A program made the translations under genes and the position numbers. From NCBI RefSeq assembly GCF_022227845.1, contig NZ_JAJNQN010000022.1, positions 1 to 64,000 of the forward strand: a stretch of 64,000 nt of DNA. The letters run 5' to 3'. The stretch comes from Ectothiorhodospira lacustris (GTDB lineage: Bacteria > Pseudomonadota > Gammaproteobacteria > Ectothiorhodospirales > Ectothiorhodospiraceae). Positions 1 to 64,000 of the stretch are shown here, one piece after another; position 1 is the stretch's first letter; every line of letters begins with the position of its first letter. The notes under the pieces are model-generated. The model saw only the letters and a program-made list of their open reading frames with translations. It did no database searches and had not been told where the DNA came from.

Positions 1-45
1 AATCCGATAATCAAGTGAATTATTAATAATCAATGGAGTAGCAAA

Positions 46-1356
46 TTGGAAATATACACTCTTCTGATTAAAGGACTATTCGGTCACTTTAATCACAAAG
101 TTAATTTTAAAGACGGTAATATTACAATAATCACCGCACCGAATGGCTACGGAAAGACAGTTTGCCTAAAGGTCATTGATGCAATTTTCAACAGAAAGCT
201 TTCATTCTTGTGTGATCTACACTTCAAGTCGATTGAGATGCACACCTCTCAAGGGATTATAGTTATCGATAAAAGTGATGAAGAAAACGGCAGCAGCATC
301 GTGCTGGGTCACAGTGAGATAAATGACCCGCATGAATATTCGAAAGACTATGAGTTTTCTAAATCCAAGAAAATATCAATTTCATCCATTGATAAGTTTA
401 TCCCATTCTTGCATCGAGTTGGACCAAGAGAGTGGGAGGATCATAGGACAGATGAAATATTTAGCATTGAAGAGGTGATAGAAAATTTCTCAGAGTATCT
501 GCCTGAAGAGTTTACTACTAAAACGTTACCACAATGGTATCTAGATTTTAGCGATTCGTTAAATGCTCACTTCATTCAGGACCAGAGGCTTATACAAAGG
601 AAGATTAACTCTCCTCACCATGCGAGAAGAAAAAGCTTTGTTGATACAATCGAGAAGTATGCTGATGAGCTTTCGAACTTGATCCGAGAATCAGGTTTTA
701 GGTCTGCTCAGGTTTCCCAACAGCTTGACACAACGTTTCCTGTAAGGTTGCTACGAAAAGATAAATCTCCTCCACTTTTGAATAAAGAAGAGCTCAAATA
801 TGAGCTCCAAAAGCTTCAGGAAAAAAGGTCAGAGCTGTCTGCTTTCAATTTACTCGTATCTGAACAGCATTTGCCAGCACTTCAGGTTCTAGACGAAATT
901 AAAGACGAAGACAAAAAGGTTCTGACGCTATACGTACAGGATACGATCGAAAAACTTTCTGCGTACGAAAAAATCTACAAAAAAATTGAGTTGTTCTCTC
1001 GTATATTAAATACTAAACGACTTTCATTTAAAAAAATTAAAGTTAACTCCGAAAGCGGGTTTTACTTCGAAACTGAAAAAGGAAAACCTTTAAAGCCAAC
1101 CCAGCTATCTTCAGGTGAGCAGCACCAAGTGGTTCTTTTGTATGAGCTTATATTTAAAACCGAAAAAAATGTCTTGGTTCTAATCGATGAGCCGGAGATC
1201 TCATTGCACGTTGCATGGCAGAAAGAGTTCCTGAAAGATCTCAAGGAGATTATCGAGATCCAAAACATGCCTGTTGTGATTGCTACTCATTCGCCACAGA
1301 TTATTGATGGGAATTGGGATCTTACTGTGGATTTAGAAGGGGGTGGATCAATATGA
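46..1356 (+). CDS. ariA: AAA/ABC-type ATPase, AriA-like subunit of a PARIS anti-phage system
   Basis: 436 residues from a TTG codon; GGAG at 35-38 sits seven bases upstream. ATPase motifs of the OLD/AAA_15 kind are intact: Walker A APNGYGKT (31-38), ABC signature LSSGEQ (354-359), Walker B VLVLIDEPE (376-384) and the H-loop ATHSPQ with His415. Between them is a charged, partly helical insert (about 240-330). The stop overlaps the next start (ATGA), so the two proteins are made together. An AAA_15-type ATPase followed by a DUF4435 protein is the definition of PARIS, where AriA forms a scaffold that holds the AriB effector until a phage trigger releases it. Low-GC codon use differs from the rest of the window and fits transfer as a cassette. 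Alternative: another OLD-like ATPase/TOPRIM pair. Confidence 0.75.
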   Translation: MEIYTLLIKGLFGHFNHKVNFKDGNITIITAPNGYGKTVCLKVIDAIFNRKLSFLCDLHFKSIEMHTSQGIIVIDKSDEENGSSIVLGHSEINDPHEYSKDYEFSKSKKISISSIDKFIPFLHRVGPREWEDHRTDEIFSIEEVIENFSEYLPEEFTTKTLPQWYLDFSDSLNAHFIQDQRLIQRKINSPHHARRKSFVDTIEKYADELSNLIRESGFRSAQVSQQLDTTFPVRLLRKDKSPPLLNKEELKYELQKLQEKRSELSAFNLLVSEQHLPALQVLDEIKDEDKKVLTLYVQDTIEKLSAYEKIYKKIELFSRILNTKRLSFKKIKVNSESGFYFETEKGKPLKPTQLSSGEQHQVVLLYELIFKTEKNVLVLIDEPEISLHVAWQKEFLKDLKEIIEIQNMPVVIATHSPQIIDGNWDLTVDLEGGGSI

Positions 1357-2252
1357 GGAGGTATGTCGATGAAAATGATAAAAAGAACGAAATAAGGATG
1401 TTGTTTAGACACCCACTATACAGAGATAAAGTAATAATCATTGTCGAGGGCGGGTCAGATGTCCGTTTGTTTCGAGGGATTTTCCACTGTGAAAGAACCC
1501 AAGTTGAACCCATCGATGGTAAAAAAGAACTGCTGTCTGCAATGAATGATTTATCTATAGAATATCCAGAGCAAGTGTTAGCAATATGCGATGCGGATCA
1601 TGAAAACTTAACGGGAACTGCTAAGATGGCAGAGCAGTATTCCGTGTACATGACAGATTGTCATGATGCTGAGCTTATGATGATGCAGTCGCCGGCACTT
1701 GAGTCTTTCATCTATGAATACTCAACCTCTGAATATATTGATACTATGAAAAAGAGCCTTTTTGATATGGTACTTCAGGCAGCTTATCCAATCGGCATAT
1801 TGAGATGGATTAATTATGAGAAGAAGCTTAATTTGAATTTTAAAGGGCTGAACTTTAATGAGTTTTCCAGTATAGATAATTTAGATGTTACCATCGACAT
1901 GCAGTTTCTTGTAAACACCCTGCTTGAGAGGAGTAGGCTGAAACCACCTTTTGTTGACTATACTTATTTAATGTCCGAAATTGATATTTATACCCAAAGA
2001 AATGAAAACGGGATACAGGTTTGCTGTGGTCATGATGTAGCAAATTTAATAGCGATAATTTATCGGCAAAAGTCGATTTCCACTGATAGAAATACAGATG
2101 TAAAGAAGGTTGAATTAGCACTTAGGTTGTCATATCAAAAAGAGTACTTTTTTGATACCGATCTATTTGATCGGGTCTCTAGAAGACTTGGGAAATTTGG
2201 CGTTTCTATCGGAGCAAATGCTAACAAAGCAATGCACGCGACTAGCGCGTGA
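1353..2252 (+). CDS. ariB: DUF4435/TOPRIM effector, AriB-like subunit of a PARIS system
   Basis: I start it at ATG 1353, overlapping the ariA stop by four bases (ATGA) with GGGGGTGG just upstream; this gives 299 residues, the usual AriB size. An upstream GTG at 1314 is also in frame but lies deep inside ariA. TOPRIM-type acidic motifs are visible: IIIVEGGSD with Glu32 after a beta strand, and ICDADHEN with Asp80 and Asp82. In characterised PARIS systems AriB is a TOPRIM nuclease that cuts host tRNA after release from AriA, causing abortive infection. Whether this one does so is inferred. The last ten or so codons (NKAMHATSA) are encoded by the attC site, so the C-terminal tail is a by-product of cassette structure. 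Confidence 0.75.
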   Translation: MRRYVDENDKKNEIRMLFRHPLYRDKVIIIVEGGSDVRLFRGIFHCERTQVEPIDGKKELLSAMNDLSIEYPEQVLAICDADHENLTGTAKMAEQYSVYMTDCHDAELMMMQSPALESFIYEYSTSEYIDTMKKSLFDMVLQAAYPIGILRWINYEKKLNLNFKGLNFNEFSSIDNLDVTIDMQFLVNTLLERSRLKPPFVDYTYLMSEIDIYTQRNENGIQVCCGHDVANLIAIIYRQKSISTDRNTDVKKVELALRLSYQKEYFFDTDLFDRVSRRLGKFGVSIGANANKAMHATSA

Positions 2253-2266
2253 TTGCGGCGTTATGT
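2219..2266 (+). other. attC site 1 (3' end of the PARIS cassette)
   Basis: R'' box TGCTAAC (2219-2225) and R' box GTTATGT (2260-2266) flank a palindrome. Left arm GCAATGCACGCG pairs with CGCGTGATTGC, leaving one unpaired G in the left arm (extrahelical base) and an ACTAG loop. Spacers next to the boxes are AAA and GGC. Cassette boundary is between G2260 and T2261. At 48 bp it is on the short side for attC. The ariB stop codon lies inside it. Confidence 0.82.
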
Positions 2267-2299
2267 GGACTTCACCTTTAGGCCACGGAAGAGGTTCTA

Positions 2300-2701
2300 A
2301 TGACTGATCATTTCGGTTCTTGTCTGTGTGGCACAGTGAGTTTTAAGGTAAAAGGTGATTTCGATAGCTTCTACCTGTGCCATTGTCTGCATTGCCAAAA
2401 AGACACAGGTTCGGCTCATGCGGCAAATCTATTCTCGCATTCCGCTAAATTGGTCTGGCAATCGGGTTCAGATGCTGTAGCTTCCTTTACGCTTCCTGGC
2501 ACTCGTCATAACAAAAGCTTTTGCAAGTTGTGTGGTTCAGCATTGCCAAATACACAGGTCGCGGGTTTGCTTGTTGTTCCGGCAGGGTGTTTGGACTCTC
2601 AAATAACGATGTTGCCTACGGCGCATATCTTCTCATCCAGCAAAGCTGTTTGGGATGAGCGGTTGGAGGAGGTGTCAAAGTTTGAGGGTCTACCAACGTG
2701 A
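2300..2701 (+). CDS. GFA-family (glutathione-dependent formaldehyde-activating enzyme-like) zinc protein
   Basis: 133 residues from ATG, with GGAAGAGG at 2286-2293. The zinc ligands of the GFA/CENP-V fold are all present: Cys8 and Cys10, the CHCLHC cluster (Cys27, Cys29, Cys32) and the pair Cys75/Cys78 in FCKLCG. The family is named after an enzyme proposed to add formaldehyde to glutathione, but most members have no proven substrate, so the function here is open. It is the only gene of its cassette (2261-2789), starting 40 bases after the recombination point. Short GFA proteins are common integron cargo in my recollection. Confidence 0.85.
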   Translation: MTDHFGSCLCGTVSFKVKGDFDSFYLCHCLHCQKDTGSAHAANLFSHSAKLVWQSGSDAVASFTLPGTRHNKSFCKLCGSALPNTQVAGLLVVPAGCLDSQITMLPTAHIFSSSKAVWDERLEEVSKFEGLPT

Positions 2702-2710
2702 ACCGCCACC

Positions 2711-2795
2711 ACATAACTAGTGCATTAAATTCGTTCCGGCCCGATGGGCCTCCACCGGACGCCCTAGTCGGGCGCCGTTTATGCAGGCGTTGTGC
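2711..2795 (+). other. attC site 2 (3' end of the GFA cassette)
   Basis: R'' ACATAAC (2711-2717) and R' GTTGTGC (2789-2795), 85 bp. Outer stem TGCATTAAA pairs with TTTATGCA, leaving one extrahelical T in the left arm; a second block CCCGA pairs with TCGGG. The right spacer is GGC, as in site 1. R'' matches the first bases of its own cassette (TTATGT at 2261) in reverse complement. Confidence 0.85.
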
Positions 2796-2832
2796 TTGAA
2801 GGGCCAACACTGTAACCGAGGGGAGATCCAAA

Positions 2833-3099
2833 GTGCCAACAATATCGATGTTCTACGGGATTATTGTGCGAATGTACTTCGCGCCGAAGGAGCATCCGCC
2901 GCCACACTTTCATGTCTACTACGGCGAATACAAGGCGATAGTGGATATCCGTACGTGCGAGATTATCGAAGGCAATCTTCCGAAGAAACAAACGAAACTT
3001 GCCTTGGCATGGGCGGAGCTTCGCCAAGACGAGTTGATGGCCGATTGGGAGTTGGTCATGAATGGTGAGGAACCATTCAAGATTCAGCCACTTCAGTAA
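2833..3099 (+). CDS. DUF4160 domain protein
   Basis: 88 residues from a GTG codon with GGGGAG seven bases upstream. The sequence has the family's recognisable core: an early FYGIIVRMYF strand, the EHPPPHFHVYYGEY motif and a helical WAELRQDELMADWE end. DUF4160 proteins are small, often located directly before a DUF2442 gene, as here (10 bp gap). The biochemical role is unknown; the pairing and the mobile setting have led to suggestions of a toxin-antitoxin-like module, which the sequence does not prove. A GTG start and one shared transcript with the next gene are the only regulatory hints. Confidence 0.85.
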   Translation: MPTISMFYGIIVRMYFAPKEHPPPHFHVYYGEYKAIVDIRTCEIIEGNLPKKQTKLALAWAELRQDELMADWELVMNGEEPFKIQPLQ

Positions 3100-3109
3100 G
3101 GTGAACAAA

Positions 3110-3376
3110 ATGCATCCATCAGTCACAAACGTTACTCCTTCTGACGACTATACGCTGCAAGTCGATTTTGACAATGGCGAGCGCGGGATACTAGATATGA
3201 AGCCGTATCTCGACTTCGGTGTTTTTCAGCGGCTGAAGGACCGAAATGCTTTTGAGCGTGTCCGGGTATCTTTTGATACGGTTGAGTGGGACTCTGGAAT
3301 AGATCTTGATCCGGAGTTTGTTTACGACAAATGCAGGCGAAATGGGGCACAACAAGGCGCTCCAGCCGACGCATGA
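3110..3376 (+). CDS. DUF2442 domain protein
   Basis: I start at ATG 3110 (AAGGTGA at 3098-3104), giving 88 residues beginning MHPSVTNV; a longer in-frame version from 3062 would overlap DUF4160 and lacks a ribosome site. The family pattern is visible: VTPSDDYTLQVDFDNGERGILDMKPYL, followed by VSFDTVEWDSGIDLDPEFVYD. Its last residues (about from GAQQGAPADA) are translated from the attC palindrome. It forms a two-gene cassette with DUF4160. Function unknown. Confidence 0.85.
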   Translation: MHPSVTNVTPSDDYTLQVDFDNGERGILDMKPYLDFGVFQRLKDRNAFERVRVSFDTVEWDSGIDLDPEFVYDKCRRNGAQQGAPADA

Positions 3377-3405
3377 AGCCGCGCGGCTGAGCGCTGGCGT
3401 TAGGC
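3347..3405 (+). other. attC site 3 (classical 59-base element)
   Basis: R'' GCACAAC (3347-3353) and R' GTTAGGC (3399-3405), a perfect GTTRRRY, exactly 59 bp apart end to end. Left arm GCGCTCCAGCCG pairs with CGGCTGAGCGC except for one extra C (extrahelical base). R'' is the reverse complement of GTTGTGC at the start of its own cassette. Recombination point between G3399 and T3400. Confidence 0.93.
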
Positions 3406-3420
3406 CACAAGGAGAACGAT

Positions 3421-3564
3421 ATGGCAATTGAAAATGTTCGTGCAGTGTATTTTCCATACCGCATACAAAAACAAGAAGATGGTTCGTGGGTTCTCCTTAA
3501 CAGAAACTACAAGCCTGTGGGTTTTAATACTGGCGAGTGGGCGGGGGTTTCTCGCGCAAAATGA
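3421..3564 (+). pseudogene. Truncated cassette ORF at the integron-chromosome junction
   Basis: ATG 3421 follows AAGGAGAA closely and opens a 47-codon frame beginning MAIENVRAVYFPYRI. From memory this resembles the first third of roughly 100-residue hypothetical proteins typical of integron cassettes. After about GFNTGEW (near 3540) the sequence turns into host-like DNA and the frame ends by chance at the start of the next gene. No attC matching this cassette's expected R'' (GCCTAAC, from its own start TTAGGC) is found downstream. I read it as a cassette cut off by deletion or recombination. It could instead be a genuine short ORF. Confidence 0.55.
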
Positions 3565-4628
3565 TGAAACATCGACTGATCCAAACCCTTTGCACGGCCG
3601 TCATCGCGGCGCTGATGCTGATCATCCCGGAGGCCAATAGCTGCACCCGGGTGGTGTACCTTGGGCCGGAGGATCGTATCGTTACCGGCCGCAGCATGGA
3701 CTGGAAGCTGCCGATGCTCAGCAATCTCTGGGCATTTCCCCGCGGCATGGCGCGGGACGGTGCCGCCGGCCCGCGTTCGGTGCAATGGACGGCCACCCAT
3801 GGCAGCCTGATCGTGTCAGGCTACGACATTTCCACCGCCGATGGCATCAACGAGGCGGGTTTGGTGGCCAACCTTCTGTGGGAGGTGGAGGCCACCTATC
3901 CCGAAGACGATGGGGCGACGCCGCGTATCTCGGTCTCGGTGTTCCCGCAATACCTGCTGGACCGTTATGCCTCCGTGGCAGAGGCGGTGGCCGACCTGCG
4001 CGAAAATCCCGTGCTGGTGGTGTCGGGTGAGGTGCCGGTGGGGCCGCCGGGGCGCGAGGCAACCGTCCATGTGTCGCTTTCGGACGCCGGCGGTGATAGC
4101 GCGGTCATCGAGTTCATCGCCGGCGAGATGGTTATCCACCATGACCGCGCCCATCAGGTCATGACGAATGAGCCGACCTACGAGCGGCAGCTTGCGATCC
4201 TCGAATACTGGCAGGGCGTGAACCCACGGGAGTTCATGCCCGGCACGGTACGCGCCACCGATCGTTTCGTGCGGGCGCATTTTTATGTGAACGCGGTGGT
4301 GCAAAGTGCCGACCCGCGCATTGCCGCGGCCTCGGTGTTCAGCGTGATCCGTCAGGTTTCTGTGCCCTGGGGCATCAGCATCGCCGACCAGCCCAACCTC
4401 TCGACGACTCGCTGGCGCGTGGTGGCCGACCACAAGCAGCTGCGTTATTACGTTGAATCCGTACTTTCGCCCAGCGTCTTCTGGGTGGATCTGAAGAATC
4501 TCGACCTTTCCGCGGGCGCGCCGGTGCGCAAGCTGGACTTGGGTGTGGATATGGAGCGCATCCTCTCGGGCGAGGTGTCGGATGCCTTCGTGCCGGCCAT
4601 GCCTTTTACTTTCCAGCCGGTCCCTTGA
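3561..4628 (+). CDS. Linear amide C-N hydrolase, choloylglycine hydrolase family (secreted)
   Basis: About 355 residues from ATG 3561. A hydrophobic signal segment (about 10-25) precedes Asn-Ser-Cys28, the expected N-terminal nucleophile after cleavage. Spacing matches the bile-salt hydrolase/penicillin V acylase family: Cys28, Arg44 (TGRSMDW) and Asp47, i.e. +16 and +19 from the nucleophile; a TNEPTYERQ segment supplies the conserved Asn and ATDRFVRAHF a likely Arg. Such enzymes cut linear C-N amide bonds (bile salts, penicillins, acyl-homoserine lactones); the substrate here is unknown. It is the first GC-rich host gene after the integron remnant. Its natural upstream region seems replaced: only a G-run in the broken cassette lies upstream, so expression may have changed. 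Confidence 0.85.
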   Translation: MMKHRLIQTLCTAVIAALMLIIPEANSCTRVVYLGPEDRIVTGRSMDWKLPMLSNLWAFPRGMARDGAAGPRSVQWTATHGSLIVSGYDISTADGINEAGLVANLLWEVEATYPEDDGATPRISVSVFPQYLLDRYASVAEAVADLRENPVLVVSGEVPVGPPGREATVHVSLSDAGGDSAVIEFIAGEMVIHHDRAHQVMTNEPTYERQLAILEYWQGVNPREFMPGTVRATDRFVRAHFYVNAVVQSADPRIAAASVFSVIRQVSVPWGISIADQPNLSTTRWRVVADHKQLRYYVESVLSPSVFWVDLKNLDLSAGAPVRKLDLGVDMERILSGEVSDAFVPAMPFTFQPVP

Positions 4629-4711
4629 GCCAAGCTCACTTTCGGCATTTCAGCGCCTTTCTTTATGAGATGCTTGTTTTTCCTTAATTTTTCCTGTTCT
4701 CTTTTTCCCGC

Positions 4712-4781
4712 GTCACTCCCGCGCAGGCGGGAGTCCAGGATTTTCAGTCTGTCACTGGACTCCCGCTTTCGCGGGAGTGAC
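4712..4781. repeat. Paired REP-like palindrome (copy A)
   Basis: Two hairpins in opposite order: GTCACTCCCGCG...CGGGAGTCCAG then CTGGACTCCCGC...GCGGGAGTGAC. Close relatives occur at 12785-12852, 37992-38061, 56822-56891 and 57867-57997. It lies between the convergent ends of the amide hydrolase gene and the feo operon and could act as a bidirectional transcript end. Degenerate GGAGTGACGG copies continue to about 4840. Confidence 0.85.
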
Positions 4782-4864
4782 GGCAGAGGGGCGCGAGAGT
4801 GATGGTGGGCTCCGGAGTGACGGTGGGTGCCGGAGTGACGGCAGCGAGTGCCACCCGAGTTTTC

Positions 4865-5026
4865 CTAACGACATTTCCCACCGCAGCCACCGCACTTCTG
4901 GTTGCCCCTTCGCGGCCACAGGCGTCGCCATAGAAAGATGATCGCCGCCAGCACGATGCCTCCGGTCACCAGGATGTCGATCCAGGTGACGGAGGGGGCC
5001 TGAACCAGGACGTCATGGGCTTCCAT
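4865..5026 (-). CDS. FeoB-associated Cys-rich membrane peptide
   Basis: A 53-residue frame starting MEAHDVLVQAP, overlapping the 3' end of feoB by 14 bases. It has one membrane span (about 15-33, WIDILVTGGIVLAAIIFLW), a positive patch (RRLWPRRG) and a C-terminal CGGCGGKC cluster. This layout is that of the FeoB-associated Cys-rich family, found as the last gene of feo operons and thought to assist ferrous iron handling in place of FeoC. Position, overlap and motif agree. Confidence 0.85.
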   Translation of the reverse strand: MEAHDVLVQAPSVTWIDILVTGGIVLAAIIFLWRRLWPRRGNQKCGGCGGKCR

Positions 5027-7562
5027 CGGCACGGTCTCCCGGTGATGCGGTGGCGAGTCCGGGCTTGACCATCCGTCGGGGCCACAGACCCACCACCAGT
5101 AGAAGGATCAGTATCAGGGTCCAGAAACCGACCATCATGTGGATGGCATCCAGCGCCAGCGCCTGCCCCAGGCTGTGGATGCCGCTGGCAATCAGCAGCC
5201 CCAGTGCGGCGGGGAAGACGATGGAAAAGAGCATCCAGCCGGTGGAGTCGGTCTGCACCCTGACCATGATGGCAGTGGCCAGACAGGGGGGGTAGATGGC
5301 GAAGAACACGAGCAGAGCCAGGGCTACCAGGGCGCCGTCGGTGGTGCCCATGGCTGTGCCCATGCGCTCTTCCAGTGGTTGATTGGACCCTTCTTCCTGC
5401 TGGAACAGCACTCCCAGGGTGGCCACGGCGCTTTCACGCGCGGCGAAGGAACTGAGCAGTGCCACGTTGATCTTCCAGTCAAATCCCGCCGCCCGGGTCA
5501 GCGGCTCCAGGGCTTGCCCCGTGCGTCCCAGCAGACTGTTGTGGATGCGGGTTTCCTGTATTTCCAGGCGCAGCAGCCGGCGCTCCTGGTCCAGGGTGCG
5601 CAGGGCGCGATTGATGGCGCGGACATCCCGGTCGCCGCCGCCGGGGCGCACAAAGGAGAAATACACCGGATCGGCCTGTTCGAAGCGCCGGTCCAGTGAC
5701 TGGACAGCCTCCGGCGTGCTCAGGTTCATGCGCCTGGCCCGGTAGGCATTGGACAGACTCAGGGCCTGCATCAGCTGTTCAGGCGTCTGAAACAGGTGGG
5801 CATGGGGGTTGTCACGGATCTGGTCATGGAACTGGTTCAATGCGATCTGGGCGCGCTGTTCAAAGTTCTCTTGTTCTTCCGCTGACAGCCCCGGCAGATT
5901 CAAAAGGACGAAGATCACCACCGCCACCGCCAGCACGATGGTGCCCACCTTCTTGATGTAGAGCCAGGTCCGGTCGAGGGCACGGCGCATGACACCCCCG
6001 GCGGTGGGCAGGTGGTAGCGGGGCATCTCCATCACGAAGGGTACGGTCTCCATGGGCTTGAGCAGGGTGCGGGTCAGCAGCCAGGCCACCAGCAGGGCCA
6101 CCATGATGGTGATGGTGGCGATGAAGAACATGATCAGGCCCTTGTGATCGACGAAGAAGATGCCGATGAGCAGGGTGTACAGGGGGATCTTGGCCAGACA
6201 GTTCATGTAGGGCACGGTGAGGATGGTGGCCAGCCGTGCCCTGGGATCGGGGATCGCCCGGGTGGCCATCACGCCGGGGACGGCGCAGCCGCCGGCAAAG
6301 ACGCCGCCCAGGATCAGGGGCAGGGTGGACTGGCCGTGAAGTCCGAATCGGTGCAGCACCCGGTCCAGGATGAAGGCGATCCGTGCCATGTAACCGGAGT
6401 CTTCCAGTATGGCGATGAGGGCGAACAGGATCAGGAAGATGGGGACATAGTTGAGCAGGGTGTTGACGCTGTCCATGAGCCATAGTCCCAGGGATCGGGA
6501 CAACGGATCATGCAGAAAGCCCGCCGCTGGCAGCCAGTCCGCCGCCAGATTGCGGATCCCCGCCAGCAACGGCCAGGTGTATTGGGTCAGTTCGTAACCC
6601 TGCACGATGGCCGTGTGGTAGATCACGTAAATGGTGGCCAGCAGGAAGACCGGGGCCAGCCAGCGATTGAGCAGGAGGCGGTCCGCCCGCTCGGTCCAGC
6701 TGATCCGTTGCCCGCCGCTGTCCGTGTTCAGACACTGGGTCGTGATGTCGTGTGCGTGCCGGTCCCGCATCGTGATGACGTAGTCGGCCAGGTCCTGACC
6801 GCTACTCTGCTGGAACTGGCTGCGGCGGGTGCGCGCATCCTCCAGCAGCGTTTCCACCTCCGTCGGTGCCAGTCCATGTCGCAACAGGAGGGACTTGCCT
6901 TCCGGGTCGTTTTCCAGCAGGCGCAAGGCCATCCAGCGGTTTTTCAGGCTGCCGGGCAGGGCCGTCAGCATGGCACGGACATGGGGTTCCAGGGCACCGT
7001 AGCGGGGGAGTCTGGCGGCAATGCGGTGCTCGCCATCCAGCAGACTGATGGCCGCCCGCTTCAGTTGATCCAGGCCCTGACCGCGCCGGCCCACGGTCTC
7101 CACCACCGGTACGCCCAGCAGTTCGGCAAGCCGCCGTGGGTCGAGGGTGTGGCCCTGGCGCCGGACCACGTCACTCATGTTGAGGGCGCAGATCACCGGC
7201 AGGCCCATCTCCAGCAGTTGAAACGTCAGTGACAGACCCCGTTGCAACTGGGCGGCGTCCAGCACATGGATGCCCAGTGTCGGCGGCGAGTCCAGCAGGA
7301 AACTTCTGACCACCCGCTCCTCGGGTGAGAAGGCGGTGAGGCTGTAGGTGCCGGGCAGGTCCACCAGATTCAGGCGCCGATCCCCGAGATGCATCGGGCC
7401 CTGCTTCTTTTCCACCGTCACGCCCGGATAGTTGGCCACGTGCTGGCGCAGGCCGGTGAGGGCGTTGAACAGGGTGGATTTACCGCAATTGGGTTGCCCG
7501 ATGAGGGCGATGCCGCCCCGGATGTCGCCGGGGCGGGCAGTGGTCAGCGGGATGGTGTGCAT
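5013..7562 (-). CDS. feoB: Ferrous iron transporter FeoB
   Basis: 849 residues, slightly longer than E. coli FeoB. The N-terminal G domain shows G1 GQPNCGKST (22-30), G3 DLPG (68-71) and G4 NMSD (128-131). The membrane domain contains two gate-like repeats (around LPLILGGVFAGGCAVPGVMATR and the later AARESAVATLGVLFQQEEGS) separated by a long soluble loop near 555-690. It imports Fe2+ across the inner membrane with GTP binding as control. The start overlaps feoA by 19 bases, indicating coupled translation. Preceded in the operon by feoA and two periplasmic proteins, and by a candidate Fur box at 9027-9045. Confidence 0.96.
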   Translation of the reverse strand: MHTIPLTTARPGDIRGGIALIGQPNCGKSTLFNALTGLRQHVANYPGVTVEKKQGPMHLGDRRLNLVDLPGTYSLTAFSPEERVVRSFLLDSPPTLGIHVLDAAQLQRGLSLTFQLLEMGLPVICALNMSDVVRRQGHTLDPRRLAELLGVPVVETVGRRGQGLDQLKRAAISLLDGEHRIAARLPRYGALEPHVRAMLTALPGSLKNRWMALRLLENDPEGKSLLLRHGLAPTEVETLLEDARTRRSQFQQSSGQDLADYVITMRDRHAHDITTQCLNTDSGGQRISWTERADRLLLNRWLAPVFLLATIYVIYHTAIVQGYELTQYTWPLLAGIRNLAADWLPAAGFLHDPLSRSLGLWLMDSVNTLLNYVPIFLILFALIAILEDSGYMARIAFILDRVLHRFGLHGQSTLPLILGGVFAGGCAVPGVMATRAIPDPRARLATILTVPYMNCLAKIPLYTLLIGIFFVDHKGLIMFFIATITIMVALLVAWLLTRTLLKPMETVPFVMEMPRYHLPTAGGVMRRALDRTWLYIKKVGTIVLAVAVVIFVLLNLPGLSAEEQENFEQRAQIALNQFHDQIRDNPHAHLFQTPEQLMQALSLSNAYRARRMNLSTPEAVQSLDRRFEQADPVYFSFVRPGGGDRDVRAINRALRTLDQERRLLRLEIQETRIHNSLLGRTGQALEPLTRAAGFDWKINVALLSSFAARESAVATLGVLFQQEEGSNQPLEERMGTAMGTTDGALVALALLVFFAIYPPCLATAIMVRVQTDSTGWMLFSIVFPAALGLLIASGIHSLGQALALDAIHMMVGFWTLILILLLVVGLWPRRMVKPGLATASPGDRADGSP

Positions 7563-7813
7563 GCTTCAAGGGTTACCGTGATGTGAAAGGCTTCCTGGCG
7601 CCGGATGGCCACGAAACTGTCGCCGGCATCCAGGCGGACTTCCAGGGGATCGCCCAGGGGGGCGAGTCGCACCAGCTGAATCCGGCGACCGGGAAGCAGC
7701 CCCATGTCCAGCAGTCGCTGGCGGATCGATCCCGCGGCGGTCAGCCGGAGGATGCGGCAGGACTGGCCGGGCTGAACCTGGTCCAGGGTCTGATCCGGTT
7801 CAGCGCAGCTCAT
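7544..7813 (-). CDS. feoA: FeoA, SH3-like partner of FeoB
   Basis: 89 residues with the FeoA pattern: CRILRL, then RQRLLDMGLLPGRRIQLVRLAPLGDPLEVRLDAG, and an IRRQEA end. FeoA is a small cytoplasmic protein needed for full FeoB activity. It overlaps feoB at its 3' end and the DUF4198 gene at its 5' end, so four genes of this operon are physically interlocked. Confidence 0.94.
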   Translation of the reverse strand: MSCAEPDQTLDQVQPGQSCRILRLTAAGSIRQRLLDMGLLPGRRIQLVRLAPLGDPLEVRLDAGDSFVAIRRQEAFHITVTLEACTPSR

Positions 7814-8597
7814 GGACCTGTACCCAGATCACGGCCTCCTGGCTCAGGGGTTCGCCCTTGTATTCGGTCACGGGACCGGAATCCGGGGCGGCAAAGCCCC
7901 ATACCCCGGCCTTGGGCAGGGCGAAGTGAAAGATCCCGTTTGCATCGGTGTGGGTGACGAAGGTTTCAAACGCGGGAGAGGGGAAGTTCAGGTGTCCTTC
8001 CTTATGCAGAGTGTTCTTGTCCATGATTACGTCGTGGTTCATGAACTCCACCTCGATCTCCGCGCCCGCCACCGGTTCGCCGTCGGAGAGCAACTGGGCA
8101 CTGAAGAGCATGCCGGCATAGAGGGCATAGGGTTTCACCAGCGGTACGATTTCGGTCGGCAGACCCAGGGGCTTGTCCCAGTCGGAGGGTGCGCCGCCGC
8201 GATTGACGATGGTCTTGGTGAATTGCTGAATGTAGCCGTCCCCTTCCTCCAGATAGGGTGCCGGCACCAGGGCAAAGACGTAGTCACCGTTGCGCCGGAT
8301 GGGGACTTTGGCTGTGAAGGCGCGTCCCTGATTCTGGGCGCCCTGCCAGGTCATCGGCTCGAGGGTGCTCATCAGGTCCGTCTTTTGTCCCTGGTGCACC
8401 ACGAAGAATTCTTCGGGCTTGCCCATGTCCATCACCGCCCCGTTGCCGGCCGGATGGGTGAAGACCAGGCGGAAGGGCAGGGTGGTGGGGCTGTCATGGA
8501 TGAAGGAAGGGGTGTAGAGAAGCTGAAAGTGGGCCTGTGCCGGCGCGGCGATTCCGATCAGGGCGGCCAGACCTGCTGCAAGGAATGGGCGATGCAT
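7800..8597 (-). CDS. DUF4198 periplasmic protein
   Basis: 265 residues with a signal peptide ending at AQA-HF (about 1-22). The mature part begins HFQLLYTPS, has beta-rich segments, and matches DUF4198 (NikM-like) proteins, which are secreted and often encoded next to metal transporters. Several His residues near the new N terminus could bind metal. Its stop overlaps feoA, so a role in delivering iron to FeoB or sensing it is likely but unproven. Confidence 0.82.
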   Translation of the reverse strand: MHRPFLAAGLAALIGIAAPAQAHFQLLYTPSFIHDSPTTLPFRLVFTHPAGNGAVMDMGKPEEFFVVHQGQKTDLMSTLEPMTWQGAQNQGRAFTAKVPIRRNGDYVFALVPAPYLEEGDGYIQQFTKTIVNRGGAPSDWDKPLGLPTEIVPLVKPYALYAGMLFSAQLLSDGEPVAGAEIEVEFMNHDVIMDKNTLHKEGHLNFPSPAFETFVTHTDANGIFHFALPKAGVWGFAAPDSGPVTEYKGEPLSQEAVIWVQVHELR

Positions 8598-8626
8598 GTG
8601 GGGGTTCTCCTGGGTTGAAACCGGGG

Positions 8627-8944
8627 TCAGGGCAAGATGCGGCTGCCGGGAATCTCGATGCGGTGACCTTCACCGGCATCGAACACCGCGGTATAGGTGC
8701 CTTCGGGCTTGTCGAACTCGATTTCACTCAGGGTGTTGAGCTGGTCTTCCAGCAGCATTTCGTCATTGCCGTCCAGCACGCGGATGGTCACGCCGGCGGC
8801 GGATGAGCCGTCGGAGAAGCCGCCTTCGCAGAGGATGGTGCCGTCGCCGTTGTCGTAACAGGCGAACAGCGGAGTATGGGCCAGGACCGGCCCGCCGAGC
8901 AGACACAGTGCCAACGTGGTGGTGGGAAGGGAGACGAGCTTCAT
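8627..8944 (-). CDS. Secreted acidic small protein at the head of the feo operon
   Basis: 105 residues from ATG 8944 (AGAGG six bases upstream); the longer in-frame version from 9010 would precede the ribosome site. A signal peptide (MKLVSLPTTTLALCLLGGPVLA) leaves a mature protein starting HTPLF with two Cys (FACYDNGDGTILCEGGF) and many Asp/Glu. It appears to be one beta domain. I know no named family. Its place just below the Fur box and 29 bases before the DUF4198 gene suggests a periplasmic helper for ferrous iron uptake. Confidence 0.75.
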   Translation of the reverse strand: MKLVSLPTTTLALCLLGGPVLAHTPLFACYDNGDGTILCEGGFSDGSSAAGVTIRVLDGNDEMLLEDQLNTLSEIEFDKPEGTYTAVFDAGEGHRIEIPGSRILP

Positions 8945-9026
8945 GACGCACCTCTTGCCGTCAATAGGGATGGGACGGAATTGGCTGGCTAGCCGCTGCA
9001 AGGGCATCACTGGCTGTTTTAAATAT

Positions 9027-9045
9027 AATAATGATTCTTATAATT
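9027..9045 (-). promoter_or_regulatory. Candidate Fur box upstream of the feo operon
   Basis: The minus strand reads AATTATAAGAATCATTATT, about 14 of 19 matches to the GATAATGATAATCATTATC consensus, in an unusually AT-rich patch (9015-9075) 83 bases before the first operon gene. The whole gap 9011-9337 also holds the upstream region of the divergent amt fusion; I see no convincing sigma-54 site there. Confidence 0.65.
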
Positions 9046-9337
9046 TATAGCATTTTTGTTTTTTTATTTAATTACTCCGTGCTCTCCTGACTTAGGTCAA
9101 GCGGCGTAACGGGTCAAAGGGACCCGCCTGCAGGGCGTCGCTAACCTGTCCAATGGGACATCAGGCGTTCAAATGGCATGTCTTGTGCTCTTTTATCCCC
9201 GATGTGTCCCGTCTCTTCCGGGCAGCGTATTCAATCCCTTGTCTTCTGAATGGGATTGGGTAAGGCATGCACCAGAATGGGGCGTCTTGAAGAGTGATTG
9301 CGCCGATATCTGCCCCCGTAAAAACCGTGAGAGCGCC

Positions 9338-12300
9338 ATGCAAGTCAGCCAGATCGACATTCTCTGGATCACACTCTGTGCCGGCCTGGTCTTTACCATG
9401 CAGGCGGGTTTTCTTTGCCTGGAGTCAGGGCTGACCCGAAACAAGAACGCCATCAATGTGGCGCTGAAAAATGTCGCTGACTTTGCCCTGGCCGCTTTCC
9501 TGTTCTGGTTGTTCGGTTTCGCCCTCATGTTCGGCGACAGCATGGGGGGCTGGATCGGACTGGATGGATTTCTTCCGGATATGGGGCTGGGCAGCGCACC
9601 CTGGTTGGCGGCGTTCTTCCTCTTTCAGGTGATGTTCTGCGCCACTGCCGCCACCATTGTGTCCGGTGCCGTGGCGGAGCGCATGCGTTTTGCCAGCTAC
9701 ATGGTGGTAACTGCGCTGGTGGCAGGGTTGATCTATCCCGTCTTCGGCCACTGGGCCTGGGGTGGGGCAACGGGCAGTGGATCAGGCTGGCTGGCGGACA
9801 TGGGGTTCGTGGATTTTGCCGGTTCCACGGTGGTGCACAGCCTGGGCGGCTGGGTGGCGCTGGCTGCGGTCATCGTGGTGGGTAGTCGGGCGGGGCGTTT
9901 CGTGGTGGGCGAGCGGCCCCGGGTGATTCCCGCGGGCAATCTGCCCATGGCCATGCTGGGCCTGCTGATCCTGTTCTTCGGCTGGTTCGGTTTCAATGGG
10001 GGCAGTACCCTGGCGATGGATGGCCGGGTGCCGGGCATCCTGGTCAACACCACCCTGGCCGCGGTGGGGGGCATTCTTACCGGACTCCTTATCGGCTGGC
10101 GTTTCCGGGGTTATCCGGAGGTGCTTTATGCCCTCAATGGGGCCATTGCCGGTCTGGTGGCCATTACCGCCAGCGCCCATGTCCTCTCCGCCGCCAATGC
10201 ACTGATGGTGGGTGGGGTGGGGGCCATCCTCATGGTGCTTTGCCATGAACTGCTGCTGCGTCTGCGGGTGGATGATGCGGTGGGGGCGATCCCCGCCCAT
10301 CTGGCAGCCGGCATCTGGGGGACTCTGGCGGTGGGGTTGTTCGGCGATCTGTCCGCCTTGAATACGGGACTGGAGCGTTATCAGCAGGTGGGGGTCCAGT
10401 TGCTGGGCATCCTGGTCTGTGGCCTTTGGTCCTTTTTCACGGCCTATCTGCTGCTGCGACTGATCGATCGTTTCATGCCGCTGCGGGTCAGTGCCCGGGA
10501 TGAAAGCCTGGGTCTGAATGTCTCTGAACATGGCGCTCGTGATGAACTGGCCGAACTGATACAGACCATGGATGGACAGGCAAGCAGCGGCACACTGGAC
10601 CGGCGTGCGAGGGTGGAACCCTTTACCGAAGTGGGTCAGATCGCGCTCCACTACAATCGCCTGATGGACACCCTGGCCAGGGCCATGGATCAGACCCGGG
10701 CCATCATCCGGGACATGAAGGAAGGTGTGATGACCTTCACCCGGGATGGCATGCTCACGGGGATCAACCCCGGTGCCGAACATCTTTTCGGCATCCCTTC
10801 CTCCCAAGCCGTCGGAAAACCGGTACATCTGCTGTTCGAGGGGCGTGATGCCAGGGCCGAAACCGGCGAGGGCGCCGTCTTGCCGAACCCCGGGGAGCGA
10901 CAGGCCTATCGACTCAAGGGGGATGACGGGAATCGGCGTACGGTGGAGGTCTCCGTCACGGAGAGTCAGGTGGGCGACCAAATCATGTTCACGGCCCTGG
11001 TCAGGGATGTGACTGATCGGCGGCAGGTGGAAGAGCAATTACAGCGGGAGCGGGATCTGGCCAGGGTCACGCTGGCATCCATCGGCGATGGGGTGATCAC
11101 CACCGATGAGTCCGGTGTGATCCAGTATATCAACCCCGTTGCCCAGCGCCTGACGGGGGTGGATCTGAACGAGGCCCGTGGCCAGAATATCGGGGCGGTC
11201 TATCGTCTCGTGGATGAGAAGACCGGCAGGATGATGGAAAATCCCGTCCGTTCGGTGCTTTCCAGGGGGCACCCCATCCGCCGTCATGAGCATGGTCTGT
11301 TGCGCCGCCGTGACGGCAGGCAAATCCCGGTTCAGGATTCCGCCGCGCCCATCCGTTCCCACGAGGGTTTCATCATGGGGGTGGTGCTGGTGATCCATGA
11401 TGTCACCGTCACCCTGAACCTGTCCCGCGAACTGACCTATCAGGCCCGACATGATGTGCTGACCGGGATTCTCAACCGCCGGGCCTTTGAGCAATGTCTC
11501 CATCACCTGCTGGACAGCCCCTTCGAGCCCGGCAGTCATCATGTGCTCGGTTATCTGGACCTGGATCAGTTCAAGGTCATCAATGACACCTGTGGCCATG
11601 AAGCAGGGGACGAAGCCTTGCGTCAGATCACCGCCCTTGTCGGCCAGCATGTACGGGCCGCGGATGTGCTGGCAAGGCTGGGCGGCGACGAATTCGGTCT
11701 GCTGCTGAGGGATTGCCCGATGGACAAGGCCCGCCGGGTGGCCGAGGCCATTCGTCAGGCAATACATGATTTTCGCTTCGCCTGGCAGGACAAATCCTTC
11801 AGCCTGGGGGTCAGCATCGGTCTGGTGGGTATTGATGAGGGGCACGGGTCCATGGCGACATTGCTGTCCGCCGCGGATTCGGCCTGCTATGCGGCCAAGG
11901 AGGCCGGTAGAAGTCAGGTACATGTGTATCAGCCGGATGACCAGCATCTGCTGGAACACCATGGACAAGTGCAATGGGTTTCCCGGCTGCAGTCCGCCCT
12001 GGATGAAGACCGGTTCCGTCTCTATGTGCAGCCCGTCGTGCCCCTGATGCCGGGATGTGAAGGCTTGCCGGTACACTACGAGGTGCTGGTGCGACTGCTG
12101 GAGGGTGATCAGATCATCAGCCCAGGCAGTTTCATTCCTGCCGCGGAGCGCTATCAGATGATGCCCCGCATCGACCAGTGGGTGGTGCGCAATGTGCTGG
12201 CCTGGCTGAGTGATTCCTGTCGCAAACCAGGTGGCCTGGAAGGTACCTGGTGCATCAATCTGTCGGGTGCGTCATTGTCGGACGATCGTTTCCGGGACAG

Positions 12301-12742
12301 TCTCAAGAGCACGCTGGAACGGCTGGCCCTGCCGCCCGGTACCGTCTGCCTGGAGATCACGGAAAGCGCGGCCATCGGCAATCTCTCCAAGGTGATCCAT
12401 TTCATCCGGGAAGTCAGACATCTGGGATGCCTGTTTGCGCTGGATGACTTCGGCAGCGGCCTGTCCTCGTTCGGCTACCTGAAAAATCTGCCGGTGGACT
12501 ATCTGAAAATCGACGGTGCCTTCGTCAAGGATATCGCCCATGACCCGGTTGATCTGGCCATGGTACGGGCCATCAATACCATCGGCCATGAAATGGGCCT
12601 GAAGACCATCGCCGAGTTCGTCGAAAACGAGGAGGTACTGGCGGTCCTGGGCCGGATCGGTGTGGATTTCGTGCAGGGGTATCACATCGGCAGACCCCGG
12701 CCCCTGCATGAGATCGCACCGGTGCGGGTGATGCCTCGATGA
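9338..12742 (+). CDS. Ammonium transporter fused to PAS-PAS-GGDEF-EAL
   Basis: 1,134 residues from ATG 9338, preceded by GAGAG; an in-frame extension to 9173 encodes no Amt-like sequence. Residues 1-385 form an Amt channel with pore motifs VHSLGGW and AHLAAGIWG carrying the twin His. A short HAMP-like linker leads to two PAS domains, then a GGDEF domain with intact GGDEF (782-786) and an EAL domain in which the motif reads EVL (915-917). Other EAL catalytic residues are present (NLSG, EITES, DDFGSG, LKIDG, AEFVE, QGYHIG). It probably senses or transports ammonium and changes c-di-GMP in response. Which activity wins, synthesis or breakdown, cannot be told. Confidence 0.9.
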   Translation: MQVSQIDILWITLCAGLVFTMQAGFLCLESGLTRNKNAINVALKNVADFALAAFLFWLFGFALMFGDSMGGWIGLDGFLPDMGLGSAPWLAAFFLFQVMFCATAATIVSGAVAERMRFASYMVVTALVAGLIYPVFGHWAWGGATGSGSGWLADMGFVDFAGSTVVHSLGGWVALAAVIVVGSRAGRFVVGERPRVIPAGNLPMAMLGLLILFFGWFGFNGGSTLAMDGRVPGILVNTTLAAVGGILTGLLIGWRFRGYPEVLYALNGAIAGLVAITASAHVLSAANALMVGGVGAILMVLCHELLLRLRVDDAVGAIPAHLAAGIWGTLAVGLFGDLSALNTGLERYQQVGVQLLGILVCGLWSFFTAYLLLRLIDRFMPLRVSARDESLGLNVSEHGARDELAELIQTMDGQASSGTLDRRARVEPFTEVGQIALHYNRLMDTLARAMDQTRAIIRDMKEGVMTFTRDGMLTGINPGAEHLFGIPSSQAVGKPVHLLFEGRDARAETGEGAVLPNPGERQAYRLKGDDGNRRTVEVSVTESQVGDQIMFTALVRDVTDRRQVEEQLQRERDLARVTLASIGDGVITTDESGVIQYINPVAQRLTGVDLNEARGQNIGAVYRLVDEKTGRMMENPVRSVLSRGHPIRRHEHGLLRRRDGRQIPVQDSAAPIRSHEGFIMGVVLVIHDVTVTLNLSRELTYQARHDVLTGILNRRAFEQCLHHLLDSPFEPGSHHVLGYLDLDQFKVINDTCGHEAGDEALRQITALVGQHVRAADVLARLGGDEFGLLLRDCPMDKARRVAEAIRQAIHDFRFAWQDKSFSLGVSIGLVGIDEGHGSMATLLSAADSACYAAKEAGRSQVHVYQPDDQHLLEHHGQVQWVSRLQSALDEDRFRLYVQPVVPLMPGCEGLPVHYEVLVRLLEGDQIISPGSFIPAAERYQMMPRIDQWVVRNVLAWLSDSCRKPGGLEGTWCINLSGASLSDDRFRDSLKSTLERLALPPGTVCLEITESAAIGNLSKVIHFIREVRHLGCLFALDDFGSGLSSFGYLKNLPVDYLKIDGAFVKDIAHDPVDLAMVRAINTIGHEMGLKTIAEFVENEEVLAVLGRIGVDFVQGYHIGRPRPLHEIAPVRVMPR

Positions 12743-12784
12743 GGGCAGGGCACAGTGTGTGGTGGCGATAAGAGCACGAAGAGG

Positions 12785-12852
12785 GTCACTCCCGCGAAAG
12801 CGGGAGTCCGGGTTCGACTCCTTCCCTGGATTCCCGCTTGTGCGGGAATGAC
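12785..12852. repeat. Paired REP-like palindrome (copy B)
   Basis: GTCACTCCCGCG...CGGGAGTCCGG followed by CCTGGATTCCCGC...GCGGGAATGAC. It sits between the convergent ends of the Amt fusion and the next diguanylate cyclase; the remainder of 12743-12966 holds no gene that I can support. Confidence 0.85.
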
Positions 12853-12966
12853 GGCGGGAGGGCGCTCTGGTTGGGTAACCTCTGTGGGGGCGGGTGGGAG
12901 GGCAGGCTACGCCCCCAATTGCTGGACCGTTTTGGTCTTTTCGTCACCCTGGACGGGGTGATGGCG

Positions 12967-14796
12967 TCAGGTCGATAGATGCTCTGGCGATGAGACAACC
13001 CGGTTGCGGCCGGAGGCCTTGGCGCGATAGAGCGCAAGGTCCGCCGCCTTGATCAGTTCCTCGGGCGAACATGCTTCCCGCTGTCCTAGCGTCGCCACCC
13101 CGATGCTGACCGTGATCACCTGCAAGGGGGAGTTTTCGTGGGGCAGTGCCTTTTGTTCCAGCATGTCGCGGATGTCTTCCGCCAGTCCCAGGGCTTCCGC
13201 ATGGTCAAGGCCGCCGCAGATGATCACAAATTCCTCGCCGCCGTAGCGGGCCGCCAGGTCGCTGGCCCGCTGGGTATGCTGCCGCAGCACGTCGGCAAGC
13301 ACCTGTATGCAGTGATCCCCGGCCACGTGTCCATGATGGTCGTTGTAGGCCTTGAACCAGTCGATATCCAGCATTAACAGGCTCAATGGTTGGGCGAAAC
13401 GACGGGTTCTGCCCCATTCCCTTGCCAGCACCTCATCAAAGCTGCGTCGGTTGGCCAGGCCCGTGAGCGCATCCGTTCGGGACAGCCGGGACAATTCCCG
13501 GTTGGCCTGCTCCAGCTCCGCCGTGCGCGTGGCCACCTGTTGTTCCAGGCCATGAGTCTGCTGCTCCAGGCGCCTCGCCATCTGCCCCAGTGCCAGGGAC
13601 AACTGGCTGACTTCCACCACCGGGGTCCGGATGTCCAGCCGGAAGGTCCAGTCTCCCCGCCCGAGACGGATTGCCCAGCGGCTCAAGGCCACCAGGGGGC
13701 GGGTGACCCAGATGCTGATGAGGGTGATCAGCATCATTCCCAGCAACAGGATCCCGGCGGCCACCAGCAGCAGTTGCCGCAACAAATCCAGCATCGGCGC
13801 CATGAACTGGCTCTGGGGGATCGCCTGCACGATCCGTAGGGTCGGGCCGTCCTGCAGTGAGTAACTCACCCAGTCCACCAGGTAGCGTTCATCTTCGATC
13901 TGATGCAGTACCCGTCCCTGTCCGGGGTCGGCTTGTCGTTCCAGCAGTTCGCCCAGTTCCCTGAGCAGAGGAGAATCACTTTCCCATAGACTGATCCTGC
14001 GGGTTTCGTCACGGTTCAGGAAATAGACCGGGTCCGGGGTCGAGTTTGCCAGCAGTTTTCCGTCCGGTTCGGTAATGAAGGCGACGCCCCCGGAGCGTTC
14101 CATCACTTCAGTCAGCCATCGGCTGAGTTGCACAATCGAAAGATCGGCGGAAATCACCCCCACGAACTGCTCATCGGCGCCGTACAGAGGGGCCGATATA
14201 CCCAGACCCATGGCGCTGTAGTCACCGGCGGGGTCATTGATGGCATAGCGATAGGCTGGATACCAGCTCATGCGGCCCATCGTCTGGGCTGTCATGAACC
14301 AGGGACGGAGTCGGGCATCGTAGTGGTCGTTGCCGGCATCGATCAGTTCCCCCGGGAGATTGCGTTTATCCACGCGGTAGAGGGACATGACACGGTGGTT
14401 GTCGATGCTGGCCTGCAATATCCGCAGGCTGCGATCCTCGCCCAGCGGGGGGCGGCTGGCGGCAAAATATTCCCCTTCGGGCGTGCCCGTGGAGAGAAAG
14501 GTGAGCACGGGTTGCTGCTCCAGTTGCAGCAGGAAGTTGCGAATCAGGGCCTCCGGGTCACGGGGATCGATCACCCCCTGACGGATCAGGGCGACATTGA
14601 GGCTCACCACCTGTCGGGGGACTTCGAAGAACTGCCGTACCTTGTCGTGGACCTGACTGCTCACTTCTTCCGCCAGGCGGGTCTGCAGGCGCAGGGACAT
14701 CGCTTCCGCGGCCTGATAGGTGAGCCACCACTGGATGGCCAGCAGCAGCAACAGGCCCGAACCCAGCAGCAGGATGATGTAGCGTTTGAGAGTCAT
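12967..14796 (-). CDS. Membrane diguanylate cyclase with Cache sensor and HAMP
   Basis: 609 residues from ATG 14796 (MTLKRYIILLL); the in-frame extension to 15060 runs antisense through nrdG and is not real. A first membrane span (about 6-25) and a second one (about 325-350) enclose a periplasmic dCache-like domain with WYPAYRYAIND. A HAMP linker follows, then a coiled coil (about 410-445) and a GGDEF domain with GGEEF near 518 and DALTGLANRR. It should make c-di-GMP in response to a small periplasmic ligand. No I-site RxxD was confirmed. Confidence 0.88.
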   Translation of the reverse strand: MTLKRYIILLLGSGLLLLLAIQWWLTYQAAEAMSLRLQTRLAEEVSSQVHDKVRQFFEVPRQVVSLNVALIRQGVIDPRDPEALIRNFLLQLEQQPVLTFLSTGTPEGEYFAASRPPLGEDRSLRILQASIDNHRVMSLYRVDKRNLPGELIDAGNDHYDARLRPWFMTAQTMGRMSWYPAYRYAINDPAGDYSAMGLGISAPLYGADEQFVGVISADLSIVQLSRWLTEVMERSGGVAFITEPDGKLLANSTPDPVYFLNRDETRRISLWESDSPLLRELGELLERQADPGQGRVLHQIEDERYLVDWVSYSLQDGPTLRIVQAIPQSQFMAPMLDLLRQLLLVAAGILLLGMMLITLISIWVTRPLVALSRWAIRLGRGDWTFRLDIRTPVVEVSQLSLALGQMARRLEQQTHGLEQQVATRTAELEQANRELSRLSRTDALTGLANRRSFDEVLAREWGRTRRFAQPLSLLMLDIDWFKAYNDHHGHVAGDHCIQVLADVLRQHTQRASDLAARYGGEEFVIICGGLDHAEALGLAEDIRDMLEQKALPHENSPLQVITVSIGVATLGQREACSPEELIKAADLALYRAKASGRNRVVSSPEHLST

Positions 14797-14869
14797 GATG
14801 CGGTGGGGGCCTGGCTTGGAGTATCCCACTCGCAAGGTTAGCACGTTCGAGACCGATTCCAGTTCATGC

Positions 14870-15499
14870 TCAAACGATGGATGGGGTCCTGGCGGTCTGC
14901 AGCTGGTGCCGTCGGACCCCGGCCCGGGCCAGGCGGGATTGCAGGGCGGGCAGTTGTGCTTCCAGTTCAGGCACCACGGTGGTGCGCACCTCCAGGGCCA
15001 CGTTGGTGGCCAGCACCCGGTACAGGCTGTCCCAGGCGGCCTCGCCGGAACCCGGCACACCCGTGATCGCCGGATAGTCTTCGGGCAGGGCCTTGATGTC
15101 CAGGCCCACCCAATCGGTGAAGGGCAGCACCCGGGTCAGGCGCTCGGGATAGACGCCGGCGGTGTGCAACCCCACCTTGAAGCCCATTTTTCGCACCTGG
15201 ACCATGGCCCGTGCCAGCCCGCCCTGCAGGGTGGGCTCACCGCCGCTGAACACCACGGCATCCAGCAGCCCGCGGCGCCGGGACAGAAATGCCGTCACCT
15301 GGTCCCAGCCCACCGGGGCATCCGTCCGTGTGGGCTGTAGCCGGGCATTGTGGCAATACCCGCAGCGCCAGGGACAGCCCTGGCAGAAGATCACGGCCGC
15401 CAGCTCACCGGGATAGTCGATGGTGGTGAGGGGAGTCATTCCCCCCACCCGCAGCGATTCGGCCGCCGTGGCCGTCACGGTACATTCAGCGGTTTGCAT
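14870..15499 (-). CDS. nrdG: Anaerobic ribonucleotide reductase activating enzyme NrdG (radical SAM)
   Basis: 209 residues. The radical-SAM cluster motif is CPWRCGYC (Cys42, Cys46, Cys49), followed by FSGGEPTLQ for SAM binding. It uses SAM and a 4Fe-4S cluster to place a glycyl radical on NrdD. Its start overlaps the preceding small glycyl-radical gene by 14 bases, so activator and radical carrier are translationally coupled. Confidence 0.95.
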   Translation of the reverse strand: MQTAECTVTATAAESLRVGGMTPLTTIDYPGELAAVIFCQGCPWRCGYCHNARLQPTRTDAPVGWDQVTAFLSRRRGLLDAVVFSGGEPTLQGGLARAMVQVRKMGFKVGLHTAGVYPERLTRVLPFTDWVGLDIKALPEDYPAITGVPGSGEAAWDSLYRVLATNVALEVRTTVVPELEAQLPALQSRLARAGVRRHQLQTARTPSIV

Positions 15500-15674
15500 G
15501 GCTCGTGACGCCGGGTTCCTCGAAGTAGCGGCGCTGCGCGTGTTCCGACTGCTTGCCCTTGTTGAAGGCGGACACCGGGCGGTGATAGCCCATGACCCGG
15601 GTCCAGACCTCGCAGGGAGTGCGCTCTTCGTCGCTCAGGGTGGCCTCGGCAGGAGCGTGGTGGTTCGTTTTCAT
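15486..15674 (-). CDS. nrdD2: Separate glycyl-radical domain of anaerobic ribonucleotide reductase
   Basis: 62 residues from ATG 15674, with AAGGA eight to ten bases upstream. The core TRVMGYHRPVSAFNKGKQSE is the C-terminal glycyl-radical segment normally found at the end of NrdD; Gly29 in RVMGY is the likely radical site. The main NrdD chain ends 40 bases earlier, right after its zinc module, in another frame. So catalytic and radical-bearing parts are two polypeptides, comparable in idea to YfiD/GrcA repairing pyruvate formate-lyase. I recall similar short annotated NrdD proteins in other genomes, so this is probably real rather than a sequencing error. The symbol is descriptive. Confidence 0.82.
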   Translation of the reverse strand: MKTNHHAPAEATLSDEERTPCEVWTRVMGYHRPVSAFNKGKQSEHAQRRYFEEPGVTSHANR

Positions 15675-15714
15675 GATTTGGTGTCCTTGGGAAGGGTTGG
15701 AGAAGGCGACTGAC

Positions 15715-17751
15715 TCAGGCCACGGCAGCGGGCTGGGCCTGCTTGCGGGCGATGATTTCCTGGTCGCAATGCGGACAGAAAGTGTGCTCACCGGCGATGT
15801 AGCCGTGCTTGGGGCAGATGGAAAAGATCGGTGTGATCGTGATGTAGGGCTGGCGGAAGTTTTCCAGGGCCCGGCGCACCAGGCGCTTGCAGGCCTCCGG
15901 GGAGGAGATCTGCTCGCCCATGTAAAGATGCAGTACGGTGCCGCCGGTGTAGCGGGTCTGCAGTGCTTCCTGGCGGGACAGGGCCTCGAAGGGATCGGCG
16001 GTGAAACCCACCGGCAGCTGGGAGCTGTTGGTGTAGTAGGGGGCATCCGGGGTGCCGGACTGGATGATGCCCGGATAGCGCTTTTGATCCTCGCGGGCAA
16101 AGCGGTAGGTGGTGCCCTCGGCCGGGGTCGCCTCCAGGTTGTACATGTTGCCGGTCTCTTCCTGGAATTCCAGCATCCGGGCGCGGACATGATCCAGCAG
16201 GCGCAGGGCCATGGCGTGACCGGAACCGGTGGTGATGTCCTCGGCATCATCGGTGAAGTTGCGGATCATCTCGTTGATGCCGTTGACGCCGATGGTGGAG
16301 AAATGATTGCGCAGTGTCCCCAAGTAGCGCCGGGTGTAGGGGAACAGCCCGTCCTCCATGTGCCGGGCGATGACCTTGCGCTTGATCTCCAGACTGTTGC
16401 GGGCCAGTTCCAGTAGCCGGTCCAGTCGGGCCAGCAGACCGGCTTCGTCGCCCCGATGGGTGAAGCCCAGGCGGGCGCAGTTGATGGTGACCACACCCAG
16501 GGAGCCGGTCTGTTCCGCCGAGCCGAACAGGCCGTTGCCCCGCTTGAGCAGTTCCCGCAGGTCCAACTGTAGCCGGCAGCACATGGAGCGCACCATGTTG
16601 GGCGACAGTTCCGAGTTGAGGAAATTCTGGAAATAGGGCAGACCGTACTTGGCGGTCATGGCGAACAGCCGTTCCGTGTTGTCGCTTTCCCAGGGGAAAT
16701 CCGAGGTGATGTTGTAGGTGGGGATGGGGAAGGTGAAGATCCGCCCCCGGGCGTCCCCTTCGGTCATCACCTCGATGTAGGCCCGGTTGATCATGTCCAT
16801 CTCCGCCTGCAGGTCCCCGTAGCAGAAAGGCTGTTCCCGGCCGCCGATGACGGGCACCTGTTCGCGCAGGTCTTCCGGGCAGACCCAGTCGAAGGTCAGA
16901 TTGGTGAAGGGCGTCTGGCAACCCCAGCGGGACGGGACGTTGAGGTTGTAAATCAGTTCCTGCATGTACTGCTTCACCTGGGCGTAGTCGAGCCGGTCCA
17001 CGCGCACAAACGGGGCCATGTAGGTGTCAAAGCTGGAAAAGGCCTGGGCGCCGGCCCATTCGTTTTGCAGGGTGCCCAGGAAATTGACGATCTGGCCCAC
17101 GGCGGAGGAGAAGTGGCGGGGCGGCGCGGCCTCCACCTTGCCCGGCACGCCGTTGAAGCCTTCCACCAGCAGGGTGCGCAGGGACCAGCCGGCGCAGTAG
17201 CCGGCCAGCATGTCCAGGTCATGGATGTGGTAGTCGCCGTCCCGGTGGGCCTGGCCGATCTCCGGCGGATAGACGTGGTTGAGCCAGTAATTGGCGATCA
17301 TCTTGCCGGAGGTGTTGAGGATCAGGCCGCCCAGGGAATAGCCCTGGTTGGCGTTGGCGGCCACCCGCCAGTCGGAACGGTCCAGATATTCGCTGATGGA
17401 GGCGTCCACGTCCACCAGGGTCCGGCGGTCGGCCCGCAGGGCCTTGTGCTGTTCCCGGTAGACGATGTAGGCCCGGGCGGTAAGCAGGTGGTTGGCGCTG
17501 ATCAGGGTCTGCTCCACCACATCCTGGATGTTTTCGATGTCCGGGCACTGACCCTGGGCAAAGCGATGGGCCAGCACCTTCACCACCTGGGCGGTGAGCA
17601 GGTTGGCCTCATGGTCTCCGAATTCCCCGGTGGCCTGGCCGGCCCGGCGGATGGCGGACTCGATGCGGACGGCATCAAAGGGCAGACGGCGGCCGTCACG
17701 CTTGATGACCTGGGTGGGCAGGGCGGGCATTCGGGAAGGCAGGGGTTCCAT
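15715..17751 (-). CDS. nrdD: Anaerobic ribonucleoside-triphosphate reductase, catalytic chain
   Basis: I start at ATG 17751 (AAGGA upstream), giving 678 residues; an in-frame ATG at 17805 adds 18 unlikely residues. An N-terminal ATP-cone (about 10-100, VIKRDGRRLPFDAVRIESAI) regulates activity. The body contains class III motifs such as YHIHDLD, NFLGTLQNEWAGAQAFSSFD and the strand ITITPIFSICPKHGY, and the chain ends with the zinc module ICPKHGY...FCPHCD. The RVxGY glycyl loop that should follow is missing from this chain and is encoded by the next gene. It reduces ribonucleotides without oxygen, so this host grows anaerobically at least in part. Confidence 0.93.
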   Translation of the reverse strand: MEPLPSRMPALPTQVIKRDGRRLPFDAVRIESAIRRAGQATGEFGDHEANLLTAQVVKVLAHRFAQGQCPDIENIQDVVEQTLISANHLLTARAYIVYREQHKALRADRRTLVDVDASISEYLDRSDWRVAANANQGYSLGGLILNTSGKMIANYWLNHVYPPEIGQAHRDGDYHIHDLDMLAGYCAGWSLRTLLVEGFNGVPGKVEAAPPRHFSSAVGQIVNFLGTLQNEWAGAQAFSSFDTYMAPFVRVDRLDYAQVKQYMQELIYNLNVPSRWGCQTPFTNLTFDWVCPEDLREQVPVIGGREQPFCYGDLQAEMDMINRAYIEVMTEGDARGRIFTFPIPTYNITSDFPWESDNTERLFAMTAKYGLPYFQNFLNSELSPNMVRSMCCRLQLDLRELLKRGNGLFGSAEQTGSLGVVTINCARLGFTHRGDEAGLLARLDRLLELARNSLEIKRKVIARHMEDGLFPYTRRYLGTLRNHFSTIGVNGINEMIRNFTDDAEDITTGSGHAMALRLLDHVRARMLEFQEETGNMYNLEATPAEGTTYRFAREDQKRYPGIIQSGTPDAPYYTNSSQLPVGFTADPFEALSRQEALQTRYTGGTVLHLYMGEQISSPEACKRLVRRALENFRQPYITITPIFSICPKHGYIAGEHTFCPHCDQEIIARKQAQPAAVA

Positions 17752-17906
17752 GAAGACGGGATCCTTTGGGCTACTAGATATGGTGCTGCGGATTATAGCA
17801 GGCACAATATTTTGTGAAAGTCCTGGATCCAGTCCCCCGGCAAAGCCGGTCGGCGCCTCGATGGATCAGCAGATATCATGAGGTCCACGTCGGGCAGGCC
17901 CGGTGC

Positions 17907-19217
17907 TCAAAGTTGTTCCATCACGCAGCTGGCCAGTTCCGCCGCCAGGTTGTTGCCCCAGAAAATACCCTTCGGCGTCAGGGAATAACGACCGTCCTTG
18001 ACGGGGTTCAGGAGCGCCTGATCCACCCGCTGCTCGCATCGCGCCAGCAGGTCCGCATGTGCCACTGCCGGCACCGTGTCCGGCGTCACATGGCCGAACT
18101 GGATGGCGCCGATGAATCGATATAGGGCATCATAGGGCGGACGGGTGGTCATGCCCTCGCGGTCGGTGAGCCTCTCTAAACTCTGGGCGTAAGCCTCCGG
18201 GGACAAGGGGTTCATGAGCATCATGCCGGCCAGTCGCCCGCCTGCACCGGCGCCCAGGGGCAGGGTGTCTCCACCCTGGTAGCGCAATGCCACATACCGG
18301 TAACGGTCCCTGCCGGGTCTGACCATCTTGGTCAGTTCCAGAACCTCGAATCCCTGCCGTTGACCGGCTTCCAGAATCCGTGAAAACAGTTGCCATTCCC
18401 GGGCCAGGGTCCGCGGAGTCTGGGCGGCGTGGGCCATGTGTTCATGGGCCAGCCGGCTCTTTTCCCGGATCATCAGGGAATACAGGGAAAAACCCGCCAG
18501 ATCCAGCTCGGCGATGGCGGCAAGGTCGTGGGCCAGTTCCCCGTCGCTCTGCATGGGGTAGTGGTAGATCAGGTCCATGCCCAGGTTGTCCAGCCCCAGG
18601 GCGCGGAAACGTCGGATATGGGCCTTGGCCCATTCCCCGTTTTTCAACCGCCCCAGCAGTTCCCGGCCGCGATCATGGAAGGTCTGCACGCCCAGACTGA
18701 GACGGTTGACGCCTTCCGCCATGACCGCCCTCAGCTTGTCTTCATCTAGATCGGAGAGGCTGCTTTCCAGGGTGATTTCCACATCATCCGTCAGTTGAAA
18801 ATGTGTCCTGAGTGCCTGCAGGATCCGCTGCAGGTCGGGCGTGGACAGGGTGCTGGGGGTTCCGCCGCCGAAATATACGGCCCCGTAACAGCCATCACGG
18901 ACATAGGGGATCCTGGTGACGGCTTCCATTTCTCGGATCAGCAGATCGGCATAGCGGGACTCGGGGCTGCCCTTCATCCGGCGCATGTTGCAGAAATGAC
19001 AGATCCGGCGGCAGAACGGGATGTGCAGGTAAATGGCCCTAGGGCGCGGGTCCACCGTCCGGTTCAGCAGGTGCTCACCCAGGGTCGCGGTGCCCTCGCA
19101 CAGGGGCTGCAGCGGCATGATGGCGTCATGATGGCTGCGCTTGCGCCGGGGGTAGGGCAGATCCTCGCTGAAGGCAGGCATGGACAGACCGGGCATGTCG
19201 GTGGCGATGGTGGTCAT
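17907..19217 (-). CDS. hutW: Radical-SAM heme-degrading enzyme HutW/ChuW (anaerobilin synthase-like)
   Basis: 436 residues from ATG 19217, which overlaps the hmuV stop (ATGA). The cluster motif CRRICHFC (Cys69, Cys73, Cys76) has the CxxxCxxC spacing, followed by YFGGGTPSTL. Overall it resembles HemN, but its place in a heme uptake operon points to HutW/ChuW, which opens the heme ring anaerobically by radical methyl transfer and frees iron. A HemN (coproporphyrinogen dehydrogenase) role is the alternative, made unlikely by the neighbours. Confidence 0.88.
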   Translation of the reverse strand: MTTIATDMPGLSMPAFSEDLPYPRRKRSHHDAIMPLQPLCEGTATLGEHLLNRTVDPRPRAIYLHIPFCRRICHFCNMRRMKGSPESRYADLLIREMEAVTRIPYVRDGCYGAVYFGGGTPSTLSTPDLQRILQALRTHFQLTDDVEITLESSLSDLDEDKLRAVMAEGVNRLSLGVQTFHDRGRELLGRLKNGEWAKAHIRRFRALGLDNLGMDLIYHYPMQSDGELAHDLAAIAELDLAGFSLYSLMIREKSRLAHEHMAHAAQTPRTLAREWQLFSRILEAGQRQGFEVLELTKMVRPGRDRYRYVALRYQGGDTLPLGAGAGGRLAGMMLMNPLSPEAYAQSLERLTDREGMTTRPPYDALYRFIGAIQFGHVTPDTVPAVAHADLLARCEQRVDQALLNPVKDGRYSLTPKGIFWGNNLAAELASCVMEQL

Positions 19218-20041
19218 GCGGCATGCTCCCGGTGAGCGGTGGCGCAACCCAGGCCGTAGCGCATGCGGACCCAGGGGCATCCCGTGAGACTGTCCTTTTC
19301 CACCAAGCATTCCACCCCCCAAGCGTGGGTGATGGTTTCGGCGCGCATGACCTGGGCCGGCGTGCCGCTGGCCACCACCTTGCCGTCCTTGAGCACGGTG
19401 ATATGGTCCGCGTAGGCGGCGGCCAGATTCAGGTCGTGCAGCACCACCAGGATGGTTCGGCCCCGGGCGGCGTCCACCCGCAGCAGTTCCATGAGCCGCA
19501 GCTGATGCCTGACGTCCAGGGCCGAGGTGGGTTCATCCAGCAGCAGCAGGCCCGGCTGGTCCGGGCCGGTGTCATGGACCTGGGCCAGTACCCGGGCCAT
19601 CTGCACCCGCTGGCGTTCCCCGCCGGAAAGACTGCGGTAGTCCCGGCCCGACAGGTGCCATACACCGGCCCGGTCCAGGGCCTCGCGGACGATCCTGGCG
19701 TCCCGGTCCGGCGTGCGATGGGGCAGGCGACCCATCTCCGCCACTTCCCAGGCGGTGAGCGGGAACGTGACCACGTTTTCCTGGGGCAGCACGGCCCGGC
19801 AGCGGGCCAGGGCATGGGGACACCACTGATCCAGTGCCTGTCCGCACCAGGTGACCTCGCCGCTGCTGGGCGGCATATCTCCGGCCATCACAGACAGTAG
19901 TGTGCTCTTGCCGGCGCCGTTGGGCCCGACCAGCACGTGCACGCTGCCTGGGTGGGCTTCCAGCCCGGCCTGATCCAGCAGACGCCGTCCTCCCCGCTCC
20001 ACCACCAGATTGGAAATCCTTGCCAGGGCCTGTGTGTTCAT
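19214..20041 (-). CDS. hmuV: Heme ABC transporter ATPase HmuV
   Basis: 275 residues from ATG 20041, overlapping the hmuU stop by four bases. Walker A GPNGAGKS, signature LSGGERQRV and Walker B LLLLDEPTSALD are intact. The C-terminal stretch resembles HmuV/BtuD-like importers. It powers transport of heme from the periplasm through HmuU. In-frame sequence upstream to 20461 is antisense to hmuU and not used. Confidence 0.93.
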   Translation of the reverse strand: MNTQALARISNLVVERGGRRLLDQAGLEAHPGSVHVLVGPNGAGKSTLLSVMAGDMPPSSGEVTWCGQALDQWCPHALARCRAVLPQENVVTFPLTAWEVAEMGRLPHRTPDRDARIVREALDRAGVWHLSGRDYRSLSGGERQRVQMARVLAQVHDTGPDQPGLLLLDEPTSALDVRHQLRLMELLRVDAARGRTILVVLHDLNLAAAYADHITVLKDGKVVASGTPAQVMRAETITHAWGVECLVEKDSLTGCPWVRMRYGLGCATAHREHAA

Positions 20042-21117
20042 CCGAGCCTCCCTTTTTGCCGCAGCAGCAGCCAGAGGAAAAATGGTCCCCCCAGCAGGGA
20101 CGTGAGCAGCCCGATGGGCAGCTCCGCGGGGGCGACGATGATGCGGGCGAGGGCATCGGCCAGCAGGAGCAGCAGGGCGCCCCCCAGGGCCGAGGCCGGC
20201 AGCAGATAACGGTGGTCCGGGCCGATGGTCAGGCGCAGCAGATGGGGCACCACCAGCCCGACGAAACCGATGATGCCGGCAATGGCCACGGAGGCACCCA
20301 CCGCTAGGGCGGCCATGACCACCACCAGGGTCTTGATCCGGTGCACGGGAAAGCCCAGATGGGTGGCCACGGACTCCCCCAGCATGAGGCCGTTGAGGGC
20401 ACGGGCCACCAGGGGCATGCAGGCCAGGGCCAGCAGGACCAGTCCCGCGCTGACGGCCCACAGGGTCCAGCCGGCGTGAGCCAGCGAGCCCATGTTCCAG
20501 AAGGTGAGGGTACGCAGTTGCTGGTCGTCGGCCATGTACACCAGCATGCCGGTGGCGGCGCCGGCAATGGCATTGATGGCGATACCGCCCAGCAGCAGGG
20601 TGGCCACCGAGGTATGCCCGCCGTGACTGGCCAGCCGGTAGACCAGCCAGGTGGTCCCCAGACCGCCGGCAAACGCCGCCAGCGGCAGGGTGAACACGCC
20701 CAGGGCCATGACCAGGGGGGCCAGCACGGTGGTGCCCAGCACGATCACGCTGACCGCCCCCAGGGCCGCGCCGGCGGATACCCCGATCAGGCCCGGGTCG
20801 GCCAGCGGGTTCCTGAACAGGCCCTGCAGGGCCACCCCGCTCACGGCCAGGGCGGCACCCACGGTGATGGCCACCAGCACCCGGGGCAGGCGCAGGTTGA
20901 GAATGACTTCCCGCAGGAACGGGTCATCCAGGTGTCCGGTCAATACCCACAGAACTTCCGCCGGACTCACCTCCACCGCGCCGGTGGTCAGTCCCAGCAG
21001 AGCGGCGGCGAGGACCGCCGGTATCAGGGCGATCACCACCCAGCGGGCACGGGCCGAGCGGGAGCCGGGCGCCGAGAGGGTCCCGGTGGCGGGGATTTGG
21101 GAAGCCACGGTGCTCAT
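20038..21117 (-). CDS. hmuU: Heme ABC transporter permease HmuU (FecCD family)
   Basis: 359 residues with about ten hydrophobic spans and the FecCD hallmarks LRLPRVLVAITVGAALAVSG, NPLADPGLIGVSAGAALGA and GIIGFVGLVVPHLLR. The start overlaps the hmuT stop and the end overlaps hmuV, each by four bases. Confidence 0.93.
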   Translation of the reverse strand: MSTVASQIPATGTLSAPGSRSARARWVVIALIPAVLAAALLGLTTGAVEVSPAEVLWVLTGHLDDPFLREVILNLRLPRVLVAITVGAALAVSGVALQGLFRNPLADPGLIGVSAGAALGAVSVIVLGTTVLAPLVMALGVFTLPLAAFAGGLGTTWLVYRLASHGGHTSVATLLLGGIAINAIAGAATGMLVYMADDQQLRTLTFWNMGSLAHAGWTLWAVSAGLVLLALACMPLVARALNGLMLGESVATHLGFPVHRIKTLVVVMAALAVGASVAIAGIIGFVGLVVPHLLRLTIGPDHRYLLPASALGGALLLLLADALARIIVAPAELPIGLLTSLLGGPFFLWLLLRQKGRLG

Positions 21118-21995
21118 GGGGATGGGATATCGGTGAAGCGGGCGTCCCGGCGGGTGTGTGACTCACCCGCCAGGAAACGGGTGACCGTGAGCACGGCCTC
21201 GCCCAGCCTCGGGCCGAACCCCAGCAGGAACAGGGTGTCGCCCACATATTGCGGTACCCGCCCCAGCATGCCGCCGAAGTCCGCCGCCGCCGCCCCGGTG
21301 ATCACCAGGGCATCGGGGCGTTTGGCCATGACGCCTTCCCGGGACACGGGCCGATAGCCGGCAAAGTCGGTGAAAACATTGCGTCCGCCGGCCAGGCGGA
21401 TCAGGGCATCCGCCTTGGTGTCCCGGCCCGCGGCCACCGCATTGCCCTGGCCGTGGGCCATCAGGGCCACCACGGCGGGCGGGCGGGGAAATCCCGCCTG
21501 CAGATCCCTGGCCCGGGCCAGGTCCTGGTCCACATCGTCGATGACCCGCCGGGCGGTTTCCGCGGCGTCCAGCCATTGTCCCAGGGTCCGTACCCTGGCC
21601 CTGAACCCTTCGAGGCTCGGTTCCCCGGGGACGGTCAGTATCCTTACGCCGGCCTCCCGGGCCCGGGTCAGCGTGCCTTCGGGTCCGGCGCTGCCGTCAT
21701 GGATCAGGGCGTGGGGCCGCAGGGCCAGCAGGCTCTCGATGGTGAGGGTGTGCTGGTAGCCCACCCTGGGCAGGGCCTCGGCGGCCACCGGGTAGGTGCT
21801 GGTGCTGTCGGTACCCACGATCCGGCCGCCGGCCCCCAGGGCGAAGACGGTCTCCGTCAGTCCGCCACCGACGGTGATGAGGCGGTGCCCCTCACTCAGT
21901 CCGTCATCGGCACGGTGCTGCATGGCCCACAGGCCGGTAGGCAGACCGGCGAGGGCCATGACGCCCATCAGGCGCAGCAGTTCACGACGGTGCAT
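21114..21995 (-). CDS. hmuT: Heme-binding periplasmic protein HmuT
   Basis: 293 residues. The N terminus MHRRELLRLMGVMALAGLP could be a Tat-type or Sec signal. The mature part has the clamp-like fold of iron-chelate binding proteins: VGGGLTETVFALGAGGRIVGTDSTSTYP and LLALRPHALI. It carries heme from the outer-membrane receptor to HmuUV. A 55-base gap separates it from the receptor gene upstream. Confidence 0.9.
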   Translation of the reverse strand: MHRRELLRLMGVMALAGLPTGLWAMQHRADDGLSEGHRLITVGGGLTETVFALGAGGRIVGTDSTSTYPVAAEALPRVGYQHTLTIESLLALRPHALIHDGSAGPEGTLTRAREAGVRILTVPGEPSLEGFRARVRTLGQWLDAAETARRVIDDVDQDLARARDLQAGFPRPPAVVALMAHGQGNAVAAGRDTKADALIRLAGGRNVFTDFAGYRPVSREGVMAKRPDALVITGAAAADFGGMLGRVPQYVGDTLFLLGFGPRLGEAVLTVTRFLAGESHTRRDARFTDIPSP

Positions 21996-22050
21996 GTCGA
22001 CCTCGGTCGCTGCGGGTGTTCAGCGGGTTCATGGCAGGGTCTCCTTGATG

Positions 22051-24078
22051 TCAGAAGCGATAGCTGGCCTGGATCTTCATGTTGCGCCCCGGGTCGTTCA
22101 TGGATGACAGGTGGGGGCGGTAGGTCTTGTCGGTGAGATTGTCGATGCCGAAATCCACCCGCATCCGGTCCCGGTCCGCGCCAGGTCGCAGGGTCAGAAA
22201 GACATCGGTGAGGGTGTAGCTGTCGGCGGTGTCCGCGTCGTCCGGTACCCGGTCCTGGGACCAGGCATGGGTCACGCGGCCACCCAGGGTGAGCCGACCC
22301 TGCATGACATGCACGCCCCCTTCCAGCGCCAGGTTATCGGCGGGAATGCCGGACAGGGGGCCGCCTTCGGTGCGGTTGTCTCCCCGCTGCCGGGCGGCGC
22401 TCAGGGTGATGAAGTGATCCGGATGGGTGTAATGAATCTCCAGTTCCTGCCCCCGCAGGCGGGCATCGCTGACGTTCTCGAAGTAGGTGCGGCCACCGGG
22501 GATGGGAGGACCGAAGGCCGGCATCTCCAACTCCACGATCTGGTCGATGAAGTCCTCCACGTCGTTCTGGTACACCGACAGTCTTGCCCGCAACCGGTCC
22601 TCGGGATGGAACAGGCCCCGTGCATGGTGGGTCAGGCCCAGTTCCTTGTTGCGGGCCTTTTCCGGCCGCAGGTCCGGGTTGGGCTCGAACCGGTTGTTGC
22701 CGAAGTGGATGCCGCCCACGTACAGGTTGGTGAGGGAGGGGGCGCGGAAGGCCTCGGAATAGCCGGCGAACAGTTCCCAGTCGGGGGCCAGGGTATAGGT
22801 GGCGCTGATCTGTCCGGACCATTCGGATTCGGTCAGACGGTCGTGGTCGTCGGCATCCTTCCTGAAGTGGTCGTAACGCAGGCCGGGCGCGATCTCCAGG
22901 CGATCCGTGACGAGTAGCCGATCCACCAGGAAGATTCCGGTGACTGTCTGGCGGGCATCGGGATGCATGGGACGGCTCTCGCCATCCCGCTCCCCTTTTT
23001 GGCGATCCCGATAATGTTCCAGACCCACGACCACCAGATGATCCACCGGGCCGGTCTCAAACCGCAGGGTGTTGGTCAGATCCAACCCCAGGGTATTGAG
23101 TTGGGTGACATCGTTGCGGTTGGTGTCGGTGCGGGTTTCGTCCAGTTCCACCTGATTGCCGTAGAGGGTGGCATCCAGGTCCAGCCAGTGGCTGTCATCG
23201 GGATGCAGTTGGTAGCGCAGGGTCTGGGTTCGATTGTCCGTGCGCCGGTCGACGATGATGGCGGTGCTGCCGGTGCCGGTACTGTTGGCATTGGAGGGGA
23301 TTTCGTGATCATCCCGAAAGGCCTGCAGACTGAGGGTCAGACGGTGCCCGGGTGCCGGGGTCAGGGTGCCCTTGAGCAGGCCGGAGGTGATCTCATCTCC
23401 GGTGTAATAGATGGATTTGCCATCGCCGTCTTTTTGGTCGGATTGCTCCCGCTTGAGCACGTTGGCCAGCAGTGACAGGCGTTCTCCTCGTCCTGCGGCG
23501 GTGGCCGAGAACAGGGATTGATCCCCCTGGCTTTGGTAGCCGGCGCTCACCCGGCCGCCGGCATCGGCGTCCGGATCCAGGAAATCATCGGCATCCTGGG
23601 TGCGGAAATTCACCACCCCGCCCAGGGCGCCCGAACCATACAGGGTGGAGGCCGGTCCCCTGAGCACTTCCACCTGTTCCAGCAGCAGGGGGTCCAGAAA
23701 GATTCTGCCCTTGTGGCCGGCGCCGAAATTCTGGCGCGCATTGTCCACCCGGATCACTACCCGTTCTCCACTCAGACCGCGGATCACCGGTTCCATGGCG
23801 ATGGACCGGGCGCCGCCGCCGATGCCGACGCCGGGCAGCATGCGCATGATGTCCGCCAGGTCGGCGGCCTGGTCCCGGTCCATGGACTCACGGTCACGCA
23901 CGGCCACGGGAGCATTGACCTGCTCCACCGGTGCCGGCATGCGGGTGGATTCGATCACCAGGGAGGGGAGGGGCACTGCCGCATGAAGAGGATCCCCGGC
24001 CGGATCCCCCCCGTGGGCCGTACCGGAAAGGGCGGCGGCGATGGCCGCGGTGAGCATGCACAGGCGCTGACGCGTCAT
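22051..24078 (-). CDS. TonB-dependent hemoglobin/heme receptor
   Basis: 675 residues from ATG 24078 with an excellent GGAGG site; the extension to 24216 is not needed. Signal peptide to about 23, candidate TonB box near LPSLVIES, plug domain with MLPGVGIGGGARS, and a beta barrel ending in Phe. The heme-receptor FRAP box is FRAPSLTNLY and the NPNL-like box reads NPDL, with a His (GGIHFG) between them, which points to heme or hemoprotein as ligand. A candidate Fur box lies upstream at 24217-24235. Confidence 0.92.
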   Translation of the reverse strand: MTRQRLCMLTAAIAAALSGTAHGGDPAGDPLHAAVPLPSLVIESTRMPAPVEQVNAPVAVRDRESMDRDQAADLADIMRMLPGVGIGGGARSIAMEPVIRGLSGERVVIRVDNARQNFGAGHKGRIFLDPLLLEQVEVLRGPASTLYGSGALGGVVNFRTQDADDFLDPDADAGGRVSAGYQSQGDQSLFSATAAGRGERLSLLANVLKREQSDQKDGDGKSIYYTGDEITSGLLKGTLTPAPGHRLTLSLQAFRDDHEIPSNANSTGTGSTAIIVDRRTDNRTQTLRYQLHPDDSHWLDLDATLYGNQVELDETRTDTNRNDVTQLNTLGLDLTNTLRFETGPVDHLVVVGLEHYRDRQKGERDGESRPMHPDARQTVTGIFLVDRLLVTDRLEIAPGLRYDHFRKDADDHDRLTESEWSGQISATYTLAPDWELFAGYSEAFRAPSLTNLYVGGIHFGNNRFEPNPDLRPEKARNKELGLTHHARGLFHPEDRLRARLSVYQNDVEDFIDQIVELEMPAFGPPIPGGRTYFENVSDARLRGQELEIHYTHPDHFITLSAARQRGDNRTEGGPLSGIPADNLALEGGVHVMQGRLTLGGRVTHAWSQDRVPDDADTADSYTLTDVFLTLRPGADRDRMRVDFGIDNLTDKTYRPHLSSMNDPGRNMKIQASYRF

Positions 24079-24216
24079 GAAACCTCCAGGACCCGACGAA
24101 GTGGGCGCACTCCGTCCCAAGCTTGAAAAGGCGGCCTGGCTGGCTTGCCGACAGGGTCGGTGGCGGGCTGAGCTGCAAGTGGACTCAGGTGTTTCCGCGA
24201 TGGGAAACGGGAACAA

Positions 24217-24235
24217 TCAAATGATATTGATTATT
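24217..24235 (-). promoter_or_regulatory. Candidate Fur box upstream of the heme receptor
   Basis: Plus-strand reading TCAAATGATATTGATTATT matches the 19-base Fur consensus at about 13 positions and continues into ATTTG. It lies about 140 bases before the receptor ATG, in the gap between receptor and ChuY-like gene, and implies a second promoter within the heme cluster. Confidence 0.65.
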
Positions 24236-24253
24236 ATTTGCAAGTCAAGGGTG

Positions 24254-24919
24254 TCATCCCGTTCCGGTTGCCGGGATCGGATCGATCCGGGCGCGATCCC
24301 TGTCCACGGCCGCATAAGCCCTGCCGAGGGCGCCGGGATCGGACATCACCTGTCGGATCAGCAGCGCCACGTCTGCTCGCTGAATGAAGCCGTGAATGGC
24401 GGGGTTTTCCGACAGCATGCCCCGACCCGTGGCCGGTTCATTGCCCAGACCGCCGGGACGAATGAGGGTAAAGGGCACGCCTGAAGCCTTGAGATGGGTT
24501 TCCGCCCGGGTCTTGGCATCCACCACGTCCCCGAAGGCGGCGATGGCCCGTGCCGAGCGGAACGGCATCATCTCGCCGCAGCCGATGGCGGTCACCAGAA
24601 TGCAGTGCCGAACCCCTCGGGCAGCGGCGGCATCGACAATGATCCGGTTGCCGTCGTCGTCCACGAAACGGCCGTCTTCGGTTCGGCCCGATACCGTGGA
24701 AACCACGATGCCCTGATCATCCAGCGCATCGAAGGCCCGTTTCACATCACCGGGTTCGAGGACGTCACCGGGCATGATGTCGGCACCTATCTCCAGCAGG
24801 GGCAGGGCGTCCGTGCGCGGGCGAACCATGGCTAGTACCGGGATGTCATCCCGCCGGAGCAGCCGGGCCAGCGCCAGACCGACCCCGCGGCCGGCACCGA
24901 AGATGAGGACGGGGGTCAT
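24254..24919 (-). CDS. chuY: NAD(P)-binding protein, ChuY-like anaerobilin reductase
   Basis: 221 residues with an N-terminal Rossmann motif FGAGRGVG, a mid-chain LVTAIGCGEMMPF and the LIRPGGLGNEPATG segment, like ChuY and other short atypical SDR proteins. ChuY reduces the open-chain product formed by ChuW/HutW and uses NADPH. It is directly coupled to hutX (ATGA overlap) and belongs to the same cluster as hutW, giving a complete anaerobic heme breakdown route. A generic NAD(P)H-binding oxidoreductase is the fallback call. Confidence 0.78.
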   Translation of the reverse strand: MTPVLIFGAGRGVGLALARLLRRDDIPVLAMVRPRTDALPLLEIGADIMPGDVLEPGDVKRAFDALDDQGIVVSTVSGRTEDGRFVDDDGNRIIVDAAAARGVRHCILVTAIGCGEMMPFRSARAIAAFGDVVDAKTRAETHLKASGVPFTLIRPGGLGNEPATGRGMLSENPAIHGFIQRADVALLIRQVMSDPGALGRAYAAVDRDRARIDPIPATGTG

Positions 24920-25467
24920 GCGCAGGCCTCCTGGTCGGCCTGATCCAGATTCAGCAGGGCCTTTTGCAGGCGCTCGAACAGATCCAACTGGTCCCGGCGC
25001 AACTGCCGCTGTTCATCACGTCCGAGGAAGACCTTGAACATGCACTCGCCCGTCTCGTTGAAAAACTGGATCGAGGCGGTCTCCATGCCCATGAAGGGAC
25101 GCCTGACGAGGACGATATGGGCGCAACGCTCCGGGCGCAGATGACCGGACAGGCCGGTGCCGCCGTGCAGGTTGAAAAAACCATGGCCGGTCTTGCCGCG
25201 GGGGATCGGACCCTTGAATTCCAGGATCACGTCCTGGTTATGGATCACAGTGACCAGATCGCCCCAGTCGGAGAGGGCATGCATGACGTTGATGAAGTGT
25301 CTGCCGCGTACCTCGGTCCACAGGGATCGGGGCAGGCAGTGGATGATGTCCCGCATGGAACAGCGGGCCTGCCGGGCCATGTCTTCAAGAATCCCGTCCG
25401 CCGATTGGGCCAGCTGTGTGCGTATCTGCTCCAGGTCGGTGACGGTCTCGTGGATGGCTGATGCCAT
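24916..25467 (-). CDS. hutX: Cytoplasmic heme-utilisation carrier HutX/ChuX
   Basis: 183 residues, matching the ChuX/HutX family: DIIHCLPRSLW, GGTGLSGHLRPERCAHI, IQFFNETGECMFKVFLGRDEQR. These proteins bind heme after import and hand it to the degrading enzyme. First gene of the heme cluster; a candidate Fur box sits 60 bases upstream. Confidence 0.9.
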   Translation of the reverse strand: MASAIHETVTDLEQIRTQLAQSADGILEDMARQARCSMRDIIHCLPRSLWTEVRGRHFINVMHALSDWGDLVTVIHNQDVILEFKGPIPRGKTGHGFFNLHGGTGLSGHLRPERCAHIVLVRRPFMGMETASIQFFNETGECMFKVFLGRDEQRQLRRDQLDLFERLQKALLNLDQADQEACA

Positions 25468-25526
25468 GGGAGTGGTCCTCCAGTGTCGGGATGAAAGGTC
25501 TCAAGTGCCGACATGAAAACACAAAC

Positions 25527-25545
25527 GATAATTATTCGCAATAAT
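25527..25545 (-). promoter_or_regulatory. Candidate Fur box upstream of hutX
   Basis: GATAATTATTCGCAATAAT on the plus strand, about 12 of 19 matches, in an AT-rich island directly upstream of hutX. Weaker than the other two sites, but at the expected place. Confidence 0.55.
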
Positions 25546-25559
25546 GGAGCGGGTTCGAC

Positions 25560-25590
25560 AAAAAGCCCCGGACGAGGCCGGGGCTTTTTG
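25560..25590 (-). terminator. Rho-independent terminator after prpF
   Basis: AAAAAGCCCCGG, short loop, CCGGGGCTTTTT: a GC stem flanked by A and T runs, so it could stop transcripts on both strands. It lies 34 bases after the prpF stop codon and insulates it from the hutX promoter. Confidence 0.9.
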
Positions 25591-25623
25591 CATCATCGGG
25601 GAGCCGGTCCAGCCGCCGGGAGA

Positions 25624-26805
25624 TCAGGCACTGTCCGCGGGAATCCTGACCCAGCCTTCCATCAGTACCCGGGCGCTACGACTCATGATGGCCTTGGTCA
25701 CCGTCCATTCGCCGTTCTCGCAACGGGCTTGTGCACCCACCCGCAGGGTGCCGGAGGGATGGCCGAAACGCACCGCGGTGCGCTCGGCACCGCCGGCCGC
25801 CAGGTTCACCAGGGTGCCGGGAATGGCCGCGGCGGTACCGATGGCCACGGCGGCCGTGCCCATCATGGCATGATGCAGTTTGCCCATGGACAGGGCTCGC
25901 ACCAGCAGGTCCACATCTTCGGCCTGGACGGGCTTGCCGCTGGAGGACAGATAATCCTTCGGCCCGGCCACGAAGGCCACCTTCGGGGTGTGCTGGCGCT
26001 TGGCGGCTTCTTTCAGGTCACTGATCAGGCCCATGCGCAGGGCGCCGTGGGCACGCAGGGTCTCGAACATCTCAAGGGCCTTGGGGTCTCCGTTGATGGC
26101 CTCCTGCAGTTCGGTGCCGGTGTAGCCGATGTCTGCGGCGTTGACGAAGATGGTGGGGATGCCGGCATTGATCATGGTGGCCTTAAGGGTGCCCAGGCCC
26201 GGGACTTCCAGGTCGTCCACCAGATTGCCGGTGGGGAACATGGAGCCGCCAGTATCATCGGCCGGGTCCAGGAACTCGATCTGCACCTCGGCGGCGGGGA
26301 AGGTGACCCCATCCAGCTCGAAGTCGCCGGTTTCCTGCACTGCGCCGTCGGTGATGGGCACATGGGCGATGATGGTCTTGCCGATGTTGACCTGCCAGAT
26401 GCGCACAGTGGCGATGCCGTTGTCGGGGATGCGGTCGGGGTCCACCAGGCCGGTGCTGATGCCGAAGGCCCCGACGGCGGCGGTGAGGTTGCCGCAGTTG
26501 CCGCTCCAGTCCACGAAGGCCCTGTCGATGGAGACCTGACCGAACAGGTAGTCTACGTCGTGATCCGGGCGGGTGCTTCTGGACAGGATCACGGTCTTGC
26601 TGGTGCTGGAGGTGGCGCCGCCCATGCCGTCGATCTGTTTGCCGTAGGGATCGGGGCTGCCGATCACCCGCAGCAGCAGGGCGTCCCGGGCCGGCCCGGG
26701 GACCTGGGCGGCTTCGGGCAGGTCCGTCAGGTTGAAGAACACGCCCTTGCTGGTGCCGCCGCGCATGTAGGTGGCGGGGATCCTGATCTGGGGTTTGTGG
26801 CTCAC
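25624..26805 (-). CDS. prpF: 2-methylaconitate isomerase PrpF
   Basis: 393 residues from GTG 26805 (AGGAGA eight bases upstream), beginning VSHKPQIRIPATYMRGGTSKG, the expected PrpF N terminus; an ATG at 26838 would add eleven weak residues. The family motif QIDGMGGATSSTSKT is present and SGNCGNLTAAVGAF carries the probable catalytic Cys. PrpF isomerises 2-methylaconitate made by AcnD in the methylcitrate route of propionate use. No prpB or prpC is in the window. Confidence 0.93.
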   Translation of the reverse strand: MSHKPQIRIPATYMRGGTSKGVFFNLTDLPEAAQVPGPARDALLLRVIGSPDPYGKQIDGMGGATSSTSKTVILSRSTRPDHDVDYLFGQVSIDRAFVDWSGNCGNLTAAVGAFGISTGLVDPDRIPDNGIATVRIWQVNIGKTIIAHVPITDGAVQETGDFELDGVTFPAAEVQIEFLDPADDTGGSMFPTGNLVDDLEVPGLGTLKATMINAGIPTIFVNAADIGYTGTELQEAINGDPKALEMFETLRAHGALRMGLISDLKEAAKRQHTPKVAFVAGPKDYLSSSGKPVQAEDVDLLVRALSMGKLHHAMMGTAAVAIGTAAAIPGTLVNLAAGGAERTAVRFGHPSGTLRVGAQARCENGEWTVTKAIMSRSARVLMEGWVRIPADSA

Positions 26806-26860
26806 GAAGATGTCTCCTGGAAATCCTGGCAACAACATCAGGGCTTTGGATGGGTGAGCA

Positions 26861-26885
26861 CCCTTCTCCCCTTGGGGGAGAAGGG
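26861..26885. repeat. Hairpin between acnD and prpF
   Basis: CCCTTCTCCCC, loop TTGG, GGGAGAAGGG: a perfect stem in the short gap between two co-directional genes. It has no T-run and may be an mRNA-stabilising element or a mobile short palindrome. Confidence 0.7.
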
Positions 26886-26930
26886 CTTATTATGGTCCTA
26901 CAACCGCCGGAAAGCGGGGCCTGCAGCGGC

Positions 26931-29531
26931 TCAGGCGGCGTTTTCCGCTTCCAGGAAGTCCTGGGCAAAGCGCTGCAGGACACCGCCAGCCTCGTAGATG
27001 GAGACCTCTTCCGCCGTATCCAGCCGACAGGTCACCGGCACTTCCACCCGCTCGCCGTTGCGGCGATGGATCACCAGGGTGAGGGTGTTGCGTGGCTTGC
27101 GCTCACCGATCACGTCATAGGTCTCGGTGCCGTCGATCCCCAGGCTCTTGCGGTGGGTGCCCGACTGGAACTCCAGGGGCAGCACCCCCATGCCGATCAG
27201 GTTGGTGCGATGGATGCGCTCAAAGCCCTCGGCGACGATGGCCTCGACCCCCGCCAGTCGCACGCCCTTGGCCGCCCAGTCACGGGAAGACCCCTGACCG
27301 TAGTCGGCACCGGCAATGATGATCAGGGGCTGCTTGCGGGCCATGTAGGTCTCAATGGCCTCCCACATGCGGGCGACCTGGCCTTCCGGCTCGATGCGGG
27401 CCAGGGAGCCCTGCTTCACCTTGCCGTCCTCATCCCGCACCATTTCATTGAGCAGCTTGGGATTGGCAAAGGTGGCCCGCTGGGCGGTCAGGTGATCCCC
27501 GCGATGGGTGGCGTAGGAATTGAAATCTTCCTCCGGTAGGCCCATCTTGGCCAGGTATTCGCCGGCGGCACTGCGGGCCATGATGGCGTTGGACGGCGAC
27601 AGGTGGTCGGTGGTGATGTTGTCACCCAGCACCGCCAGCGGGCGCATGCCCTTGAGGGCACGTTCACCGGCCAGGGCACCTTCCCAGTACGGGGGGCGGC
27701 GGATGTAGGTGCTCATGGGGCGCCAGTCGTAGAGGGGACTGACGCGCTCGGTGCCCTGGTCCCGGGCCTCGAACATGGGGATGTAGACTTTCCGGAACTG
27801 CTCGGGCTTGACGCTGGCACGCACGATGGCATCGATCTCCTCGTCGCTGGGCCAGATGTCCTTGAGGGTGACGGGGTTGCCGTCGGCATCGTGACCCAGC
27901 ACATCCTTCTCGATGTCGAAGCGGATGGTGCCGGCGATGGCATAGGCCACCACCAGGGGCGGCGAGGCCAGGAAGGCCTGTTTGGCATAAGGATGGATGC
28001 GGCCGTCGAAGTTGCGGTTGCCGGAGAGTACGGCGGTGGCGTAGAGGTCGCGGTCGATGATCTCCTGCTGGATCTTCGGGTCCAGTGCGCCGGACATGCC
28101 GTTGCAGGTGGTGCAGGCGAACGCCACCACGCCAAAGCCCAACTGCTCCAGTTCCGGCAGCAGGCCGGCTTCACTCAGATACATCTTCACCGTCTTGGAG
28201 CCGGGGGCCAGGGAAGACTTGACCCAGGGCTTGCGGGTCAGGCCCAGGCGATTGGCATTACGGGCGATCAGGCCCGCCGCCACCATGTTGCGGGGGTTGG
28301 AGGTGTTGGTGCAGCTGGTGATGGCGGCGATGATCACCGCCCCGTCAGGCATCTTGCCCGGCTCCTCTGTCCAGGCCCCGGCAATGCCTCGCTCGGCCAG
28401 CTCCCGAGTGGGTAGCTGGGCATGGGGGTTGGAGGGACCGGCCAAGGTCCGTTCCACGGCGGACAGGTCGAAACGCAGCACCCGCTCATACTCGGCGCCC
28501 TTGAGACTGTCGCCCCACAGGCCAGCCGCCTTAGCGTAGGTCTCCACCAGGGCCACCTGGGCATCGTCACGGCCGGTGAGCTTGAGGTAATCAATGGTCT
28601 GGCCATCGATATAGAACATGGCCGCGGTGGCGCCGTATTCCGGTGTCATGTTGGCGATGGTGGCCCGGTCACCCACGGTGAGGGCATCGGCGCCCTCGCC
28701 GAAGAATTCCAGATAGGCACCCACCACCCGCTCCCGCCGCAGGAAGGCGGTCAGGGCCAGCACCATGTCGGTGCCGGTGATGCCCGGCTTCAGTCTGCCG
28801 GTGAGCTCGACGCCGATGATGTCGGGTAGGCGCATCATGGAGGCCCGACCCAGCATCACGCTTTCGGCCTCCAGGCCGCCCACGCCCACGGAGATCACGC
28901 CCAGGGCGTCCACCATGGGGGTGTGGCTGTCGGTGCCCACGCAGGTATCCGGGAAGGCCACGCCGTCGCGAACCTGAATCACCGGTGACATCTTCTCCAG
29001 GTTGATCTGGTGCATGATGCCGTTCCCGGGCGGGATCACGTCCACATTGCGAAAGGCTTGTCTGGTCCAGTCGATGAAGTGGAAGCGGTCTTCGTTGCGG
29101 CGGTCTTCGATGGCGCGGTTCTTCTCGAAGGCATCGGCCTCGAAGCCGCCGTGTTCCACCGCCAGGGAGTGGTCCACGATCAGCTGGGTGGGCACCACCG
29201 GGTTAACCTTGGCCGGATCGCCGCCCTTGTCTGCGATGGCGTCCCGCAGGCCGGCCAGATCCACCAGGGCGGTCTGGCCCAGGATGTCGTGGCAGACCAC
29301 GCGGGCGGGGAACCAGGGGAAGTCCAGTTCGCGCTTGCCCTCAATGATCTGCTTGAGGGCGTCGGTCAGCCGTTCGGGCTCGCAGCGGCGCACCAGGTTC
29401 TCCGCCAGGATGCGGGCGGTGTAGGAGAGCTTGTCGTAGGCGCCGGGCTGGATGGCCTCGACGGCGGCGCGGGTGTCGAAATAATCCAGCGCTGTTCCCG
29501 GCAGGTTTTTGCGGTATTCAGTGTTCATCAT
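26931..29531 (-). CDS. acnD: Fe/S-dependent 2-methylisocitrate dehydratase AcnD
   Basis: 866 residues from ATG 29531 (a second ATG follows immediately), the usual AcnD length; the upstream extension to 29810 overlaps a divergent gene and is discarded. Aconitase cluster ligands are visible in SCTNTSNP and CTTCNG, with GTDSHTPMVDALG and ADYGQGSSRDWAAKG of the substrate site. AcnD with PrpF replaces PrpD in the methylcitrate cycle. It may also serve as aconitase-like enzyme. Confidence 0.93.
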   Translation of the reverse strand: MMNTEYRKNLPGTALDYFDTRAAVEAIQPGAYDKLSYTARILAENLVRRCEPERLTDALKQIIEGKRELDFPWFPARVVCHDILGQTALVDLAGLRDAIADKGGDPAKVNPVVPTQLIVDHSLAVEHGGFEADAFEKNRAIEDRRNEDRFHFIDWTRQAFRNVDVIPPGNGIMHQINLEKMSPVIQVRDGVAFPDTCVGTDSHTPMVDALGVISVGVGGLEAESVMLGRASMMRLPDIIGVELTGRLKPGITGTDMVLALTAFLRRERVVGAYLEFFGEGADALTVGDRATIANMTPEYGATAAMFYIDGQTIDYLKLTGRDDAQVALVETYAKAAGLWGDSLKGAEYERVLRFDLSAVERTLAGPSNPHAQLPTRELAERGIAGAWTEEPGKMPDGAVIIAAITSCTNTSNPRNMVAAGLIARNANRLGLTRKPWVKSSLAPGSKTVKMYLSEAGLLPELEQLGFGVVAFACTTCNGMSGALDPKIQQEIIDRDLYATAVLSGNRNFDGRIHPYAKQAFLASPPLVVAYAIAGTIRFDIEKDVLGHDADGNPVTLKDIWPSDEEIDAIVRASVKPEQFRKVYIPMFEARDQGTERVSPLYDWRPMSTYIRRPPYWEGALAGERALKGMRPLAVLGDNITTDHLSPSNAIMARSAAGEYLAKMGLPEEDFNSYATHRGDHLTAQRATFANPKLLNEMVRDEDGKVKQGSLARIEPEGQVARMWEAIETYMARKQPLIIIAGADYGQGSSRDWAAKGVRLAGVEAIVAEGFERIHRTNLIGMGVLPLEFQSGTHRKSLGIDGTETYDVIGERKPRNTLTLVIHRRNGERVEVPVTCRLDTAEEVSIYEAGGVLQRFAQDFLEAENAA

Positions 29532-29736
29532 TGGCAACTCGCTTGAAATCCTTGAGGCTGAATCGGAGAAGACAAGGCCCTCAACCGTGAGAAGGGTGAT
29601 TATACAGCGATCGCGCAAGGCCTGACGGTAGCGTTTGGCTGATGCTGGTTGACGGTTGGCCGGCCGTGGTGGGGTATGATAACCGGATGGAAATCCACGC
29701 ATGGAAGTCCGCGTGCAGTTCGATCCGGAGTGCCGA

Positions 29737-30999
29737 ATGGCCCTGACCCTGTCCGACCAGATACTCAAGACCGCTGTCGAGCAGTCATTCAACGCCGTGG
29801 TCATCACCACCGCCCAGATGGAAATGCCTGGACCGCAGATCCTCTACGTAAACCGGGCCTTTTGTGACATGACGGGTTACACGGCGCAGGAACTTATCGG
29901 CAAGACACCGCGCATCCTGCAGGGGCCGCGCACCGATGCCGACACCATCGAACGGTTGCGCCGGTGCGTGAAGGCCGGGGAGTTCTTCATCGGCAACACG
30001 GTCAATTACCGCAAGGACGGCAGCTGCTATTACGTGGAGTGGAATATCTCGCCCATCCGGGACGGCAAGGGGCTGATCACCCATTTCGTTTCCGTGCAGC
30101 GAGACCTGTCGGAAAAGGTTCGCGCCGAATACGAGCGCAACCTGATGGCTAACGCCCTGGAAGCCAATTCGGACCAGGTGGTGATGACGGACCGGGCAGG
30201 TCATATCGTGTACGTGAATCGCGCCTTCGAGAAGCAGACCGGCTATCGCCGCCAGGACGTGCTTGGCAAGAACCCCAGGATCCTGAAATCCGGTCACCAC
30301 GACGGTACGTTCTACAAGGAACTCTGGGACACCCTCCAATCCGGTCAGCCCTTTCGCGCCACCTTCGTCAACAAGGCCAGGGACGGTAGCCTGTTCCATC
30401 TGGAGCAGACGATCACCCCGGTACGGGACGAGCTTGGTGAAATCACCCACTACATGAGCACGGGTAAGGACATCAGCGAACGGGTGCGCATGGAGCAGGT
30501 CTTGCGCCGGATGGCCACCATCGATCTGCTCACCGGCCTGCCCAACCGCAGTTTCGGCGAGCAGCTGCTGGAGCGGGAGTGGCACCGGGCCGGGCGTTAC
30601 GCCGAGGGATTCAGTCTCATCATGGCCGATATCGACCACTTCAAGGCCATCAACGACCAGCATGGGCATGAGGTAGGGGATCAGGTGCTGTCGTGGATGG
30701 GGCAGTTGCTGCAAGATCTGGTCAGACGCTCGGATACGGCCATTCGCTGGGGCGGCGAGGAATTCCTGATCCTGATACCCAAGACAGATCTGCGGGATGC
30801 GGTGGAGCTGGCTGAGCGGGTCAGGGCAGGCATTGGCCGCCATGCTCACCCGGTTGTGGGGCATGTCACCCTGAGTCTCGGTGTGTCCTCTCGCAGAGAG
30901 GACGATACCCGCAAGACCCTGCTCAGAAGGGCGGATGATGCCCTGTATGGCGCCAAGGAGGCGGGGCGTGACTGCGTCGGGGCTGCCCCCGACGATTGA
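29737..30999 (+). CDS. PAS-PAS-GGDEF diguanylate cyclase
   Basis: 420 residues from ATG 29737 (GGAG six bases upstream); ATG 29701 is also possible and adds twelve residues. The first PAS resembles LOV domains (LYVNRAFCDMTGY, then IGKTPRILQGPRTD), but the flavin-binding Cys of NCRFLQ is Pro here, so photochemistry is unlikely. A second PAS has GKNPRILKSGHHD. The GGDEF domain has GGEEF (339-343) and DLLTGLPNR. No membrane span: a cytoplasmic sensor making c-di-GMP. Confidence 0.88.
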   Translation: MALTLSDQILKTAVEQSFNAVVITTAQMEMPGPQILYVNRAFCDMTGYTAQELIGKTPRILQGPRTDADTIERLRRCVKAGEFFIGNTVNYRKDGSCYYVEWNISPIRDGKGLITHFVSVQRDLSEKVRAEYERNLMANALEANSDQVVMTDRAGHIVYVNRAFEKQTGYRRQDVLGKNPRILKSGHHDGTFYKELWDTLQSGQPFRATFVNKARDGSLFHLEQTITPVRDELGEITHYMSTGKDISERVRMEQVLRRMATIDLLTGLPNRSFGEQLLEREWHRAGRYAEGFSLIMADIDHFKAINDQHGHEVGDQVLSWMGQLLQDLVRRSDTAIRWGGEEFLILIPKTDLRDAVELAERVRAGIGRHAHPVVGHVTLSLGVSSRREDDTRKTLLRRADDALYGAKEAGRDCVGAAPDD

Positions 31000-31025
31000 G
31001 GTTGTGTCACTTCGCCAACGGAGAG

Positions 31026-31047
31026 GCCCACCCGGAAACGGGTGGGC
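31026..31047. terminator. Hairpin between convergent genes
   Basis: GCCCACCC, loop GGAAAC, GGGTGGGC in the 73-base gap between the GGDEF gene and the convergent DsrE-like gene. No T-tract, so termination is likely but not certain. Confidence 0.55.
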
Positions 31048-31072
31048 TGTCAGGGACTGCCCGAAGGCGGGA

Positions 31073-31507
31073 TCAGAAGTTCAGGAACCGGGTGCCCTTG
31101 ATCATGAACTCACCCATCTGCGGGGGGGTGGCCACTTCGACGCCGTCAATGAGATCATCCCGAGTGAAGTCGCTGTTGGGCAGGAACAGGGCGCAGACGC
31201 TGACCTTGGCGCCGGCCTGCATCACGCCGCGCATGATCTGCTGCGCGGTGGCATCGGGGCCTTTCATCACCGGGCCGTCATAGGCCTTGGTCCCCATCAC
31301 GCCGCCCTGGTCGCACAGCAGAACCTGTACCGTGGCGCCCCGTTCCACCAGCTGGCGGGTCAGGATCATGGCCATGGCCTGGGTCTGGGGTTCACCACTG
31401 TTGACGGTCACCAGGACGCGGTTGTCTTCGGTGGCAGCCACCTGGGCCAGGGGCGCCAGGGCCAGCAGCATCACCAGGGCGATCAATCCAGTCTTCAGGT
31501 GCTTCAT
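31073..31507 (-). CDS. Secreted DsrE-like protein
   Basis: 144 residues from ATG 31507, where the signal peptide begins (MKHLKTGLIALVMLLALAPLAQVAA); the in-frame extension to 31552 would hide it. The mature part has the DsrE/F fold pattern VLVTVNSGEPQTQAMAMILTRQLVERGATVQVLLCDQGG, with Cys in LLCDQ and VSVCALF. DsrE-like proteins carry sulfur or act in redox relay; the exported kind has no fixed role. Divergent from the small membrane gene at 31585. Confidence 0.82.
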   Translation of the reverse strand: MKHLKTGLIALVMLLALAPLAQVAATEDNRVLVTVNSGEPQTQAMAMILTRQLVERGATVQVLLCDQGGVMGTKAYDGPVMKGPDATAQQIMRGVMQAGAKVSVCALFLPNSDFTRDDLIDGVEVATPPQMGEFMIKGTRFLNF

Positions 31508-31584
31508 GGTAAGCGGTACTCCTTGTTGGAAATGGCTCCTAAAGTATATCACTCATTGCTAATATTGCGAGGGCCAAAAGAGGC

Positions 31585-31785
31585 ATGCTCAAATTTCTGA
31601 CCCTGCTGATCCTGATCCTGTTTGCCTGGTGGCGCCTGAAACGCTGGTTGCAGCATCGACGGCTACAGGCCCGGGGGCTGCCGGTGCCGGAGCAGAAGGG
31701 GGTGCGTCCCATCACCATCCTGAGTCTGGTGTTGCTGGGGGTGTATGGGGGATTCCTGTTATGGCATCTCTTTGGACAGGTTTGA
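31585..31785 (+). CDS. Small two-span membrane protein
   Basis: 66 residues with AAGAGG just upstream. Two hydrophobic spans (about 3-15 and 46-63) are separated by a basic linker rich in Arg (WRLKRWLQHRRLQARG). No family recognised. The next gene, mrpA, is 171 bases downstream, a gap in which I see no gene. Confidence 0.65.
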   Translation: MLKFLTLLILILFAWWRLKRWLQHRRLQARGLPVPEQKGVRPITILSLVLLGVYGGFLLWHLFGQV

Positions 31786-31956
31786 AAAAACCCGAATTTC
31801 CGGGGTGGTGTCGTGCGTCCCGATTGGGTAAAGTTACCGCCCGGGCCGGGGCGGTTGTCCCTTCCAACCTAATACATTCTCAGGCAATCCAGCGCCGGAA
31901 CACTGTGGTGTTCGTGGCTGTGGCTTGCCGTGCACGTCCCTCGATCGGGTGACCCA

Positions 31957-34809
31957 ATGAACCTTGCGTTGATCGTCATATTGCCTTTCCTCGGCGCGCT
32001 GCTGCCTGCGCTGATGATCCGCGCCGGACGCAATGCCTGCGCCATTGCCACCGGCTCGGTCACCCTGCTGGCCTTCGGCCTGCTCATGTCCCATGCCCCG
32101 GCGGTGTTTCGCGGCGAGATCGTGCAGGTGGGCTGGCAGTGGCTCCCCCAACTGGGACTGAACGTCAATTTCTTCCTCGATGGCCTGGGCTTCCTGTTTG
32201 CGAGCCTGATCCTGGGCATCGGTCTGTTGATCATCATCTATGCTCGGTTCTACCTGTCCGAAAAGGACCCCATGGGCAACTTCTATACCTACCTGCTGCT
32301 GTTCCAGGGCGCCATGGTGGGTATCGTGCTGTCGGACAACATCCTGCTGCTGCTGATCTTCTGGGAGCTGACCAGCCTGTCGTCCTTCCTGCTCATCGGC
32401 TACTGGAAGCATTTGCCGGAAGGGCGCCAGGGCGCCCGCATGGCCCTGGCGGTGACCGGGGGCGGTGGCCTGGCCATGATCGCCGGCATGCTGATCCTGG
32501 GCAACATCGTCGGTTCCTATGACCTGACGGTGATTCTGCAGCATGCTGAACTGATCCAGGCATCGCCCCTGTATCTGCCGGCCCTGATCCTGATCCTGAT
32601 CGGCTGCTTCACCAAGAGCGCCCAGTTTCCGTTCCATTTCTGGCTGCCCCATGCCATGGCTGCGCCCACGCCGGTGTCCGCTTACCTGCACTCGGCCACC
32701 ATGGTCAAGGCGGGGATCTTCCTGCTGGCCCGCCTGTGGCCGGTGCTGGCGGGCACCGATGCCTGGTTCTATCTGGTGACCACCACCGGACTCTTCACCA
32801 TGGTGCTGGCCGCGGGCATCGCCCTGTTCAAGGATGACCTCAAGGGCCTGCTGGCCTATTCCACCGTGAGCCACCTGGGTCTGGTGACGATGCTCTTCGG
32901 CCTGGCCACGCCCATGGCGGCTGTGGCCGGAGTGTTCCATATCCTCAATCACGCCACTTTCAAGGCAGCCCTGTTCATGAACGCCGGCATCGTCGATCAC
33001 GAGACCGGTACCCGTGACATCAAACGCCTGGGCGGGTTGATGACCCTGATGCCCATCACCGCCACCCTGGCCATGGTGGCCGCCGCCTCCATGGCCGGGG
33101 TGCCGCTGCTCAACGGCTTCCTGTCCAAGGAAATGATGCTGGAAGAGGCGGTGCATGCCACCTGGGCCGGGCAGGGCTGGGTCATCCCCCTGGCCGCCAC
33201 CCTGGGCGCCCTGTTCTCAGTGGCCTATTCCTTCCGCTATATCGCCCATGTCTTCCTGGGGCCGAAGCGGGACGACTATCCTCATACCCCTCACGATCCG
33301 CCGGCAGGGTTCTGGCTGCCGCCGGCCTTCCTGGTGACCCTGGTGATCCTCATCGGTCTGTTTCCCGAGACCCTGGTCGGTCCCTTGGTGCGCGTCACGG
33401 CGACGGCGGTCACCGGTGCGCCCCTGCCGGACTTTTACCTGTCCATCTGGCATGGCCTGACCCCGGCTTTGTTCATGTCCATGGCGGCGCTGGCGGGCGG
33501 CCTGTTCCTGATCTGGCGCTATACCCTGGTGCGTGCCCGCTGGCAGGCCGGACCTCACCCCGATGCCAAAGGTATGTTCGATGCCGGTATTGCCGTCCTC
33601 GTGCGCGCCGCCCAGTGGTGCACCCTGAGCCTCCATAACGGCTCCCTGCAGCGCTATCTGGCCTTCATGGTCGGCGGCTTCGTGGTGCTGGGCTTTGCCG
33701 CCTTCATGAACGCCTCCCACGGCGCCGGCAGCCGCGAACTGCTGCCGGCCACGCCGGTGGCGGTGGTCGCTTGGTTGCTGTTGCTGGGGGTCTGCGCCGT
33801 GGCCCTGCTGCTGCACCGCCAGCGTCTGCTGGCCCTGGTGGCGGTGAGCGTGGCGGGACTGATCGTCTCGGTGGGTTTTTTGTACTTCTCCGCGCCGGAC
33901 CTGGCCCTGACCCAGATCTCGGTGGAAGTGGTGACCACCATCCTGATCCTGCTGGCCCTGTACTTCCTGCCCAAAGAGACGCCCGCCGAGAGCGATGGTG
34001 CCCGCAAGGTGCGCGACGGTGTGATCGCCACCCTGGCCGGTCTGGGGGTGGGTGCCCTGTGCTGGGCGGTGATCACCCGCGATTTCTCCAGCATTTCCAC
34101 CTTCTTCCTGGATGAGTCCGTGCCCGGTGGCGGCGGTACCAACGTGGTGAACGTGATCCTGGTGGACTTCCGCGGTTTTGACACCTTCGGCGAGATCATC
34201 GTGCTGGGCATCGCGGCCCTGGCCATCTACGCCCTGCTGGAAGGGGCGCTCCATGGCCGCGCCGGTGCCAGGTTGGCGGCCTGGGTGCCGGATCAACCCC
34301 AGTCGGCCGATCGCCATCCCATGATGATGGTGGTGGCCACCCGGGTCATGCTGCCGCTGGCCCTGATGGTGGGCCTGTACATCATGCTGCGGGGTCACAA
34401 TATGCCGGGCGGCGGTTTCATCGGCGGCTTGGTGGTCTCCATCGCCCTGATCATGCAGTACATGGCCAGTGGCTTTCAGTGGACCGCCCGACAGGTGCGG
34501 GTGGACTACGACGCCATGATCGGCGCCGGGGTGCTCCTGGCCGGGGCCACCGGCATCGTCGCCATGCTGTGGGATTACCCCTTCCTCACCTCGGCCCATA
34601 CCTATGTCCACCTGCCCCTGATCGGGGAAGTGGAAGTGGCCAGTGCGCTGCCCTTTGATATCGGTGTCTTCCTCACCGTGGTCGGGGGTGTGATGCTGGC
34701 GTTGGCGAACCTGTCCCGCCTGGGCAGTCTGTCCAGCCACCGGCCCGATAATGAAGGCCCCATGGACGTCGACCCCTCCGCCCAGGTGTCCTCGGTGCGG
34801 TCCCGCTGA
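31957..34809 (+). CDS. mrpA: Na+/H+ antiporter subunit MrpA (fused A and B)
   Basis: 950 residues from ATG 31957. The first 500 or so residues resemble complex I NuoL/MrpA with the proton-path motif LIFWELTS, ATMVKAGIFLLARL and ILNHATFKAALFM. Then come a DUF4040/MBH-like segment (FSAPDLALTQISVEVVTTILILLALYFLP) and a C-terminal MnhB domain (RGHNMPGGGFIGGLV). The A-B fusion is that of group 2 Mrp operons. The complex exports Na+ in exchange for H+ and supports alkaline pH and salt tolerance. Confidence 0.94.
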   Translation: MNLALIVILPFLGALLPALMIRAGRNACAIATGSVTLLAFGLLMSHAPAVFRGEIVQVGWQWLPQLGLNVNFFLDGLGFLFASLILGIGLLIIIYARFYLSEKDPMGNFYTYLLLFQGAMVGIVLSDNILLLLIFWELTSLSSFLLIGYWKHLPEGRQGARMALAVTGGGGLAMIAGMLILGNIVGSYDLTVILQHAELIQASPLYLPALILILIGCFTKSAQFPFHFWLPHAMAAPTPVSAYLHSATMVKAGIFLLARLWPVLAGTDAWFYLVTTTGLFTMVLAAGIALFKDDLKGLLAYSTVSHLGLVTMLFGLATPMAAVAGVFHILNHATFKAALFMNAGIVDHETGTRDIKRLGGLMTLMPITATLAMVAAASMAGVPLLNGFLSKEMMLEEAVHATWAGQGWVIPLAATLGALFSVAYSFRYIAHVFLGPKRDDYPHTPHDPPAGFWLPPAFLVTLVILIGLFPETLVGPLVRVTATAVTGAPLPDFYLSIWHGLTPALFMSMAALAGGLFLIWRYTLVRARWQAGPHPDAKGMFDAGIAVLVRAAQWCTLSLHNGSLQRYLAFMVGGFVVLGFAAFMNASHGAGSRELLPATPVAVVAWLLLLGVCAVALLLHRQRLLALVAVSVAGLIVSVGFLYFSAPDLALTQISVEVVTTILILLALYFLPKETPAESDGARKVRDGVIATLAGLGVGALCWAVITRDFSSISTFFLDESVPGGGGTNVVNVILVDFRGFDTFGEIIVLGIAALAIYALLEGALHGRAGARLAAWVPDQPQSADRHPMMMVVATRVMLPLALMVGLYIMLRGHNMPGGGFIGGLVVSIALIMQYMASGFQWTARQVRVDYDAMIGAGVLLAGATGIVAMLWDYPFLTSAHTYVHLPLIGEVEVASALPFDIGVFLTVVGGVMLALANLSRLGSLSSHRPDNEGPMDVDPSAQVSSVRSR

Positions 34810-34827
34810 TCAAGAGAGAACGAGCGT

Positions 34828-35181
34828 ATGGAATTTATCGTTGCCAGTTCGGTGGGCGTGCTGACCGCCGCCGGGGTCTACCTGCTACTGCGGGCCCGGA
34901 CTTACCCGGTGATTCTGGGCCTGACCCTGCTCACCTATGCCGTGAACTTCTTCCTCTTTGCCATGGGTCGGTTGTCCGTCAACCTGCCCCCGGTGATCAG
35001 TGACGAGGCCCTGGGCTATGCGGACCCCTTGCCCCAGGCCTTGGTGCTGACCGCCATCGTCATCTCCTTCGGCATGACGGCGGTGGTGGTGGCCATGGCC
35101 TTGCGGGCCTATCTGGAGAGCGACAGCGATCACGTGGACCTGAGCCGGTCCGAGGGTAGCGAGAAGGCGGATCATTCATGA
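34828..35181 (+). CDS. mrpC: Antiporter subunit MrpC
   Basis: 117 residues with three spans, like NuoK: GVYLLLRARTYPVILGLTLLTYAVNFFLFAMG and DPLPQALVLTAIVISFGMTA, the family hallmark. The stop overlaps mrpD by four bases. Confidence 0.94.
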   Translation: MEFIVASSVGVLTAAGVYLLLRARTYPVILGLTLLTYAVNFFLFAMGRLSVNLPPVISDEALGYADPLPQALVLTAIVISFGMTAVVVAMALRAYLESDSDHVDLSRSEGSEKADHS

Positions 35182-36686
35182 ATCACTGGATCATTCTTCC
35201 CATCCTGGTGCCGGCGGTGGTGGCACCCATGATCGTGCTGGCGGTGCGTCACGACATCGTCCTCGCCCGTATCTTCTCGGTGGCCTCGGCGGTGATCATG
35301 CTGCTGCTGGGCGGCATCCTCATGGGCATGGCCGCCGACGGACAGACCCAGATGTACGCCCTGGGCAACTGGCCCATGCCCTTCGGCATCGTCCTGGTGT
35401 TGGACCAGTTGTCGGCGCTGATGCTGGTACTCACGGCGGTACTGGGACTGGTGGTGTTGCTCTATGCCATCGACGGCTGGGATCGGCACGGGCGGCATTT
35501 TCATGCCTTGTTCCAGCTTCAGCTCATGGGCATCAACGGCGCCTTCCTCACCGGCGACCTGTTCAACCTGTTCGTGTTTTTCGAGATCCTGCTGATTGCC
35601 TCCTACGGCCTGATGGTCCATGGCGGCGGTCCGGCCCGGATGCGGGCCGGGGTGCAGTACGTGATCGTCAACCTGGTGGGCTCGTCGGTCTTCCTGGTGG
35701 CCATTGGTCTGATCTACGGCGTCACCGGCACCTTGAACATGGCGGATCTGGCGGTACGGGTGCCGGAAGTAGGGGCCTCCGAGCAGGCCCTGCTGCAGAC
35801 CGGCGCACTGCTGCTGCTGCTGGTGTTCGGCGTCAAGGCCGCCCTGGTGCCGGTCCACTTCTGGTTGCCGGGCACCTACGCCCTGGCGCCGGCGCCGGTG
35901 GCGGCCCTGTTCGCCATCATGACCAAGGTGGGGGCTTATTCCATCATCCGCATGTACACCCTGGTCTTTGGTGACGGGGCAGGGGAGATGGCGGGTATTG
36001 CCGCCGACTGGCTGTTGCCGGCGGCCCTGGTCACCCTGGTGGTGGGCATGGTGGGCGTACTGGCCTCCCGCAGCCTGGGGCAGATGGTGAGCTTCGGTGT
36101 GATCGGTTCCATGGGTACCCTGCTCGCGGCGGTGGCCCTGTTCACCCCCGCGGCCCTGTCGGCGGGTCTTTACTACCTGCTGCATTCCACCCTGGCGGCG
36201 GCGGCCCTATTCCTCATCGTGGGGTTGGTGGTGGACCGGCGCCCCGGTCTGGGGGACGATCTGGTGGTGGCGCCCACCTTCGCCCAGGCGGGATTGATCG
36301 CGGGCGGGTTCTTCCTCGCGGCCATCGCCATGGTGGGCATGCCGCCCCTGGCAGGCTTTCTGGGCAAGCTGCTGATCCTGGACGCGGCCCGTGATACCGA
36401 TGCCGTGGTCTGGATCTGGTCCCTGATCCTGGCGACCTCCCTGCTGGCCATCATCGGTTTCGGCCGAGGCGGGAGCACCCTGTTCTGGAAGAGTTCCGCA
36501 GTGGCAGGACGCCTGGAGACCGACGGGGTCCCGGAATCGGGCGCGCTATCCTTCGTGGCCGTGGGTCTGCTGCTGGCGGCGCTGGTGTTCCTGACGGTCT
36601 TTGCCGGACCGGTGACGGGCTATCTGGACGCGACGGCGGCGCAGTTGTTCGAGACGCGGTCCTATATCGGCGCCGTACTGGACTAG
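35178..36686 (+). CDS. mrpD: Antiporter subunit MrpD
   Basis: 502 residues, about fourteen spans, homologous to NuoN/NuoM. Key segments: LFNLFVFFEILLIASYGL with the conserved Glu, GVKAALVPVHFWLPGTYALAPAPVAALF and YYLLHSTLAAAALFLIVG. It is the second proton-channel-like subunit of the Mrp complex. Confidence 0.94.
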   Translation: MNHWIILPILVPAVVAPMIVLAVRHDIVLARIFSVASAVIMLLLGGILMGMAADGQTQMYALGNWPMPFGIVLVLDQLSALMLVLTAVLGLVVLLYAIDGWDRHGRHFHALFQLQLMGINGAFLTGDLFNLFVFFEILLIASYGLMVHGGGPARMRAGVQYVIVNLVGSSVFLVAIGLIYGVTGTLNMADLAVRVPEVGASEQALLQTGALLLLLVFGVKAALVPVHFWLPGTYALAPAPVAALFAIMTKVGAYSIIRMYTLVFGDGAGEMAGIAADWLLPAALVTLVVGMVGVLASRSLGQMVSFGVIGSMGTLLAAVALFTPAALSAGLYYLLHSTLAAAALFLIVGLVVDRRPGLGDDLVVAPTFAQAGLIAGGFFLAAIAMVGMPPLAGFLGKLLILDAARDTDAVVWIWSLILATSLLAIIGFGRGGSTLFWKSSAVAGRLETDGVPESGALSFVAVGLLLAALVFLTVFAGPVTGYLDATAAQLFETRSYIGAVLD

Positions 36687-36739
36687 TGCCGCCGGCCCCA
36701 TCACATCCTTACCGTATCCTCTAGACAGGTATCCGTCCC

Positions 36740-37258
36740 ATGGCAGACAAACGGCACAAACGGACATTCTGGGAGCGGTGGTTGCCCCACCCCCTGATGA
36801 CCCTGACCCTGGTGCTCCTGTGGATGTTGCTGCTCAACAGCTTCACCCTGGGTGGTCTGGTCGTGGGTCTCATCCTGGGCGTGGTCATCCCCATCATCAC
36901 CAGCAGCTTCTGGCCGGAACGCCCCCCCATCCGGGCCTACGGCAAGGCCCTGTCCTTCATGCTCCTGGTGGCCTGGGATGTGGTCGTGGCCAACGCCATC
37001 GTGGCCCGCCTGATCCTGTTCCGCCCCCCGGAAAGCCTCAAGACCCGCTGGGTGACCGTGCCCCTGGACCTGAAGTCCCCGGAGGCCATCACGGTCCTGG
37101 CCGGCACCATCTCCATGACCCCGGGCACCGTCAGCAGCGACCTGTCGGCCGACGGCCGCAGCCTGCTGGTGCATTGCCTGGATGCTCCGGATGCAGAAGA
37201 GGCCGTGATGCAGATGAAGACCCGCTACGAAGCCCGGCTCAAGGAGATCTTCCCATGA
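36740..37258 (+). CDS. mrpE: Antiporter subunit MrpE
   Basis: 172 residues. Membrane-spanning N terminus (LPHPLMTLTLVLLWMLLLNSFTLGGLVVGLILG) and the MrpE signature ITVLAGTISMTPGTVSSDLSADGRSLLVHCLD. Overlaps mrpF (ATGA). Confidence 0.94.
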   Translation: MADKRHKRTFWERWLPHPLMTLTLVLLWMLLLNSFTLGGLVVGLILGVVIPIITSSFWPERPPIRAYGKALSFMLLVAWDVVVANAIVARLILFRPPESLKTRWVTVPLDLKSPEAITVLAGTISMTPGTVSSDLSADGRSLLVHCLDAPDAEEAVMQMKTRYEARLKEIFP

Positions 37259-37524
37259 TCGGTTATGCACTGACCTTCGGCTTCTTTGCCGTCTGCCTGG
37301 CCCTGATGCTCAATCTCTGGCGCCTGGTAAAGGGACCGAGCCTGATGGACCGGGTGCTGGCGGTGGACACCATGATGATCAACGCCATCGCCCTGATCAT
37401 CCTCCACGGCATCCAGCAGCAGACCACCCTCTATTTCGAGGCCGCCCTGCTGCTGGCCATGTTCGGTTTCATTTCCACCGTCGCCTACTGCCGCTTCATC
37501 CTGCGCGGCGACGTGATCGAGTGA
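37255..37524 (+). CDS. mrpF: Antiporter subunit MrpF
   Basis: 89 residues, three spans, with RLVKGPSLMDRVLAVDTM, the family hallmark. Ends ten bases before mrpG's ribosome site region. Confidence 0.93.
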   Translation: MIGYALTFGFFAVCLALMLNLWRLVKGPSLMDRVLAVDTMMINAIALIILHGIQQQTTLYFEAALLLAMFGFISTVAYCRFILRGDVIE

Positions 37525-37540
37525 TCGGGAGGACATGACG

Positions 37541-37948
37541 ATGGAATTCCTGCTTGAACTGGTGATCTCCCTGCTGATCGTGATCGGGGGCTGTTTCGTG
37601 ATCGTGGGGTCTGTGGGGTTGGTGAAGTTGCCGGATCTGATGAGCCGTCTGCACGCCCCCACCAAGGCCACCACCCTGGGAGTGGGCGGGGCGCTGGTGG
37701 CCTCCATGCTGTATTTCTGGGGGATCGAGGGCAAGGTGTCCATCCATGAGGTGCTGATCACGGGTTTTCTGTTCCTCACCGCCCCGGTGACGGCCCACTT
37801 CGTGGCCAAGGCCTACCTGCACCGCCACCCGGAAAAGAAAACGGAACTGCCGCCTACAGGCCGTCCCTACGGCTGGAGCACCTACGACGCGCCACCGGAT
37901 TCGACAGCTGGGCAGGCCGGGGATGTGGAGGCCGAAAAGAAGGATTGA
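37541..37948 (+). CDS. mrpG: Antiporter subunit MrpG
   Basis: 135 residues from ATG 37541, eight bases after GGAGG; the ATG at 37535 is too close to that site. Three spans and the hallmark GLVKLPDLMSRLHAPTKATTLG. The acidic tail after 105 is unusual in length but harmless. Last gene of the operon; REP copy C follows. Confidence 0.93.
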   Translation: MEFLLELVISLLIVIGGCFVIVGSVGLVKLPDLMSRLHAPTKATTLGVGGALVASMLYFWGIEGKVSIHEVLITGFLFLTAPVTAHFVAKAYLHRHPEKKTELPPTGRPYGWSTYDAPPDSTAGQAGDVEAEKKD

Positions 37949-37991
37949 GTCGACACCATTCATGCCGTCGACCTCATGAAGTCCCCATGCC

Positions 37992-38061
37992 GTCACTCCC
38001 GCGAAGGCGGGAGTCCAGGACTTTCAGACGTTGACTGGATTCCCGCCTTCGCGGGAACGAC
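37992..38061. repeat. Paired REP-like palindrome (copy C)
   Basis: GTCACTCCCGCG...GGGAGTCCAGG and CTGGATTCCCGC...GCGGGAACGAC between the convergent ends of the mrp operon and gltD. Almost identical to the copy at 57928-57997, including the CTTTCAG spacer. Confidence 0.88.
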
Positions 38062-38156
38062 TGATGCCTGATTCTCGGGAATGACTTGTTCAGCACAGCC
38101 TTATCGACGTGCCGGCCTGGGCTGTGGCCACAGGAATAGTGCGATGAAACCCTATC

Positions 38157-39644
38157 CTACAGCCCTCGGGGCGGCAGGGGCGGATACGCGGTCTGCAGGC
38201 TCGCGGGCAGGCGCGATTCCCCCATCAGCCACAGATCGATTTGACGGGCTACATCGCGTCCTTCGCCGATCGCCCAGACCACCAGGGACTGGCCCCGCCC
38301 GGCGTCGCCGGCCACAAAGACACCGGGCACCGGGGTCATCTTGCGCGCGTCGGCCTCCAGGGTGTGGCGCGGAGTCAGAGTCAGGCGCGCATCGTTGAGG
38401 CATGAGGCTTCCGGGCCCTCGAAGCCGATGGCGATCAGGACCCGCTCGGTCGGCATGACAATGCCGGCCTCAAGCACAAGTTTTTCCGTGCGCCGACCCT
38501 GATCATCGCGCCCCCAGTCCACCCGCTCCAACTCCAGGGCGTCGACCTTGCCGTCCTGATCCTGATCGAGAAAGGCCACCACATTAAGGCTGAAGGCCTC
38601 TTCGCCGCCTTCCTGCAAGGCGTAGTTCTGTCGATGGATCTGCGGTGACCCGGGCCAGGGGTTGTCGGGCTGCCGCACGTCGGGAAGACGCGCATTGATG
38701 CTGATCTGCACCACCGACTGCGCCCCCTGACGGTGGGCGGTGGCCACGCAATCGGCACCGGTGTCCCCACCTCCCAGGACGATCACCCGCTGCCCCTGGG
38801 CGTTCATGCGGGCATGCAGGGGTTCACCGGCCTGGTGGCGGTTTTCGGCGCACAGGTATTCCATCCCGAACAAGACGCCGGCCAGATCACGACCCGGTAC
38901 CGGCACATCGCGGGGGCGTCGAGCCCCGATGGCCAGGCAGACGGCATCGAACTGCCCCTTGAGTTCATCGATGGAGAGATCCTCGCCCACGGTCACGCCC
39001 GAGCGAAACTTGATACCTTCGTCATGGAGTTGCTGCACCCGGCGCGCCACCTGTTCTTTAGGGAACTTGAAGTCGGGGATGCCATAGCGCATCAGGCCGC
39101 CGATAGCGTCATCCCGTTCGAACACCGTGACCCGATGTCCGGCGCGATTGAGTTGCTGGGCCGCCGCCAGGCCGGCCGGACCGCTGCCCACCACCGCCAC
39201 CTGCTTGCCGGTACGCTGTGACGGCGGTTGGGGACGTATCCAGCCCGCCTCCCAGCCCCGGTCGACGATGGCCCGTTCGATATCCTTGATGGTTACGGCG
39301 TCATCGTTGATGGCCAGGGTGCAGGCTGTCTCGCAGGGCGCCGGACAGGTGTAACCAGTGAACTCGGGGAAATTATTGGTGGCATGCAGTCGTGCCAGTG
39401 CCTCCCGCCAGGCGCCCCGGGACACCAGATCGTTCCAGTCCGGAATGATATTGCCGATAGGGCAACCCGCCATGCAGGTAGGGATGCCGCAGTCCATGCA
39501 TCGCTCTCCCTGGGTACGCAATTGCCCCGGGTCCCACTGAAAACGAGAGATCTGGCGAAAATCCGCCACCCGCAAGGCAGGTTCGCGATAGCCGATGGGT
39601 CGCCGGAGATGACGCAGGAATCCATCTGGATGGTTCTCGAACAT
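38157..39644 (-). CDS. gltD: Glutamate synthase small subunit GltD
   Basis: 495 residues from ATG 39644 (MFENHPDGFLRHLRRP). Two 4Fe-4S Cys groups are seen in CMDCGIPTCMAGCPIGN and CPAPCETACTLAIN, an FAD site GSGPAGLAAAQQL and an NADPH site GGGDTGADCVATA. It feeds electrons from NADPH to GltB. Eleven bases after the gltB stop, same operon. Confidence 0.95.
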   Translation of the reverse strand: MFENHPDGFLRHLRRPIGYREPALRVADFRQISRFQWDPGQLRTQGERCMDCGIPTCMAGCPIGNIIPDWNDLVSRGAWREALARLHATNNFPEFTGYTCPAPCETACTLAINDDAVTIKDIERAIVDRGWEAGWIRPQPPSQRTGKQVAVVGSGPAGLAAAQQLNRAGHRVTVFERDDAIGGLMRYGIPDFKFPKEQVARRVQQLHDEGIKFRSGVTVGEDLSIDELKGQFDAVCLAIGARRPRDVPVPGRDLAGVLFGMEYLCAENRHQAGEPLHARMNAQGQRVIVLGGGDTGADCVATAHRQGAQSVVQISINARLPDVRQPDNPWPGSPQIHRQNYALQEGGEEAFSLNVVAFLDQDQDGKVDALELERVDWGRDDQGRRTEKLVLEAGIVMPTERVLIAIGFEGPEASCLNDARLTLTPRHTLEADARKMTPVPGVFVAGDAGRGQSLVVWAIGEGRDVARQIDLWLMGESRLPASLQTAYPPLPPRGL

Positions 39645-39655
39645 GGCGTGATACC

Positions 39656-42600
39656 TCAGGCAATGGGCGCCGGTGTCTGCGTCCGGATGTCCTGTCCTTG
39701 AGACAGATGGTCCGCCACCACATCGGCATAGGCCTCGGGCACTACCTTGACGAACATGCCCAAGATCTTTGGCCACTGAGCAAGGACCTGCGCGGCCTTC
39801 TCGCTACCGGTGCAGGCCACATGATTCTCCAGCAGGCGCTGCAGCAGCGCCTGATCCCGTAGGTCGGTCACGGGGTCCACGCGAAGCCCTTCGGCATGGA
39901 TGAGATCCTTCACGTGTCCCTCCTCATCCAGAAGATAGGCCTCCCCGCCGCTCATGCCGGCGGCAAAGTTGCGGCCGATGGGGCCGAGGATGACCGCCAC
40001 ACCTCCGGTCATGTATTCGCAACCATGGTCACCCACCCCCTCGACCACGCTCAGCACCCCGGAGTTGCGCACGCAGAAGCGCTCCGCGCCGCGGCCGTTG
40101 AAATAGGCCTCCCCGGCCGTGGCCCCGAACAGAGCCACATTGCCGATGAGGGTGTTATCGGCGGCCACGTAGGGGGCATCCCTGGGTGTCCTGACGCTGA
40201 TGATGCCGCCGGACAGCCCCTTGCCCACGTAGTCGTTGGCATCTCCCTCCAGGTGCAGTGCGATCCCCCGGCACACAAAGGCGCCAAAGCTTTGCCCCGC
40301 CGTGCCCGTGCAGTGCACCTGAATCGTTCCCGGCGGTAGCCCATCGCGCCCATAGCGGCGAGTGACCTCGTAGCTGAGCAGTGTGCCGAAGGTGCGGTCA
40401 CGGTTGCGCAGATGGATGGATACGCTCACGGGCTCCCCCGAGGTGAGCGCGGCATCGGCCTGGGCAATGACCTGATGATCGATCTTGCGGTCCAGGCCAT
40501 GATCCTGCTCCCGGACCTTGCGGGGGCTGCCCTGGGAGCACACCCGTCGCAGCAAGACCGAGACATCGGGCTTGATCTGCCTGGGGTGGTCCACATGGCG
40601 CGCCTGCAGGCAATCCACCCGGCCGATCAGGGCATCCAGGGTCCGAAAGCCCAGGGCTGCCATGATGTCCCGCATCTCTTCGGCCACGAATCGCAGATAA
40701 TTGACGATATGCTCCGGGCGTCCCTGGAATCGTGCGCGCAGTTGGGGGTCCTGGGTGGCCACCCCCACCGAGCAGGTATTGCAGTGGCATTTGCGCAGCA
40801 TGACGCAGCCAAGGGTGACCAATGGCGCGGTGCCAAAACCATATTCCTCCGCCCCCAGCAGGGCGGCGATCATCACGTCGCGTCCGGTCAGGAACCCGCC
40901 ATCGGCCCGCACGGTGATCCGCGAGCGCAGCCCGTTGGCCATCAGCACCCGTTGGGTGTCCGCCAGCCCCAGTTCCCAAGGTGTGCCGGCGTGCTTGATG
41001 GAGGTCTTCAGCGCGGCGCCGGTACCGCCGGAATCCCCGCTGATCAGCACCGCATCGGCCCGAGCCTTGGCCACCCCGGCGGCAATGGTACCCACATTGG
41101 CCTTGGCCACCAGCTTGACATGGATCTGGGCCGCCGGATTGGCACATTTGAGATCATGGATCAGCTGCTGGAGATCTTCGATGGAATAGATGTCATGGTG
41201 CGGCGGCGGTGAGATCAGGCCCACCCCCGGGACCGTGAGCCGCACCCGGGCAATGGCCTCGTCCACCTTGCCGCCCGGTAGTTCGCCTCCCTCACCGGGC
41301 TTTGCCCCTTGTGCCATCTTGATCTCGATCTGCCGGGCCTGGGCCAGATAGTGGGCGCTCACGCCGAAACGGCCACTGGCCACCTGCTTCATGGAACACT
41401 CGCGTTCGGTGTTGAAGCGCTCGGGCTGTTCACCCCCTTCGCCTGTGCCCGATTTCCCGCCGATCCGGTTCATGGCAATGGCCAGTGCCTCATGGGCCTC
41501 CTGGCTCAGTGCCCCGAATGACATGGAACCGGTGGAAAAACGTCGCATGATGGATTCGGCCGGTTCCACCGTCTCCAGGGGGATCGCATCGGCCTCATCC
41601 CGGCAGAATTCCAGCAGGCCGCGCAGGTTCATGAGTCCCCCGGGCTGCTCATTGGCCTGGCGGGCGAAATCCCGGTACGCCGCTACATCGTTGTTGCGCG
41701 CGGCCTGCTGCAGTTTGCCGATGCTGTAGGGGTTCCAGTGATGCCGTTCGCCGTCCCGACGCCAGTAGAGATGCCCGCCAGGCTCCAGTGCCGGCTCTCC
41801 GGCGATGGGCGGGCCGAACGCGCGCCCATGGGCCGACAGGACGTCCTGCTCGATGTCTGCCAGGCCCACACCGGGCAGATGGGCCGTGGTGCCGGTGAAG
41901 CAGGTATCAATCAATTCATGATCCAGACCCAGGGACTCAAAGATCTGTGCCCCCTTGTAAGCCTGCAGGGTCGAGATGCCCATTTTCGACATCACCTTGA
42001 GCAGTCCCCCCTCCAGGGCCTGGCGGTATCGCGCCAGTGCGGCGTCAGCCTCAGCCTCGATCATGCCCTCGGCAATCAGGGCGCGAATGCTCTGATAGGC
42101 GAGCCAGGGGTGGATGGCATCGGCGCCGTAGCCGATCAGGACACACACGTCATGTACCGCGCAAGGCTGGCCTGCCTCCAGCACGATGGCCGTCTGCATG
42201 CGCAGGCCGGTCCGGATCAGGTGATGATGCAAAGATGACACGGCCAACAGGGCCGGGATCGCCACGCGCTCCGGCCCGAGGTCGGTATCGCTCAGCAGCA
42301 GGATCCCGGCGCCTTTCTTGATGGTCTGTTCCGCCGTCTGGTGCAGGCGCCGGATGGCGGTCCGCAGGGGCAGGCCCCGGGGGTAGGTGATGTCGATGGA
42401 TCTCGGACGCAGATCCTCACGCAGGATCTGCCGCATGGCGTGGGCCTGGGCACTGTTCAGGATCGGGGACGACAGGTAGAGCTGACGGCAATGATCCGGT
42501 CCTTCCTCAAGCAGGTTGGCCCGCGGGCCGATATAGGCGCCCAGCGAGGTCACCAAGGCCTCGCGGATATAATCCAGCGGCGGATTGGAGACCTGGGCGA

Positions 42601-44194
42601 ACTGCTGCAGAAAGTAATGGCTGAGGGGACGGGCGCTTGACGACAACATCGCCGGGGGCGTGTCGTTGCCCATGGCCCCGATGGGGTCCCGCCCCGATTC
42701 CGCCATGGGCTTGAGGAACACTCTCAGGCCTTCCAGGGTGTAGCCGAAGGCCCGCTGATACCGGCTCAAGGGGTGGGGCGGCGGTGCCCCGGGTGTGGAA
42801 GCCGGCGCGGGGGGCAGGTCCGCGGTCAGGGTCAGACAATGCTCTTGCAACCATTGTCCGTAGGGGCGCCCGGCCAGTTCCGAGAAGATCTGCGTTTCGG
42901 GAACGATGCCCCCGCGTTCCGGATCCACCACGAACAGCGCCCCGGGATTGAGCCGCCCCTTGCTCAGGATCCGGCTTGGCGGGATATCCAGCACCCCGGT
43001 TTCGCTGGCCATGATCAGGCGTCCGTCCCGGGTGAGGCTGTAACGGCAGGGCCGCAGGCCGTTGCGGTCCAGGACCGCTGCGATGCATTGGCCGTCGGTG
43101 GCCACCACCAGGGCCGGGCCGTCCCAGGGCTCCATCAGGGCGCTGTGGTATTCATAAAAGGCCCGGCGCTCTGCCGGCATTGCGGGATTCTTTTCCCAGG
43201 CCTCGGGAATCAGCATGCGTAGGGCATGGGGCAGGCTGCGTCCGGTCAGTGCCAGCAATTCCACCACATTGTCCAGTTGAGCGCTGTCGCTGAGGCCTTC
43301 TCCGGTCAGGGGTTTGACCTTGTCCATGTCCTTGCCCAGGTGAGGCGACGCCAACGTCGCTTCCCGGGCCTGCAACCAGTTCTGGTTGCCGCGCAGGGTA
43401 TTGATCTCACCGTTATGGACCAGATAGCGATAGGGATGGGCCAAGTCCCAGGCCCCCAGTGTATTGGTGGAAAAGCGTGCATGCACCAACACCAGTGAAG
43501 ACGTGACCCGAGGATCCGAAAGATCCGGGAAGTAGCTTCGGAACTGTCCGCAGGTGAGCAGGCCCTTGTAAACCACGGTGGTTCGCGACAGGGAGCAGAT
43601 GTAAAAGGTCTCGTGCCCCGCGCCCACCAGATTTCGATGAAGCACTTCGTTTTCGATGGTGCGGCGCAGGACATACAGACGCACATCGAGGACTTTCGGC
43701 CCCACCGGCTGACTCGACCGGATGAAGAACTGCCAGGTGAGCGGTTCACTGTCCAGCGCGGTCCGGCCCAGCCCCTGGTTGTGGGTGGGCACCTGCCGCC
43801 AGCCGATCAGATCGAATCCCTCGGCCTGGCAGCGCCGGGCGATCAGTGCCCGGATGGCCGTCCGGCGATCCTCATCCCGGGGCATGAAGGCCTGTGCCAC
43901 CCCATAGTCATCGTATCCACCCAGTTCCGGCACCAGGGCCGACAAAAAGGCATGGGGTTTCTGCAGCAGCATGCCGGCCCCGTCGCCGGTATTTTCCTCC
44001 GCGCCACGGGCCCCCCGGTGATCCAGGTTTTCCAGGCATTCGAAGCCATCTTCGATGAGCCCGTGGCTCCGGTGCCCATCCAGATGGGCCAACACACCCA
44101 CCCCACAGGCTGAATGCTGGTGAGCCCGCAGCCAGTGGGGGCTATCGGGTGGGTGGGTTACTGCGTCGTCAGGCGGATTCGGGAAGGTAGTCAT
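39656..44194 (-). CDS. gltB: Glutamate synthase large subunit GltB
   Basis: 1,512 residues from ATG 44194 (GGAG upstream). A propeptide of 29 residues precedes Cys30 (ACGVGVLAHLDG), the nucleophile that frees ammonia from glutamine. Then the central FMN domain (GEGGEQPERFNTERECSMKQVASGRFGV, PPPHHDIYSIEDLQQL), the 3Fe-4S Cys group (CHCNTCSVGVATQ) and the C-terminal beta-helix (GGGIISVRTPR-like). Product: glutamate from glutamine and 2-oxoglutarate. Confidence 0.96.
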   Translation of the reverse strand: MTTFPNPPDDAVTHPPDSPHWLRAHQHSACGVGVLAHLDGHRSHGLIEDGFECLENLDHRGARGAEENTGDGAGMLLQKPHAFLSALVPELGGYDDYGVAQAFMPRDEDRRTAIRALIARRCQAEGFDLIGWRQVPTHNQGLGRTALDSEPLTWQFFIRSSQPVGPKVLDVRLYVLRRTIENEVLHRNLVGAGHETFYICSLSRTTVVYKGLLTCGQFRSYFPDLSDPRVTSSLVLVHARFSTNTLGAWDLAHPYRYLVHNGEINTLRGNQNWLQAREATLASPHLGKDMDKVKPLTGEGLSDSAQLDNVVELLALTGRSLPHALRMLIPEAWEKNPAMPAERRAFYEYHSALMEPWDGPALVVATDGQCIAAVLDRNGLRPCRYSLTRDGRLIMASETGVLDIPPSRILSKGRLNPGALFVVDPERGGIVPETQIFSELAGRPYGQWLQEHCLTLTADLPPAPASTPGAPPPHPLSRYQRAFGYTLEGLRVFLKPMAESGRDPIGAMGNDTPPAMLSSSARPLSHYFLQQFAQVSNPPLDYIREALVTSLGAYIGPRANLLEEGPDHCRQLYLSSPILNSAQAHAMRQILREDLRPRSIDITYPRGLPLRTAIRRLHQTAEQTIKKGAGILLLSDTDLGPERVAIPALLAVSSLHHHLIRTGLRMQTAIVLEAGQPCAVHDVCVLIGYGADAIHPWLAYQSIRALIAEGMIEAEADAALARYRQALEGGLLKVMSKMGISTLQAYKGAQIFESLGLDHELIDTCFTGTTAHLPGVGLADIEQDVLSAHGRAFGPPIAGEPALEPGGHLYWRRDGERHHWNPYSIGKLQQAARNNDVAAYRDFARQANEQPGGLMNLRGLLEFCRDEADAIPLETVEPAESIMRRFSTGSMSFGALSQEAHEALAIAMNRIGGKSGTGEGGEQPERFNTERECSMKQVASGRFGVSAHYLAQARQIEIKMAQGAKPGEGGELPGGKVDEAIARVRLTVPGVGLISPPPHHDIYSIEDLQQLIHDLKCANPAAQIHVKLVAKANVGTIAAGVAKARADAVLISGDSGGTGAALKTSIKHAGTPWELGLADTQRVLMANGLRSRITVRADGGFLTGRDVMIAALLGAEEYGFGTAPLVTLGCVMLRKCHCNTCSVGVATQDPQLRARFQGRPEHIVNYLRFVAEEMRDIMAALGFRTLDALIGRVDCLQARHVDHPRQIKPDVSVLLRRVCSQGSPRKVREQDHGLDRKIDHQVIAQADAALTSGEPVSVSIHLRNRDRTFGTLLSYEVTRRYGRDGLPPGTIQVHCTGTAGQSFGAFVCRGIALHLEGDANDYVGKGLSGGIISVRTPRDAPYVAADNTLIGNVALFGATAGEAYFNGRGAERFCVRNSGVLSVVEGVGDHGCEYMTGGVAVILGPIGRNFAAGMSGGEAYLLDEEGHVKDLIHAEGLRVDPVTDLRDQALLQRLLENHVACTGSEKAAQVLAQWPKILGMFVKVVPEAYADVVADHLSQGQDIRTQTPAPIA

Positions 44195-44295
44195 GGGAAT
44201 GCTCCTGCCTGAGTATAGTGGAGCCCACTTTGACAAGGCGGAGAGGTCCCTTTCAATAGGAGGGTGATTTACATCCGGTACTTGATGGCACCGAA

Positions 44296-44400
44296 TCAGC
44301 CCATTCCGTTATAGGTTTCGTGCCCGGGTGTCCGGGCAAAGGCCACCATGCGATCCCCAACGATATCGTAGCTCTTGTCCCGGGTTCCCAGGTTGAACAT
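44296..44400 (-). CDS. 34-codon ORF coupled to jetD
   Basis: The jetD stop overlaps an ATG (TAATG), opening MFNLGTRDKSYDIVGDRMV and ending at 44296 after ETYNGMG. It is not recognised. It may be a small accessory protein, a remnant of a longer gene, or chance. The rest of 44195-44399 holds the gltB upstream region. Confidence 0.3.
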   Translation of the reverse strand: MFNLGTRDKSYDIVGDRMVAFARTPGHETYNGMG

Positions 44401-45653
44401 TACACTTCTTTGAGAGAGGGCTCACGAGCGCCGACTATCGGTTGCCTCTGTGGTTGGAGCACCTGCGACGGGGTGCTGATCACTTTGAGCAATTCTCCGT
44501 AGCCGATGCGCTCCTGTTCCAGCCGGATGCACTCTCCCAGCCGGTTCTCCCGCAGATCTTCGAACAGGGATTGCTCCGGTGGTGTCAGTCGGGTGAGGGT
44601 GCCGGTGAAACGTTGCTGCGGATGCTCTTGCCCCCACAGGTCGCGGTGGGCCGCAAGGGTCGCCCGATCCATGAGCAGGGAACGGGTCTGGGGCAGGCGG
44701 GCGCGAAGCCGGTCCAGGATGGCAAAACCATGGGTGTCGATGTCGCCCCAGTAGTGGATCTCCACCTGTCGCAGCCAGGGGATGTCCGCCAGTCTTTCCA
44801 GACCATAACCCAGGCCGAAGATCACCAGGCTACCGGGGGTGTCGGGAAAGGCCAGGCCGTTGATCTCGTTCTCGGTGATGAATACCCGCGCCACGGCGGG
44901 TGCCAGGGTTGCAAACTGCGTCGGCGGAACCGACAGGTCCGACAGCCCGTGCAGCGACAGGGCCGGGTCCAGCATCCGGAAACGGATCAGGGGCGGCTTG
45001 GGCGTCAACCCGTAACGCAGCTCGAAGCCCCGTCCGCCGCTGTGCCGCGCGTCCACTGCATCGGGAGGCAGCACGGCATCCAGCAGTTCCGACAGCAGCT
45101 TGCGGCGACTTTCCACAAACTTGGTATCCACCCCCGGCAGATCCATCTGCCGTAGATAGATACCAGGCCTGGGGTGCGCCTGGAACCAGGCCAGCACCGC
45201 CAGGATCCGGGGCCAGTCACCGGCCTGTTCCAGTGGTGTGAGGGGGTGTCGGATCAGCCAGTCCCGCAGTGCCGGGAAGCGCACCAGGGTTTCCTCGGCC
45301 AGCGCATGGAAGTTTTGTGCCTCCCGGGTCTTTCCCAGCCACTGCAGGGCGTCGGCCTCGCTGGGCACCGCCACCCCGGCGGGCAGGTCATTGGCGCCGT
45401 GGACACGGTGATTCACCCGCTCCCAGCGGATCTCGTATCCGTGCCCCCGCTGCTCCCGGCTACTGGCGCGAAGGGTTCGCGCCCAGTGCCCCACCGCGGC
45501 AAAGTCTTCCGCCAGCTCCCGGGACCCGGGACGGCGCAGGCGCAAGGGGAGGGGGAAAAGGGCCTCTCCCGTCAGGGTGGCGGCCAGTATCTGACCGCTG
45601 TCCCAGCGTTTTTGTAGCTGGGCACGCAGTTCGGCGGGGGTGGTCCAGCTCAT
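44400..45653 (-). CDS. jetD: Wadjet nuclease subunit JetD
   Basis: 417 residues: an N-terminal DUF3322 domain (about 1-185) and a C-terminal DUF2220/TOPRIM domain. Acidic residues of the nuclease centre are visible: Glu261 and Glu263 in FITENEIN, and Asp304 and Asp306 in YWGDIDTHGF. In Wadjet, JetD cuts closed circular plasmid DNA that the JetABC motor has extruded. The start overlaps the jetC stop (ATGA). Confidence 0.94.
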   Translation of the reverse strand: MSWTTPAELRAQLQKRWDSGQILAATLTGEALFPLPLRLRRPGSRELAEDFAAVGHWARTLRASSREQRGHGYEIRWERVNHRVHGANDLPAGVAVPSEADALQWLGKTREAQNFHALAEETLVRFPALRDWLIRHPLTPLEQAGDWPRILAVLAWFQAHPRPGIYLRQMDLPGVDTKFVESRRKLLSELLDAVLPPDAVDARHSGGRGFELRYGLTPKPPLIRFRMLDPALSLHGLSDLSVPPTQFATLAPAVARVFITENEINGLAFPDTPGSLVIFGLGYGLERLADIPWLRQVEIHYWGDIDTHGFAILDRLRARLPQTRSLLMDRATLAAHRDLWGQEHPQQRFTGTLTRLTPPEQSLFEDLRENRLGECIRLEQERIGYGELLKVISTPSQVLQPQRQPIVGAREPSLKEV

Positions 45654-48600
45654 GCCTGCCGGGCCGCCTTCTCGGCCTGGTACTGCTCAATGGTGAGATT
45701 TCGCACCATGGATTCCCGGCCCTCCACGCTATGGACAAAGCCCACGCTGGCCACGAAGGGTTCGATGATGTGGATCTTCTGCAACGGTGTGACGATCAGC
45801 AGTTGCAGGTGCAGGCGCCGGAACAGGTCCAGGCCGTAGCGGGCCGAGTCGTCGGAGCCCCGACCGAAGGCCTCGTCGATGACCACGAAGCGGAACGAGC
45901 GGGAGCGGGTTTCGCCCCATTCCAGACCGAACTGGTAGGCCAGGCTGGCGGCCAGCACCGTGTAGGCCAGTTTTTCCTTCTGGCCGCCGGACTTGCCGCC
46001 GGAGTCGGTGTAATGCTCGTGTTCCCGGTCGTCTTCCCGCCAGCGCTCCGAGGCGGAAAACACAAACCAGTTGCGCACGTCAGTGACCTTGCGGGTCCAG
46101 CGCCGGTCCAGGTCGGTGGTGCCTTCCCGGCCACGGAAACGCTCGATGATGGCCTTGACCTGCAGGAACTTGGCCTCGGAATACTGTTCATCCTGGGAAC
46201 CGGTCACCGCCCCTTCGGTGCAGGCCCGCAGGTTTTGCTGGAATTCCCGGATTTCCGGGTCCGCGGCGGTCTCCGCCAACAGGGTGATGTAACGGTTGGG
46301 GTTGTAGTCGATCTCCCGCAGGGAGCGGTTGATGCTTTCGATGCGCTCGGTGATGGTCTGCCGCTGCCCGTGCAGTCGGCTCTGGAACGCCGCCACCTCG
46401 TTGATGGCATTTTCCTGCAGCAATTGCCGGAAACGGGCCTCGAAACGGGGCAGGTCATCGGACTTGAGGGCTTCGAGCATGGCCCGGTATTCCCCCATCG
46501 CCTCGATGCTCACGTCCACCTCCCGACTGTCCAGGGGCCAGGCGTTCTGATAGCCGCGCATGGCGTCGATGATGCGGTCCCTCAGACCGGCGGCACTCCT
46601 GTCGGCGTTGTCGATGTGCCGGGTCAGCCATTCCCGCATCTCCCGCTCCCGGTTGTCGCAGGATTCCACGCTCAGGGTATGCTCGCCCAGGGCCTCGTCC
46701 CTCATCGTCTCCAGACGGGGGAAGTAGGCGTCCCGGGCCTCCCGGGGGGTGGCATCGAGCAGGGTGGCACACTCGTCCCGCTGAGCCTGGGCCTGCTCCT
46801 GCCTGAGTTGTGCCTGGCTGCACTCCCGCTGGGCCTCACCCAGGGCCTTGTCGGTGTCCTCCATGACCTGTTCCAGTTCACGCAACTGGGTCTCCAGGGC
46901 GCGCAGCATGTCCGACTCCCGGGCGAGCTGTGCATACTCCGCCTCCAGGGCCGCCATCTCCGTGGACAGGGGGCGCCAGTCGATGTCGTGGAAGTTCCGG
47001 TAATGGGACAGTGCGACGATCAGGTCCCGCCGGGCCTCTGAGGCCTTGCGTGCCTGTTCCCAGCCGCCGATCCGGTCACCCAGTGCCTGCATCTGCCGGG
47101 CCAGGGTCTGGGCCTGTGCCTCCAGGGCGGCGATCTTGGCCTCGTTGCTCCAGCCCAGGATGAAGCGGGTGCGGTCATCCAGACGGTGACGATCATCCTT
47201 TTCATGACGCTCGCCCCCGGCCTTGATCTGCCCGGCCCGGGTGATGGCCCTTTGCTCGCGGCGAAACTGATCCATGCCGACGCAGCAGGCATAGTCGAAG
47301 CGCCGGGCCAGTTCCTGTTCCAGCCAGCCGTAGAAGACCGAGTCGGGGCGGATGGAGAGCTTGCGCACCAGGGAATCCGGATGCAGATCCTGGGGCTGGC
47401 TCCGGCGCGTCTCCCGTACCCGGAAGTACACCAGGCGCCCCCGCAGATGGGTGCGATCCACCCACTCGGCCACCCGGGCATAGTGGGCGTCGGGCACCAG
47501 CAGGGAGAGGCCGAAGTTGTGCAGGACCCGTTCGATGGCCCCTTCCCAGTCGGTTTCCTGTTCATGCACCTGCAACAGCTCGCCCACGAAGGGCAGGTCG
47601 TCCACCGGCAGATCCAGGGACTGACAGAGGGCGTCGCGGATGCCCAGCATGGCGGCGGGGATGTTGGAGCGACGTTGGCGCAGGGACGTCAGCTCGCTTT
47701 CCAGTTCCTGGTGGTGTGTCCGCTGCTGGTGCAACGCCACTCCCGCCTCGGTGATCCGGTTCTGCAGGTCATCCCGCTCTCGCTGAGCGTCTTCCTGGGC
47801 CTGGGTCAGGGTCTGGAAATTGTCCTGAAAGACCGCCAGGTCGGCGGCATCGGGCAGTGCCAGTTGCTGGGCCAGATCCCGGTACCGCTCCGCCCGGTGC
47901 CGCCGCTGGTCGCGGATCTCGCGCTTTTGTTCCAGCTCGACCTTGATGCGCTCCAGCCGATCGCCCCCATTCTCGGCAATGGCCTGCTTGAGTTCATCGC
48001 GCCGGGCCCGCTGTTCCCGCTGCTGGCGATGGAGCTGCTCGATGCGATGCTCCAGACGGGCCAGATCCTTGTGCAGATGGTCCAGTCTCCGGTCCAGCAG
48101 CCCGGCCTTGAGCGAGGCAAACCAGGGCCTGAGTGCCTCCCGGCAGGCGCGCAGGGCTTCGGCCTCCCGGCAGCGTTCGGCATAGGTGTCGGCGCGGGCC
48201 ACCAGCGGTTCCAGATGGGCGACCTGGGCCTTGGCCTTGAGTACCGCTTCATGGGCCCGGTTGAGGTCGTCGAAATGGGTGATCAGGGCCTGAATGCGAT
48301 CCTCCACCGGGAAGGCTTCGAGCATGTGACTGCGCACGAATTCGGTGAGGTTGCCCACGGATTTCATGGATACGGTCTGGTTGAACAGTTCCAGGGCCTG
48401 GTCGTTCTCGATGCCGAAGCGTCGCCGGAAGGCACCGCTGTAGGGCGGGAAGCTGTCGAACAGTTCCACCCCGGGGGTATCCCTCAGGCGCTTGCGCAGC
48501 CGGGTAAGGTCGCTGCCGAAGTCGGCAAAGTGGTCCGTAATGCGCAGGGCGCCGTCGGCCACCACGAAGAACCGGGCCGGTTGCCCCTGTTGATCCTTGA

Positions 48601-49015
48601 TCCAGAACACCTGGGCCAGGGTGACATGCTGATCGAAACCTTCATTGTAAAAATGCCCCAGGATCACGGAATAACTGTTGTGATCCCGCAGGCCCACGGC
48701 ACGGCTGATCAGACCCGTGTCGCTGCGCTCTGACTTGTAATACCCCAGTACATAGGAACGCAGGCTGCGTTCCTTGGCCTCGGCGCCGGCCGCCTTGTTG
48801 TAGGTGATGCGCTGGGCCGGTACCAGCAGGGTGGTGATGGCGTCCACCAGGGTGGACTTGCCCGAGCCGATATCCCCGGTGAGCAGGGCATTGTCACCCT
48901 CCGGGCGCAGGGACCAGACCCGGTTGTGGAAGGTGCCCCAGTTGTAGACTTCAAGATGCTGAAGGCGAAAACCAGTGTGTTCGTCGGATGCGGCAAACTC
49001 CAGTTCAAGTGCCAT
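45650..49015 (-). CDS. jetC: Wadjet SMC-like ATPase JetC
   Basis: 1,121 residues from ATG 49015 (GGGGAGG six bases upstream); an ATG at 49033 lacks such a site. Walker A GDIGSGKST (47-55) near the N terminus; signature GGKSGGQKEKLAYTVL and Walker B FRFVVIDEAFGRGSDD near the C terminus, with long coiled coils between (about 255-430 and 640-860) around a hinge-like centre. MukB/MksB type. It extrudes DNA loops with JetA and JetB. Confidence 0.95.
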   Translation of the reverse strand: MALELEFAASDEHTGFRLQHLEVYNWGTFHNRVWSLRPEGDNALLTGDIGSGKSTLVDAITTLLVPAQRITYNKAAGAEAKERSLRSYVLGYYKSERSDTGLISRAVGLRDHNSYSVILGHFYNEGFDQHVTLAQVFWIKDQQGQPARFFVVADGALRITDHFADFGSDLTRLRKRLRDTPGVELFDSFPPYSGAFRRRFGIENDQALELFNQTVSMKSVGNLTEFVRSHMLEAFPVEDRIQALITHFDDLNRAHEAVLKAKAQVAHLEPLVARADTYAERCREAEALRACREALRPWFASLKAGLLDRRLDHLHKDLARLEHRIEQLHRQQREQRARRDELKQAIAENGGDRLERIKVELEQKREIRDQRRHRAERYRDLAQQLALPDAADLAVFQDNFQTLTQAQEDAQRERDDLQNRITEAGVALHQQRTHHQELESELTSLRQRRSNIPAAMLGIRDALCQSLDLPVDDLPFVGELLQVHEQETDWEGAIERVLHNFGLSLLVPDAHYARVAEWVDRTHLRGRLVYFRVRETRRSQPQDLHPDSLVRKLSIRPDSVFYGWLEQELARRFDYACCVGMDQFRREQRAITRAGQIKAGGERHEKDDRHRLDDRTRFILGWSNEAKIAALEAQAQTLARQMQALGDRIGGWEQARKASEARRDLIVALSHYRNFHDIDWRPLSTEMAALEAEYAQLARESDMLRALETQLRELEQVMEDTDKALGEAQRECSQAQLRQEQAQAQRDECATLLDATPREARDAYFPRLETMRDEALGEHTLSVESCDNREREMREWLTRHIDNADRSAAGLRDRIIDAMRGYQNAWPLDSREVDVSIEAMGEYRAMLEALKSDDLPRFEARFRQLLQENAINEVAAFQSRLHGQRQTITERIESINRSLREIDYNPNRYITLLAETAADPEIREFQQNLRACTEGAVTGSQDEQYSEAKFLQVKAIIERFRGREGTTDLDRRWTRKVTDVRNWFVFSASERWREDDREHEHYTDSGGKSGGQKEKLAYTVLAASLAYQFGLEWGETRSRSFRFVVIDEAFGRGSDDSARYGLDLFRRLHLQLLIVTPLQKIHIIEPFVASVGFVHSVEGRESMVRNLTIEQYQAEKAARQA

Positions 49016-49601
49016 CGTCGGCCTCCCCGGCATGGTTGCGGTACTCGGTCAGGCGCTGATCGAACTCCGCCAGCCACTGGGCGTCGATGAAGGTTTTGAT
49101 GATGCGGCGCACCTCGTATTGGTCCTCCTGGCCACGCAATCGGCGCAGGAACCCCAGTTCCACCACCTTGTTGATGTCGGTCTGGATGCGGTCCACCAGC
49201 CGGGCCTCGTTGGCCGTGGGGGGCAGGAAGACCCGTAGCATCTCCACCATCTGTTCCCGGGACAGGATCAGGCGCGGGTCACCACCGCCGGCATCGTGTT
49301 CCACCAGTTTCTTGCGCAGCAGGGCCAGCAGCAGACTCACCGGATAACTGAGCTGGCGGCGCTGCACCAGCCTGGGTAGTTCCGTTTCGTCGTCCTGGGT
49401 CGGGCGCTGCCGGAGACAGGCATGGCCTTCGGCGTCGTCCAGCATCAGTTCCAGGCCCAGCACGGCCACATGGTCGCGCACCCGGGCCTGGTGGTCCTGC
49501 AGTGCCTGCCAGTGGCGCGGCTGCTGATCTTTGTAGAGTACGCCCCTGAAGAGCGTGATGAGCATGGCGGAAAAGGTCGAGTCGGTTTCGATATCGGTCA
49601 T
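49005..49601 (-). CDS. jetB: Wadjet subunit JetB (DUF4194)
   Basis: 198 residues, MukE-like: ITLFRGVLYKDQQPRHWQALQDHQARVRDHVAVLGLELMLDDAEGHACLRQ, then LVQRRQLSYPVSLLLALLRKKLVEHDA. It overlaps jetA by one base (TGATG) and jetC by eleven. It links JetA dimers to the JetC motor. Confidence 0.94.
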   Translation of the reverse strand: MTDIETDSTFSAMLITLFRGVLYKDQQPRHWQALQDHQARVRDHVAVLGLELMLDDAEGHACLRQRPTQDDETELPRLVQRRQLSYPVSLLLALLRKKLVEHDAGGGDPRLILSREQMVEMLRVFLPPTANEARLVDRIQTDINKVVELGFLRRLRGQEDQYEVRRIIKTFIDAQWLAEFDQRLTEYRNHAGEADDGT

Positions 49602-51040
49602 CAGTGTGCGCGGGTGAAGATGATCTGCGGCAGGGTGGCGCGACGCAGGATACCCCGGGCATCCTGCCAGTGCACGGTCTGGGGATGGGCTTCATCGATC
49701 ACGCTGCGGTGATCCTCGGCGGCCAGGCTCAGGTAGGTCACCAGTTCCGCCAGGCCGTGTTCCAGGGGATGTTCGTCCAGCAGGGTCGCCAGGGTGATCT
49801 GGTCCCGTGTCTGCAGGGCCTGGCGGATACGACCCCGCAGCAGGGTCCGGTCCACCCAGGTCTGATCGAACAGGGCATCGGGGGTGGCATGGCTCTCTCC
49901 GGCTTCCAGCTGCTGCTGGCGGATATGGGGCCGGATCGGCGGACTGAACAGGGGGCGCTCCATGGGCAGTTCGATGCAGGGAGAGGGTTCGTCCAGGGAC
50001 AGCGTCAGCTCGGGCGGGTGCTCCCGCAGGGCCAGTGCGTGTTGTTCCAGTTCCCGGATCAGGGTCATGATGCGACGGTTTTCCAGCCAGGCCTGATCAT
50101 CCAGATAACGGCGCAGCTGCTCCGACAGACGGGCCACCATGCGCTGGGTATATTCACCAGCGGCGAGCCAGTCGTAGTGGATGCGCCGCAGCCTGGGGTC
50201 CGGCTCCAGTTCGGCCACCTCCACCAGCGCCAGTACCCGCTCCAGTTGCTCCGACAGTGCCTCCTGGCGTGCCGGTGACATGAGCAGATCCCAGAAGGCA
50301 CGAAAGCTACGCCCCTGGTCTGAATCGGTGATGCGGTCCTGTTCGCTGAACACTTCGTCCAGCACTTCTCCCTTGCCGCCTTCCCAGGTGGCCACCTTTT
50401 CCCGCACCTGTCGATCCAGGGCACGGAAGTTCTCCTCCACCTGACGAAAGTCCGCCAGCAGGCCCCGGGCCGTGCCCGCCATCTGCAGGAATCGCTCCCG
50501 CAACTGGGTCGGGTCCATCAGATTGATGTGACCGGCACGGATCTGCTTGATCTCCCGGTCGATGACATCCCTGCGCGCCTCCAGATCCCGGATACGGGCC
50601 TCGGGGTCGCTCTCCGCGCCCTGGAGGATCTGTTGCAGCAGGTCGAAAACCAGGGTCAGACGGGATTCCGCCCCGATGAAGTGAGGCTGCTCCAGACTTT
50701 TCAGCCATTGGATGGCCTGTTCCGTGGCCGGCGTCAGGTCGTAATGGGGCTCGTCGCCGTGTTCCGGGTAATAGCGCCGCAGCCAGCCCCGTTCATCGGC
50801 GGACCAGTCGGACAGGTAGGCGCGGGCGGCCCGGGGATAGGCATCCTCGCCCAGTTGACCGCGCAGGTGAAACAGGAAATCTTCCAACCGGTTTTCCAGG
50901 TCGGTGGCCGCCAGCACCCGGACATTGGGGGCGACGAAGCTGCCGTGGAGGAAGCTGATGATCATGGGGGCGTTGTCCGCCACCAGCAGCCGCCATGCCG
51001 GATGCATCCGACGCAGGTTTTGCAGGTCGTCGTGGTTCAT
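49601..51040 (-). CDS. jetA: Wadjet subunit JetA (DUF3375, kleisin)
   Basis: 479 residues from ATG 51040 (MNHDDLQNLRRMHPAWRLLVADNAPMIISFLHG), the normal DUF3375 N terminus. A GTG at 51091, fused to the preceding GTPase stop (GTGA), is in frame but has no proper ribosome site. Central coiled coil about 160-230, as in MukF/MksF. First Wadjet gene in the operon. Confidence 0.94.
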   Translation of the reverse strand: MNHDDLQNLRRMHPAWRLLVADNAPMIISFLHGSFVAPNVRVLAATDLENRLEDFLFHLRGQLGEDAYPRAARAYLSDWSADERGWLRRYYPEHGDEPHYDLTPATEQAIQWLKSLEQPHFIGAESRLTLVFDLLQQILQGAESDPEARIRDLEARRDVIDREIKQIRAGHINLMDPTQLRERFLQMAGTARGLLADFRQVEENFRALDRQVREKVATWEGGKGEVLDEVFSEQDRITDSDQGRSFRAFWDLLMSPARQEALSEQLERVLALVEVAELEPDPRLRRIHYDWLAAGEYTQRMVARLSEQLRRYLDDQAWLENRRIMTLIRELEQHALALREHPPELTLSLDEPSPCIELPMERPLFSPPIRPHIRQQQLEAGESHATPDALFDQTWVDRTLLRGRIRQALQTRDQITLATLLDEHPLEHGLAELVTYLSLAAEDHRSVIDEAHPQTVHWQDARGILRRATLPQIIFTRAH

Positions 51041-51087
51041 TCTGTTCGTATCCTGTTCCGGGGTGCCCAGTCCTTTTCTGGCGGATT

Positions 51088-52641
51088 TCACTCCTTCCTG
51101 ATCAACTGCCGCGTCACCTCAATCCCGGCCCGGCGGGCCTGTCGCCACACCCGTTTCCAGTCACCGCCCAGGGCGGCGCGGGCGATGCGCAGGGCCCTGG
51201 CCCGGTGGGAACGATCCAGTTGGCCGAGCAGCACGGCCCAGATGCGGTCCACCTGCCAGGCGGTCTCCAGGCTGTCCAGCCGTGCCGGCACGATCAGCGC
51301 CGGAGGGATGTCCAGATCCCGGGCCACGGCTTCCATCGCCCCCCGCATGGCCGCGGCCTTGGGCCGGTCCGGGTGTTCCAGATCATAGGGCGGTGCCCAT
51401 TCCCGTGCCGGCGAGAGCCGGTCCACATGGCTCAGGACCACCACCACCGGGGGCAGGATGCGGCCCGGCATCCGCTCCAGGGTCCGACGCAGGGTGGTCA
51501 GCGCCTCCAGATCCAGGGCACGATCCGCCCGGTGTGCCGGCACCACCCAGAGAATACAGTCGCTCTCCGCCAGGGTGTCAACCAGGGCAACGAGTTGCGT
51601 CCGGTTTTCTAGTCCGGGGGTGTCGATGAGCACCAGTTCTTCCGCCCCGTCCCGTTGCAGCACGAAGCTGCCCGGCGTCCGGGTCAGGGGCAGGGCGTCC
51701 ACGCCGGAAGCCCGGGTGCCCAGCAGGGCATTGACCAGGCTGGATTTGCCGGCATTGGTCTGCCCGGCCACGGTCACCCGCACCGGCCCCGGTGGCGGGG
51801 CCGGCGGCACGCCCGGCCCCCGGGCCTGGGCCGCGGCTTTGGCGTCCTCGGTCCGGTCATCCACCCGCAGGCGCCCCGAGTACAACTCGATGGCGGCCCG
51901 CCCCACTTCCTCCACCCAGATCCGCGCCCCGCGCCGACGCAGATACTCACCGGCCTCCCCCAGCATGGCCGAGATCATCTTTTCCCGGGCCGCAGCCAGG
52001 ACCGCAGTGGCCGGGTTGATCCAGCGCACGGTGCGGTAGACCTGTGTCAGATGACCCAGCCAGCGGGCGCCGGTGAGGGCGGCGGGTTGCAGTTCCCACA
52101 GGCGCATCACCTGGTTGGCCCGGATCATGTGCGCACCCGGCACATGGTCCAGCATCACCCGCCGCAGTCGGGCGCTGACCCGCTCCGTCAGCAGCAGGGC
52201 CTCGGGCACCGTGAAGCCCCAGATCGCATGTCTCTCTTCGGGGTGATAGTGACGGGCCACCTGTTCGATGGTCTGCCGGGCCGTGGCCAGCATCAAATGC
52301 TGATCGGACAGGATGCGGGGTTCCACCTCACCGGCCAGGCGCTGGACCGTCTCCCAGGCCGCCAGATCCCGCCCGGACCAGTCGTCATCCGGCGCCGAGA
52401 CCGGGGTTTCGTCATCGGTGGTGGTGTCCCGGCCCTGCAGGGCACGGCGCTGCAGCCACCAGCCGGTGCCGTAGACCAGCCCGCCCAGGACGGCGGCGAT
52501 CCCCAGCCAGTGCAGCAGCCAGCCCTGCTGCCAGAGCCACAGGGCACCGAAGGGGATCAGGACGAGCAAGGGCGCCACCGCCAGTCCCAGGGCGGACACC
52601 AGGGCGCCCCAGCGTTCCCAGGGACCTTCGTTCCGCTTCAT
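51088..52641 (-). CDS. Membrane-anchored GTPase, operon partner of Wadjet
   Basis: 517 residues. Two hydrophobic spans (about 12-35 and 42-62), a roughly 220-residue helical region without known motif, then an Era-like G domain: G1 GQTNAGKS (293-300), G3 DTPGLENR and a G4-like SHVD. Family members are annotated as GTPases of the YcjX/Era kind without known role. It overlaps the second GTPase by four bases and nearly touches jetA (48 bases to ATG 51040, or overlapping if GTG 51091 is used). No such protein belongs to the described Wadjet core, so its link is inferred from gene order. Confidence 0.8.
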   Translation of the reverse strand: MKRNEGPWERWGALVSALGLAVAPLLVLIPFGALWLWQQGWLLHWLGIAAVLGGLVYGTGWWLQRRALQGRDTTTDDETPVSAPDDDWSGRDLAAWETVQRLAGEVEPRILSDQHLMLATARQTIEQVARHYHPEERHAIWGFTVPEALLLTERVSARLRRVMLDHVPGAHMIRANQVMRLWELQPAALTGARWLGHLTQVYRTVRWINPATAVLAAAREKMISAMLGEAGEYLRRRGARIWVEEVGRAAIELYSGRLRVDDRTEDAKAAAQARGPGVPPAPPPGPVRVTVAGQTNAGKSSLVNALLGTRASGVDALPLTRTPGSFVLQRDGAEELVLIDTPGLENRTQLVALVDTLAESDCILWVVPAHRADRALDLEALTTLRRTLERMPGRILPPVVVVLSHVDRLSPAREWAPPYDLEHPDRPKAAAMRGAMEAVARDLDIPPALIVPARLDSLETAWQVDRIWAVLLGQLDRSHRARALRIARAALGGDWKRVWRQARRAGIEVTRQLIRKE

Positions 52642-53843
52642 CGCCCGGACTCCGCCGGGGTGATCGTCTTTCCTTCACGGGGCTGTCTGAACATCACATA
52701 GGCCTCCTTGAGGGCGCCGCGAAAGGTCTCGGCCACCCCCTGCGGGGTGTCGATCCCCTGTCGTCGCTGTTCCAGGTAATGGCAGGCGGCCCGGCCCAGG
52801 GCATAGGTGATCGCCCCGCTGGCCACACCGGCCGCCGCCGCCCCGGCCACCTGTCCATAGACCGGGATCAGCTTGCCCAGCTGGCGGGCGGCAAAACCGG
52901 CCCCGATGCCCAGGGCCGTGCCCGTACCCAGGGACGCCAGAAAGGCCTTGAGGGTCCGACGGTCCCAGGGCAGGGCATAGACGCGGGCGATGCTGTGCAG
53001 CATCTTGCCTTGCAGGGTGGGGACCGTCACCACCCCCATCACGGGCACCAGATCGCAGACCCCGGCGGCGGTGGCATAGCCCAGGATATGGGGGTGGATA
53101 CGAGCCTGCCGGGCATCCCGGCCATGCTGGGCCAGATCCATCAGCAGCCCGGCGCGGCCCTGGATACAGGCCTCGTCCAGGGCCTCGAGCAGTTCCGGCA
53201 GCCCGTAGTCGGTGTCCGAAAATCCCTCTGCCGGCAGGGTCAGATCCACCGGAACCGCCTGGAACGTACCGTCACCGGGCAGTCGGGCAAAGGTGTCGGC
53301 CTGGGCCTTTAGGACCCGATCCAGATCCACCAGTGCCGGTTCGTGGCGCCAGGCGCCCCTGGGAGGGTGATCCCGGCCGTCCGGATAGGCGTCATGGAGC
53401 CGGGTCTGGACCAGGATCACGGCCCAGTCCGGGTGTCTGCGCCGGATCTGTCCGAGGGCGGCCAGCAGGGCGTCCTGCTGTGGGTCCATGGCGCGGACCA
53501 CGGCAATGACCCCATGGGCATGGCCTTCCACCACCGCCAGATCCGCCGCCGGATCATAATTCGCTTCCTCCAGGCCGCGAGTGTCCAGAAAGCGCACCAC
53601 CGGTACATCGGGGGGAAACTCGTAGATCCGGGCGCTGGGGGTGCAGGGCTGAAAGGCATTACCGATTTCCGCCGCCGGATCGCCGGTGATGGCCCGCACA
53701 ATGGAGGTCTTGCCCGACTGCACCTTGCCCAGCAGCCACAGCACCGGGGCCTGTTCACGGGCACCGGCGGCAATCTCCTCTTCCAGATCCGGTGCCGGAT
53801 CGGGCCTGAGTACTGCATCCATCAACCGGCGCCAAGGCATCAT
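52638..53843 (-). CDS. GTPase with DUF697-like C-terminal domain
   Basis: 401 residues. G1 is GKVQSGKT (39-46), G3 DTRGLEE and the G4 position reads VQTRLHD, so guanine recognition may be altered. After about 240 comes a Gly/Ala-rich hydrophobic domain (LGYATAAGVCDLVPVMGVVTVPTLQGKML, then AGAAAAGVASGAITYALGRAA) like DUF697 in YcjF, which can insert in or lie on a membrane. Overlaps both neighbours by four bases, so it is coupled to the hydrolase gene upstream and the other GTPase downstream. Confidence 0.82.
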   Translation of the reverse strand: MMPWRRLMDAVLRPDPAPDLEEEIAAGAREQAPVLWLLGKVQSGKTSIVRAITGDPAAEIGNAFQPCTPSARIYEFPPDVPVVRFLDTRGLEEANYDPAADLAVVEGHAHGVIAVVRAMDPQQDALLAALGQIRRRHPDWAVILVQTRLHDAYPDGRDHPPRGAWRHEPALVDLDRVLKAQADTFARLPGDGTFQAVPVDLTLPAEGFSDTDYGLPELLEALDEACIQGRAGLLMDLAQHGRDARQARIHPHILGYATAAGVCDLVPVMGVVTVPTLQGKMLHSIARVYALPWDRRTLKAFLASLGTGTALGIGAGFAARQLGKLIPVYGQVAGAAAAGVASGAITYALGRAACHYLEQRRQGIDTPQGVAETFRGALKEAYVMFRQPREGKTITPAESGR

Positions 53844-54646
53844 GGGCCTTCTCCTTTATCGTTGTCTGCGTGTCGGTCCAGGAAACCCTGCAGGATCCGG
53901 CCAAAGGGTTCGGGGGCCTGGACATGCAGCCAGTGGCCCGTGCCCTTCAGGGTCATCAGCCGGGCGCGGGGAAAGCGGGCCTCGATCAGGGGACGGTACT
54001 CATCCTTGACGTAGTCGGAGCGTTCACCGCGAATGAACAGGGTAGGGCCTTCGTAGCGGGCGTCGATACCCGGATACCCCACCAGGGTGGGCAGGGCCTG
54101 CTGCAGGATGTCCAGGGGGATCCGCCAGCGAAACCCTTCCGGCCCTCGTTCCAGGTTCATGAGCAGGAACCGGCGCACCGCGGTTTCGGGAATGGCCCGG
54201 GCCAGGGCGATATCGGCATCTTCCCGGCGGGATAGGTCAGCCAGGGGCAGGTGTTGCAGGCTGTCTAGGATGTGGGTGTGTTCGCGGTCATCCAGGGCGT
54301 AGTCGACCGGGGCGATGTCCGCCACCACCAGGGCCCGGACCCGCTCGGGATGGTGCTGGGCCAGGGTCATGGCCACCTTGCCGCCCATGCTGTGCCCCAC
54401 CACCAGGGCCTGTTCCAGGTCTTCCCGGTTCAGCAATGCCAGCAGATCGGTTGCCATGGCCGGGTAGTCCATCTGTAGGGTATGGGGAGACTGTCCATGA
54501 TTGCGCAGGTCCGGCAGCAGTACCCGGTAACGCGCCGCCAGGGTTCGCGCGTGCCCCTGCCAGTTGACGCCGGACCCGTAGAGGCCGTGCAGCAGCAGCA
54601 GGGGCGGGCCGCTGCCCATGATCTTGTGATGGAGTCGCAGTGACAT
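53840..54646 (-). CDS. ybfF: Alpha/beta hydrolase, YbfF-like esterase
   Basis: 268 residues. Oxyanion region LLLLHGLYGSGVNW, nucleophile in GHSMGG, acid/His pair expected in FIRGERSDYV and GTGHWLH. It resembles E. coli YbfF, an acyl-CoA/ester thioesterase-like enzyme. First gene of the operon that continues with the two GTPases and Wadjet (stop overlaps the GTPase start). Whether it works with them is unknown; it may simply share the promoter. Confidence 0.88.
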   Translation of the reverse strand: MSLRLHHKIMGSGPPLLLLHGLYGSGVNWQGHARTLAARYRVLLPDLRNHGQSPHTLQMDYPAMATDLLALLNREDLEQALVVGHSMGGKVAMTLAQHHPERVRALVVADIAPVDYALDDREHTHILDSLQHLPLADLSRREDADIALARAIPETAVRRFLLMNLERGPEGFRWRIPLDILQQALPTLVGYPGIDARYEGPTLFIRGERSDYVKDEYRPLIEARFPRARLMTLKGTGHWLHVQAPEPFGRILQGFLDRHADNDKGEGP

Positions 54647-54756
54647 ATCTTGATCGGCCTTGTCTGATACCCGATAGGTGAAGAAAGCTTGAAGCCATCC
54701 CGAAAGCGGTTAGACTGAAATCCGTCCGCTCTCCCGGAACGAAGGAGCCATCCATC

Positions 54757-56109
54757 ATGGACCACAATCCCGGTCACCGTATTTTCCGGCGCCGCATGAC
54801 CCGTCGTGATTTTCTCTGGCTGATGTCCGCCGGTTCCGCGGGGGTCGTGGTGCTGCCGGCACTCAAGGGCTGCGCCGTCGATCCGGTCACCGGTCAGCAG
54901 CGGCTCATGCTCATGTCCGAGCAGGAGGAGATCGCTGTGGACCGGCAGCATTCCCCCCACCAGTTCTCCAATGACTATGGTCTCTTGCGCGACAATCGTG
55001 TCAACAACTACGTGTCACAGGTCGGGAATTCCGTTGCCGAGGTCTCCCACCGGCCCCACATGCCGTATTCCTTCAATGTGGTCAATGCCAACTATATCAA
55101 TGCCTACACCTTTCCGGGCGGCACCATGGCCTGCACCCGGGGCATCATGGTGGAGATGGAAGACGAGGCCGCCCTGGCGGCCCTGCTGGGGCACGAGACC
55201 GGTCACGTCAATGCCCGTCATACCGCCCGCCGCCAGACCACGGGCATCATTGCCGCCGTGGTCCTGGGGGGCGTGGGGATTGCGGCGGCCCAGTCCGAGC
55301 GCCTGTCCGGCTACAGCAACCTGATTTACGCGGTCAGCGCCGTGGGCGCCACCGCCCTGCTGGCCCATTACAGCCGCGAGAACGAACGGGAAGCCGATGC
55401 CCTGGGGCTGGAATACATGTCCAAGGCAGGCCAGAACCCTCAGGGCATGGTAGACCTGATGGACATGCTGCAGGGTATGTCGGATCGTCAGCCCAATGCC
55501 CTGGAGACCATGTTCTCCACCCATCCCATGAGCCAGGAACGGTTCGACACCGCCCAGCGGGAGGCCCGTTCACGCTATTCCTCGGATCTCAACCGCAACG
55601 TGGGGCGGGAGCGTTACATGGACAACACCGCCTCGTTGCGGCGCATCAAGCCGGCCATCAAGGAGCAGCAGGCCGGGGAGGCCCGCATGGCCCGGGAGCA
55701 GTACGCCCAGGCGGAACAGCATTTTGCCACCTCCCTGCGCCAGGCACCTAACGACTATCCGGGATTACTGCTCATGTCCAAAGCCAAAACCGCCCGGGGA
55801 CAGCACCGGGAGGCGGAGCGTTATCTGCAGCAGGCCCGCAGTGCCTATCCGGACGAAGGGCAGGCCATTCATCTGAGCGGTATCAACCAGTTGGCACAAA
55901 ATCGACCGGATGCGGCCTTGAGCCATTTCCAGCGTTATGAGCGGGTGCTGCCGGGCAATCCCAATACGGTGTTCCTGCAGGGCGTGGCTCACGAGAACAT
56001 GCAGAACCGCCAGGCGGCGGCGCAGCAGTATCAGCGCTATGTGCAGATGGCGGGGACGCAGACCGAGCAGGGCCGCTACGCCGCCCAGCGTCTGCAGAGC
56101 TGGCGCTGA
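54757..56109 (+). CDS. Tat-exported M48 peptidase lipoprotein with TPRs
   Basis: 450 residues with GAAGGAG upstream. Twin-Arg motif TRRDFLWL in the signal, followed by a lipobox-like LKGC. The M48 zinc site is HETGH with the downstream Glu in NEREADALGLEY. The C-terminal 150 residues form tetratricopeptide repeats. Layout is that of BepA-like proteases that check outer-membrane protein assembly. Divergent from ybfF over a 110-base promoter gap. Confidence 0.88.
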   Translation: MDHNPGHRIFRRRMTRRDFLWLMSAGSAGVVVLPALKGCAVDPVTGQQRLMLMSEQEEIAVDRQHSPHQFSNDYGLLRDNRVNNYVSQVGNSVAEVSHRPHMPYSFNVVNANYINAYTFPGGTMACTRGIMVEMEDEAALAALLGHETGHVNARHTARRQTTGIIAAVVLGGVGIAAAQSERLSGYSNLIYAVSAVGATALLAHYSRENEREADALGLEYMSKAGQNPQGMVDLMDMLQGMSDRQPNALETMFSTHPMSQERFDTAQREARSRYSSDLNRNVGRERYMDNTASLRRIKPAIKEQQAGEARMAREQYAQAEQHFATSLRQAPNDYPGLLLMSKAKTARGQHREAERYLQQARSAYPDEGQAIHLSGINQLAQNRPDAALSHFQRYERVLPGNPNTVFLQGVAHENMQNRQAAAQQYQRYVQMAGTQTEQGRYAAQRLQSWR

Positions 56110-56144
56110 ATAGGAAATCCCGCCTCTGGCTGGCCCTGATCCCG

Positions 56145-56789
56145 GTGATCATCGGGCTGCTGTTGGCCTTCTGGCAGCCCATCTCTCTGGATGCCCTGCT
56201 GGATTTCGGCCACCAGGCCGGCGCCCATCCCCTGGTGGCCGTGGGGCTGGTGCTGGTGCAGGCCTTGCTGCTCGCCCTGGCCTTGCCCGGCACCCTCATG
56301 CTCTGGGTGGTGGCCCCCATCTACTCCCCACTGATGGCTGCAGGACTGCTCACGGCCGGCAGCGTCCTGGGTGCCTTCGGCGCTTATGAGATATCCCGGC
56401 ACTTGCGCGGCCGGCGGCCACCGGATGTGGATGTCGGGCGCGTGGTCAACCTGCTCAAGGAGCGGGGGGATTTCCTCACCCAACTGGTGTTGCGGGTACT
56501 GCCGGGGTTTCCCCATTCGGTGATCAACTACGGCGCTGGAATGCTGGGACTGCCCCTGCTGCCGTTCCTGGCGGCCGCCGCCCTGGGGCTGGCGGTGAAG
56601 TGGGTGGTCTACGCCGCGGCGGTGCATACCCTGGTGGAAGTGGGGACCGGGGCGGAGGCGTTCGGCCTGGATTCGGTGGCGCCGTTGCTCATCCTGACCC
56701 TGTTTCTGGGCGTGGGCGCCCTGGTGCGGCACGCCCTCCAGACCCGCCGCGCCCGGCTTGACGAGACCCCGCGGCAGGATGGTTCGTGA
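56145..56789 (+). CDS. VTT-domain (DedA/TVP38-like) membrane protein
   Basis: 214 residues from GTG 56145, about five spans, with the VTT core GTLMLWVVAPIYSPLMAAGLLTAGSVLGAFGAYEISRHL and RVLPGFPHSVINYGAG. The true start may be farther up: in-frame codons from CTG 56106 read LNRKSRLWLALIP, a natural membrane-protein N terminus that touches the M48 stop, but no ATG is available there. Members act in lipid scrambling or undecaprenyl phosphate recycling. Confidence 0.8.
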   Translation: MIIGLLLAFWQPISLDALLDFGHQAGAHPLVAVGLVLVQALLLALALPGTLMLWVVAPIYSPLMAAGLLTAGSVLGAFGAYEISRHLRGRRPPDVDVGRVVNLLKERGDFLTQLVLRVLPGFPHSVINYGAGMLGLPLLPFLAAAALGLAVKWVVYAAAVHTLVEVGTGAEAFGLDSVAPLLILTLFLGVGALVRHALQTRRARLDETPRQDGS

Positions 56790-56821
56790 AGGTTGTCTAT
56801 TGACCGGGATGTTCACCAATC

Positions 56822-56921
56822 GTCATTCCCTCGCAGGTGGGAATTCAGAATTCCCGGTCCGCACATGGATCCCCGCCTACGCGGGGATGACATGGGTGGG
56901 GATGACATGGGTGGGGATGAC
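56822..56921. repeat. REP-like palindrome (variant) plus 15-base tandem copies
   Basis: CGTCATTCCCTCGCAGGTGGG...ATCCCCGCCTACGCGGGGATGAC is a diverged member of the repeat family (copy E). It is followed by two exact 15-base units ATGGGTGGGGATGAC (56892-56921), which are expansions of its 3' end. No gene is supported in 56790-57053. Confidence 0.8.
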
Positions 56922-57053
56922 GTGGGTCCAGACCCGCCGCGACCGGATTGGGCAGCAGGCCAGGAGTCTGGCGGGCTACATGCCTTTTTGCCGCCCCGGC
57001 TTGCTACACTACGCCCCCTCAAAAAACATCCGTCAGGCCAGAGAGGATCACCG

Positions 57054-57773
57054 GTGCCAAGCTATCTTGATGAATTTCACACCGTCGACAACGGTCTGGT
57101 GCGCGTCACGCCCGAACAGGCCAGCCGCTTTGCCAAGGAAGTGGCCGGGGATTTCAACCCGATTCATGACCCCGATGCCAAGCGCTTCTGCGTCCCCGGC
57201 GATCTGCTGTTCTGCCTGGTCCTGGCACGCTACGGGGTGAGCGCCCGCATGGCCTTCAGCTTCACCAGCATGGTGGGCGCCGGTGTCGGCCTGCATTTCC
57301 CCGACACCGATGATGCCAACCTGGATATCACCGACGGCGGTGAGCGGGTCTATCTCAAGGTGGAACGGGCCGGCGAGGTCTCTCGGGACGCTGCCCTGTT
57401 GGAAGGCCTGACGAAACAGTACGCCGCCTTCTCCGGGCAGAACTTCCCCCATGTGATGGTGCCCCTGATGAAGGCACACGGCGTCATGGTCAATCCCCAG
57501 CGCCCGCTGGTGTTCTACGAAAGCATGGCCCTGGAGTTCACCCGCCTGCCCACGGAGGCACCGGCGCTGAGTTTCACCAACGCCACCATGACGGTCAACG
57601 GCAAGCGCGGCGACGTGGTTCTGGAATTTGCTCTCACCGCCTCCGGCGAACAGGTGGGCACCGGCCGCAAGAAACTGGTCATCTCCGGCCTGAGACCCTT
57701 CGAACAGGACGTGGTGGACGACCTGGTCAGTCAGTATGACGGCTGGAAGGCGGCCTACCAGCCGTATCCATAA
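57054..57773 (+). CDS. DUF3581 protein
   Basis: 239 residues from GTG 57054 (AGAGG about eight bases upstream); the in-frame extension to 56793 runs through the repeat and is rejected. Starts VPSYLDEFHTVDNGLVRVTPEQASRFAKEVAGDFNPIHDPDAKRFCVPGDLL, which resembles the hot-dog/MaoC dehydratase signature (FNPIH, VPGDLLFCLVLARYG). The family is confined to gammaproteobacteria as far as I recall; function unknown. Confidence 0.86.
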   Translation: MPSYLDEFHTVDNGLVRVTPEQASRFAKEVAGDFNPIHDPDAKRFCVPGDLLFCLVLARYGVSARMAFSFTSMVGAGVGLHFPDTDDANLDITDGGERVYLKVERAGEVSRDAALLEGLTKQYAAFSGQNFPHVMVPLMKAHGVMVNPQRPLVFYESMALEFTRLPTEAPALSFTNATMTVNGKRGDVVLEFALTASGEQVGTGRKKLVISGLRPFEQDVVDDLVSQYDGWKAAYQPYP

Positions 57774-57866
57774 GCCCTACGGCTCCCGGGACCCCATAGG
57801 TCCCTGCCTTCTTTGCCCTCATCCCGGGACGTCCCCAGCCCCTCTCCCCGAGTCGTCCTCCCTGCC

Positions 57867-57997
57867 GTCACTCCCGCGAAGGCGGGAGTCCAGGCGTGCC
57901 TCTGGAGATTGATCACATTCACCCCAAGTCACTCCCGCGAAGGCGGGAGTCCAGGACTTTCAGTCGTTGACTGGATTCCCGCTTTCGCGGGAACGAC
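57867..57997. repeat. REP-like palindromes (copies D1 and D2)
   Basis: D1 (from 57867) is a half copy ending in GTCCAGG; D2 (57928-57997) is a full paired copy nearly identical to 37992-38061. The 500-base gap 57774-58274 otherwise holds only the hairpin described next; several small frames there lack ribosome sites or family features. Confidence 0.87.
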
Positions 57998-58206
57998 TTA
58001 TGTGCGAAACATTGAAAGAGGTCCTGAAATCAGGCTATGTTGAGCCAGACACGACCGCCAAGGATATCCCCACCATGGCCCCACAGTGCCTGAAGGAACC
58101 AGTGAAGGCGTTCGGTGCTTGTCCAAGCACTGCCCGTGGCCTGTTCGCCCCCCCCGGCCAATACAATCTCCACCATAAAGACGTGCGCTACATGGCTTTA
58201 TCCCAA

Positions 58207-58247
58207 AAGTGTTTATCCGCCATGCTGCGTATGGCCGATAAACACTT
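58207..58247 (+). repeat. Long perfect-stem hairpin upstream of the DUF2254 gene
   Basis: AAGTGTTTATC...GATAAACACTT with an inner GCCAT...ATGGC pair and a seven-base loop: a 41-base hairpin ending 27 bases before the ATG, so it lies in the probable 5' leader. It is not related to the REP family. Confidence 0.75.
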
Positions 58248-58274
58248 ACATGTTCGGTCGCGGAGGAAACGCGA

Positions 58275-59636
58275 ATGAATCATGAGGTGTCGCCGCTGCA
58301 GTTCGTCAAGTACTGGAAACGCGTGCGTTCCAGTTTCTGGTTTGTGCCGACGGTCATGGCCACCTTGGCCGTGCTGTTGGCTCCCCTGGGTGCCGCCGTG
58401 GACAAGCCGGTGACGGCGTGGTTGGCGCTCAACCTGGGCTGGACGTTCAAGGGTGGAGCGGAAGGCGCGAGCGCCGTCCTGGGCATCATCGCTGGATCGA
58501 TGATTACCATCGCCGGTGTGGTCTTTTCTATGACGTTGGTAGCCCTCTCGCTCACTTCTTCCCAGTTGGGATCCCGTTTGCTGCGCACCTTCATGAGAGA
58601 TACCAGCACACAGGTCGTGCTCGGAACCTTCATCGCCACCTTCTTGTATTGCCTGCTCGTCCTTCGCACGATCCACCGTGTGGAGGAGGTCGAGTTCGTC
58701 CCGCACCTGTCGGTCAGCCTGGGCGTTGCACTTGCGGTGGCGAGTGTAGGGGTCTTGATTTACTTCATCCATCATGTGTCTGTTTCCATCCAGGCCAACG
58801 AGATCGCCGGACGAATCGGCAAGGAATTGATCGAGAGCATCGACGATCTATTCCCGGAGCACATCGGGCCGGAGGGGCCACGGATCCCGGTGGGCCCTCC
58901 CGACGCGGGCTTCATCGGGGCGTTCGAGCGGGAAGCTCAGCCGGTCGTCGCGGACGGGGATGGCTATCTTCAGCTCATTGATGAGGACGCCCTGACGGTA
59001 CTGGCGATGGAGAAGGATCTGGTCGTTCGAATGGAGCGAAAGCCCGGCAGCTACGTTGTCGCCGGTTGTCCCCTGGTGTTGATCTCGCCGGGGAGCCAGG
59101 TGAACGATGAACTCGCAAAGCGGGTCCAGTCCCTCTTCGTCATGGGCAACCAACGGACTTCCGACCAGGACATCGATTTCGGGGTGAGCCAACTGGTGGA
59201 GATGGCGGTCCGAGCCCTCTCCCCAGGGCTCAACGACCCGTTCACGGCGATCGCATGTGTGGACCATCTCGGGTCGGCTCTGTGTCGTCTCGCGGCACGA
59301 GACATACCATCACCTTATCGCTATGACCACCAGAATCAGCTTCGGTTGATTGCGCGTGCCGATACCTTCCGGGAGCTTGTGGACACGGCGTTCACCCAGA
59401 TCCGGCAATATGGGCGCTCCAGTGCTGCGGTGACCATCCGCGTGCTGGAAACGATCGGTGTGGTCGCCGGCTTCACGCGTCGTCCGGAGGACCGCGCGAT
59501 TCTCTTGCTACACGCTGAAATGATCGCCCGAGGGGCCGGAGAGGGGCTGCCCGAGGAAGAGGACCGCCGCGTAGTCGAAGAACGCTTCCAGACGATAATC
59601 AAGTTGTGCAGCGAACCGAAAGGCACTCGCTGCTGA
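58275..59636 (+). CDS. DUF2254 membrane protein
   Basis: 453 residues, GGAGG upstream. Four spans: about 22-42, 65-90, 112-132 and 150-172, with the family motif AGSMITIAGVVFSMTLVALSLTSSQLGSRLLR. The rest is soluble and includes GVSQLVEMAVRALSPGLNDPFTAI, the DUF2254 hallmark. Function unknown; some relatives are suspected ion-transport or stress proteins. The gene is flanked by repeats and seems slightly less GC-rich than its neighbours. Confidence 0.88.
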   Translation: MNHEVSPLQFVKYWKRVRSSFWFVPTVMATLAVLLAPLGAAVDKPVTAWLALNLGWTFKGGAEGASAVLGIIAGSMITIAGVVFSMTLVALSLTSSQLGSRLLRTFMRDTSTQVVLGTFIATFLYCLLVLRTIHRVEEVEFVPHLSVSLGVALAVASVGVLIYFIHHVSVSIQANEIAGRIGKELIESIDDLFPEHIGPEGPRIPVGPPDAGFIGAFEREAQPVVADGDGYLQLIDEDALTVLAMEKDLVVRMERKPGSYVVAGCPLVLISPGSQVNDELAKRVQSLFVMGNQRTSDQDIDFGVSQLVEMAVRALSPGLNDPFTAIACVDHLGSALCRLAARDIPSPYRYDHQNQLRLIARADTFRELVDTAFTQIRQYGRSSAAVTIRVLETIGVVAGFTRRPEDRAILLLHAEMIARGAGEGLPEEEDRRVVEERFQTIIKLCSEPKGTRC

Positions 59637-59714
59637 AACGCAGGTGCTTGCAGCCATTACACCTTGTTGTGAAACCGCCGCGAACCCGGCACCCATTCCC
59701 CACACCGGTGAACC

Positions 59715-60098
59715 ATGTCCCTGGAAAAGGTCGTCTTCAGCTTCTTCATCCTTCTGGCCCTGACCCTGAACTTCGGTTTTGTCCTGGGGGAGTTCGACAA
59801 TCCGGACCATCACCACAGCTATGAGCTGCTGGCGGTGATCGTGGTCAACCTCATTGCCACCGTACTCAAGTTCGGTGACCGCACCCAGACCGGGGCGCTG
59901 CTGCTGGCCAGTTCGCTGGTGGCCGTGCTGCAGCTGGTGGTGGCCGGGGTGGTGTGGGGCTATGCGGCCCATGTCAGCGCCGCGGGCGTGGATGCAGTGA
60001 TCATGGCCAGCATCGTCTCGCTGGCGGCGGGGGCCCTTCTGGCCAACATCGTCTCGGTGGTCCTGGTCATCATCGACACCGTGAACCTGCGCCGCTAG
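59715..60098 (+). CDS. Small multi-span membrane protein (DUF6394-like)
   Basis: 127 residues, four hydrophobic spans, starting MSLEKVVFSFFILLALTLNFGFVLGEFDNP and with NLIATVLKFGDRTQTGALLLA. I recall this as DUF6394, a protein found next to a two-domain potassium channel gene, exactly as here (23-base gap). A partner subunit of the channel is an inference. Confidence 0.72.
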   Translation: MSLEKVVFSFFILLALTLNFGFVLGEFDNPDHHHSYELLAVIVVNLIATVLKFGDRTQTGALLLASSLVAVLQLVVAGVVWGYAAHVSAAGVDAVIMASIVSLAAGALLANIVSVVLVIIDTVNLRR

Positions 60099-60120
60099 TC
60101 CGGCGCCGAGGGACGGCCCC

Positions 60121-61839
60121 GTGGATAAGGTCATCTTCCTGTTCCTGAGGCGCATGCGCACCCCGCTGCTGGTGCTGATCGGGGCGTATACGGTGTCCGG
60201 TACCGGCCTGCTGCTGATTCCCGGTGTGGACGACCAGGGCGAGCCCTGGCGTATGAGCATCTTCCACGCCTTCTATTTCCTCAGCTACACCGCCACCACC
60301 ACCGGTTTCGGCGAGGTGCCCTACGCCTTCACCGATGCCCAGCGGATGTGGGTCACTTTCAGCATCTATCTCACTATCATCGCCTGGCTCTATGCCATCG
60401 GGAAGATCCTCACGCTGATCCAGGATCCGGCCTTCAAGCAGGCACTCAGTTCCCATACCTTCGATCGGGCCGTCCGGCGCATGAAGGACCCGTTCTACAT
60501 CGTCTGCGGCCACGGGGATACCGGCTCCATGCTGGTGCGGGCCATGGTGCAGCGGGGACGTCACGCGGTGGTGATCGACTATGACCCGGATCGCATCAAT
60601 GACCTGGAACTGGCGGATCTGACCCTGCATGTGCCGGGACTTTTGGGGGATGCCAGTGTCTCGCGACATCTCAAGGCCTCGGGGCTTTTGCATCCACTGT
60701 GCCGGGGTGTGGTGGCCCTGACCGATGACGAGGAGGCCAATCTCAAGATCGCCATCACCAGCAAGTTGCTGAACCCGGATCTGCCGGTGATCTGCCGCGC
60801 CCATACCCGGGCCACCGAGGACAACATGGGCTCCTTCGGCACCGATCACATCATCAACCCCTTTGATGCGTTCGGTGAGCGTCTCGGGCTGGCCCTGCGC
60901 TCACCGGGGTTGTATCTGTTGCGGGAATGGCTGACCAGCGTACCCGGATCCAGCCTGCAGGAGCCGGTGCATCCGCCGAAGGGTACCTGGATCCTGGTGG
61001 GGTTCGGGCGCTTCGGCAAGGCGGTGAGGCGGGCCATGGTGGCGCAGGGACTGAGCACGGTGGTGATCGAGATCGACCCGTCCAGTGCCGGATGCGACGG
61101 CCCCTGCGTGGAGGGTCGCGGCACCGAGGCGGATACCCTGCGTCTGGCGGGGATCGACCAGGCCGTGGGCCTGGTGGCCGGGACGGAGCAGGACACCAAC
61201 AACCTCTCCGTGATCATGACGGCCCGGGACCTGAAGCCGGACCTGTTCATGGTAGCCCGCCAGAATCATTGCGATAATCAGGATCTGTTCCATGCGGCGC
61301 AGCCCGCCCTGGTCATGCGCTCCAGCGAGATGATCGTGGAGTCCATCCTGGCCCACCTGGGCAATCCCCTGTTGGCTCGCTTTCTGGAACTGAGTCTGGG
61401 CCACGGTGACGCCTGGGCCAACGAACTCCTCAGCCGGATCAGTGGGGTCACGGACGAGCGGGTGCCGGAGGTCTGGCGAGTGCATGTTACGGCCAAGGAG
61501 GCTCCGGCGTTGCATGCGCTGATCCGCGAGGGCTTTCCGGTCACGCTGGGTGGGTTACTGGAGGCCGGACAGGCACGTTATGCATTTCTCAACTGCGTGC
61601 CCCTGATGCTGTGCCGGAAGGGGGAAGAGGTGCTGACGCCGTCGGAGGACGCCCTTATCGAGCACGGTGACCGGCTGCTGCTCTGCGGCCGTACCCGGGC
61701 CGCAGACTATCTGCATCACCTGCTGCGGGATCACCGGGCCCTGCGCTATCTTGTGACCGGCGACAATCGCCCGGATGGCTGGATCTGGCGTATGCTGGGC
61801 ATGGGGCGTCCCGAGGCAACGGCAGGACGAGATCGGTAA
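60121..61839 (+). CDS. K+ channel with two TrkA-N (RCK) domains
   Basis: 572 residues from GTG 60121 (GAGGGAC upstream). Two spans (about 12-32 and 70-90) surround the filter TATTTGFGEV. Two RCK/TrkA-N domains follow: the first (IVCGHGDTGSMLVRAM) around 120-245 and the second (ILVGFGRFGKAVRRAM) around 285-400, each with a TrkA-C-like end. It should form a ligand- or NAD-gated K+ channel of the MthK/Kch kind and complements the Mrp antiporter in salt and pH homeostasis. Confidence 0.9.
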   Translation: MDKVIFLFLRRMRTPLLVLIGAYTVSGTGLLLIPGVDDQGEPWRMSIFHAFYFLSYTATTTGFGEVPYAFTDAQRMWVTFSIYLTIIAWLYAIGKILTLIQDPAFKQALSSHTFDRAVRRMKDPFYIVCGHGDTGSMLVRAMVQRGRHAVVIDYDPDRINDLELADLTLHVPGLLGDASVSRHLKASGLLHPLCRGVVALTDDEEANLKIAITSKLLNPDLPVICRAHTRATEDNMGSFGTDHIINPFDAFGERLGLALRSPGLYLLREWLTSVPGSSLQEPVHPPKGTWILVGFGRFGKAVRRAMVAQGLSTVVIEIDPSSAGCDGPCVEGRGTEADTLRLAGIDQAVGLVAGTEQDTNNLSVIMTARDLKPDLFMVARQNHCDNQDLFHAAQPALVMRSSEMIVESILAHLGNPLLARFLELSLGHGDAWANELLSRISGVTDERVPEVWRVHVTAKEAPALHALIREGFPVTLGGLLEAGQARYAFLNCVPLMLCRKGEEVLTPSEDALIEHGDRLLLCGRTRAADYLHHLLRDHRALRYLVTGDNRPDGWIWRMLGMGRPEATAGRDR

Positions 61840-61879
61840 CTGCCACGGGCACGGATTTCAGATTTTTTCGAGGTGTGAC

Positions 61880-62263
61880 ATGTCTTCAAATTCATCATCC
61901 AGGCAGCGTCTGGATCAGATCGTGGCCAACAGCCACAAGGAGCAGGCGACGCGGGAACAGGGTTACCGGGCCAAGGCCCTGAAGATGTATCCCTGGGTCT
62001 GCGGGCGTTGTGGGCGCACTTTCGATCACGGCAATGTCCGTGAGTTGACGGTGCATCATCGGGATCATAATCACGATAACAACCCTCAGGATGGTTCCAA
62101 CTGGGAACTGCTGTGCGTGTATTGCCATGACAATGAGCATCAGCGCCTGACCGAGGCCATGTCCGGTCACGGCGGCGGGGCGGGGGGTGCCGGCGTTGCC
62201 GGGAAGGGGGCGAGCCATAATCCCTTCGCGGCCCTGGGGGACCTGCTCAAGGGCAAGGACTGA
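61880..62263 (+). CDS. yajD: HNH-domain protein YajD
   Basis: 127 residues from ATG 61880. Zinc-binding CGRCG and CVYCH pairs surround HHRDHNHDNN and ELLC, a complete HNH nuclease motif. E. coli YajD is similar in size. Whether it cuts DNA in vivo is unknown. The Gly/Ala-rich tail (GHGGGAGGAGVAGKG) is typical. Confidence 0.9.
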   Translation: MSSNSSSRQRLDQIVANSHKEQATREQGYRAKALKMYPWVCGRCGRTFDHGNVRELTVHHRDHNHDNNPQDGSNWELLCVYCHDNEHQRLTEAMSGHGGGAGGAGVAGKGASHNPFAALGDLLKGKD

Positions 62264-62361
62264 GCACGGCTCGCCGGTTGACCGGGTGCGGTCCGGGGCG
62301 TAGTTTTCAAGGTCTGGGACGTGGCCCGATCCCGTGGCGCCCCATGACCGGAGGACATACC

Positions 62362-62523
62362 GTGGATGCCTCGACTTTCAAGATGCTTGAAGGCCTGCTG
62401 ATCATCGGCGGGGTGGTGGCCCTGGCCGTCTGGCAGTTTGGTTCCCTGCGCCGGGACCGGGAAGAACGTGACCGTCGACGCGCCGAGGAACAGAAAAAAT
62501 CCGACAATCAAAAACAGGACTGA
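62362..62523 (+). CDS. Small single-span membrane protein
   Basis: 53 residues from GTG 62362, seven bases after GGAGG; the in-frame ATG at 62344 precedes that site. One span (LLIIGGVVALAVWQFGSL) then a strongly charged tail (RRDREERDRRRAEEQKK). No family recognised. Confidence 0.65.
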   Translation: MDASTFKMLEGLLIIGGVVALAVWQFGSLRRDREERDRRRAEEQKKSDNQKQD

Positions 62524-62568
62524 CGGGCGACGCGCCCTGTCGAGCCACTGATCAACAACGGAGAAGGC

Positions 62569-63480
62569 ATGAAAATCCTCATCACCGGGGGCACTGGCTT
62601 TGTGGGGTCCCACCTGATCAGACGCCTGGTCTCCCAGGACTATGAATGTGTGGTGCTGACCCGCAATACGGCCAACGCCCGGCGCAAGCTCGGTACCGCA
62701 GGCTGTCGGTTCATCCAGTGGAATACCCGTTCTCCCATCCCGGAAGAGGCCTTCGAAGGGGTGGACGGGGCGGTGAACCTGGTGGGGGAGAGCCTGGCCA
62801 GCCGCCGCTGGAGTCCCGAGCAGAAGAAGCGCATCTTCAACTCGCGCATTGAACCGACCCAGCATCTGGTGGAGGGCCTCAATGAACACGCTCCCCAGTG
62901 TAAGGTCCTGGTCTCCGCGTCCGCCATCGGCTATTACCCCGTCAATCTGCCGGATCGACTGACCGAGGAGAGTGAGCCAGGCGACGGATTTCTGCCGGAC
63001 ATCTGCCGCCAGTGGGAGCAGGAAGCCACCCACATGCATGAGCGCACTCGGGTGGTGATCCTGCGCTTTGGCGTGGTGCTGGGGCGGGACGGCGGCGTGA
63101 TCGCAAAGCTGCTGCCGGTATTCAAGATGGGCCTGGGCGGCCCCGTCTCCGACGGTAGCCAGATCATGAGTTGGATTCACCTGGAGGATGTGGTCGGCGT
63201 CATCACTCGTGCCCTCACCGATGACGCCATGTTCGGTGTCTACAATGCCGTGGCGCCCGAACCGGTGAGCAACCGGGAATTCTCCAAGTCCCTGGGCCAT
63301 GCCCTGGGCAGACCCGCCGTGGTGGCGGCGCCGGCCTTCATGCTGCGCACGGCCCTGGGTGAGATGTCCACTGTGGTACTGGACTCACAGACCATCTCGG
63401 GTGGCAAATTGCTGGAGGCAGGATATGAGTTCCTGTATCCGGATATCGACAAGGCCATGCACGAGATCGCGTCTCGATGA
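62569..63480 (+). CDS. yfcH: TIGR01777 epimerase YfcH
   Basis: 303 residues. N-terminal Rossmann motif ITGGTGFVGSHL, family segments NLVGESLASRRWSPEQKKRIFNSRI, SASAIGYY and PAFMLRTALGEMS. An SDR-like NAD(P) binding protein conserved in bacteria without known substrate (some relatives affect cell division). The stop overlaps the next start (ATGA). Confidence 0.92.
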   Translation: MKILITGGTGFVGSHLIRRLVSQDYECVVLTRNTANARRKLGTAGCRFIQWNTRSPIPEEAFEGVDGAVNLVGESLASRRWSPEQKKRIFNSRIEPTQHLVEGLNEHAPQCKVLVSASAIGYYPVNLPDRLTEESEPGDGFLPDICRQWEQEATHMHERTRVVILRFGVVLGRDGGVIAKLLPVFKMGLGGPVSDGSQIMSWIHLEDVVGVITRALTDDAMFGVYNAVAPEPVSNREFSKSLGHALGRPAVVAAPAFMLRTALGEMSTVVLDSQTISGGKLLEAGYEFLYPDIDKAMHEIASR

Positions 63481-63956
63481 TCATTCGTCATTGGGATCCC
63501 ATGGCAGTCCTGATCCTGGGGTTGCCCATCGTTGCGTTGGTGGTCTACGGCAGTTTCTTCGCCCGGGAGTTTGTGGGGGGGTATGTCCCGCCCATGGCCA
63601 GCCTGGCGGTGCTGCTGGTGTTGGTGGGGATGCTGCTCGCCTCCCTGTGGCGGTTGTCGCCCGTGTCCGCCTATCGTTTCCAGCATTCACCGGCCAAGGT
63701 CAGTATTCAGCACTGGCGGCCTTTTGGCCGCAGTCAGTATCTGGAACATGCCCTGGCCGGCGTGGAGCGCATCAGCATCGAGCGTTATCCCTTCAACCGG
63801 GGGCACCGCTATGTGGTCTGCCTGAACCTGCGGGACGGGCGCAAGATCATCAACGGCATGCCCGACGCGGCATCGCCGCAGCCCATCTACGATTTTGCGG
63901 TGCGGGTGGCGAGGTTCTACGGGCTGGCGGAAGGACCGCCGCCGGATGCACCATAG
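63477..63956 (+). CDS. Membrane protein of unknown function, coupled to yfcH
   Basis: 159 residues. Two spans (about 9-28 and 38-57), then a soluble PH-like stretch (ISIERYPFNRGHRYVVCLNLRDGRKIING). No named family recognised. Its ATG overlaps the yfcH stop, so both are translated together. Confidence 0.75.
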   Translation: MIIRHWDPMAVLILGLPIVALVVYGSFFAREFVGGYVPPMASLAVLLVLVGMLLASLWRLSPVSAYRFQHSPAKVSIQHWRPFGRSQYLEHALAGVERISIERYPFNRGHRYVVCLNLRDGRKIINGMPDAASPQPIYDFAVRVARFYGLAEGPPPDAP

Positions 63957-64000
63957 CCGTTGTCCGTATCCCGCAGGGATGGACGCAGTCCCTGTCCATC

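Follow-up and report, generated by a model that had tools for sequence, protein, structure and literature searches.

Organization of the nrdD locus

The window (the whole 64,000-nt stretch of Ectothiorhodospira lacustris DNA that was analysed) carries on its minus strand a class III ribonucleotide reductase (RNR) operon in which the catalytic chain is divided between two genes. The features of this operon are listed below.

15715..17751, minus strand: nrdD, class III RNR catalytic subunit without a glycyl-radical loop, 678 aa (open reading frame and translation; PF13597 positions 2–531; NF006126 at 1131 bits, over the cut-off)
17443..17712, minus strand: ATP-cone domain of NrdD, residues 14–103 (PF03477)
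16573..16587, minus strand: finger-loop motif S-M-C-C-R of NrdD, residues 389–393 (from the sequence; invariant in 29 aligned rows)
15766..15816, minus strand: C-terminal zinc module of NrdD, C646-x2-H649 ... C659-x2-C662 (from the sequence; invariant in the same 29-row alignment)
15684..15688, minus strand: Shine-Dalgarno-like AAGGA of the small gene (from the sequence)
15486..15674, minus strand: small gene for the putative separate glycyl-radical subunit, 62 aa (translation; PF13597 positions 532–562, over the cut-off)
15588..15590, minus strand: codon for Gly29 of the small gene, the predicted radical site (aligns with Gly621 of T. maritima NrdD)
14870..15499, minus strand: nrdG, radical-SAM activase, 209 aa (TIGR02495, NrdG2, over its cut-off)

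NrdD terminates in ...CPKHGYIAGEHTFCPHCDQEIIARKQAQPAAVA, directly past the zinc module, and it retains the ATP-cone, the SMCCR finger loop and the zinc module itself, which presumably binds zinc as in homologous NrdDs: the missing part is the radical loop only. The translation of the small gene carries the segment RVMGYHRP, within which Gly29 lies. This gene is read in another frame from nrdD (start offset +1) after a gap of 40 nt from the nrdD stop codon, its AAGGA stands 9 nt 5' of the ATG, and it overlaps nrdG by 14 bases. The sequence-only reading had described exactly this arrangement of a split NrdD and a separate radical gene with its own ribosome site, and was correct on each point, as judged from the open reading frames and the division of PF13597.

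nrdD is preceded directly, and in the same orientation, by a radical-SAM gene (17907–19322) that is HemN-like on the basis of its CxxxCxxC motif only. An NrdR-box-like palindrome, CACAATATTTTGTG (17803–17816), overlaps the nrdD promoter region; by a window-wide count, a box of this kind 5' of nrdD is not beyond chance. FNR/Dnr-like boxes, TTGACCTCGGTCAA (L266, 5883) and TTGATGGGGGTCAA (L270, 5558), occur upstream of split nrdD genes, and anaerobic induction is suggested.

The small protein as the missing piece of NrdD

The 562 positions of PF13597 are shared out between the two products with neither gap nor repeat, both matches being above the Pfam cut-off. No further PF13597 match was found in the 3.28-Mb genome (49 contigs), and NrdD contains no second glycyl loop, the presence of which the sequence-only reading had singled out as capable of overturning its interpretation. 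With a read-through query, the small protein aligns with residues 614–645 of T. maritima NrdD (within a strong match, of which this is the weak second part), and Gly29 therefore corresponds to Gly621, which the structure paper gives as the radical site (PMC4493059). The hallmarks of a class III RNR are thereby distributed as follows: the PF13597 barrel with its finger-loop cysteine is present and superposes on solved NrdDs with Z scores of 29–34; the RVxGY loop is present, albeit on a second chain; and the radical-SAM activase is the NrdG of the operon, which is of the NrdG2 type (TIGR02495). Among the matches listed, the named locus closest to that of the window genome is from Ectothiorhodospira shaposhnikovii DSM 243 (86% for the small protein and 98% for NrdD). 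Compared with three close relatives across a core of 34 codons, the small gene of the window gives pN/pS values of 0 to 0.075, the differences being mostly silent (of all ten pairs compared in this analysis, seven gave a value).

A structure model was made of one artificial chain, read through the stop codon and the intergenic gap and aligned with 28 relatives; as a single fused chain, it is no test of two-chain docking. The mean pLDDT is 79.4: the loop region (711–750) averages 74–83 per ten residues, and the finger-loop region is poor. The model superposes on T. maritima 4u3e_B with a Z score of 33.6 (2.8 Å over 526 residues, the first and last aligned model residues being 108 and 746), and on T4 1h7b with a Z score of 32.2 (2.6 Å over 479 residues; 136 and 728). 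The predicted placement of the radical loop agrees with that in the one-chain enzymes, although the covalent linkage makes such agreement likely beforehand.

Distribution and evolution of the split

A search for the same split in related genomes had been proposed by the sequence-only reading, and the split does indeed recur, which also counts against the other refuting outcome that it had named, one uninterrupted frame: among 96 near-relative genomes (including that of the window), 16 match PF13597, of which 15 are split and one (G059) is one-chain. In a class sample of 369 genomes, 38 match (28 split, seven one-chain, and three partial or weak), and in a phylum sample of 398 genomes, 57 match: 12 split, 43 one-chain, one weak, and one, G604, that was read through two in-frame stops and is probably split. 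The three samples overlap in some genomes, and NrdD is absent from most genomes in each. Two complete split nrdD operons are present in another genome of the same genus (G003, contigs C33 and C39). At L171 (4912–7860) and L092 (A. palmeri, G179), an in-frame insert of ~930 nt lies at a similar place in nrdD, giving one open frame of ~1020 aa; the insert is probably an intein.

A scan of named genomes gave at least 574 relatives of the small protein, of which 80 loci were kept. In 76 of these 80, nrdD, the small gene and nrdG follow one another in that order and in separate frames; three have neither partner, and one has nrdG only. The scan pattern included the glycine, so these loci are unusable for measuring its conservation. 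Sulfuricurvum kujiense, which lies outside the Pseudomonadota, has a split plasmid operon; Acidiphilium and Actinomyces plasmids carry one-chain forms. The split operon on plasmid pHG1 of Cupriavidus necator H16 (H16_RS32680/32675/32670) includes a 66-aa gene that is called nrdD in the NCBI annotation, and the split explains why bacterial genomes are annotated with such tiny 'nrdD' genes. The C. necator enzyme was first reported by Siedow et al. (1999, J Bacteriol 181:4919). The H16 enzyme is described in the CH34 genome paper as essential for complete denitrification (PMC2864759), and the split operon therefore appears to work in vivo.

In a tree of the NrdD body, calculated from 124 of 154 rows (30 near-duplicate or frameshifted rows were left out), 109 split rows fall into one group with six one-chain rows inside it, corresponding to at least four changes on the tree found. 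A single split clade was not rejected by an AU test on 60 rows (p 0.517), and it is therefore possible that the one-chain forms of Acidiphilium and Actinomyces are re-fusions; on this evidence the split is old, and a single origin is possible.

Independence of the small gene from nrdD

Across 106 split operons, the small gene occupies all three frames relative to nrdD (frame 0 in 21, frame 1 in 38 and frame 2 in 47), and the gap between the two genes ranges from −56 to +298 nt. The start codons in these operons were chosen by a score that favours Shine-Dalgarno sites, and its 104 of 106 is therefore not independent evidence. In one genome (G704) the genes are unlinked: nrdD is solitary, and the small gene, immediately 5' of nrdG, is found ~9.1 kb away from it. 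A metagenome bin (L238) has the small gene and nrdG, with nrdD absent, and was not counted as evidence.

Additional copies were also found. Besides the usual operon, Magnetospirillum fulvum carries a second small gene (with an assumed GTG start), the stop codon of which lies 63 nt before nrdA, which is followed by nrdB; both copies are confirmed by Pfam. They differ by seven silent and three replacement changes over the 34-codon core, and the pN/pS of 0.11 points to purifying selection on the stand-alone copy also. None of the five other NrdD-positive relatives of M. fulvum has a second copy (55 genomes of the family), and an extra copy was seen in one of the 28 split genomes of the class sample. 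The small gene is carried by A. vinosum pALVIN01 (42 kb read) and A. tepidum pAt1 (6.6 kb read); within these stretches the annotation, which is incomplete according to its makers, shows no large nrdD. In bacterium BMS3Bbin13, a second copy lies in a phage-like region, where its neighbours resemble RecE, SSB and RecT and include an RNR gene of phage type. RUG13901 has two very similar copies, one in its operon and the other on a contig of 5.7 kb. A second match in A. palmeri, below the Pfam cut-off and near the end of a 7.1-kb contig, is a 60-aa open frame with no clear start and may be a remnant. A candidate free spare in B. japonicum was rejected, as its two places are near-copies of one operon.

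Phage copies

With the small protein of the window as query, IMG/VR yielded 64 viral contigs. NrdG was found in the flanks of none of the 64, and NrdD in one, L163. Searching the whole records of 46 contigs gave NrdD in L163 only, whereas two records contained a further, weak match of the tail-like kind; in the remaining 18, examined as complete records, there was no NrdD. A second scan gave 243 relatives, of which 80 were kept, 43 of these contigs being new; one of the new contigs, L318, has NrdD in its flanks. In total, 105 of 107 distinct viral contigs have no NrdD in what was examined (with 80 of the 243 second-scan relatives kept). No viral record is known to be 90% complete, and the absence of NrdD is therefore that of the record and is not proven of the virus: most of these contigs may be fragments, and NrdD could lie outside them.

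The position of Gly29 is occupied by glycine in all 64 first-scan contigs, which were found with patterns that left this residue out, and in all 135 fetched viral loci (27 contigs were counted twice, and one was fetched by an NrdD query). Ten neighbouring proteins were scanned: eight gave matches to families of phage structural, packaging or lysis proteins, one matched an SbcC-like family and one had no match. All seven small proteins scanned (that of the window and six viral) match the C-terminal part of phrog_4132 (P0001 with an E value of 2.5e-7), and two of them also match the NrdD-like phrog_487, weakly. PHROGs labels phrog_4132 as 'unknown function', and our reading provides a specific functional hypothesis for this phage family. 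Phage open frames at L115, L117, L150 and L153 (also L106 and L100) have an N-terminal cysteine cluster, and for four of five such frames scanned the PF13597 match extends into the zinc-module part (513–562 or 522–562); this cluster may stand in for the zinc module. In an annotated phage collection, eight of 50,697 records match, all at <60% identity and most inside annotated NrdD genes; the free small gene is therefore not seen in deposited phage genomes. Two viral loci, L143 and L161 (G820 and G833), have small-gene matches with TGA or very short open frames, and are possibly from phages with recoded TGA.

Comparison with known systems

The closest parallels are the spare parts of pyruvate formate-lyase, GrcA/YfiD of Escherichia coli and Y06I of phage T4. 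These too are small free proteins that end in a glycyl-radical loop, exist in a phage version and supply the radical site to a large glycyl-radical enzyme, as is proposed here. One paper describes the replacement logic for YfiD and T4 Y06I, regards these two as the sole validated spare parts and considers ones for other glycyl-radical enzymes possible (PMC8683613). The small protein is not, however, a member of the GrcA family, an assignment that was considered and rejected: it matches PF13597 of class III RNRs and not PF01228, the domain of the GrcA/YfiD type. Its own genome has no PF01228 match, and no pyruvate formate-lyase-type glycyl-radical enzyme was found there. It is also approximately half the size of GrcA/YfiD (62 aa versus 14 kDa). 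Moreover, the main enzyme here has no loop of its own, and the small protein should therefore be an obligate subunit and not a repair piece only, in contrast to GrcA/YfiD.

The one-chain class III RNRs of T4, T. maritima and E. coli (NrdD with NrdG) have the barrel, zinc module and radical loop in common with the enzyme described here, and some of them the ATP-cone too; the difference is that here the loop sits on a second polypeptide. Six cases of nrdD in pieces, involving introns, inteins and the fragmented nrdD of phiAS4, are reported among 128 phage genomes (PMC3653736); these arose through the insertion of elements or through fragmentation, the remaining pieces being retained, and that account describes no free glycyl-radical gene among them. 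In class I enzymes the radical likewise resides in a subunit apart from the catalytic chain (NrdB and NrdA, respectively), but NrdB is an unrelated, ferritin-like and oxygen-dependent protein (general background; PMC9669993). In the literature covered (titles and abstract openings, with few subscription papers), we found no description of a class III RNR with a free glycyl-radical subunit.

A proposed replaceable radical subunit

Oxygen destroys class III RNR through a chain cut at the radical glycine (PMC3019208, PMC2795772). We propose that NrdG would place the radical on Gly29 of the small protein, the loop of which would be seated in the NrdD barrel next to the finger-loop cysteines and would start catalysis like the C-terminal loop of a one-chain NrdD. 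In such a two-chain enzyme, scission at the glycine would cost a 62-aa piece only, and a fresh small protein could dock onto the intact 678-aa NrdD body; plasmid and phage copies, and those next to aerobic RNR genes, would then be extra supplies. What we observe is that there are two chains, that Gly29 is homologous to known radical glycines, that the small gene is widely conserved and independent of nrdD, and that many copies have no NrdD found nearby; we infer that the small protein is expressed, docks in trans, acquires the radical and is replaced after damage. It is probably a subunit that acts in trans, is replaceable and works in a GrcA/YfiD-like manner, and the extra copies of the radical part alone in phages, plasmids and some genomes suggest a replaceable component. 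Replacement after oxygen scission, which would fit the varied frames, the unlinking and the extra copies, seems the most attractive reason for carrying this part alone. Overall, we favour, with some reserve, a trans-acting radical subunit of a two-chain class III RNR, replaceable after scission and with the other copies as supplies. That such exchange operates in many bacteria, with the phage, plasmid and aerobic-RNR-locus copies as a repair supply for the host enzyme, is advanced more tentatively, as a possibility that falls a little short of an even case. Gene dosage, or a restart of class III RNR when conditions turn anoxic, would produce the same pattern as replacement.

The sequence-only reading had itself offered two views, a separable radical subunit and a fixed split of no special use. 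If the chains were co-translated, assembled once and never exchanged, with a fission that was neutral or aided expression and copies elsewhere that were accidents of gene transfer, most split genomes should have one copy adjoining nrdD; this is what is observed, the small gene standing between nrdD and nrdG in 76 of the 80 kept named loci (of at least 574) and bacterial extra copies being few (one in 28 split genomes of the class sample, none in the five M. fulvum relatives). This accounts well for the operon but not for the copies outside it: 105 of 107 viral contigs have the small gene with no NrdD in the flanks examined, differences are mostly silent where compared, the extra copy in M. fulvum adjoins nrdAB, and in G704 the genes are unlinked. 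We therefore regard a fixed split as rather unlikely, and the separable subunit as well supported by the three frames, the unlinking in one genome, and the stand-alone, phage and plasmid copies with no NrdD in the stretches examined.

The phage copies could also act as decoys or inhibitors, tying up the NrdG or NrdD of the host and redirecting its nucleotide metabolism, the operon copy being an ordinary subunit. Neither NrdD nor NrdG was found beside the small gene on most phage contigs, and at L090 it adjoins a phage-type RNR gene, as a decoy might; however, the glycine is kept in 64 of 64 first-scan copies, and in BMS3Bbin13 the 34-aa core is the same in the phage copy as in the host copy, with four silent differences. 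Both would be expected of a working part, making the decoy reading improbable. Sequencing error, or a frameshift or bypass, programmed or otherwise, giving one chain, has no observation in its favour and deserves virtually no credence; as a general explanation it is refuted by the three frames with gaps of −56 to +298 nt, the unlinked genes of G704 and the recurrence of the same three-gene order in the 76 of 80 kept loci. Counting against our preferred reading of a replaceable subunit are a probable class II RNR in the window genome and the scarcity of matches among the annotated phage records. If that reading is right, a phage family labelled 'unknown function' conceals a spare-part system for DNA-precursor synthesis; the operon is present in culturable bacteria such as C. 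necator H16, making the spare-part question directly testable.

A probable second split RNR in the window genome

The window genome has one further RNR catalytic gene: on contig C14 (L274, 1081–4109), a 754-aa class I/II RNR catalytic gene is followed by a 249-aa gene that ends in CxxC pairs. By sequence, the pair is probably a split class II NrdJa/NrdJb, and both oxygen-independent RNRs of this genome would therefore be split. In NrdJa/NrdJb of Pseudomonas aeruginosa the RNR catalytic chain is likewise in two genes, but in that enzyme of another class the separate part comprises C-terminal zinc-finger and IscU-like domains and not the radical site (PMC9669993).
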